Of a stretch of DNA of 32,642 bases, positions 1 to 32,642 are shown one piece after another. Position 1 is the stretch's first letter. Each line of letters starts with the position of its first letter. This stretch comes from a virus, in the IMG/VR virus record IMGVR_UViG_3300008450_010740, positions 1-32,642 of that record. The stretch is one strand, 5' to 3'. The notes under the pieces were generated by a model. It saw only the letters and a list, made by a program, of their open reading frames with translations, had not been told where the DNA came from and made no database searches. The position numbers and the translations under genes were made by a program.

Positions 1-1
1 A

Positions 2-2518
2 GGGTTAGGACTATGGTCTGGTGGTTCGACAGCAGCACCCGAGGTAGTGAGTGCTTTTCAAAACGGAAACGACCCTGAATATTTACTAACAGGAAAATCA
101 ACAGGCGGAAACGCTCTTGCTGGATTAGATAGCGTTCTACTAGTACCTTTCAGTTCAGTATCTGGAGATACCGGAGATGAAGCAACCACCTCTCAATCTC
201 TCTACTGCTATATCAAACTAGGATTGCTATTAGCCTACATACATAACTCGGCCATGATTTACGAGTTTAACAAAAGCGCTAATCAGAAAAAACCCTTAAT
301 CTACTTAAACTTTAATCCTAACAATAACCTCTGTTATAGAACTAATCACCAGTTTTCTGCCGATCCTACAGTCTGCATAGTACCCTTAGATGCATCAGAT
401 GCTGATTACGGAAAGCTTTTCACAATTAACAAAGTAAGCCCAGGTAGTGTACCTAATACAGCTGTAAACACAGCAGAGCTCTTTTCACCAACGGGAAGTC
501 CTTTCGGTTCTTCTTTTTTAAAAAACTGCAAGTATAAAGCAAGTGATACCGAAGGAAGAATAATGGAGATCTATTTGAATGTAGATTACCTTCTAGGAGT
601 TATAAGAAATTTTACAGATAGTGATAGAAATTTTAACGTTACTCTAGCAGCTTTTTTAGAGCAAATTCTAACAGATGTACAAAAAAGTTTAGGTAATGTT
701 AATGAATTTAGAGTAGGATATGACGACGACAGCAATACTCTTACAATATACGACGACCAGATATTAGATGCAAACCCAAAAGGTAAAGAGTCGAGTATAT
801 ACCAAGGAATACCTGTTACAGGACTACCTTCGGTTGCTAAGAGCTTCTCCCTTAATACTGAATTTAGCACCAAGCTAGGATCTATGCTTGCAATCACAGC
901 AATGGACCCCGGCAATCAGGTATCAACCCTTAATAAAGACGGTTCTACTTTTGCCGAGTTTAATGCCGGTGTAGTAGACAGACTTATGAAAAATAAAACT
1001 ACTGATGCCGGTCAAAAAACCGAGCAAAAATCAGGGCCGGTTCAACCGGTAGATAATGCTGGAGTGCTACAAGAAGCTCAAAGCTTTAATGAGTTTATGT
1101 TTCGATTCTACTCTGCTAACTCCTTAGCAGCTCCTAGAGAGGTTAAAATTCAAAATCTGGACGCTGCTAAGAACTACTACATTACTGCTGCAACTCTTCT
1201 TAAATCGAACCCCGGTGAAGCAGGAGGAGCGACTATGGGAGTAAGTGCTAACGGTATTATGCCGATATCAATCAACTTGACTATGGCAGGAATAAGTAAC
1301 CTGGTGCTGTATGAAGGATTTTGCATTCCAGGAGATAGACTTCCTTCAAAGTACAAAACTAACGGACTCCCTAAAGTAGGATTTATTGTATCCGGAATAA
1401 CACATGATATTTCTAATAACGCATGGAATACTACCATAAAGGGATCTATGATTAATCTACCTAAAAATGTTAAGGTAGCAGCATCTGTCTTAAACCAGTC
1501 TATAAAGAAAGGAGCTTACAAACCACCTGAAAAGCAAGAAGTAGTAGGTACGCCGACTTACAGTACAACAAAGAAAGCAGCTAAATGTTCCGGCAAAGCT
1601 CTTAAAATTGCAACCCTGGAGGATATTAATAAGTATGTTCCCGCAGCAGAACGTGGAAAAATCGGTGTTAAGAAATGGGCTGATGTAAAGAAAACTTTTC
1701 CTCTAAGAACAGCTGCTCAAGGAGTTCCAGTTCAAGCCGTACTCAACTGTAAAGAAAAAGCATCAGACTATAATAATCAACCTTTTGCTTTCCAAATGGC
1801 ATCTATTACCGATGGAAAGACTTGGACCAGAGCAGCAAAAGGTAATGCCAGCGGCATCTTTAAATATGTAACCATACACTACACGGTATCGAGTTACGAC
1901 AATCCGCTAACACACTATCAAAACACCTGGAATAGATCCGTAGATGTAAACCCTGCCAGTGCTGATTTTACTATCGGACGAACAGGAAAGATAGCTGGAT
2001 TTAGAGGATTTAAAAAATGGAAATCTAACCACTACGGTGATCCGACTTGGGGTGCATCTCCTAGTATGAATGCTAATAGTATAGGAATTGAAATGGAATC
2101 TTACGGTCCTGCCTTGCTGTGTACTTCTAGCGGTCAAATATTAAATTATAGCGGCGAGCGAGCCATACCTTACGATGAGTGTCATCTCTCTTATCCGGTT
2201 TATCGAGGACATAACTTATGGCAATCTCTAACAAGCGTTCAAATATCAGCATTAGCTAATCTACTACTAACCTTTATCAAGGACGGTATCTTAGCTCCTG
2301 GATTCAAATTTAATCCCGGCTATGATATATTATTCCCAGATAAAGGTTTACGAACAGCGCCTAAACCTTGTGTTGTAACACACGGTACAGGACAAGACCC
2401 TAGCAGAAAGATAGATACGATGCCTCAAAGCAATTTACTGGATATGCTATCAGAACTAGATGTTATTGCAGCAAGTGGAAAAAAAGATACTCTACCTTCT
2501 ATAAACTGGACTGGTTAA
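2..2518 (+). CDS. Tail/baseplate hub-like protein with C-terminal N-acetylmuramoyl-L-alanine amidase domain (5' partial)
   Basis: The reading frame is open to the left edge of the window, so the gene is cut off at its 5' end; the GTG at 47 is only an internal codon. The last third looks like an amidase_2/PGRP zinc amidase: a VTIHYT strand with a candidate zinc His at 1877-1879, a GIEMES segment near 2090, and a second His at 2381-2383 in a VTHGTGQDPSRKID stretch that resembles the family's GHRD...K.DPG end. The upstream ~500 residues resemble phage tail or baseplate hub proteins (a long beta-rich part ending in a ...GFIVSGITHDI... segment), but I recognise that only by general character. Likely role: a virion-borne enzyme that opens the cell wall during DNA entry. 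The amidase call is firm; the structural part is tentative. Confidence 0.75.
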   Translation, partial: GLGLWSGGSTAAPEVVSAFQNGNDPEYLLTGKSTGGNALAGLDSVLLVPFSSVSGDTGDEATTSQSLYCYIKLGLLLAYIHNSAMIYEFNKSANQKKPLIYLNFNPNNNLCYRTNHQFSADPTVCIVPLDASDADYGKLFTINKVSPGSVPNTAVNTAELFSPTGSPFGSSFLKNCKYKASDTEGRIMEIYLNVDYLLGVIRNFTDSDRNFNVTLAAFLEQILTDVQKSLGNVNEFRVGYDDDSNTLTIYDDQILDANPKGKESSIYQGIPVTGLPSVAKSFSLNTEFSTKLGSMLAITAMDPGNQVSTLNKDGSTFAEFNAGVVDRLMKNKTTDAGQKTEQKSGPVQPVDNAGVLQEAQSFNEFMFRFYSANSLAAPREVKIQNLDAAKNYYITAATLLKSNPGEAGGATMGVSANGIMPISINLTMAGISNLVLYEGFCIPGDRLPSKYKTNGLPKVGFIVSGITHDISNNAWNTTIKGSMINLPKNVKVAASVLNQSIKKGAYKPPEKQEVVGTPTYSTTKKAAKCSGKALKIATLEDINKYVPAAERGKIGVKKWADVKKTFPLRTAAQGVPVQAVLNCKEKASDYNNQPFAFQMASITDGKTWTRAAKGNASGIFKYVTIHYTVSSYDNPLTHYQNTWNRSVDVNPASADFTIGRTGKIAGFRGFKKWKSNHYGDPTWGASPSMNANSIGIEMESYGPALLCTSSGQILNYSGERAIPYDECHLSYPVYRGHNLWQSLTSVQISALANLLLTFIKDGILAPGFKFNPGYDILFPDKGLRTAPKPCVVTHGTGQDPSRKIDTMPQSNLLDMLSELDVIAASGKKDTLPSINWTG

Positions 2519-2531
2519 AACTAAATGTAGT

Positions 2532-3194
2532 ATGATTAGATATTATCCTAAAAACAGAATAATAACAAACCAGGTAACAACCGGAGGTGAATTTACAATA
2601 AAAGGAGAAGAATACAGAGGTTCTTATTATAAGACTTTTGATGGAAAATTTTTTACAGGATCAGATCCTTTTGATAGTAACGCTAATGTAAAACTTACAC
2701 CGATAGAAACCGCCTCTAATTTATCAGTTAGCACTGGTAAGTTTGACCTAGACGCTGTATTGAGCTACGAACAAATTAAAAATGTTTCTCTCGCACAAGG
2801 AGAGCCTGATACAGACGCTTATGGAGTTGTCTTAAGAGAGTTGACTCCCTACTACCCACAACCCACCCAGGAGGATTATGAACGAGGTTATTTTTTAAGG
2901 TACTTTGCAAAAAAAGTAAATGAATCTTCTAACATTATAGAGATTTCAAAAGAGAATTATGATACTATGAGGAATAGAAAGTCTAGACTACAAGATTATC
3001 TTTATCAAGTTATAGACTTATTTTGGAAGCTAACAGGACCTCTAAAGGACGATAGAGTAAATAAGCAATACCCTGTTGCTGGTATCGTAGATACGAATAA
3101 AAGACTTGTGGAGACTAAAGATAAAACTTTTCCTGGATTAAAGACTTATATCGGTGAAGAGTATAGCAAGTTTGCGGTACCAAGTAAAAGTTGA
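2532..3194 (+). CDS. Hypothetical protein, possibly virion-associated
   Basis: A 220-residue protein that starts 13 bp after the hub-amidase gene and reads in the same direction, so it is probably co-transcribed with it. I recognise no enzyme motif. The N-terminal 60 residues are rich in Gly, Tyr and Phe with short beta-like segments (IKGEEYRGSYYKTFDGKFF), the middle is charged and helical, and there is no signal peptide or membrane segment. Position next to a tail gene suggests a structural or assembly protein, which is inference from context only. Confidence 0.6.
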   Translation: MIRYYPKNRIITNQVTTGGEFTIKGEEYRGSYYKTFDGKFFTGSDPFDSNANVKLTPIETASNLSVSTGKFDLDAVLSYEQIKNVSLAQGEPDTDAYGVVLRELTPYYPQPTQEDYERGYFLRYFAKKVNESSNIIEISKENYDTMRNRKSRLQDYLYQVIDLFWKLTGPLKDDRVNKQYPVAGIVDTNKRLVETKDKTFPGLKTYIGEEYSKFAVPSKS

Positions 3195-3221
3195 TAAGTA
3201 GAAATAACTTCTATATTTTTA
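3191..3221 (+). promoter_or_regulatory. Predicted promoter TTGATA-N17-TATTTTTA
   Basis: TTGATA at 3191-3196 and TATTTTTA at 3214-3221 are 17 nt apart, the same spacing as other predicted promoters in this window. The second box fits the Bacteroidetes TAnnTTTR element. It overlaps the stop codon of the preceding gene and lies just before the polymerase-like gene at 3238. Confidence 0.55.
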
Positions 3222-3237
3222 TTGTAAATAAAGGTTA

Positions 3238-4569
3238 ATGCACTACATAGTAGAAACTCAAGAACAGTTAGAAAAGTTAGGAGAGAAGCTAGATTCATGC
3301 TTCATAAATCTAATCTCTAATAACGATAATCAGCATCCCCGTCTAGCAAAACCTTCTCTACTTTACATACGTCCCGTATCGGAAAACAAAGGATATATTG
3401 TAGTTCTAGATCATTCGGAAGGCTTTTCACTTAATATACTCGAAGTAGTTAAGGTACTATCGAAAGCTAGTAAGATATACTGTTTAAACAGTAAATACCA
3501 TTCATATTACTTAGATCTTTCTTTAATAGACCTCAATTATTGTTTTTTAGAAAGAGGGGAGAAACCTATGGAGAATAGGGGAGATTCACCCCTTATAAAC
3601 ATCTACTATCAACGATACACCGGTGTTTACAAAGATATAAACAGAGTTATACCGATATCGAAACTCTACGAATACTGGGAAGAGCTTTATATTAAAGTTG
3701 AGACCTGTATTAAGACTTTTCGTTTAGATCTAGAATTTTATTCTCAATACGAAAAAGTTTATAAAAAGGTAGAAGAAGCAGGACTTAAAATAGATACTCA
3801 ATGCTTTGGAGAATTTTTTACTCCGCACAGTATAACAGATTCTTACGAAGATCAGATAATATATACAAACTATAACCTGTACAATGTAACTGCGAGACCT
3901 ACAAATGCATTCAACGGTATTAACTTTCTAGCCCTAAATAAAGAAAACCACTCTAGAAAATGCTTCATACCTCAGAACCATTACTTTGTCGAGTTTGATT
4001 TTGATGCATACCACGTAAGACTTATTGCTAATTTGATTAACTTCGAATTACCAGAAGATCAATCGATTCATACATATTTTGCAAAACAGTACTTTAACAG
4101 AGATACTATCACAGAAGAAGAATATAAGGAAGCTAAGCAAATAACCTTCCAAAACATATACGGAGGCATTAAAGAAGAGTATAGAGAGATTCCTTTCTAC
4201 AAAGCTCTAAGCACCTACCTTGATGATCTTTGGAATACATACCAGTACGGGAAAGGAGTTCAATTACCGACTGGACGAACCTTACAAGTATCCGAAGACA
4301 TATACTTACTCAAACTATTTAATTACTTTATACAAAATTTAGAAACTAAAACAAACGTAGAATTACTGACAAAACTTCAAGCTATATTAGAAGGGAAGAA
4401 GAGTTTTATAAGCCTAGTAGTATACGACTCTTTCTTATTAGATTTTAACGTAGAGGACGGAAAAGAACTCCTGCTAGAGATTGTTAGCCTCTTGCGAGAA
4501 AGTAAATATCCGGTAAAAGCAAAGTACGGTAAGGATTACGATTCTTTAATGAAAACCAACTATTTATGA
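3238..4569 (+). CDS. DNA polymerase family A-like protein (short)
   Basis: The C-terminal half has the order of motifs of a Pol I-type palm. Residues 220-233 resemble the Rx(S)xxPNLQN region. Motif A is VEFDFDAYHVR with Asp254 as the first metal ligand. Motif B is AKQITFQNIYG with Lys300 and Tyr308. Motif C is VVYDSF with Asp397. Motif C normally reads HDE, so here His is Tyr and Glu is Ser. At 443 residues it is much shorter than typical phage or bacterial Pol A; the first ~200 residues show no exonuclease motif I can recognise. It begins a replication block under its own predicted promoter and overlaps the next gene by ATGA. It may be the replicative polymerase, a repair polymerase, or a divergent non-replicative relative. 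Confidence 0.75.
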   Translation: MHYIVETQEQLEKLGEKLDSCFINLISNNDNQHPRLAKPSLLYIRPVSENKGYIVVLDHSEGFSLNILEVVKVLSKASKIYCLNSKYHSYYLDLSLIDLNYCFLERGEKPMENRGDSPLINIYYQRYTGVYKDINRVIPISKLYEYWEELYIKVETCIKTFRLDLEFYSQYEKVYKKVEEAGLKIDTQCFGEFFTPHSITDSYEDQIIYTNYNLYNVTARPTNAFNGINFLALNKENHSRKCFIPQNHYFVEFDFDAYHVRLIANLINFELPEDQSIHTYFAKQYFNRDTITEEEYKEAKQITFQNIYGGIKEEYREIPFYKALSTYLDDLWNTYQYGKGVQLPTGRTLQVSEDIYLLKLFNYFIQNLETKTNVELLTKLQAILEGKKSFISLVVYDSFLLDFNVEDGKELLLEIVSLLRESKYPVKAKYGKDYDSLMKTNYL

Positions 4570-4988
4570 TAGATAATTTCGACTACAGCGGTATTGATTA
4601 TATGAATAGACTGTTTTGTACATTCACATCAAAGGAGAGTTTAGACACTACTCTCGATCAGATTAAATCCCACTATAAGATTCTGTACAATAAAATATTT
4701 GTATTAGAGTCTAAGGATTGTACGGATTTGCTCTGCACATATAATATTGATACAGAAAATACAACTCCTTATATTCTCAACAATACGATCCTTCTTCACA
4801 GAAAGAAAGAATCAAACACACTGTATACTATTAATGCCTTAAACATTCTAATAAGGCAGTTAAACGAAGGGATTCTAGATACAAGCTATAGAATTTCATG
4901 GGCGGATTATAAAAATACAGTACTACTAACACAGGGAGATGATATCCGCCTCCTAAGCACTAAGATACATAAGATAATTAGCCTCTAA
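4566..4988 (+). CDS. Hypothetical protein
   Basis: A 140-residue protein whose ATG overlaps the stop codon of the polymerase-like gene (ATGA), so the two are likely translationally coupled. No motif, signal peptide or membrane segment is visible; it is rich in Leu, Ile, Asn and Thr. The overlap suggests a partner of the polymerase, as inference only. It ends just before a strong predicted promoter at 4995. Confidence 0.6.
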   Translation: MIDNFDYSGIDYMNRLFCTFTSKESLDTTLDQIKSHYKILYNKIFVLESKDCTDLLCTYNIDTENTTPYILNNTILLHRKKESNTLYTINALNILIRQLNEGILDTSYRISWADYKNTVLLTQGDDIRLLSTKIHKIISL

Positions 4989-4994
4989 AAAAAG

Positions 4995-5025
4995 TTGGCT
5001 GTTATCATTTTTTTCATTATCTTAG
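4995..5025 (+). promoter_or_regulatory. Predicted promoter TTGGCT-N17-TATCTTAG
   Basis: TTGGCT (4995-5000) preceded by an A-run, 17 nt, then TATCTTAG (5018-5025). The same A-run plus GTTGGCT context occurs at 24062 before the Hsp20 gene. It would drive the SSB and UvsX genes. Confidence 0.7.
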
Positions 5026-5066
5026 TTTAAGATATATGTTCACTTTTAATTTTAAAATACATCAAA

Positions 5067-5915
5067 ATGGCTATGAACGTAAGTTTAATTAAGCAAAAAT
5101 TGGCCAGCTTGCAAACCCGCGGTGGCGGTGGCAAAAGCAAGATCGCTGAGTCAATTTGGAAAGCGCCAATTGGCAAATTCCAGGTAAGGATGCTTCCTGC
5201 CAAATGGAATAAAGAAAATCCTTTTAAGGAAGTCTTTTTCCACTACGGTATTAACAACCGTACTATGATCTCTCTTGTTAACTTCGGAGAGAAAGACCCA
5301 ATCGTAGAGTTTTCAGAAAGCTTGAAAAAGCAAACTTACACGGTTGAGAATTTTAAACTAGCTAAAAAGCTAGAACCGAAGATGAGAGTATTTGCACCAG
5401 TTATCGTTAGAGGCGAAGAAGACAAGGGCGTACGTCTTTGGGAATTCGGTAAAGAGGTTTATATGGAGCTTCTTGCTGTAGCAGAAGACGAAGATGTAGG
5501 AGATTACACCGATACTTACCAAGGTCGCGATCTTATCGTAGAGACAGTAGGTCCTGATCAGAGCGGACGTCAGTTTAACAAGACTTCAGTTCGTGTTAAG
5601 ACTAAACAAACTCCTGCTTCTGAAGATGCTAAACAGCTTAAAGTCTGGCTTGAAACACAACCAGATCCGATTGAGCTGTACAGAAAGCCGACATACGAAG
5701 AACTTAAGCAAGGTCTTTACGAATGGTTGAACCCCGGTAGTACTGAAGCTACAGAAGAAGAGGAAGAGACTGAAACACCAGCTCCAGCAACAGCACAGCC
5801 TGCTGCTCCTAAGAACAGTAAGTATTCTCTAAACGTAAAACAAAAGCCGGATATCGATAAAGAGTTCGATGATCTTTTTAAAGAAGATACTCCCGGTAAT
5901 GACCTTCCGTTCTAA
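5067..5915 (+). CDS. Single-stranded DNA-binding protein, T4 gp32-like
   Basis: 282 residues with the three-part plan of T4 gp32: a basic N-terminus (residues 1-25, KQKLASLQTRGGGGKSK) of the kind used for cooperative binding, a central domain with the gp32-type start WKAPIGKFQVRMLPAKWN and an aromatic-rich core (FFHYGINNRTM), and a low-complexity acidic linker (TEEEEETETPAPATAQ) leading to a C-terminal acidic tail ending DDLFKEDTPGNDLPF that would recruit replication partners. The Cys/His zinc site of T4 gp32 is not visible. It would coat ssDNA at the replication fork and recombination intermediates. The uvsX gene follows 12 bp later, a classical functional pair. Confidence 0.88.
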   Translation: MAMNVSLIKQKLASLQTRGGGGKSKIAESIWKAPIGKFQVRMLPAKWNKENPFKEVFFHYGINNRTMISLVNFGEKDPIVEFSESLKKQTYTVENFKLAKKLEPKMRVFAPVIVRGEEDKGVRLWEFGKEVYMELLAVAEDEDVGDYTDTYQGRDLIVETVGPDQSGRQFNKTSVRVKTKQTPASEDAKQLKVWLETQPDPIELYRKPTYEELKQGLYEWLNPGSTEATEEEEETETPAPATAQPAAPKNSKYSLNVKQKPDIDKEFDDLFKEDTPGNDLPF

Positions 5916-5927
5916 TAAAAACAAAAT

Positions 5928-7004
5928 ATGGCAAAAGCTAAAGAATCGTTAAATACGACTATTTCAAAAGCTATCAAAGGCGGATTTGATTTAGAAGGTT
6001 TCAAGAAAAATAAATTCCTAGTAGGGAATGTAAAGTTTAAAGAAGATAAGTGGATTGAACTATCCCAATCTTACCAAGACGTTCTATCTATCCCAGGAAT
6101 ACCGATGGGCCATATTACACTACTTAGAGGACATTCTGATACAGGTAAGACAACCGCCCTTCTAGAAGCAGCAGTGTCTGCACAGAAGAAAGGTATCTTA
6201 CCTGTATTCATTATAACCGAGATGAAATGGTCTTGGGAACATGCTAAACAGATGGGCTTTCAAGTAGATGAAATTGCAGACCCCGATACTGGCGAAGTTG
6301 TAGACTATAAAGGATTCTTTATCTATGTGGATAGATCATCCTTAAATACTATCGAGGATGTAGCAGCTTTTATCGCAGATCTTTTAGATGAGCAGAAGAA
6401 AGGTAACCTACCTTACGACCTGTTATTCTTATGGGACTCTGTAGGAAGTATACCATCCCGACTTTCGGTTGAATCCAACAAGAACAATAACGAATGGAAC
6501 GCCGGAGCAATGTCTCAACAATTCGGGAACTTTATCAATCAGAAGATTGTACTATCCAGAAAAGAATCTCAACCTTTTACTAACACCTTACTTGCTGTAA
6601 ATAAGATCTGGGTTGCAAAACCCGGAAGTCCGATGGAGCAACCTAAGATGAAGAATAAAGGAGGTGATACCATGTTCTTCGACGCTTCACTTATTATTAC
6701 ATTCGGTAATGTATCTAACAGTGGTACTAATAAGATCAAAGCAACTAAAAACGGTAAGAACGTTGAGTTTGCTAAGAGAACAAAAGTTAGCTGTGATAAG
6801 AACCATATTACCGGTGTAACAACTGAAGGTAGAATTATCATGACTGTACACGGGTTTATTCCTGATGATAAGAAAGCGATTGATAATTATAAAAAAGAAC
6901 ACTCAAAGGAATGGCTGCAGATACTAGGCAGTAAAGATTTTGACGTAGTTGAAGAGACAGAAGAAGATATTAAAGACATATTTGAAGCATCCGACAGTGA
7001 ATAA
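5928..7004 (+). CDS. uvsX: UvsX/RecA-like recombinase
   Basis: 358 residues with a RecA/UvsX ATPase core: Walker A GHSDTGKT at residues 68-75, an ITEMKWSWEHAKQMGF segment after it, and Walker B LLFLWDSVGS near residue 165. The overall length and the acidic C-terminus (EETEEDIKDIFEASDSE) fit phage UvsX. It would form filaments on ssDNA and drive strand exchange for recombination-dependent replication, in partnership with the gp32-like protein just upstream. Its last codons overlap the start of the nuclease gene. Confidence 0.92.
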   Translation: MAKAKESLNTTISKAIKGGFDLEGFKKNKFLVGNVKFKEDKWIELSQSYQDVLSIPGIPMGHITLLRGHSDTGKTTALLEAAVSAQKKGILPVFIITEMKWSWEHAKQMGFQVDEIADPDTGEVVDYKGFFIYVDRSSLNTIEDVAAFIADLLDEQKKGNLPYDLLFLWDSVGSIPSRLSVESNKNNNEWNAGAMSQQFGNFINQKIVLSRKESQPFTNTLLAVNKIWVAKPGSPMEQPKMKNKGGDTMFFDASLIITFGNVSNSGTNKIKATKNGKNVEFAKRTKVSCDKNHITGVTTEGRIIMTVHGFIPDDKKAIDNYKKEHSKEWLQILGSKDFDVVEETEEDIKDIFEASDSE

Positions 7005-8031
7005 AGAATACCAAGCTATATTTAATAGCCTAAAAGAATCGAAACAAGAGACCCTGCATTTACATAGCAGGGTTCTCTTAATCGATAGCATGAACACCTT
7101 TTTAAGATCCTTTGTAATGGTGAAGCATTTGAATGCTCACGGTCACCATATAGGAGGTCTAACCGGGTACTTAAAGTCTATAGGATTTGTTATCCGAACT
7201 ATAAAACCAACTCGAGTTATTTTAGTATTCGATGGACTAGGAGGATCTACAGCAAAACGAAACCTCTACCCTGAATACAAAGCTAATAGAAAGTTAACCA
7301 GAGTTACCAACTGGGACGGGTTTGATACGAAGGAAGAAGAATCAGAAGCTATAACAAACCAGATTGTAAGGCTGATAGACTACCTAAGACAACTCCCTGT
7401 TGATTTACTTATAGTAGATAAGGTAGAAGCAGACGATGTAATCGGGTATTTATCTAAACAGTTAGAAGAAGAAGTATACATCGTATCTTCCGATAAAGAC
7501 TACTTACAGCTTGTCAACGACAGAGTAACGCTGTACAGTCCTATAAAGAAGAAATTCTACTCTCCTAAAGCAGTGGTAGATGAATTAGGTATTACTCCTC
7601 AAAATTACTTAAACTATAAAATACTTGCAGGAGATCAATCAGATAATGTACCCGGTATTAGAGGCCTTCAAGCAAAAAAGATACTTAAACTTTTTCCAGA
7701 GTTTAAACAGTCAACAAGGTACACACTACCTCACATACTAGAAGCATCAGAAGAGCGATTAGAGCAAAATAAACTCTACGGTAGCATACTTCAATACAGG
7801 AAGCAGTTAGAGATAAACGAGACTCTAATGAACCTACACGAACCTTTAATTTCAGAAGAAAATAAAGAACTTATAAGAAGTGTTCTAGACGACCCTCAAC
7901 AGGATATGAACAACGCCGCTTTCTTGAGGATGTACAATGAAGATATGCTAGGAGGGAGTATTGCTAATCCCCAAATGTGGTTACATGATACCTTCACTTA
8001 CCTAAAAGCCTACAAGAAGAAAGTTGGATAA
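6997..8031 (+). CDS. 5'-3' exonuclease / RNase H-like flap endonuclease
   Basis: A FEN-family nuclease like T4 RNase H or the T5 flap endonuclease. Visible acidic metal-site motifs are, in order: LLIDSMNTF, ILVFDGLGG followed by a K/R-rich YPEYKANR helix, KVEADDVIGYL, IVSSDKDYLQLV, and LAGDQSDNVPGIRGLQAKK, the helix-hairpin-helix segment. It would remove RNA primers and 5' flaps. The start is uncertain: the frame opens with TTG at 6949, but GTG at 6997 (GTGAATAA, overlapping the uvsX stop by 8 bp) is more economical and still includes the first catalytic motif, whereas the first ATG (7090) falls inside that motif and would break it. About 345 residues with the GTG start. Confidence 0.85.
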   Translation: MNKEYQAIFNSLKESKQETLHLHSRVLLIDSMNTFLRSFVMVKHLNAHGHHIGGLTGYLKSIGFVIRTIKPTRVILVFDGLGGSTAKRNLYPEYKANRKLTRVTNWDGFDTKEEESEAITNQIVRLIDYLRQLPVDLLIVDKVEADDVIGYLSKQLEEEVYIVSSDKDYLQLVNDRVTLYSPIKKKFYSPKAVVDELGITPQNYLNYKILAGDQSDNVPGIRGLQAKKILKLFPEFKQSTRYTLPHILEASEERLEQNKLYGSILQYRKQLEINETLMNLHEPLISEENKELIRSVLDDPQQDMNNAAFLRMYNEDMLGGSIANPQMWLHDTFTYLKAYKKKVG

Positions 8032-8054
8032 TTGAATAGAATTAGTTATTTTAA
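8024..8054 (+). promoter_or_regulatory. Possible promoter TTGGAT-N17-TATTTTAA
   Basis: TTGGAT at 8024-8029 and TATTTTAA at 8047-8054 keep the 17-nt spacing of the other promoters, with one departure from TAnnTTTR. It lies before the small gene at 8078 and the helicase. Confidence 0.45.
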
Positions 8055-8077
8055 ATTACAGAAAAAATAAAAGCTAT

Positions 8078-8272
8078 ATGTTTAAATTAGTTTACAACGT
8101 AGATCAGAAAAGAGTTTCTATTACTAACTACAATGACCCTGACAGTAAAGCTACTCTCTACAGAAACGCAGAAGTTAAATTCTTCTACCCTGAACAGATT
8201 ATAGAGATCCATTCAGATGACAAATTTAAGTCCATTCTACCTCTCGGCCTCACTTTTGTTCTTTTTGAATAA
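8078..8272 (+). CDS. Small hypothetical protein
   Basis: 64 residues, no recognisable motif, mixed beta-like sequence (MFKLVYNVDQKRVSITNY) without a membrane segment. It lies between the nuclease and helicase genes, 13 bp before the helicase start, with an A-rich leader. Possibly a small replication accessory protein, from position only. Confidence 0.55.
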   Translation: MFKLVYNVDQKRVSITNYNDPDSKATLYRNAEVKFFYPEQIIEIHSDDKFKSILPLGLTFVLFE

Positions 8273-8285
8273 TCTAAAATAAAAT

Positions 8286-9674
8286 ATGCCAACAGCACTC
8301 CACCAGTTATCAAGTTATGGAAATTCGTTTCAAATAAAGGTTATAGCCTCACTGCTGAAACATAAAGAATTTCTACAAAATATTCACGATGTCTTAGACG
8401 AAGACTACTTCGATAATCCAAGTCACAAGTGGGTAGTCAAAGAGTTATTAAGATACTACTATAAGTACAATACAACTCCTACGCTAGATTCCCTTAAGAT
8501 TGAAGTTAAGAAGATAGATAACGAAGTACTTAAGACCACTGTCGTCGAGCAATTGAAGGAAGCTTATAAAGCTACCTACGATGATCAAGAGTATGTAGAA
8601 CAAGAATTCTCGAACTTCTGTAAGAATCAACAGCTAAAGAAAGCACTCCTCTCTTCAGTCGACCTTTTAAATATAGGCAATTACGATGAAATTCGAGTAC
8701 TTGTCGACTCAGCTCTAAAAGCAGGTCAGGATAAGAATATAGGACATGAGTACCTTAAAGATATCGAAACAAGGTATAGAGGTGAAGAAAGAAGTCCGGT
8801 AGCTACAGGATGGCCTGTTGTAGATAGACTACTAGCTGGAGGACTAGGTTCTGGCGATTTCGGATTGATATTCGGTAATCCAGGAGGAGGTAAGAGCTGG
8901 TCGCTTGTACATATGGGAGCATCTGCTGTACAAATGGGATTAGTAGTAGTACACTACACCCTAGAGCTTTCACAATCATATGTCGGTAAACGTTACGATG
9001 CTTTCTTCACTAAGATACCCGTCGATCAAATAGACTTACATAGAGAACAAGTAGCACAGACTATACAGTCCTTACCAGGGAAGTTAATTATTAAAGAATA
9101 CCCTATGGGTAAAGCTACGATAAACACTATAGAATCGCACATACGTAAATGTACCGATCTAGGGTATAAGCCTGACTTAGTAATTATCGACTATGTTGAT
9201 CTTCTAAGATCACCTAGAAAAATCTCAGAGAGAAAAGACGAGATTGACGACGTATATACCGCTTCAAAAGGACTTGCTAGAGAACTAAAAATACCGATCT
9301 GGACCGTATCTCAAGTTAATCGCGCAGGTGCAAAAGACGAAATTATCGAGGGAGATAAAGCAGCAGGTTCATACGATAAGATTATGATTGCTGACTTTGC
9401 AATGTCTCTTTCTAGAAAGCGTCAAGACAAAGTTGGAGGTACAGGTCGCTTTCATATTATGAAAAATAGATACGGTATGGATGGAATGACCTATCCTGCA
9501 GTAGTGGATACCTCTACCGGAGCGATAGATATACAAGATAAGGAGTTAGGAGACGATGTTATCTTCCCATCTGGCAGTACTCAATCAGGATCCGGTAATC
9601 CGATGCTCTTTAACAAAGATGAGAGAGATTTTCTAAGTAAGAAATTTTTTGAGTTACAAGGACCATCTCAGTAA
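8286..9674 (+). CDS. Replicative DNA helicase, DnaB/T4 gp41-like
   Basis: 462 residues with the two-part plan of DnaB helicases: an N-terminal helical domain (residues 1-150, opening with HQLSSYGNSFQIKVIASLLKH) and a RecA-like C-terminal motor. The Walker A is GNPGGGKS at 197-204, preceded by the typical TGWPVVDRLLAGGLGSGDF. Walker B is LVIIDYVDLL near 305, and SQVNRAGAKDE is the DnaB motif after it. It would unwind DNA ahead of the phage polymerase as a hexamer. No primase gene is visible in the window. Confidence 0.9.
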   Translation: MPTALHQLSSYGNSFQIKVIASLLKHKEFLQNIHDVLDEDYFDNPSHKWVVKELLRYYYKYNTTPTLDSLKIEVKKIDNEVLKTTVVEQLKEAYKATYDDQEYVEQEFSNFCKNQQLKKALLSSVDLLNIGNYDEIRVLVDSALKAGQDKNIGHEYLKDIETRYRGEERSPVATGWPVVDRLLAGGLGSGDFGLIFGNPGGGKSWSLVHMGASAVQMGLVVVHYTLELSQSYVGKRYDAFFTKIPVDQIDLHREQVAQTIQSLPGKLIIKEYPMGKATINTIESHIRKCTDLGYKPDLVIIDYVDLLRSPRKISERKDEIDDVYTASKGLARELKIPIWTVSQVNRAGAKDEIIEGDKAAGSYDKIMIADFAMSLSRKRQDKVGGTGRFHIMKNRYGMDGMTYPAVVDTSTGAIDIQDKELGDDVIFPSGSTQSGSGNPMLFNKDERDFLSKKFFELQGPSQ

Positions 9675-9710
9675 CGCTTAGATATTTATAATAGATCTAA
9701 ACTACAAATA

Positions 9711-10022
9711 ATGGCCAGTTTACAGGACAAGTACGAAAAAGAGTCTAAAACACAACTAGACAAAATAAATCAACTATCAGCAAATAATTTGCTAAAACAG
9801 CAATTTGAAAAGCAAGTTAAACAGGCCGCTGCTCCGTCTTCTGATCTACAGAAGAGAGCAAATACATACGTACAATCTGTACAATCCTCTCAAGATACAA
9901 TAGTAGGAGGATCTCCCGGAGGTAATGGCGGAAGAATCGCCGCTGACGTCCCTCCTCCAACCCCAAGCATCAGCGCCACCCCGGCTGCCACGCCAAGTCC
10001 GACGCCTACACCGTCTGCGTAA
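9711..10022 (+). CDS. Hypothetical protein with Pro/Thr-rich tail
   Basis: 103 residues: a polar helical N-terminal half (residues 1-55, many Lys, Gln and Asn) followed by a Gly-rich stretch and a low-complexity tail of Pro, Thr, Ser and Ala ending TPSPTPTPSA. No signal peptide or membrane segment. Base use changes to GC-richer codons in the tail. It sits between the helicase and the nrdJ promoter. Function unknown. Confidence 0.55.
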   Translation: MASLQDKYEKESKTQLDKINQLSANNLLKQQFEKQVKQAAAPSSDLQKRANTYVQSVQSSQDTIVGGSPGGNGGRIAADVPPPTPSISATPAATPSPTPTPSA

Positions 10023-10059
10023 GTAGTGTAGAAAAACTTTATAACTTTTTCAATAAAAA

Positions 10060-10090
10060 TTGGTTTTATGGTTTAATCTACATATATTTG
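10060..10090 (+). promoter_or_regulatory. Predicted promoter TTGGTT-N17-TATATTTG
   Basis: TTGGTT (10060-10065), 17 nt, TATATTTG (10083-10090), an exact match to the Bacteroidetes TAnnTTTG element. It lies 45 bp before the ribonucleotide reductase gene. The leader is too short and too featureless for a cobalamin riboswitch. Confidence 0.75.
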
Positions 10091-10134
10091 TAGAAGGTTA
10101 TTCTATTCCTAAAATTTAAAAAATATCGCTAAAA

Positions 10135-12176
<2,042 letters not shown>

Positions 12177-12179
12177 GGT

Positions 12180-12716
12180 ATGATACGTCATCCAAGACCT
12201 TTTATCGAGCAAAAACTATCTGAACTTGTTCGGATAAAGTATAACCGTTTTCAATGGTGGCGAAACTGCAAAGTTAAGGATACCTTACATCCTTACGCTC
12301 CTATTCCTGATAAGATAAAAAACGGTGATTTTGACCACTCTCCATATTATTGGATGGCTCAATACGCTTTGTATGAGTTAGAAGATAGGCAGGTAGGGGT
12401 GCAGGATTTAGAAAAACGAAGAGAGATAGAAAGCCTTTACATGGAAAAGTATAGAAGGCTTATGGAAGATTATCATAAAGATGAAGCTACTCGTCTTGAA
12501 GACTTTAAAAAGCAAGTAACCAAGTCGACTAGAATAGCTAAAGAAGTACTAGAGCAACTCATGGAAGACTTCGATGGTACGCTTTTAGATTTATATCAGC
12601 AGATATCTTCTCAATACACACCTGTCCGGCAAGCTCCTCCTTCACATTTAGTAAAGAACTACCCTGTTAGTTTTGAGGAGGAGAGAGGAGTTGAAGATTT
12701 GACATTAAAGTCTTAA
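12180..12716 (+). CDS. Hypothetical protein, charged and helical
   Basis: 178 residues, strongly charged, with a Trp- and Tyr-rich N-terminal part (FQWWRNCKVKD, SPYYWMAQYALYELEDRQ) and a long helical, probably coiled-coil middle (residues 75-140). No signal peptide, membrane segment or catalytic motif. It precedes queD by 20 bp. Function unknown. Confidence 0.6.
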   Translation: MIRHPRPFIEQKLSELVRIKYNRFQWWRNCKVKDTLHPYAPIPDKIKNGDFDHSPYYWMAQYALYELEDRQVGVQDLEKRREIESLYMEKYRRLMEDYHKDEATRLEDFKKQVTKSTRIAKEVLEQLMEDFDGTLLDLYQQISSQYTPVRQAPPSHLVKNYPVSFEEERGVEDLTLKS

Positions 12717-12736
12717 ATTAAAATAAAGTAAAATAT

Positions 12737-13201
12737 ATGGCAAAGTTTTCATCAGCAAAAGTATTCGACGGATATAGCTGTGTATTCAGGCAGTGGAAAG
12801 CAGAAGGAACGCACTGTAAGTATTTACATGGATATGGAGTATCTTTTAAGATTTGGTTCGAAGGTGAATTAGATGAGCGTAATTGGGTTTGGGATTTTGG
12901 AGGCATGAAGCGAGCTAAAGGAACTATAGATGGTAAAAATCCTAAAGTTTGGATGGATTATATGTTTGACCATACAACATTGGTAGCACAAGATGACCCG
13001 GGTATTAACGGATTTAGAACTATGGATCATTTAGGAGTTATACAGCTGAGAGAGCTTCCTGCTGTAGGAGCAGAGCAATTTGCTAAATTTGTTTTTGAAA
13101 AAGTAAATGCTTTCGTACAAGAAGAAACAGAAGGTAGAGTTAAGGTAGTAAAGGTTGAGTTTAGAGAAAACGAAAGAAATAGCGCTACTTACGAAAATTA
13201 A
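12737..13201 (+). CDS. queD: QueD/PTPS-family 6-carboxytetrahydropterin synthase (altered zinc site)
   Basis: 154 residues of the tunnelling-fold PTPS/QueD family, which turns dihydroneopterin triphosphate into 6-carboxy-5,6,7,8-tetrahydropterin, the second step to preQ0. Family features seen: Cys27 in HCKYLHGY (catalytic Cys), Asp78-His79 in DHTTL, Glu144 in FRENERNSATY, and the NWVWDFGGMK segment in place of VxDF. Two of the three zinc histidines appear replaced: the one of FxAAH aligns with Phe17 and the second of HGH with Tyr33; His31 remains, and His26 could substitute. It may therefore be a divergent subfamily with altered metal binding or substrate. It is the first of the deazaguanine genes here; queC follows three genes later. 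Confidence 0.82.
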   Translation: MAKFSSAKVFDGYSCVFRQWKAEGTHCKYLHGYGVSFKIWFEGELDERNWVWDFGGMKRAKGTIDGKNPKVWMDYMFDHTTLVAQDDPGINGFRTMDHLGVIQLRELPAVGAEQFAKFVFEKVNAFVQEETEGRVKVVKVEFRENERNSATYEN

Positions 13202-13214
13202 AAATAAAACAGTT

Positions 13215-13661
13215 ATGAATAAGTTTGAAAGTACCCAAGCTTACAAAAAAGGTAGAGCAGGTGAAGTTAATGTTATTGAACAGCTTTTAGAGAGAGGTAT
13301 AGAACTAAAAGACTATACCGATTACCAAGAGTATAAGTTTAAGCAAAAGAAAGGTTTTGACGTAGAAGTTTTTAATAAACGTACCCAAGAATGGGATCGT
13401 GCAGATATTAAAACTAACATTAGGAACGGATTTACTTTCTTAGAAGTAATTAAACACCCAACCGGTACTCTCGGATGGTTTTATACCTCCAAGGCCGATA
13501 GCATACTTACCTACGATCTAGACAATAATCATTGCTACATTTACGATCTTAACGAAATGAGAAACTACGTTAAAGGTCGAAACTTTAAACTATGTGGTAA
13601 AAATAAAGATTTATTTGCTTTACCGGTAAATAGTAATTATCTTATAAGACAATTATTCTAA
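13215..13661 (+). CDS. Putative PD-(D/E)XK nuclease-like protein
   Basis: 148 residues from ATG 13215; an in-frame upstream ATG at 13155 lies inside queD and is less likely. The order Glu in GRAGEVNVIEQLLERG, Asp in KKGFDVEVF, and DIK in RADIKTN fits the E...D...(D/E)xK layout of restriction-like nucleases. No DNA-binding domain is visible. It lies between queD and queC, so a nuclease acting on unmodified DNA would make sense, but that is inference. Could be a catalytically inactive relative. Confidence 0.55.
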   Translation: MNKFESTQAYKKGRAGEVNVIEQLLERGIELKDYTDYQEYKFKQKKGFDVEVFNKRTQEWDRADIKTNIRNGFTFLEVIKHPTGTLGWFYTSKADSILTYDLDNNHCYIYDLNEMRNYVKGRNFKLCGKNKDLFALPVNSNYLIRQLF

Positions 13662-13662
13662 T

Positions 13663-13863
13663 ATGACACAACAACTTCCTTTTAAGACTTACGAAGAGTA
13701 TTTAGTTTTTGTAGAATATGAATGGAACGAAAAACACAACGACCGGTTTTTAATTCAGAATGACTGGGTGCTTGTAGATATGGATTACGGTTTAGGACCT
13801 ACTTATAGAGATTTAACAGAAGAAGAATTTAAAGATAAAATGCAACGCTTGAACGAGGAGTAA
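13663..13863 (+). CDS. Small acidic hypothetical protein
   Basis: 66 residues, starting one base after the stop of the nuclease-like gene, so probably coupled to it. Rich in Glu, Asp, Tyr and Trp, with no membrane segment. A small acidic protein next to a putative nuclease could be an inhibitor or partner; this is speculation from position and charge. Confidence 0.55.
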   Translation: MTQQLPFKTYEEYLVFVEYEWNEKHNDRFLIQNDWVLVDMDYGLGPTYRDLTEEEFKDKMQRLNEE

Positions 13864-13907
13864 GCGTTTAATAAGTAAATACTTCCTCAAACAATATACT
13901 TTAAAAG

Positions 13908-14768
13908 ATGAAAAAGCAAGCAGTTCTCAGCCTTTCAGGAGGAATGGATTCCTCTACTCTCCTTTTACACCTTCTAGCTAACGGCTACGAAGTAACAGCT
14001 CTTAGTTTTGACTATGGCCAAAAGCATAAAGTCGAATTAGAAAGAGCTAAATCCCTAGTGGGTTATATTAACGATAAAATGTTTTTTACAAAAACAGACA
14101 ATTTTGTAAGACATCAGGTTATTAAAATTGACGGAATAACAAAACTCCTTAATTCTGCTCTCGTAGAAGGAGGATGGGATGTTCCAGAAGGACATTATGA
14201 GCAGGACAATATGAAAGATACCGTTGTTCCTAACCGTAATAAAATCTTTGCTTCACTTATTCAAGCAGTAGCACTTTCAATTGCAACAAAAACGATTACA
14301 GATGATTGTGCTGTAGGTCAAGAGGTAGTTATTGCAATGGGAATACATGCCGGCGATCATGCAATTTATCCTGATTGTAGACAAGAGTTTCGTGATGCTG
14401 ATTTTGAAGCATTTAAAATTGGTAATTGGGATTCGCATTTAGTATCACACTATACTCCTTATCTTGAACTAAATAAATTTGATATTTTAAAAGATGGAGA
14501 AGAATGCTGCGAAGCACTAGGTTTAGATTTTAACGAAGTATATAAACGTACTAATACCAGCTACAAGCCGATCTCTTTCGCAACAAATGCTAGTACTGAA
14601 TTAGACTGGTATTCAGACTATAAATCAGCAGCATCAGTAGAGCGTATTGAAGCATTTATTAAGCTAGGTCGTCCTGATCCTGTAGCTTATGCTGACGAAA
14701 CTGGGCCTGTAAAATGGACTGTAGCTAAAGAGCATGTTGAAAAAGTATTAGCAGAATATCAAAAATAA
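13908..14768 (+). CDS. queC: 7-cyano-7-deazaguanine synthase QueC (no zinc cysteines)
   Basis: 286 residues of the PP-loop QueC family, which uses ATP and ammonia to turn 7-carboxy-7-deazaguanine into preQ0 through an amide intermediate. Seen: PP-loop SGGMDS at 10-15, SFDYGQKHKVE after it, VVPNRNKIFASLIQAVALS in place of VPGRN..., and IYPDCRQEF at 154-161. The C-terminal zinc site is missing: aligning on VERIEAF (244-250), the usual Cys positions are Ser218, Asp237, Ser240 and Ser243. Everything else looks intact, so it is probably folded and active, perhaps with a changed product. It ends 6 bp before dpdA. Confidence 0.9.
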   Translation: MKKQAVLSLSGGMDSSTLLLHLLANGYEVTALSFDYGQKHKVELERAKSLVGYINDKMFFTKTDNFVRHQVIKIDGITKLLNSALVEGGWDVPEGHYEQDNMKDTVVPNRNKIFASLIQAVALSIATKTITDDCAVGQEVVIAMGIHAGDHAIYPDCRQEFRDADFEAFKIGNWDSHLVSHYTPYLELNKFDILKDGEECCEALGLDFNEVYKRTNTSYKPISFATNASTELDWYSDYKSAASVERIEAFIKLGRPDPVAYADETGPVKWTVAKEHVEKVLAEYQK

Positions 14769-14774
14769 AATAAA

Positions 14775-15584
14775 ATGACCTTAATTAGCCACGAAATTCC
14801 AAAGCAGTTATTTCCTATTCACGACCTTATTAACGACTACCCTTATGTGCTAGCTCACTTGATTGGACAAGATCAAGAGTATACAGACTTCTATATTAGA
14901 AAGTGTAAAAATGCAACTTTTTCTATTTTAGATAATAGTGCTTTTGAATTAGGAAAATCTGTTGATTTTGAAATCTTAATTGAAGCAGCAGAACGCGTTA
15001 AACCTACCCATGTAGTAGTTCCCGACTGGGTTAACGATTGTGATAAAACTATCGAGTTCTTAAAAGCATTCCTTTCGTTTTTAGAAAACAGATATGGAAG
15101 CTTACATAGAATACCTTTCAAGCTTATTGCTGTTATACAAGGTACCAATATGGGAGAGCTATACAAATCTCTTAACGAGATTACCTACTGGAAAAGACAA
15201 TGCCCAGCAATTGAGATCGTAGCTATGCCTTACGATACCATTCCAGGCACAGACTACCATAACATACGTTATATTGTCTTTCAGCATATGAAGAACGTAT
15301 TGAAGGATAATCACTTACAGGTGCATCTCTTAGGTCTTCAAAATTATTCCGAGTATGTACTCTATACAAAAGAGGATAAAGAACTTATCTACTCTGTAGA
15401 TTCTTCTGCACCTATTGTATACGGCTGGAACGATATTAACTTTAGCTGGGGAGGAACAGACAAACCTAAACCTAAAGAGAAGCTTGCCGATAACCTGGAT
15501 AGAACAATAACTCCAGATCAAATGAGATCTATCTCACATAACGTCTTAACTATTCGTCAAATTATAAAAGGAAAAAAACTATGA
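14775..15584 (+). CDS. dpdA: DpdA-like DNA 7-deazaguanine transglycosylase
   Basis: 269 residues with a TGT-like barrel pattern: FSILDNSAFE (Asp53) in place of DSGGFQ, VVPDWVND, AVIQGTNMGELY in place of VQGG, VHLLGLQNYSEY in place of HxLGVG, and SVDSSAPIVYG (Asp209) in place of the second catalytic Asp segment. It lacks the C-terminal CxCxxC zinc site of tRNA TGTs. These are features of phage DpdA proteins, which exchange guanine in DNA for a 7-deazaguanine base. It lies directly after queC and overlaps queF by ATGA, which supports DNA rather than tRNA as target. Protection from host restriction is the known role for such modifications. Confidence 0.85.
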   Translation: MTLISHEIPKQLFPIHDLINDYPYVLAHLIGQDQEYTDFYIRKCKNATFSILDNSAFELGKSVDFEILIEAAERVKPTHVVVPDWVNDCDKTIEFLKAFLSFLENRYGSLHRIPFKLIAVIQGTNMGELYKSLNEITYWKRQCPAIEIVAMPYDTIPGTDYHNIRYIVFQHMKNVLKDNHLQVHLLGLQNYSEYVLYTKEDKELIYSVDSSAPIVYGWNDINFSWGGTDKPKPKEKLADNLDRTITPDQMRSISHNVLTIRQIIKGKKL

Positions 15585-16495
15585 GTGGAATGAACGACAT
15601 TGCAAGTAAGCACCTAGGTCAACAGGGCAGTTACGCAATCACAACAGATAAATTTGATTCTTCTTTCCTAGTGCCGATGCCTAGAAAGCTAGCTAGAGAA
15701 GATTGGGGCATTAAAGGGGACGAGTTTGTAGGATACGATACATGGCATTGTCACGAAGCTACTTTCCTACTTAACAACGGACTTCCTGTAGCTGGAACTT
15801 TAAAAATTGTATATCCTGCATCATCAGAGTTTATGGTAGAGTCTAAATCTTTTAAACTTTACTTGAATACTTTTGATATGTGTAAGATGGGAGGTACCAT
15901 TAAAGAAGCAATCGCAGCATATGAAGCTCAAGTTAAACATGATATTTCAGAAGCTATTCAAGCTCCGGTTGAAGTTGGATTCTTTAGACCTGGTGATGAG
16001 CTTGACGTACTAGTAGAAGCAGATCCAGCTTCAGGATACAGGCTACTGGAAGGTTATATCGGCGATGAAAAGCTAGAGAAAATGGAGATAACAGACTATA
16101 CTGCCGAGAATTTTCATTTTAAAATAAAAGAAGGGCATGGCAGTGAGTTTAAAGTTTTCACTAACGCACTACGTTCTAGATGTCGACATACTAAGCAGAA
16201 AGATACTGGAGCAGCTTATTTTCACATTAAAACTGAGGGTGGTATTTTAGATTTACAATCCTTATTAAAAGAGGTTATAGCCTTGAGGGAAGTTAATGAG
16301 TTTCATGAATTTTGTAGTGAAAAGCTGTTTACAGCTCTAACGAGTGTTCCTCAAGTAAAAGATTGTGTTGTAATGTTACTGTATTCTAGAAGAGGATCTT
16401 TAGATATCAACCCTGTACGTGCTACTAGGCTGGATTTAATACCACAAGCATTAATCGATGCAAAAGTATACACTAAAAAAGCAATGGGACAGTAA
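15581..16495 (+). CDS. queF: NADPH-dependent 7-cyano-7-deazaguanine reductase QueF, bimodular type
   Basis: 304 residues of the long, bimodular QueF type. Residues 86-94 carry VESKSFKLYL, the NADPH-binding signature that is absent from the QueF-like amidinotransferases. The catalytic Cys201 (ALRSRCRHT) and Asp208 (KQKDTG) are 7 apart as in E. coli QueF, and His242-Glu243 lies in NEFHEFC. YSRRGSLDINPVRA closes the domain. It would reduce preQ0 to preQ1, so the base available to DpdA could be preQ1 rather than preQ0. It overlaps dpdA by ATGA and is followed one base later by the formyltransferase. A function in making G+ is less likely because the NADPH motif is kept. Confidence 0.9.
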   Translation: MSGMNDIASKHLGQQGSYAITTDKFDSSFLVPMPRKLAREDWGIKGDEFVGYDTWHCHEATFLLNNGLPVAGTLKIVYPASSEFMVESKSFKLYLNTFDMCKMGGTIKEAIAAYEAQVKHDISEAIQAPVEVGFFRPGDELDVLVEADPASGYRLLEGYIGDEKLEKMEITDYTAENFHFKIKEGHGSEFKVFTNALRSRCRHTKQKDTGAAYFHIKTEGGILDLQSLLKEVIALREVNEFHEFCSEKLFTALTSVPQVKDCVVMLLYSRRGSLDINPVRATRLDLIPQALIDAKVYTKKAMGQ

Positions 16496-16496
16496 T

Positions 16497-17060
16497 ATGA
16501 AAAAGCAAGAAAGCTGGGGAGTACTTATTTCTCAAACTGGATCTGAAGTAATAGCTATAAGTAAAGAGATTGGGTATCTCCCCAGTCTTGTTGTAACCAA
16601 TAACCTAGGTAAGATAACAGCAGAAAACCTGGAGATATTTAAGCAGAATGAGGTAGACATAATGATTATACCGTTTAAGCCTGTCTTAGAAGACTACCTA
16701 AGTAAAACTTTGTTGAGCAAGAAACTTATAACACTACACGGTTACTTGAGAATAATTCCAGCAGGGTTTTTTGGTCGATACGCAGGTAGTATCTACAATG
16801 GACATCCTGCTCTTATAACTAAGTATCCTGAGTTAAAAGGATTTAATATGCAAGAAGCAATTGCTGGAAAGCAAGCAGACTATCCGGACTGCGGTAGTGT
16901 TATACATGAAGTAATCCCACAATTAGATTCCGGTAGAGTAGTAGCTGAGGTTAGGACAAAGAATATAACTATTAATGCGGATCATGCTTATGCATTACTG
17001 AGGAGAACTTCCTTAGAATCTTGGAAATATTTCTTTACTAAAGTTTGGCAGTTCCAATAA
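16497..17060 (+). CDS. PurN-like formyltransferase, possibly acting on a deazaguanine amine
   Basis: 187 residues from ATG 16497, one base after the queF stop; an in-frame ATG at 16458 inside queF is less likely. The fold pattern is that of 10-formyltetrahydrofolate-dependent transferases such as PurN: ITLHGYLRIIPAGFF in place of LAGFMRIL, then YNGHPALITKYP with Asn101 and His103, and VIPQLDSGRVV with Asp144, which together give the Asn-His-Asp catalytic triad. PurN would formylate GAR in purine synthesis, but no other purine genes are seen here. Its position after dpdA-queF suggests formylation of the aminomethyl group of preQ1, free or in DNA. This is inference. Confidence 0.78.
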   Translation: MKKQESWGVLISQTGSEVIAISKEIGYLPSLVVTNNLGKITAENLEIFKQNEVDIMIIPFKPVLEDYLSKTLLSKKLITLHGYLRIIPAGFFGRYAGSIYNGHPALITKYPELKGFNMQEAIAGKQADYPDCGSVIHEVIPQLDSGRVVAEVRTKNITINADHAYALLRRTSLESWKYFFTKVWQFQ

Positions 17061-17075
17061 TAAAGCTTATCTTTA
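17045..17075 (+). promoter_or_regulatory. Predicted promoter TTGGCA-N17-TATCTTTA
   Basis: TTGGCA (17045-17050) inside the end of the formyltransferase gene, 17 nt, TATCTTTA (17068-17075). It precedes the P-loop kinase gene at 17088 by 12 bp and would restart transcription within the modification cluster. Confidence 0.65.
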
Positions 17076-17087
17076 ACAAAAGACTTA

Positions 17088-17606
17088 ATGAAAATACTAC
17101 TAGGAGCTCACGGAGTAGGCAAAAGTACTCTGCTTAAGGAAGTTGCTAAGCACTATCCAGATTACTATGTTACAGATGGATTTTCAAGGCCGGTAACTAA
17201 GATTGCTAAATCGTTAGATTTTTCTCTCGACGAACAGCAATACGTAATTAACGAACTTTCTGCTTGGGCATATCAGAATTACCTTACTCATAAGAACGTA
17301 ATTAGTACTCGAAGCGTAATTGACTGTATTATATACTCTCAAATACTAGCACCCGATGTAGATGTTGAAGGAATTATAAATTTGTTTGAGGAAACTAAAG
17401 ACCGGGTAGAGTACTTTTTTTACATACCTATTGAGTTTGGTTATGTTATAGATGAAGGTAGGCCCGGTGGAGCTTGGCAAGAATTACAAAGTAAGATTGA
17501 CGATATTATCATACAATTTATAAAGCAACATATCCCAGAAGAAAAAGTAGTGGTACTAAGAGGCACGGTAGAAGAGCGTCTAAGTCAAATTTCAAAATTT
17601 CTATAA
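17088..17606 (+). CDS. P-loop NTPase / putative nucleotide kinase (AAA_28-like)
   Basis: 172 residues. Walker A GAHGVGKST at 7-15 and a DGFSRPVTKIAKS segment, an STRSVIDCIIYSQIL helix that probably holds the substrate, and a lid-like DEGRPGGAWQ at about 125-134. The layout resembles the NadR/AAA_28 group of small kinases. The substrate is unknown; in this setting a nucleoside or modified deoxynucleotide is plausible. It starts a transcription unit with its own promoter inside the deazaguanine region. Confidence 0.7.
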   Translation: MKILLGAHGVGKSTLLKEVAKHYPDYYVTDGFSRPVTKIAKSLDFSLDEQQYVINELSAWAYQNYLTHKNVISTRSVIDCIIYSQILAPDVDVEGIINLFEETKDRVEYFFYIPIEFGYVIDEGRPGGAWQELQSKIDDIIIQFIKQHIPEEKVVVLRGTVEERLSQISKFL

Positions 17607-17629
17607 CCTAAAACATGGAGGAATAACCA

Positions 17630-17857
17630 ATGAAGTGTTTAAAAAGCGAAAAGACCGGAAACATTATCCGTGTTACAGATCAACAAGCTTACAACATGGT
17701 AGGCAGAGAATGGCAGTATGTAGCTAAATCCGAATGGAAAGCTTTAACTCGAGAAAAAACTGAACAGCAAGAAGTTCAAGAGCAGAAGAAAGAAAAGACT
17801 ATCTCTAAGAAAGCTGCTCGTAGAAAGCAGATTAAAGAAAAACAAAGACAAGACTGA
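17630..17857 (+). CDS. Small basic hypothetical protein with charged tail
   Basis: 75 residues: a compact N-terminal half (MKCLKSEKTGNIIRVTD...) and a C-terminal tail of Lys, Glu, Gln and Arg (residues 42-75). The start is supported by a Shine-Dalgarno-like GGAGG at 17617-17621, unusual among the A-rich leaders here. It overlaps the next small gene by one base (TGATG). Function unknown; the tail could bind nucleic acid. Confidence 0.6.
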   Translation: MKCLKSEKTGNIIRVTDQQAYNMVGREWQYVAKSEWKALTREKTEQQEVQEQKKEKTISKKAARRKQIKEKQRQD

Positions 17858-18000
17858 TGAGCGAAGTATTGCACGCTTTAGAACATGCAATAGGCCTCTG
17901 CGGAGAAAAACACCTTAGTTTTTTTGCAGCAGTAACCGAATGGCCTAATGTTAGTTTTGTTTTAAATTATATAAAAACGATTACAAATGGCAGAGTTTAG
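17857..18000 (+). CDS. Small hypothetical protein (47 aa)
   Basis: A short frame starting at the ATG that overlaps the previous stop (TGATG) and ending 13 bp inside the next gene. It begins MSEVLHALEHAIGLCGEKHL and ends ...TITNGRV. It fills the only gap between two tightly packed genes, which supports it as a real gene. No motif is recognised; the Cys-Gly-His segment is probably coincidental. Confidence 0.5.
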   Translation: MSEVLHALEHAIGLCGEKHLSFFAAVTEWPNVSFVLNYIKTITNGRV

Positions 18001-18238
18001 TAAACAATACTGCGAAATAAATGACCCGGAATTTCCTTGGGATTTCGATATCGAAAAAGAAGCAGAAGCTCTAGAACCTGAATACGGAATTCATATGATA
18101 TGTGAAGGCTTCGGATTTACTATGATAGCAAAAGACGAAACCGGCAATATACTATTAGGATTCCCAGACGAAGAACTTACATATGTAAAATGGATTCCTT
18201 ATCTTCAATTTATACAAGAACAAAAAAGTAAATTATGA
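17987..18238 (+). CDS. Small acidic hypothetical protein
   Basis: 83 residues, acidic and aromatic (NDPEFPWDFDIEKEAEALEPEYG). No membrane segment or motif. It overlaps queE by ATGA, so its translation is probably coupled to queE, and it may assist that enzyme; this is inference. Confidence 0.6.
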   Translation: MAEFSKQYCEINDPEFPWDFDIEKEAEALEPEYGIHMICEGFGFTMIAKDETGNILLGFPDEELTYVKWIPYLQFIQEQKSKL

Positions 18239-19071
18239 GTAAAATAGATCCAAAAAAATTATTAATCAGCTCTGACTTCTACTCAATACAAGGTGAAGGC
18301 ATCTCTTCGGGAATACCTTCTTACTTTGTTCGTTTAGGTATCTGCAACCTTACTTGCGGTATGAGTAGAGTATTCACTAATATGTTAGCTAAAGAGCAGA
18401 AGCTAGAAGATGGAGAAATCTTTATAGGAGACTTACATGCTGAAGGTAAAGCAACCTGGACTTGTGATAGTACAAGCCAGTGGTTGTGGAGAGGAGAAGA
18501 TAAAGAATTCGAATACCTAATTAACCGATGGAAAGAAGAAGGTGTTTACGAGGATATTCTAGATGGCAATGTTCATATTATTTGGACTGGCGGCGAACCG
18601 ACAATAAAAGGACATCAACAATCAATCGTTAACTTTACCAATTACTGGCTTGCAAGACACCTCGATAACACTGTCAGACCGTATTACGAGATTGAAACCA
18701 ACGGCACAGTCTATATTGACGAACCTCTCTTTAAAATGCTCGACCAGATTAATTGCTCTCCTAAGCTAGCAAACTCGGGGATGACTAAATCACAACGCTT
18801 TAATGAAGCAGCTCTTAAGCGTATTATGGAGCATAAAAACTACCAGTTTAAATTCGTTATCAGTACCGAAGAAGATGTTAAGGAGATATTTGAAGAATTT
18901 GTAACTCCGTTAAATATTCCTCTTAAGAATATAGTTTGTATGCCTGGATTAGACGATGTAGCTGATTTTGAAGAACGCACTCAGTTCTGTCTTGAAATGG
19001 CTAAAAAATACCGCTTTAGAGGATTAACTCGTTTGCATATTGCAGCTTGGAATAAAACATTAAATGTATAA
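18235..19071 (+). CDS. queE: 7-carboxy-7-deazaguanine synthase QueE (radical SAM)
   Basis: 278 residues. The N-terminus SDFYSIQGEGISSGIPSYFVRLGICNLTC is the QueE signature up to the second cluster cysteine. The radical-SAM motif is stretched: Cys37-x3-Cys41 is followed by 35 residues before Cys77 (TWTCDST), where QueE usually has CxxxCxxC. The rest follows the family: HIIWTGGEPTIKG (SAM-binding GGEP), YEIETNGT, INCSPKLANSG, and FKFVIS. It converts carboxytetrahydropterin to 7-carboxy-7-deazaguanine with SAM and a 4Fe-4S cluster. It overlaps the 17987 gene by ATGA, and the epimerase follows 3 bp later. Confidence 0.9.
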   Translation: MSKIDPKKLLISSDFYSIQGEGISSGIPSYFVRLGICNLTCGMSRVFTNMLAKEQKLEDGEIFIGDLHAEGKATWTCDSTSQWLWRGEDKEFEYLINRWKEEGVYEDILDGNVHIIWTGGEPTIKGHQQSIVNFTNYWLARHLDNTVRPYYEIETNGTVYIDEPLFKMLDQINCSPKLANSGMTKSQRFNEAALKRIMEHKNYQFKFVISTEEDVKEIFEEFVTPLNIPLKNIVCMPGLDDVADFEERTQFCLEMAKKYRFRGLTRLHIAAWNKTLNV

Positions 19072-19074
19072 ACT

Positions 19075-19938
19075 ATGGAAAATGTACTAGTAACCGGAGG
19101 ATGTGGCTTTGTAGGATATGCCCTAACTAAAGAGCTTCTACTCAGAGGCTATAATGTCGATGTAATAGATAATTTAAGTATAGGAAAAGAAGCCAAGGAT
19201 GTTGACCTGATAGGTGCAAATTTCCTAGGAGGTGATGTAAGAGCCATGGAAAATGTTGCTTTAAAGAATTATAAGTATATTTTTCATCTTGCCGCGTTAA
19301 GTAGAATTCAACCTTCTTTTGCACAACCTAGACAAACTTTTACCTCTAATGTAGAGGGAACTAGACAGGTAGTTGATTACGCTTTGAAAGTAAGCGCTAA
19401 ACTTATATACGCAGGATCATCATCTAAACACCACAACCCAGAATTATCCCCCTACGCTATGACAAAGTACATGGGAGAGCAGTGGATAAAGATGAGCACT
19501 AAATGTTTTGGGCTTAACGCAGAAATCGTTAGATTCTACAATGTATACGGTCCTGGTGAGCTAGTAGACAGTCATATGGCTGCAGTAATCGGGGTGTGGA
19601 GAAAACAGCTTCAGAATAATGAGAAACTGACGATTGTAGGTGATGGAGAGCAACGTAGAGATTTCACACACGTTCAAGATATCGTAGATGGGCTTATAAG
19701 AGTTGCCGAGTCTGATGAGAAGCATGAAGATGCTTGGGAGCTAGGTACAGGATGTAACTACTCTGTAAACGAAGTAGCTAAAATGTTCTGCGATAAATTC
19801 GGATGTGAAACAATAAACATCCCAGAGCAACAAGGTAATTATAGAAAGACTTTACGTGTTAATAGTGATGCTGTAGAAAGATTAGGATGGGCACCTAAAG
19901 ACAGATTATTAAACTACATACAACAATTAGAAAAGTAA
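19075..19938 (+). CDS. NAD-dependent epimerase/dehydratase (extended SDR)
   Basis: 287 residues of the extended short-chain dehydrogenase family. NAD-binding GGCGFVG at 8-14, FHLAALSRIQPS after strand 4, catalytic Ser region YAGSSSKHH, and YAMTK as the Tyr-x3-Lys pair. The C-terminal part (RFYNVYGPGE, GDGEQRRDFTHVQDIVDG) is like UDP-sugar 4-epimerases such as GalE. It would act on a nucleotide sugar, perhaps for glycan or capsule change or for DNA decoration; the substrate cannot be read from sequence. It starts 3 bp after queE, so it belongs to that operon. Confidence 0.85.
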   Translation: MENVLVTGGCGFVGYALTKELLLRGYNVDVIDNLSIGKEAKDVDLIGANFLGGDVRAMENVALKNYKYIFHLAALSRIQPSFAQPRQTFTSNVEGTRQVVDYALKVSAKLIYAGSSSKHHNPELSPYAMTKYMGEQWIKMSTKCFGLNAEIVRFYNVYGPGELVDSHMAAVIGVWRKQLQNNEKLTIVGDGEQRRDFTHVQDIVDGLIRVAESDEKHEDAWELGTGCNYSVNEVAKMFCDKFGCETINIPEQQGNYRKTLRVNSDAVERLGWAPKDRLLNYIQQLEK

Positions 19939-19948
19939 ATGTTTAATT

Positions 19949-20320
19949 ATGAATACTCCCACCTTTAACCAGCACACTCTTAATGCTATTACAAACCTAG
20001 AAGAAAAGCTTAAAAAAGCTAAAACACCAGAAGATGTCTACGAGGTTCTAAGACGACTTACACTACTGCTTCCTAATAACTACGACCTAGGTTATTTTAT
20101 GAGAAAAGCACCGGACCTTTGGAGTAAGAGAATGACTTACGACGGCGGCCCAAACTGCTGGGGTATTGAAGTTCCAGGAGAGTTAAACTCTAACAGTATA
20201 GAGCATTGCATTATCTGCGGCAAAGAAACTCCTTACACTTACGATGTTAATATTAACTTCAGGTACGGGTACGTTGAAGGAGCAGGACAATTATGTAAAG
20301 AATGTTACGATAAAAATTAA
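19949..20320 (+). CDS. Hypothetical protein with C-terminal zinc-ribbon-like Cys pairs
   Basis: 123 residues. The first half is helical and charged; the C-terminal 40 residues hold CIICGKE and LCKECYDKN, two CxxC knuckles about 30 residues apart, as in a zinc ribbon. No catalytic motif. It lies between the epimerase and folE and may be a nucleic-acid or protein adaptor. Confidence 0.6.
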   Translation: MNTPTFNQHTLNAITNLEEKLKKAKTPEDVYEVLRRLTLLLPNNYDLGYFMRKAPDLWSKRMTYDGGPNCWGIEVPGELNSNSIEHCIICGKETPYTYDVNINFRYGYVEGAGQLCKECYDKN

Positions 20321-20330
20321 AACAAAATAA

Positions 20331-20549
20331 ATGAGCTTTGACATCTTCACAATAGTACTGCTAACACTCTGTGGTGCACAAGCCTACGTATGGTTCAGAT
20401 TCACTCAGTTTGAAACTGTAGTGAGTGTTAATATTGTAGGATTAATTACTTTGCATTCCCAAAAAACGTTGGAACTTCAAGAACAAATCGATAAATTAAA
20501 AGAACAATTAAAGAAATATGAGCAACAAGCAAAAACCGTTAACAGTTAA
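20331..20549 (+). CDS. Small membrane protein with coiled-coil tail
   Basis: 72 residues: one hydrophobic N-terminal segment (residues 4-23, IFTIVLLTLCGAQAYVW) followed by a coiled-coil-like tail (LELQEQIDKLKEQLKKYEQQ). It overlaps the folE start by 32 bp. Membrane anchoring is likely; function unknown. Confidence 0.6.
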   Translation: MSFDIFTIVLLTLCGAQAYVWFRFTQFETVVSVNIVGLITLHSQKTLELQEQIDKLKEQLKKYEQQAKTVNS

Positions 20550-21240
20550 TATTGAAAAACTCGAAGAGTCTACAGTAGGTTTTGCTAACGGAGTTTCTAC
20601 TCAATTAGCAAACTTAATTTACAAAGGAGAGCATCGCTCTCTAAACTCAGAAGAAAAAGATGCTATTATTACTGAAGCAGCACACCACTACGGTAAGTTC
20701 CTAAACGCCCTCGGTGTTAATTGGCAAAGTGATCCGAATAGTGAGAATACACCTAAGCGCGTAGCTAAGGCCTATGTAAATGATCTCTGGAAAGGTAGGT
20801 ACGATCTTATGAGTGAGATTACAACCTTTCCTTCGAACTACGACGGTATTATTGTAGAGACTAATATTCCGGTATTCTCTCAATGCGCACATCACCATCA
20901 GCAGATTTTAGGTGTATGTCACGTAGGTTACATACCAGGAGAATCTAAGCAAGTAATGGGACTCTCTAAATTAAACAGAATAGTAGAACAGTATTCTAGA
21001 AGAGGTCAGATTCAAGAAGATTTAACTATGCAGATCTTTGATACCCTGAATACTGTTATACCAGATAACCTAGGAGTAGCGGTGGTTGTAGACAGTAAAC
21101 ATAGTTGTGTATCATGCCGCGGAGTTAAGCATCAAGGTGCTTCTATGCAGACAGCTAAGCTTTCCGGAGCATTCCTTAACGAGCCAGAATGCCGTGAGGA
21201 GTTCTATATGTACGTAAGAAACGCAGTAAATAAATGCTAA
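20518..21240 (+). CDS. folE: GTP cyclohydrolase I
   Basis: 240 residues. Zinc ligands Cys123 and His126 in SQCAHHHQQ and Cys197 in KHSCVSCRGVKH match the family. NTPKRVAKAYVNDL, MGLSKLNRIVEQYSRRGQIQEDLT and GASMQTAKLSGAF are the usual core motifs. It turns GTP into 7,8-dihydroneopterin triphosphate, the entry step for both folate and deazaguanine synthesis, and with queD, queE and queC completes the preQ0 pathway in the window. The ATG at 20518 lies inside the preceding small gene. Confidence 0.93.
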   Translation: MSNKQKPLTVNIEKLEESTVGFANGVSTQLANLIYKGEHRSLNSEEKDAIITEAAHHYGKFLNALGVNWQSDPNSENTPKRVAKAYVNDLWKGRYDLMSEITTFPSNYDGIIVETNIPVFSQCAHHHQQILGVCHVGYIPGESKQVMGLSKLNRIVEQYSRRGQIQEDLTMQIFDTLNTVIPDNLGVAVVVDSKHSCVSCRGVKHQGASMQTAKLSGAFLNEPECREEFYMYVRNAVNKC

Positions 21241-21258
21241 TTTTAACTATTTATAGAT

Positions 21259-21651
21259 ATGTCACAAGATTTTAACCCTCAAAATCCTAGCGAAGGTTTA
21301 GGAGATACTATTGCAAAAATTACTCATGCAATAGGAATAGATAAAGTAGCAGAAGGTGTAGCTCGAGCTATGGGCAAAGAAGACTGTGGATGTAATAAAA
21401 GACGTCAAGTACTTAACAAAGTATTTCCTTATGCACAGACTACACCTCCGACAATCCCCACTCCTGTATTAGAATCACAGTATGTCTACGAAGGAACTAG
21501 ACAATTTAGAGTACTCAGTCCTTTCCTACTCAAATCAGGAGATTTTGAAAAGAAGTTTGAAGTAGGAGATATTTTAGAATCAACAACCCGGGATGTTTAC
21601 TACATACATCTACAAAACTTATTGCAATCACATTCTATAGAGCCAATTTAA
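21259..21651 (+). CDS. Hypothetical protein with CxC motif
   Basis: 130 residues. The N-terminal part (GLGDTIAKITHAIGIDKVAEGVAR) is an amphipathic helix followed by DCGCNKRRQVLNKVFPY, a short Cys-basic motif I associate with unannotated proteins of Bacteroidetes phages. The C-terminal half looks beta-rich (VRVLSPFLLKSGDF-like). No known function; a structural or assembly role is possible. Confidence 0.55.
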   Translation: MSQDFNPQNPSEGLGDTIAKITHAIGIDKVAEGVARAMGKEDCGCNKRRQVLNKVFPYAQTTPPTIPTPVLESQYVYEGTRQFRVLSPFLLKSGDFEKKFEVGDILESTTRDVYYIHLQNLLQSHSIEPI

Positions 21652-21657
21652 ACTAAT

Positions 21658-22152
21658 ATGTTACTAACAGGAGAAGAAGTACTAGCACATCTAGTAGCCC
21701 CACAGAGCTTGCATAAAGTCAATCAGGTCGGTATAGATTTATCCGTTCAGAAGATTGAAAGAATACTCGGAGGAATCATGGTATTAAAAGAAAAAACCAT
21801 TGTCAAACCAGAAAGTTTTGATAGAGTACCTCTTCAGAATATAGACGGGAGGAAAGTGTGGAGACTTACAAAAGGTCCCTACGCATTAACCTTTAACGAA
21901 GGTATTAAGATTCCTGCTAATGCAACTGGTTTTATCACATCTAGATCTTCTATCTACAGAGGAGGAGCTAAGATAAACAGTCCTATCTGGGATCCAGGTT
22001 TCGAAACTGAAACAATGGGAACAACAATGTTTGTAGAATCGGATACAATTTTCATTGAAGAGAATGCTAGAGTGTGTCAGCTTTATATGATTAAAAATCC
22101 AACTCCTGCAGAACTATATAACGGACAGTTTCAAAATAAAACCAACTACTAA
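21658..22152 (+). CDS. dCTP deaminase / dUTPase-superfamily protein
   Basis: 164 residues of the dUTPase/dCTP deaminase fold: VGIDLSVQKI, FITSRSSIYRGG (phosphate-binding motif), SPIWDPGFETETMG and RVCQLYMIK. The residue pattern around WDPGFE leaves it unclear whether it deaminates dCTP or hydrolyses dUTP; the catalytic Glu of Dcd is not obvious after the DPG motif. Either activity keeps dUTP out of phage DNA and feeds dTMP supply. It abuts the next small gene. Confidence 0.78.
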   Translation: MLLTGEEVLAHLVAPQSLHKVNQVGIDLSVQKIERILGGIMVLKEKTIVKPESFDRVPLQNIDGRKVWRLTKGPYALTFNEGIKIPANATGFITSRSSIYRGGAKINSPIWDPGFETETMGTTMFVESDTIFIEENARVCQLYMIKNPTPAELYNGQFQNKTNY

Positions 22153-22322
22153 TGCAACCGAAAGAAAGTAAATCAACCTGGCATTTTAGAATCAGCATAG
22201 CTAAATCCATTGTTAGAGTATTTGCTGGCTTCGCATTTATGTATGCCGATCAGTGGTATTTTAATGCAGCAGGAGGATTACTGGTTGGCGCTGAAATATT
22301 AGGAATCATAGAAGAATTCTAA
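22152..22322 (+). CDS. Small membrane protein (56 aa)
   Basis: A short frame whose ATG overlaps the stop of the dCTP deaminase-like gene (TAATG), ending 4 bp before the next gene. After a basic start (MQPKESKSTWHFRISIAKS) it has a hydrophobic region over about 33 residues that could span the membrane once or twice. Packing and overlap support it as a real gene; function unknown. Confidence 0.55.
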   Translation: MQPKESKSTWHFRISIAKSIVRVFAGFAFMYADQWYFNAAGGLLVGAEILGIIEEF

Positions 22323-22326
22323 AATT

Positions 22327-23382
22327 ATGAAACTAGATAAGTATAACAAGTTAAAAACAGACCTAGAAACTTTTAACTTCGAAAAAAACTTCAAGCCCCT
22401 AAGTAGTACTCTGTATTACTTTTCTTTTCTAGGAAATATTTTTCTAATACTATTTAGTTACTTTTTTATTAAGGATGTAACCAATAGTATACCTAGCTTA
22501 TTTTCCGGACAAGATCTATTCTTTTCCGTTTTTATTATACTCTTTATGACAGGGTATGAGTTGTTTAAGAGATTTGCTTTTGAACAGCTTACAGCAACTA
22601 TACTACGTCTAAAAAGATTAACAGTAAACATAGCATCGGGTATTATAGTATGTCTTACTTTAGTTGCTGGATCTTTCTATCTATCTTTAAACGGAGCACA
22701 TAGGTTGATTGATACAAGTGCTACAGTAGAGTCTAAACTAGATACAATACAGACTAGAGGAGCAGACTCTATAACTGCAGTATACCAGCAGCGTATAGCT
22801 TTAAAAGAACAGCAAATACAAGCAATACAACAAAACGACGAAGATGGTGTGCTTAGTAGACGACAACAAAATACCGTTAAGCAGTTAGAAGCAGATGTTA
22901 AGAAATACGAGCAAGAAAGAGATTCCCGTATTGCTATTCTTGAGCAAAAAACAGGTAGTAAGTTAACAAAGCAAGAAGATAAGATTCAACAGAATAGTTT
23001 GGCATTTGCCGTGATGGTCTTTTTTCTAGAACTTATTATACTGATTGGAGTAGCTTTTAGCGCATACTATAAATGGACTTCTTATTCAGAAATGAAGCAA
23101 GTCTTAGCAACTCCTAAATATAAACAACTAGAACTAAATCTAACATTACTTCGTTTATATTTTCAAAACGGAAGAAAAAAAGAAGGTGAATCCGTTATCT
23201 CTAATGCAAAGCTAAAAGCTTTAGCATCCAACGCAAAAGTACAGTGTACTTTAAAGGATATTAACGAATTCCTTGCTTTATGTAGCGAACTTGAAATCAT
23301 ATCAGGTCAAAAAAATAAGAAGGTTTACAACGTAGAGTATGAGAAAGCTTTAAGTTTATTCGAAAAGCAGAGTACTTTTTAA
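22327..23382 (+). CDS. Multi-spanning membrane protein with coiled coil
   Basis: 351 residues with hydrophobic segments near 30-50, 65-82, 100-122 and 226-248. Between the third and fourth lies a long polar coiled coil (residues 130-220, many Gln, Lys and Glu), and a soluble C-terminal domain of about 90 residues follows. No enzyme motif. Such a plan could sit in the inner membrane with a large domain in the periplasm or cytoplasm. Function unknown; a host-envelope or superinfection role is possible. Confidence 0.65.
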   Translation: MKLDKYNKLKTDLETFNFEKNFKPLSSTLYYFSFLGNIFLILFSYFFIKDVTNSIPSLFSGQDLFFSVFIILFMTGYELFKRFAFEQLTATILRLKRLTVNIASGIIVCLTLVAGSFYLSLNGAHRLIDTSATVESKLDTIQTRGADSITAVYQQRIALKEQQIQAIQQNDEDGVLSRRQQNTVKQLEADVKKYEQERDSRIAILEQKTGSKLTKQEDKIQQNSLAFAVMVFFLELIILIGVAFSAYYKWTSYSEMKQVLATPKYKQLELNLTLLRLYFQNGRKKEGESVISNAKLKALASNAKVQCTLKDINEFLALCSELEIISGQKNKKVYNVEYEKALSLFEKQSTF

Positions 23383-23438
23383 ATACGGAAAAATTATACT
23401 ATTTATTAGTATTAAAAACTGTAAATCCCGTACTTATA

Positions 23439-24056
23439 ATGACTTGGAATCAAGAAGTAGTAGCAACTATTTTAGGAGCTTTTTTAACAGGTGTCGCTGG
23501 GCCAATAGCCGTACAGTGGATAAAAGCAAGACAATCTCAGAAAAAAGACACTGTTGCTGAAGAGATTAATTTCTCTAGAGCGATTGATCATAAAATAGAA
23601 GAAATCAAAGACAGGTACCAAGCTGATCGAGTTTGGATTACTCAATTTCATAACGGAGGACACTACGCACCAACAGGTAAATCTATTCAGAAGTTTTCTA
23701 TCTTCTACGAAGTAACAGCACCAGATATCCCTCCTACTAAGATGATGTTTCAGAATATACCAGTTTCTCTGTTTGCAAAAACAACAGCCGAGGTATACGA
23801 TAAAGGGTACTTAGCGGTTCCAGATTTTAAAGACCCTGATACTGAAAACTACGGAATGAAATACTTAGCTGATGAAACCGGATGTAAAAGCTACTATGGA
23901 TTTGCAATTTTCTGTATTGAGAATAAACTCATTGGTACTCTCGGAGTCGAATACACTAAAAAGAAACGAGAGTTAACTCGAAGTGAAATTGGAGAGTTAG
24001 AAGTAGAGGCAGCAGTTCTCGGAGGAGTGATTACAAACTATTTGAAAAGCCGCTAA
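23439..24056 (+). CDS. Membrane-anchored GAF-like domain protein
   Basis: 205 residues. An N-terminal hydrophobic segment (residues 7-27) ends in a basic flank (KARQSQKK), then a GAF-like domain: YQADRVWITQFHNGGHYAPTG, a central strand region, and YYGFAIFCIENKLIGTLGVEYTKKK. GAF domains bind small ligands; which one cannot be told. It lies just before the promoter of the chaperone block. Confidence 0.65.
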   Translation: MTWNQEVVATILGAFLTGVAGPIAVQWIKARQSQKKDTVAEEINFSRAIDHKIEEIKDRYQADRVWITQFHNGGHYAPTGKSIQKFSIFYEVTAPDIPPTKMMFQNIPVSLFAKTTAEVYDKGYLAVPDFKDPDTENYGMKYLADETGCKSYYGFAIFCIENKLIGTLGVEYTKKKRELTRSEIGELEVEAAVLGGVITNYLKSR

Positions 24057-24061
24057 AAAAG

Positions 24062-24092
24062 TTGGCTTTCTTTTTTTTACTACGTATATTTA
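24062..24092 (+). promoter_or_regulatory. Predicted promoter TTGGCT-N17-TATATTTA
   Basis: TTGGCT (24062-24067) after an A-run, 17 nt, TATATTTA (24085-24092). The leader of about 75 nt to the Hsp20 start contains one arm of an inverted repeat (24110-24119). Confidence 0.7.
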
Positions 24093-24109
24093 TATAAGCA
24101 AGAGATACT

Positions 24110-24595
24110 TGACAGGTCTCGGTTACATATTTATTAACTCGCTCACCTAAGGGGAGCACAAATTTAAAACTATGACGTTTAAACCATTCACACTGGACGA
24201 ATTCGACCTTCTATGGAAGGATCTGTTTAAAGACTCAAACCACTTTTCTGGAATTAACCAGAAAGTTTCCCATCCCACAGACATCTACGAAACACCGACA
24301 GGTATTGCAATTGAAGTAGCAGCAGTAGGCCTCGATAAAGAGGAAATTGAAATTTTAACTGAAGGAGATATTCTCCGTATTAGGTATAAAAAACCCGACG
24401 ACGAAAAAACTGCTATTTACAGAGGAATTAAAAAAAGCTCTTTTGACCTAGCTTGGAAAATAGCTACTAAATTTGATCTTGGCAAAATTGAAGCAAAGCT
24501 AGAGAAAGGATTATTAACATTAACTATTCCTTTTGCTGAAGAGAGAGCACCTAAGAAAGTACAAATACAATAAGTTACACATAAAAGACCTGTCA
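24110..24595. repeat. Perfect 10-bp inverted repeat flanking the Hsp20 gene
   Basis: TGACAGGTCT at 24110-24119 and its exact complement AGACCTGTCA at 24586-24595 bracket the Hsp20 reading frame. It could pair the mRNA ends or mark a small insertable cassette. It may also be chance in an AT-rich genome. Confidence 0.45.
24172..24573 (+). CDS. Small heat shock protein, Hsp20/alpha-crystallin family
   Basis: 133 residues with an alpha-crystallin domain at about 35-133: TDIYETPTGIAIEVAAVGLDKEEIEI, then LRIRY, and the closing KLEKGLLTLTIPFAEE. It would hold unfolded proteins in an ATP-independent way. It is the first gene of a block that continues with GroES and GroEL, and has its own promoter upstream. 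Phage copies of Hsp20 are known in large T4-like phages. Confidence 0.85.
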   Translation: MTFKPFTLDEFDLLWKDLFKDSNHFSGINQKVSHPTDIYETPTGIAIEVAAVGLDKEEIEILTEGDILRIRYKKPDDEKTAIYRGIKKSSFDLAWKIATKFDLGKIEAKLEKGLLTLTIPFAEERAPKKVQIQ

Positions 24596-24603
24596 TTATC
24601 TCT

Positions 24604-24795
24604 ATGTTTAGAAACGAGTTTATAAAGTTCGACGACAAGCTCTACATTCTTAAAAAGAAAGTTAAAGCAGAGTATAACCCTAATATTGAAGCCTGGAAAT
24701 ACTTTACAGGTGCTGACGTGGCTTTGAGAAAGGAAGATATGATATACTTTGTAGAGCTTATTCCCGAGTTAGAAATAGTTGAAGAACTGAAATAA
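24604..24795 (+). CDS. Small hypothetical protein
   Basis: 63 residues, charged, with no motif. It lies between Hsp20 and groES and ends inside the predicted groES promoter. Expression with the chaperone block is likely; role unknown. Confidence 0.55.
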   Translation: MFRNEFIKFDDKLYILKKKVKAEYNPNIEAWKYFTGADVALRKEDMIYFVELIPELEIVEELK

Positions 24796-24809
24796 TTTTA
24801 CTATATTAA
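24779..24809 (+). promoter_or_regulatory. Possible promoter TTGAAG-N17-TATATTAA
   Basis: TTGAAG (24779-24784), 17 nt, TATATTAA (24802-24809), one base off TAnnTTTR. It sits just before the groES start. Confidence 0.4.
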
Positions 24810-24819
24810 AAATAAAAGT

Positions 24820-25116
24820 ATGAGTGTATTAAAACCGCTAAACGGATACGTTTTGCTCAAGCCTGTAGAAGAGGAAGAGATCCTTGCAGGCAACATTATT
24901 ATTCCTGATCTAGGAAAAGAAAAACCAGCTATTGGCGAAGTAATCGCGTATAGTGATTTTTATAACTTTCAAACCGGTCAATTTGTTCAAACAAAGTTCG
25001 ACGTAGGTGACAAATTGCTTATTCCTAAAGTAGGTAGTATGAGAGTTACACTAGGAGGTGATGAGTATTTCCTCTGTAAAACTGTAGAAGTAATCGGCAT
25101 TGTTTCAGAAAATTAA
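24820..25116 (+). CDS. groES: GroES-like co-chaperonin
   Basis: 98 residues of the Cpn10 fold: LKPLNGYVLLKPVEEEE at the start, a mobile-loop region ILAGNIIIPDLGKEKPAIGEVIAYS, and VGDKLLIPKVG...VEVIGIV at the end. It would cap the phage GroEL encoded 12 bp downstream. T4 gp31 is a functional analogue, but this one is a clear sequence relative of bacterial GroES. Confidence 0.88.
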   Translation: MSVLKPLNGYVLLKPVEEEEILAGNIIIPDLGKEKPAIGEVIAYSDFYNFQTGQFVQTKFDVGDKLLIPKVGSMRVTLGGDEYFLCKTVEVIGIVSEN

Positions 25117-25128
25117 AATTTATAAAAA

Positions 25129-26775
25129 ATGGTTGACAGCTTATTTGGAATTGAATTAAAAAACAAACTACTAAAAGGAATCCAGAAATTAAACAACAGT
25201 GTTTCATCAACACTAGGACCTGGTGGTAGAACAGTATTAATTGAAGATAACGTAAATGGAATTAAAGTTACTAAAGACGGCGTTACTGTTGCGAAGGCTT
25301 TCTCGCAAATCGAAGACGAGGTTGAAAATATCGGTGCTCAACTTGTTAAACAAGTATCCATCAAGTCAGCTAATGAAGCTGGAGACGGTACAACAACTTC
25401 TACTCTCCTTGCCGCAACTATTGTAGAAGAAGGTTTGAAAGCAATTAACCAGGGAGTAAGTCCTGTTGCAGTTAAAAGAGGTATAGATAAAGCAGTAAAA
25501 GAGATTGTAGCTGCACTAAAAGAAGTCTCTAAAGAACTAGATACCGAAGAGCAGATTAAACAAGTTGCAACTATCTCAGGTAATAACGATGAGATGATTG
25601 GAAACTTAATCGCAACAGCTCTTGAAAAAGTTGGACGTGATGGAGTAGTTGCTATCGAGGAGAGTAAGACCGGTGAAACTGAATTAGAGACAGTAGAAGG
25701 TATGCAATTTGATAGAGGATACAAATCTCCTTACTTTGTGACGAACAATAACACTATGCAAGCTGTTCTTGAAGATGCGTATATTTTTATGTACGACGGC
25801 CGTATTACAACAGCAGCTGAATTACTCCCTGTAATGACTAAAGCTAATGCAGAGAATAAACCTCTCTTAATTGTTGCGGAAGACATAGACGGAGAAGCTC
25901 TAGCTACCCTAATTGTGAATAAAGCAAGAGGTATTGTAAGAGGTGTTGCAGTAAAAGCACCGGAGTTCGGAGAAAGAAGAACCTTAGCACTTGAAGATCT
26001 AGCAATCATTACAGGCGGTCAAGTACTGTCTAAAGATAAAGGACATAAGCTAGATAAAATTAACGCCAATGTACTTGAACAGTATTTAGGTAAAGCTAGA
26101 ACTGTAACAGTTGAAAAAGAAAAAACAACAATTGTTGATGGAGTTGGAAGTAAAGAAGCTATTCAGCAAAGAGCTTTAGACATTAAAGATCAGATCGAAA
26201 AAGCAGCTTCCTTCTACGACAAAGAAAAACTACAAGAGAGGCTCGGAAAGCTTGTCGGAGGTGTAGCAGTAATCTCAGTTGGAGGTAATAGTGAACTTGA
26301 AATAAAAGAAAAGAAAGATAGAGTAGAGGATGCACTATTTGCTACCCGAGCAGCTCTTGATGAAGGAATCGTATCAGGCGGAGGTATTGCTCTGTATAAA
26401 GCAGTTAATAAAGCTGTTGACAATATTACTCTTGGTAGCGATTACAGTGAAGATATCGGTAAACAAATTCTACTAAGAGCATGTAAAGCTCCTTTTGTTA
26501 GAATCCTTGCTAACGCAGGTATTGAGAACTGGCATGAAATTGCAACAGAAGTAATGCAGTCCGGATTAAGTAACAGCACCTACGATGCCAAAGCTGGTAA
26601 AGTAGTCGATGCTTTCGAAGCTGGATTGCTTGATCCGACCAAGGTAGTGCGTATTGCGATCGAGAATGCTGCTTCTGTGGCTGGTACGATCCTTACAACC
26701 GAATCCGTAATCTTTAACAAGAAAGAAGAAAAGAAGGAAGGATCTGGGATGATGGATATGGGAATGGGTTTTTAA
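25129..26775 (+). CDS. groEL: GroEL chaperonin
   Basis: 548 residues, full length for GroEL. Seen: SSTLGPGGRTVLIED, VTKDGVTVAKAF, GDGTTTSTLLAATIVEEG (nucleotide-binding GDGTT), an apical domain at about 190-375, and a C-terminal GSGMMDMGMGF in place of the GGM tail. Together with the adjacent GroES it forms a complete phage chaperonin pair. It would fold phage proteins, perhaps the major capsid protein, independently of host GroEL. The gene is followed by an A-rich tract and the promoter of the large RNA. Confidence 0.95.
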   Translation: MVDSLFGIELKNKLLKGIQKLNNSVSSTLGPGGRTVLIEDNVNGIKVTKDGVTVAKAFSQIEDEVENIGAQLVKQVSIKSANEAGDGTTTSTLLAATIVEEGLKAINQGVSPVAVKRGIDKAVKEIVAALKEVSKELDTEEQIKQVATISGNNDEMIGNLIATALEKVGRDGVVAIEESKTGETELETVEGMQFDRGYKSPYFVTNNNTMQAVLEDAYIFMYDGRITTAAELLPVMTKANAENKPLLIVAEDIDGEALATLIVNKARGIVRGVAVKAPEFGERRTLALEDLAIITGGQVLSKDKGHKLDKINANVLEQYLGKARTVTVEKEKTTIVDGVGSKEAIQQRALDIKDQIEKAASFYDKEKLQERLGKLVGGVAVISVGGNSELEIKEKKDRVEDALFATRAALDEGIVSGGGIALYKAVNKAVDNITLGSDYSEDIGKQILLRACKAPFVRILANAGIENWHEIATEVMQSGLSNSTYDAKAGKVVDAFEAGLLDPTKVVRIAIENAASVAGTILTTESVIFNKKEEKKEGSGMMDMGMGF

Positions 26776-26794
26776 AAAAAAAATTAAAAAAAAG

Positions 26795-26825
26795 TTGTTA
26801 GTCTGAATTAAAGAAGCTATCTTTA
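26795..26825 (+). promoter_or_regulatory. Predicted promoter TTGTTA-N17-TATCTTTA
   Basis: TTGTTA (26795-26800) after an A-run, 17 nt, TATCTTTA (26818-26825). No gene follows within 1 kb, so it most likely drives the large structured RNA. Confidence 0.65.
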
Positions 26826-26831
26826 ATTTAT

Positions 26832-27746
26832 AGATAAGAAGATAACAACAGAAGTTCTTTGACATACTGTTATCCCTTCGAAGGTCTGAAATCGCTTGCG
26901 AGAGTAAGATCGGTAGTAAATAGCAGTCGGCGGCATATAGTCGTTAAATAAACCGGGAAACCGGTATAAAGTGGATTCATTTGACTGAGTGGATCTGCGG
27001 CTCCTTTCGGAAGGAGCTCGAGTATGCAATCGGGATATCTACTGACCTTTAGTACTGAGGGTAACACTGTAGGGAAAGTGGTTGGTAGACTAAGCGATGT
27101 GGGTCGTTTGGTTGAGCTCGGAAGAGCAATAAGATTAACCCGAAGGGTGCATGCAAGACATATAGTTTATCCAACCATATTATTGCGACGCCCAGAACTG
27201 AAAGGGTACTTAAAACCGAAAGGTAAGATGTAGAACAGGTGGTGCTGCTAATATCCTTTACGATTACCTACCAAGGTGTTGTAATGAAGTAGTCTAAAGT
27301 TAACCGAGATGGGGACATCTCAAGGAGTAGTTGAGTATCAACTCGGCCAAAAGCTGAGCAGGCTCAGGGCAAGCCACTACTTCTATAATCCACAAGTCAA
27401 ACTTATTTGCATTGGATTGCAAAATTACAATAACATAATAAGCTTAAGCGCTTGCCAGGTGCGGTCGAAAGATGCCTACACAGTAATGGGTTGTCCATTG
27501 CCATTAAAGGTCGCAAGCCAATAATGATTCTTATGAAAAGATCGTAGTCCCGCAAGGACTTATCTGCCCGGCAGGGTAGAACGGTTAGAGTAAGAAGAGA
27601 GTAGACCACAATAAAAGCACCTCAAGGGGTGGTTGACCTAACAACCGGCATTGTTAACATAGTGCTCAAAAGGTACTGGACAAGCAGAGAATCAATAATG
27701 CTGCAAAAGAGTTAACATAAAGACTGTAGTCTCAGGTCGTTTTTTA
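26832..27746 (+). ncRNA. Giant structured non-coding RNA candidate (GOLLD/ROOL-like class)
   Basis: About 0.9 kb without a credible gene; the short frames in it have poor codon use. It is dense in hairpins: ACCGG-GAAA-CCGGT at 26952-26965, GCTCCTT/AAGGAGC with a TCGG loop at 27000-27017, GAGATG-GGGA-CATCTC at 27306-27321, AGTTGA/TCAACT at 27329-27343, CTGAG/CTCAG at 27354-27367 and AGTCC/GGACT at 27546-27560. A closing helix pairs 26883-26889 with 27732-27738 (two G-U pairs), and a T-run at 27740-27745 follows. Length, phage setting and position next to tRNA genes match the giant ornate RNAs GOLLD and ROOL; the size is nearer to GOLLD. Assignment to a known class is not proven. Confidence 0.65.
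26853..26866 (+). promoter_or_regulatory. boxA-like antitermination element at the start of the large RNA
   Basis: AGTTCTTTGACATA lies about 20 nt after the predicted transcription start. It resembles the boxA of bacterial rRNA leaders (TGTTCTTTGA type), which recruits NusB/NusE and prevents Rho termination of untranslated RNA. The 13-mer GTTCTTTGACATA recurs at 32593-32605. Confidence 0.55.
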
Positions 27747-27764
27747 TTTATCAAGTGTATTTAT

Positions 27765-27918
27765 ACAAGTAACAATCATATGAAGATATCTAACACATAC
27801 ACAACCCCCACGACTAGCTGGCAAGAACCAGTAAGCAACAGGGCATGTATTGTAAGATAACTTTTACCAATATAAGAATTTACAAAGAGCCCTGGATATA
27901 AAAATCTGGGGCTTTTTT
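27765..27918 (+). ncRNA. Small structured RNA candidate ending in a terminator
   Basis: After the large RNA, about 150 nt hold no gene. ACAAT-c-ATATG (27772-27782, one bulged C) pairs with CATGTATTGT at 27844-27853, enclosing a CTGG/CCAG hairpin near 27819-27832. A strong terminator follows at 27888. It could be a separate small RNA or the 3' part of the large RNA's transcript. Confidence 0.4.
27888..27918 (+). terminator. Rho-independent terminator
   Basis: A 10-bp stem (AGCCCTGGAT with ATCTGGGGCT, two G-U pairs) and a 6-nt loop, followed by six T. It ends transcription from the RNA region 15 bp before the HAD gene. Confidence 0.85.
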
Positions 27919-27932
27919 ATTAACTGAAGTAT

Positions 27933-28436
27933 ATGAAAGTAATTTTTTTAGACATCGACGGAGTAGTAGCAACAGAAGAGCAATTTATGAGGAATAGAGT
28001 TAACTTTTGGAAAAAATACGAATGGGCAAAAGAACTCGGAGTACCTTATCCTTTCGATGAGAAATGCGTTAAGATCCTAAACGAAATAGTAGAAGAAACA
28101 GAAGCAGAGATTGTAGTAAGTTCTGATTGGAGGCACCATTGGGGATTAGTTCAGTTAGCTGAAATCTTTAAGCATAACGGTATTAATAAAATGCCAAGAT
28201 CTGTTACAAAGAATAAACCTGTAAGCTTTTCTTGGCTCGAAAAAAACCGAGCAAATGAAGTGCTGGATTTCATTAATCACTTTGATTTAAAACAGTTTGT
28301 TATTCTAGACGACTTAGACTTAAAAGACCTATTAGACAAGGGAGATGCAAGGGATAAGTTTGTTAGAACTAAAGATAACCAGGGTCTGAAAGAAGCTGGT
28401 ATAAAGAAGAAGATCATTGACATATTGAATAAGTAG
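27933..28436 (+). CDS. HAD-family phosphatase (HAD_SAK-like)
   Basis: 167 residues. HAD motif I FLDIDGVV at 5-12, motif II VVSSDWRHHWG with Ser and Trp-Arg typical of the HAD domain found in RNA-repair proteins (Swiss Army Knife group), and motif III/IV ILDDLDLKDLLDKGDARDKFV with the acidic pair. It might trim 3'-phosphates or other RNA ends, like the phosphatase part of T4 Pnkp, and it lies just before the tRNA cluster. Another phosphatase substrate is equally possible. Confidence 0.7.
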   Translation: MKVIFLDIDGVVATEEQFMRNRVNFWKKYEWAKELGVPYPFDEKCVKILNEIVEETEAEIVVSSDWRHHWGLVQLAEIFKHNGINKMPRSVTKNKPVSFSWLEKNRANEVLDFINHFDLKQFVILDDLDLKDLLDKGDARDKFVRTKDNQGLKEAGIKKKIIDILNK

Positions 28437-28440
28437 AAAC

Positions 28441-28513
28441 GTGGGTGTAGCTCAATTGGTAGAGTTGCGGTCTCCAAAACCGAAGGTTGTAGGTTCGAGT
28501 CCTACCATCCGCG
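28441..28513 (+). tRNA. tRNA-Trp (CCA)
   Basis: Acceptor GTGGGTG pairs with CATCCGC at 28506-28512; D-stem GCTC/GAGT; anticodon CCA at 28474-28476; T-loop GTTCGAGT. The 27-43 pair is G-A. No CCA tail is encoded. Confidence 0.9.
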
Positions 28514-28519
28514 CTAACA

Positions 28520-28591
28520 GCTCCCAAAGCATTGCAGGCGATGCACTTGACTTGTAATCAAGATAATTCGGTTCGATTCCGGATGGGAGCT
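28520..28591 (+). tRNA. tRNA-Thr (TGT)
   Basis: Acceptor GCTCCCA/TGGGAGC, D-stem GCAT/ATGC, anticodon stem CTTGA/TCAAG with TGT at 28553-28555, and a standard T-arm. No encoded CCA. Confidence 0.93.
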
Positions 28592-28596
28592 CTAAT

Positions 28597-28668
28597 AGAG
28601 TAGTTGACCAATGGTAGGTCCCTTGCTTTGGGAGCAAGTGCGTGCAGGTTCGAGCCCTGTCTACTCTA
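28597..28668 (+). tRNA. tRNA-Pro (TGG)
   Basis: Acceptor AGAGTAG/CTACTCT, D-stem GACC/GGTC, anticodon stem CTTGC/GCAAG with TGG at 28629-28631. Six bases after tRNA-Thr. Confidence 0.93.
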
Positions 28669-28674
28669 CTACAT

Positions 28675-28745
28675 TGCTCCGTGGTGTAATGGTAACACGA
28701 CAGATTTTGATTCTGCAGTTCCTGGTTCGAGCCCAGTCGGAGTAA
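28675..28745 (+). tRNA. tRNA-Gln (TTG)
   Basis: Acceptor TGCTCCG with CGGAGTA at 28738-28744, D-stem GTGT/ACAC, anticodon TTG at 28707-28709. The 27-43 position is an A-C mismatch. Confidence 0.9.
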
Positions 28746-28748
28746 CAC

Positions 28749-28820
28749 GCTCAGTTCGTCTAACGGTTAGGACGTATCCCTTTCACGGATAAGATACGGG
28801 TTCGATTCCCGTACCGAGTA
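28749..28820 (+). tRNA. tRNA-Glu (TTC)
   Basis: Acceptor GCTCAGT with ACCGAGT (one A-C mismatch), D-stem GTCT/GGAC, anticodon stem TATCC/GGATA with TTC at 28782-28784. Confidence 0.88.
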
Positions 28821-28821
28821 C

Positions 28822-28847
28822 AAAAAAAAGCCGGCATAAAGCCGGCT
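28822..28847 (-). terminator. Rho-independent terminator on the minus strand
   Basis: AGCCGGC and GCCGGCT flank a 5-nt loop; the run of A before the stem is a U-run on the minus strand. It would end the holin-like transcript and separate it from the tRNA cluster on the other strand. Confidence 0.85.
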
Positions 28848-28871
28848 CATTAAAAAGTGAGAACAGTTAGA

Positions 28872-29039
28872 TTAAGCTGCTTTCTTCTTAGAAGCAATTG
28901 ACCAAACAGCACCGACTAGAGTCATAACTCCGCCGAGTACTTCTTGAAAAAGAGCCTCGTCAAGAAGTCCTTTAGCGACGATAATACCGCCGACAAAAGT
29001 TAAAGCGTGTCTTACTAGGCCTAATACTTGTTCTTTCAT
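28872..29039 (-). CDS. Holin-like small membrane protein
   Basis: A 55-residue gene on the minus strand, the only clear one in that direction in the window. It starts MKEQVLGLVRHALTFVGGI and ends GAVWSIASKKKAA. Two hydrophobic segments with a short turn (AKGLLDEALFQEVLGG) and a basic C-terminus fit the small phage holin group of the Pam3 gp28 kind. It would make holes in the inner membrane at lysis. A minus-strand terminator lies 25 bp after its stop. No clear promoter pair was found upstream; a TATCTTTA box occurs on that strand without a matching TTG. Confidence 0.75.
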   Translation of the reverse strand: MKEQVLGLVRHALTFVGGIIVAKGLLDEALFQEVLGGVMTLVGAVWSIASKKKAA

Positions 29040-29116
29040 GTTTTAAAAATTTAAGTTAAAGATACTGAAACCGTTTGTATATTTATAAATAGTCACTATA
29101 TTTAAAATATTAACAG

Positions 29117-29190
29117 TGACCCTTAGCTCACCAGGTTAGAGCAGCAGACTCATAATCTGCGGGTAGCTGGTTCGAGTCCAGCAGGGTCAA
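29117..29190 (+). tRNA. tRNA with CAT anticodon (Met, or Ile2 after modification)
   Basis: Acceptor TGACCCT/AGGGTCA, D-stem GCTC/GAGC, anticodon CAT at 29151-29153. The paired first position argues against an initiator. Whether it is elongator Met or lysidine-modified Ile cannot be told. Confidence 0.9.
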
Positions 29191-29215
29191 CAGAAAAGAT
29201 CTTTTCAGATCTGAT

Positions 29216-29286
29216 GGGTGATTCGTCTAATGGCAGGACGCGAGACTCCGACTCTTGAAGCGCTGGTTCGATTCCAGTATCATCCA
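29216..29286 (+). tRNA. tRNA-Arg (CCG)
   Basis: Acceptor GGGTGAT with ATCATCC, D-stem GTCT/GGAC, anticodon stem CGAGA/TCTTG with CCG at 29248-29250, T-arm GCTGG/CCAGT. Confidence 0.82.
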
Positions 29287-29288
29287 CA

Positions 29289-29445
29289 ATAGTATGCTTT
29301 CGATATAGAGTTGTGTTATAGTTCAATTCTATTGTTTAACTTTGAAAAAAGGTTAGACTCTCCTATCCCAACGTCAGCGTCATTTCGGAGGTGCTGGCTT
29401 GAAAAAGAGTCGGAGTCAATATTAAGAGTGTACTATACCTTTTTA
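29289..29445 (+). ncRNA. Structured RNA candidate, closing helix plus U-run
   Basis: About 157 nt between tRNA-Arg and the next gene. Closing helix ATAGTATGC (29289-29297) with GTGTACTAT (29428-29436). Inside: ATAGAGTTG/CAATTCTAT (29305-29332), GTTTAAC/GTTAGAC (29334-29358), GTCAGC/GCTGGC (29373-29398). A T-run follows the closing helix at 29440-29444. I do not recognise the class. Confidence 0.55.
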
Positions 29446-29465
29446 TAAACCAAAAATTAAAGATT

Positions 29466-29768
29466 ATGTATCTGTTACAAACACTTCCTGGTTTTTCTGA
29501 TGAAGTAGTAGTATCATCACTACCACACCCAATCTCAATGTTTCTTTTAGGTATAATGATTGTTACGGTTATATACGTAGTTATAGATCATAGAAAGATG
29601 AGAGATGAAGTTAGAGCATTTAGAGAAGATATAAGAGATATAACAGAAACTCTAGGAAGTGTATCAAAAAGTACAGATCAAAAAATTCAAGAACTCTCTA
29701 AGAAAGTTGATTCAAGAGTAGATAAAGCAATCCTTGCTATTAAAAAAGCAGGAGATCAAAATAGATAA
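29466..29768 (+). CDS. Small membrane protein with coiled-coil tail
   Basis: 100 residues. One membrane segment at about 25-42 (ISMFLLGIMIVTVIYVVI), then a charged coiled coil to the end (DIRDITETLGSVSKSTDQKIQELSKKVD). The plan is like some phage lysis accessory or membrane-anchored proteins. It is enclosed by two structured RNAs. Function unknown. Confidence 0.6.
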   Translation: MYLLQTLPGFSDEVVVSSLPHPISMFLLGIMIVTVIYVVIDHRKMRDEVRAFREDIRDITETLGSVSKSTDQKIQELSKKVDSRVDKAILAIKKAGDQNR

Positions 29769-29787
29769 GAATATAACGAAACGATTT

Positions 29788-29922
29788 GAAGAGTTGTTAT
29801 AACACTGACACGCACGGCAACCTGGAATTGGTGCACCATGAACAGGCAATGCGAACAAAGAAGACGAGATACCTCACAGTGCGTAGGTAAGATTCAAAGC
29901 TCGTTAGCAACTCTTCCTTTTT
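29788..29922 (+). ncRNA. Structured RNA candidate with nested helices and U-run
   Basis: Closing helix GAAGAGTTG (29788-29796) with the exact complement CAACTCTTC (29908-29916). Inside, CGCA/TGCG with CCTG/CAGG (29811-29853), and ACGAG/CTCGT (29864-29904) enclosing TACCT/AGGTA (29870-29889). CTTTTTT follows the closing helix. No start codon with a sensible frame. Class unknown. Confidence 0.6.
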
Positions 29923-29994
29923 GGTCTCATAGTTCAACGGATAGAACAACTGCCTTCTAAGCAGTGGATCCAAGTTCGATTCTTGGTGAGACTA
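29923..29994 (+). tRNA. tRNA-Arg (TCT)
   Basis: Acceptor GGTCTCA with TGAGACT, D-stem GTTC/GAAC, anticodon stem ACTGC/GCAGT with TCT at 29956-29958. It begins right after the U-run of the RNA candidate. Confidence 0.92.
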
Positions 29995-30024
29995 CTGATT
30001 GGTAAAACGTAAAAATTAAAGACT

Positions 30025-30486
30025 ATGGAAAGAGAGTTTAAAACACTCTCCACTAAGCAGAGAGTAGACCTAGTTAAATACGTAAAAGATTACACAGAAA
30101 GGAACCCCGGAGTTGAAGTTTTAATTGGATGCGATTCTCAAAATAGATTACTCACAACAGTATACGCCCTGGTAGTGGGGCTGTACAAGCCCGGAAAAGG
30201 AGCTCATGTTCTTTTCTCAAAATTTAACACAGGTAGAGAAAGAGAAAACACACCAAGGCTACTAAACGAAGTTTGGTTTTCAGTTGAAATAGCAGAACTG
30301 CTAAGATCAGAATTAAACATTAAAGCAACCTGGATTGATATTGATATTAATCCCGACCCAAAATACCAATCAAACCAAGCTCTCACTTCAGCAGTAGGTA
30401 TAGTAACCGGGATGGGGTATAAGGTGAGACACAAAGGAAATTCCCCCCTGATGACTTATGCTGCAGATTCAGTATGCAAAAAATAA
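30025..30486 (+). CDS. RNase H-like fold protein, DUF458/YkuK-like
   Basis: 153 residues. VLIGCDSQNRLLTTVYALVVGLY with Asp as first acidic residue, then IDIDINPDPKYQSNQALTSAVGIVTGMGY and a C-terminal YAADSVCKK match the DUF458 (YkuK-like) family, which has an RNase H-like fold with spaced Asp residues. A nuclease role is likely from the fold but the substrate is unknown. It follows tRNA-Arg in the RNA island. Confidence 0.75.
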   Translation: MEREFKTLSTKQRVDLVKYVKDYTERNPGVEVLIGCDSQNRLLTTVYALVVGLYKPGKGAHVLFSKFNTGRERENTPRLLNEVWFSVEIAELLRSELNIKATWIDIDINPDPKYQSNQALTSAVGIVTGMGYKVRHKGNSPLMTYAADSVCKK

Positions 30487-30536
30487 TCGACGTCCTGCTA
30501 AGGCTGTAAACTAATTATAAGTACAACCTTACTATA

Positions 30537-31445
30537 ATGAACACTAGATTATTGCTTTGCTGCATACTTTTTATAGCAGTGCTATCAACCTGTACTAAAG
30601 AGAAAATTAATCAACCAAGTAATCCTAAAGTTGAAATTTGTGATTTTGGCCCTCTAGATAATAGTTCATTCAAAACTAGAATAGAGTTTGAAATGGCTCG
30701 AGTCGGAGGATCGACCAAATTAAGAGATTTTGATAAAGATGGTATCCCTGATATAAATGATAACTGTCCTAAAGTTTCAAATTCAACTCAATTAGATTCT
30801 GATGGTGATGGTATAGGTAATGCCTGTGATCCATACCCGTACGGGAATAACCCGGGTGCTAGCTCAGTTATATTATTAGATTTCGATGGATACTACTTAA
30901 ACAGCCCATCTTGGAATAACGGTATACCGAAACAGCTCTTACCAAGTGGATTATACCCTGCAGATATACAGACAATATTAGATAGTGTATCTAAAGACTA
31001 TGTTAAATTTAATGTAATTGTTACTACAGATGAAAGCGTATACCTTAAAGCTAGTATAACAAAAAGAATGAGAGTAGTAATTACCACTTCTAATGAAATA
31101 TATCCAGGAGTAGCAGGTGTAGCATATGTAGGGAGTATGTTTTGGGGAAGTGATACTCCGTGTTTTGTATTTACTAATACACTAAGCTACAATGCTTTAC
31201 GAACTAGAGTATGCGTATCTCATGAAGCAGGACATACTGTTGGTTTACTACACCAGGCCCAATGGGATGCTAATTGTAATTTACTTTACACATACAAACC
31301 ATGTAACGGTCTAACAGGTCCTATTATGGGTTCTATTGGCAGTAGTTGTTTAGCATCCTGGTGGATAGGACCAACCCCTACAGCTTGTACAGATATACAG
31401 AATGATACGTTAATTATAAAAAATAAGGTAGGAGCCCGCCTTTAG
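30537..31445 (+). CDS. Secreted lipoprotein metalloprotease (metzincin-like) with thrombospondin-type repeat
   Basis: 302 residues. Signal peptide MNTRLLLCCILFIAVLSTC with a lipobox-like Ser-Thr-Cys end at about residue 19. Residues 62-100 hold calcium-binding thrombospondin type-3 repeats (DKDGIPDINDNCP, DSDGDGIGNACDP). The catalytic motif HEAGHTVGLLH at 229-239 is a full HExxHxxGxxH zinc site. The protein resembles secreted proteins of Bacteroidetes, so it may have been taken from a host. Exported to the envelope of the infected cell, it could act on surface or neighbouring cells; the target is unknown. Confidence 0.78.
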   Translation: MNTRLLLCCILFIAVLSTCTKEKINQPSNPKVEICDFGPLDNSSFKTRIEFEMARVGGSTKLRDFDKDGIPDINDNCPKVSNSTQLDSDGDGIGNACDPYPYGNNPGASSVILLDFDGYYLNSPSWNNGIPKQLLPSGLYPADIQTILDSVSKDYVKFNVIVTTDESVYLKASITKRMRVVITTSNEIYPGVAGVAYVGSMFWGSDTPCFVFTNTLSYNALRTRVCVSHEAGHTVGLLHQAQWDANCNLLYTYKPCNGLTGPIMGSIGSSCLASWWIGPTPTACTDIQNDTLIIKNKVGARL

Positions 31446-31476
31446 TTGGAAGTCTGAAGTTTTTATTCTATATTTA
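31446..31476 (+). promoter_or_regulatory. Predicted promoter TTGGAA-N17-TATATTTA
   Basis: TTGGAA (31446-31451), just after the preceding stop codon, 17 nt, TATATTTA (31469-31476). It lies before the small lipoprotein gene and could also drive the tRNA-like element and the 31860 gene. Confidence 0.65.
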
Positions 31477-31514
31477 TTCTACAATTATTAACAAATCAAA
31501 ATTAAAAAAAAAGT

Positions 31515-31724
31515 ATGAAAAAGACAATTCTTGCAATTGCCGTTATGTTTGCCATGATGTCCTGCGGAGGATCCGCTTCAACCGAAAACACCGGCGCTGA
31601 TAGCACCGCTGTAGCAGACAGCTCAGTTGTCGCAACAGATAGTACTGTAGCTAAAATTTCAGGTAGTGAAGATACCGTCTCCGTAGGTGGTGGTAAATCT
31701 GCTCACGACCAAGCTATCAAGTAA
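31515..31724 (+). CDS. Small lipoprotein
   Basis: 69 residues. Signal peptide MKKTILAIAVMFAMMSCGG with a lipobox Cys at residue 17, then a low-complexity tail of Ser, Thr, Ala and Asp with repeated DSTVA-like units. It would sit in the host envelope. Such small lipoproteins can block superinfection or aid lysis, but no function can be read here. Confidence 0.7.
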   Translation: MKKTILAIAVMFAMMSCGGSASTENTGADSTAVADSSVVATDSTVAKISGSEDTVSVGGGKSAHDQAIK

Positions 31725-31737
31725 TAAAGGCATAAAA

Positions 31738-31843
31738 AGCTAGGTGGTGAAAACGTGTAGGCATATGACTACCGAAGGATATACACAGGCACTTTTAGTG
31801 TCCGCTTAATTTAAGCGTGGAGGTTCGATTCCTCCCCTGGCTG
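31738..31843 (+). tRNA. tRNA-like element with oversized central part (anticodon uncertain)
   Basis: Acceptor AGCTAGG pairs with CCTGGCT at 31836-31842; the T-arm GGAGG-TTCGATT-CCTCC is perfect; a class II variable arm CGCTTA/TAAGCG lies at 31803-31817. The 5' part starts like tRNA-Leu (TGGTGAAAA), but about 22 extra bases lie in the D-loop region (GTGTA and TACAC could pair within it). The most likely anticodon loop CTTTTAG would give TTT, which does not fit a class II tRNA. Either a divergent or interrupted tRNA, or a tRNA mimic. Confidence 0.5.
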
Positions 31844-31859
31844 CTAAAAATTATCAACA

Positions 31860-32402
31860 ATGAAATCAAACTGGAAAAAAATTGGAATAGCTACCGGAGT
31901 AGTTACACTGCTAATAGTAGCGGGAATATTGATGGCTAACAACTTCACTCAAGAAGAGCCTTATAAGCAAGTCGAATTACCGTTTAACAATTCTGTAGTA
32001 AATAACAGTATGCCTACTTACTACGACACTGCTCTAAGCATAGCTCTAGACCAAGCCGGACTAACAGGCATCACCGTTGTTATTAACCCTCTCTCAGACC
32101 AAGCAAAGTCGCAGTTTGACGGCGAACTTAAAGCTCATATTAGGTCTTTCAATGGCATATACTACCTGTTTATTGCAGAGCTAGATAGAGAAGATGCTAT
32201 CGAAGTACTTTCCCACGAAACAATACATCTCACACAATACCAAGACGGCGACATCTCCTATGACCAAAATACAGGAATTGTATACTGGAAAGGCGAAGAA
32301 TTTAATTTAGAAAATGTTACCTATGAAAAGAGGCCTTGGGAAGAAGATGCTTTTCAAAAACAAGGTCAGTTAATAGCAGGAGTAACCAATATTCTCTATT
32401 AA
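31860..32402 (+). CDS. Membrane-anchored putative zinc metallopeptidase
   Basis: 180 residues. An N-terminal membrane segment at about 9-27 (IGIATGVVTLLIVAGILMA) probably anchors it with the rest in the periplasm. SHETIHLTQ at 118-126 gives HExxH (His119, Glu120, His123); acidic residues in RPWEEDAFQ about 45 residues on could be the third ligand. I do not know the family with certainty. It is the second metalloprotease-like protein within 2 kb. Confidence 0.65.
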   Translation: MKSNWKKIGIATGVVTLLIVAGILMANNFTQEEPYKQVELPFNNSVVNNSMPTYYDTALSIALDQAGLTGITVVINPLSDQAKSQFDGELKAHIRSFNGIYYLFIAELDREDAIEVLSHETIHLTQYQDGDISYDQNTGIVYWKGEEFNLENVTYEKRPWEEDAFQKQGQLIAGVTNILY

Positions 32403-32410
32403 CGCTCGTT

Positions 32411-32498
32411 GATGTTGTAGTCCCACTCCTACGAGGTACGCAGGTGTCGTATACGGGAGCAATGAGAGAACAGCACATTATCTGTTCAAACTGGGACG
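32411..32498 (+). ncRNA. Structured RNA candidate, three-way junction
   Basis: GTCCCA (32420-32425) pairs with TGGGAC (32492-32497), enclosing CTCC-TACGA with TCGTA/GGAG (32426-32459) and GAACAG/CTGTTC (32468-32487). It lies between the 31860 gene and tRNA-Leu with no terminator, so it is probably co-transcribed with the tRNA. Confidence 0.5.
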
Positions 32499-32502
32499 CA
32501 CC

Positions 32503-32584
32503 GCTCCGTTGGTGAAATTGGTAGACACGCCAGACTTAGGATCTGGTGCCGCAAGGCTTGAGAGTTCGAGTCTCTCATGGAGCA
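32503..32584 (+). tRNA. tRNA-Leu (TAG)
   Basis: Acceptor GCTCCGT/ATGGAGC, Leu-type D-arm GTG/CAC, anticodon stem CCAGA/TCTGG with TAG at 32537-32539, class II variable arm, T-arm GAGAG/CTCTC. Confidence 0.95.
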
Positions 32585-32591
32585 CAGCTAC

Positions 32592-32605
32592 TGTTCTTTG
32601 ACATA
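32592..32605 (+). promoter_or_regulatory. boxA-like element, second copy
   Basis: TGTTCTTTGACATA follows tRNA-Leu by 7 bp and shares 13 bases exactly with the leader of the large RNA. It precedes the start of the next gene by 16 bp. Confidence 0.45.
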
Positions 32606-32621
32606 TAAGGAGAAACAAATT

Positions 32622-32642
32622 ATGGAACTATTATCATTTAGT
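32622..32642 (+). CDS. Start of a gene cut off by the window end
   Basis: ATG at 32622 with a Shine-Dalgarno-like AAGGAG at 32607-32612; only seven codons (MELLSFS) are visible. Nothing can be said of its function. Confidence 0.45.

Follow-up and report, generated by a model that had tools for sequence, protein, structure and literature searches.

A GOLLD RNA with a boxA-like leader element in a probable Bacteroidota phage

The stretch of DNA analyzed here, referred to below as the window, is a viral record 32,642 bases long; a virus contig of 180,934 bases carries the same RNA at 100% identity. Two contigs from separate samples (L075 and L305) share this length and contain a GOLLD of the present type, and probably represent the whole genome of the window's phage. 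The features of the locus are collected in Table 1. Between a GroEL gene and a gene for a protein with a HAD_SAK_2 domain lies a stretch of about 0.9 kb (26832-27746) that a first-pass annotation, made from the sequence alone, had described as a gene-free giant RNA rich in tetraloop hairpins, with a U-run and with tRNAs nearby. All of this holds: the only open reading frames inside are overlapping ones of 65-71 amino acids in what is a conserved RNA fold, the tetraloop hairpins are present, the U-run follows the terminal hairpin, and the window has nine tRNAs, the first at 28441. We considered a functional link between GroEL and the RNA and rejected it, as none of the other loci searched showed GroEL close to GOLLD.

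Table 1. Features of the GOLLD locus and its surroundings, in window coordinates
Feature	Position	Strand	Remarks
Hsp20 gene	24172-24573		Upstream of GroEL; Pfam, PHROGs
GroES gene	24820-25116		Upstream of GroEL; Pfam, PHROGs
GroEL gene	25129-26775	+	Upstream; Pfam, PHROGs
Bacteroidota-type promoter	26795-26825	+	TTG (26795-26797), 20 nt, TATCTTTA (26818-26825); consensus TAnnTTTG
boxA-like element GTTCTTTGA	26854-26862	+	RNA leader, between promoter and folded body
Optional 5′ subdomain	26866-26927	+	Closing helix 26866-26873/26920-26927; small tetraloop hairpins within
GOLLD 5′ domain	26929-27304	+	Helices covary across 61 relatives, z about -21; signature ACAGGTGGTGCTG ... CTACCAAG at 27235-27275
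GOLLD 3′ domain	27306-27738	+	RF02032 at 27323-27738; covariation z about -30
A/U-rich unstructured linker	27385-27448	+	Mostly unpaired in consensus; 57-82 nt in 61/61 relatives
Hairpin, loop CGCAA (27551-27555)	27547-27559	+	Likely counterpart of L21a (bridge B8)
Terminal hairpin and U-run, likely transcription end	27722-27749	+	From sequence; TCTCA and T-run kept in many relatives
HAD_SAK_2 domain protein gene	27933-28436	+	Downstream; Pfam 91.8 bits
tRNA island (Trp, Thr, Pro, Gln, Glu, Met, Arg, Arg)	28441-29995	+	

A scan of the window with the covariance models of all 4,227 Rfam families gave one strong match, to GOLLD (RF02032; 260.5 bits against a cut-off of 150), which runs through the model from end to end (positions 1-416). 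ROOL, tested in the same scan, matched neither the window nor the stretch at E values up to 5. The first-pass annotation had placed the RNA close to GOLLD and ROOL and called for this search; the kinship with GOLLD thus stands and that with ROOL falls away. The RNA shares with known GOLLDs the 3′ domain recognized by the model, its phage origin and its tRNA neighbors. It resembles ROOL in being a giant phage RNA adjoining tRNAs, of a kind that forms cages, but is unrelated to it in sequence and fold. The Rfam model describes the conserved 3′ domain of GOLLD only, and the 5′ domain lies outside it. Sub-threshold Rfam matches downstream, to His and Thr leaders, were discarded as terminator look-alikes. 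A strong hairpin resembling a terminator (about 27888-27920) closes the non-coding stretch from GOLLD to the HAD gene (27750-27930); this stretch is possibly an additional small RNA or leader.

Blastn matched part of the 5′ half to the records of two huge phages (634 and 642 kb), in which the GOLLD 3′ domain is present as well. An earlier search pattern for the 5′ half, ATAGTCNTTAAATAAAC, was abandoned on account of its many chance matches. A signature derived from the alignment of relatives (CAGGTGGTGCTG, then 12-26 nt, then CTACCAAG) occurs in at least 119 virus contigs, and GOLLD was recovered at 242-334 bits in every scanned relative with enough sequence. Outside viruses, none of 12 stretches of bacterial genomes with the same 5′ signature was a GOLLD, and 149 Bacillota genomes gave no GOLLD match in a scan in which the controls gave no signal either.

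The covariation that the first-pass annotation had proposed to look for is present in both domains. In an alignment of 61 non-redundant full-length relatives (<92% identical; these are not independent samples), RNAalifold scored the 5′ domain at -158 (vs. -38 ± 6 for shuffled columns) and the 3′ domain at -164 (vs. -32 ± 4). The closing helix of the optional 5′ subdomain was better than all 500 partner swaps among the 46 relatives compared. A 7-bp helix that had been said to join the ends of the RNA (26883-26889/27732-27738) can be drawn, but scored no better than when 3′ ends were swapped between relatives (13.6 vs. 13.2 ± 0.4), and we do not retain it. The 5′ domain, as delimited here, provides an alignment ready for widening the Rfam GOLLD model.

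Region 26832-27746 thus holds a complete GOLLD RNA. The earlier suggestion of a divergent member or a new class does not survive the full-length RF02032 match far above cut-off: because the same 5′ and 3′ domains occur together in more than 100 virus contigs, this RNA belongs to the known family and is neither an outlier nor a class of its own. The absence of the 5′ domain from the Rfam model is what could still speak for a new class of giant RNA, or for a ROOL RNA; the same 5′ domain accompanies the GOLLD 3′ domain in every tested relative with enough sequence, and with GOLLD matched over its full length and ROOL unmatched among 4,227 families we consider the chance of either negligible. Equally remote is the idea that the stretch codes for protein in an overlooked frame. 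The 65-71 amino acid reading frames do exist, but there is no long frame, the length differences among relatives are not multiples of three and base-pair covariation is strong over the whole stretch.

In the solved structure of the env-38 GOLLD, a 14-mer, the 5′ domain forms the cap and the 3′ domain the ring of a cage, a disordered linker lies inside, and the L21a loops of two chains pair (bridge B8) through a dinucleotide subject to a GC/CG switch (PMC12286853). The window's RNA has the same total length, a structured 5′ domain of about 400 nt ahead of the 3′ domain, an A/U-rich internal linker and the same switch: the loop at 27551-27555 reads CGCAA in most of the 61 relatives and is of the UCGA type in about a dozen, and its hairpin is likely to correspond to L21a. 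The linker and the loop switch support cage assembly of the window's copy, short of proof. The window's copy differs from known GOLLDs in that its linker contains no tRNA.

The first-pass annotation had also credited the RNA with its own promoter. No excess of sigma-70 promoter matches over chance was seen at the GOLLD 5′ end, so that this form of the claim fails, whereas a Bacteroidota-type -7 element supports the same start: transcription is predicted to begin near 26831, as had been noted before. The motif TAnnTTTG, which we take to be the -7 element of Bacteroidota promoters, is conserved in the relatives at the place where the window has TATCTTTA, itself one base off the consensus. Since the relatives share a promoter of this type, a Bacteroidota host is the most likely one for the phage.

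Downstream of the promoter and ahead of the folded RNA, the leader contains the 9-mer GTTCTTTGA, which we compare with boxA. In E. coli, boxA is GCTCTTTAACA. The Legionella boxA is GTTCTTTAAAA (PMC7862264). BoxA binds NusB and S10 and converts RNA polymerase to the antitermination complex of rRNA synthesis (PMC4807359, PMC10250234); it is necessary and sufficient for that complex and raises the output of long RNAs (PMC7862264, PMC10250234, PMC4807359). It is also known ahead of further long untranslated transcripts; in CRISPR arrays, for example, it increases the RNA about tenfold (PMC7862264).

The motif is tied closely to the leader. The pattern G[CT]TCTTT[AG]A occurs in 53 of the 61 relatives, in the leader only and nowhere else across the 990 aligned nt. 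Exact GTTCTTTGA is present in 50 of 60 leaders, while none of 1,000 permutations of its letters reached more than 3, and it was counted 51 times in 7,930 nt of leader vs. 42 times in 1.3 Mb outside leaders. Among GOLLDs picked by the 3′ domain alone, 27 candidates had enough sequence upstream, and 19 of them have GTTCTTTGA or a close variant such as GTTCTTTAA at the same place; these carriers comprise nearly all candidates with the 5′ signature and six without the exact signature, and three of the eight candidates lacking the motif are not GOLLD. The predicted accessibility of GTTCTTTGA was no better than that of neighboring sequence. Over the GOLLD set, a hairpin like that of rRNA leaders is significant immediately ahead of boxA (z -6.7; -4.9 in 16S leaders); it is weak in the window, and we do not claim it there.

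The same 9-mer, letter for letter, lies between a TAnnTTTG-type promoter and the 16S gene in 8 of 11 Bacteroidota rRNA leaders, and is absent in exact form from the other three; both leaders from Flavobacteriia were among those lacking it. The rRNA-leader element was recognized through its sequence and place only, and the comparison was with leaders of Bacteroidota at large. As in rRNA leaders and CRISPR arrays, the order is promoter, GTTCTTTGA and a long untranslated RNA; what differs is the setting of the putative boxA, which is here a phage RNA of a cage-forming family and, besides it, the tRNA arrays and tmRNAs of phages. In the same phages, sequences of the GTTCTTTGACATATTG type are found 15-21 nt ahead of the first tRNA of arrays: the motif precedes 12 of 246 tRNA starts (0.03 expected), the remainder being mostly internal tRNAs. 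Similarly, about 10 of 14 phage tmRNAs near GOLLD have a TAnnTTTG promoter and a boxA 5-21 nt before the RNA, and in the 181-kb relative the tmRNA of the window's phage, 33 kb away, has GTTCTTTAC in front. Since boxA stands ahead of tRNA arrays and of most tmRNAs in the same phages, GOLLD would belong to a set of boxA-marked stable RNAs. The motif is not needed for GOLLD everywhere, because the GOLLDs of Acinetobacter phages, located within tRNA arrays, have the 5′ signature but lack it. We found no paper on GOLLD RNA and boxA in a search that most subscription journals lay outside, the two words co-occurring only in unrelated plant papers. In the literature searched, a boxA leader has not been described for GOLLD, and its sharing with phage tRNA arrays and tmRNAs appears to be a new point.

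We propose that this is the GOLLD of a likely Bacteroidota phage, probably made by way of the host's boxA-dependent, rRNA-type antitermination and folding into a cage. Host RNA polymerase would initiate near 26831, and boxA in the nascent leader would recruit host NusB and S10, turning the polymerase into an rRNA-type antitermination complex. Such a complex could then escape Rho-dependent termination over some 0.9 kb of untranslated RNA rich in hairpins, and may also assist the folding of the GOLLD RNA. The 5′ and 3′ domains would fold immediately downstream of boxA, and the folded copies would build the GOLLD cage, enclosing the linker. In the 181-kb relative we detected no gene for NusB or for a multi-subunit RNA polymerase, and host factors would therefore be used. 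If correct, the presence of boxA on GOLLD, tRNA arrays and tmRNA bears on how phages make large amounts of long, folded, untranslated RNA.

Two other roles for GTTCTTTGA have to be weighed against antitermination. The element could be some other signal shared by stable-RNA genes of Bacteroidota and their phages, such as a DNA element downstream of promoters or an RNA processing site. It does stand ahead of GOLLD as well as of rRNA, tRNA arrays and tmRNA, RNAs that for the most part undergo processing, and only 5-21 nt from tRNA and tmRNA ends. As part of a promoter, however, it would be too loosely placed, at 11 to 122 nt from the -7 element, and as a shared cut site it would be too far from the mature 16S end (124-223 nt), while its sequence fits boxA as known from both E. 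coli and Legionella. We therefore regard this reading as unlikely, if not to be dismissed. Less probable still is that the GOLLD boxA serves mainly as a decoy, with the 14-mer cage displaying many copies that titrate NusB and S10 and so weaken host rRNA synthesis. A gap of 3 nt separates the element from the first RNA helix, and both increased GOLLD expression during lysis and binding of ribosomes have been reported; but retention or exposure of boxA on the mature RNA finds no support, and boxA also stands before tRNAs and tmRNA, where a decoy would make no sense. A combination of the two, in which the boxA-marked set (GOLLD, tRNA arrays and tmRNA) runs on the host rRNA antitermination machinery and a cage with up to 14 boxA copies also titrates NusB and S10, turning host rRNA synthesis towards the phage, strikes us as similarly far-fetched.

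The neighbors of GOLLD give a hint at its role. A tRNA lies within about 4.4 kb of GOLLD in 19 of 22 relatives with enough flank. Phage tmRNAs are found near GOLLD, in many cases convergent with it at a distance of a few hundred bases, in loci L176, L186, L207, L172, L021, L065, L136, L233, L026, L064, L126, L181, L184, L138, L277, L292, L295, L297 and L303. A phage SmpB gene lies downstream of GOLLD in L233 and six other loci, about 60 nt past the GOLLD end (Pfam 159 bits). With tRNA, tmRNA and SmpB as recurrent neighbors, the context of GOLLD points to translation and ribosome rescue, which fits the reported recovery of ribosomes by pull-down; GOLLD may thus take part in the phage's takeover of translation. 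This contextual link narrows the search for the role of GOLLD.

Other RNAs were seen at GOLLD loci. A Pistol self-cleaving ribozyme (69.4 bits; L297:11396-11471, minus strand; also L281:837-912 and L303:8127-8202, both minus strand) is found on the GOLLD strand, some 360 nt upstream of the 3′ domain and hence at the 5′ end of the RNA, in a GOLLD clade without boxA, where it could define the RNA's 5′ terminus. In L026, a group I intron match (3940-4517, minus strand) shares sequence with the 3′ portion of the tmRNA match, which suggests an intron within or adjoining the tmRNA gene. A freshwater-1 RNA match barely over the cut-off (L158:9263-9325, minus strand) lies in a phage tRNA array adjoining GOLLD. 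The GOLLDs in the tRNA arrays of Acinetobacter phages vB_AciJM_313 and AM24 (L004:4460-5260 and L265:2400-3180) are unannotated. Finally, a second GTTCTTTGA occurs in the window at 32593-32601, right after a tRNA-Leu and right before a ribosome-binding site and start codon, and the motif may thus serve an mRNA leader too.
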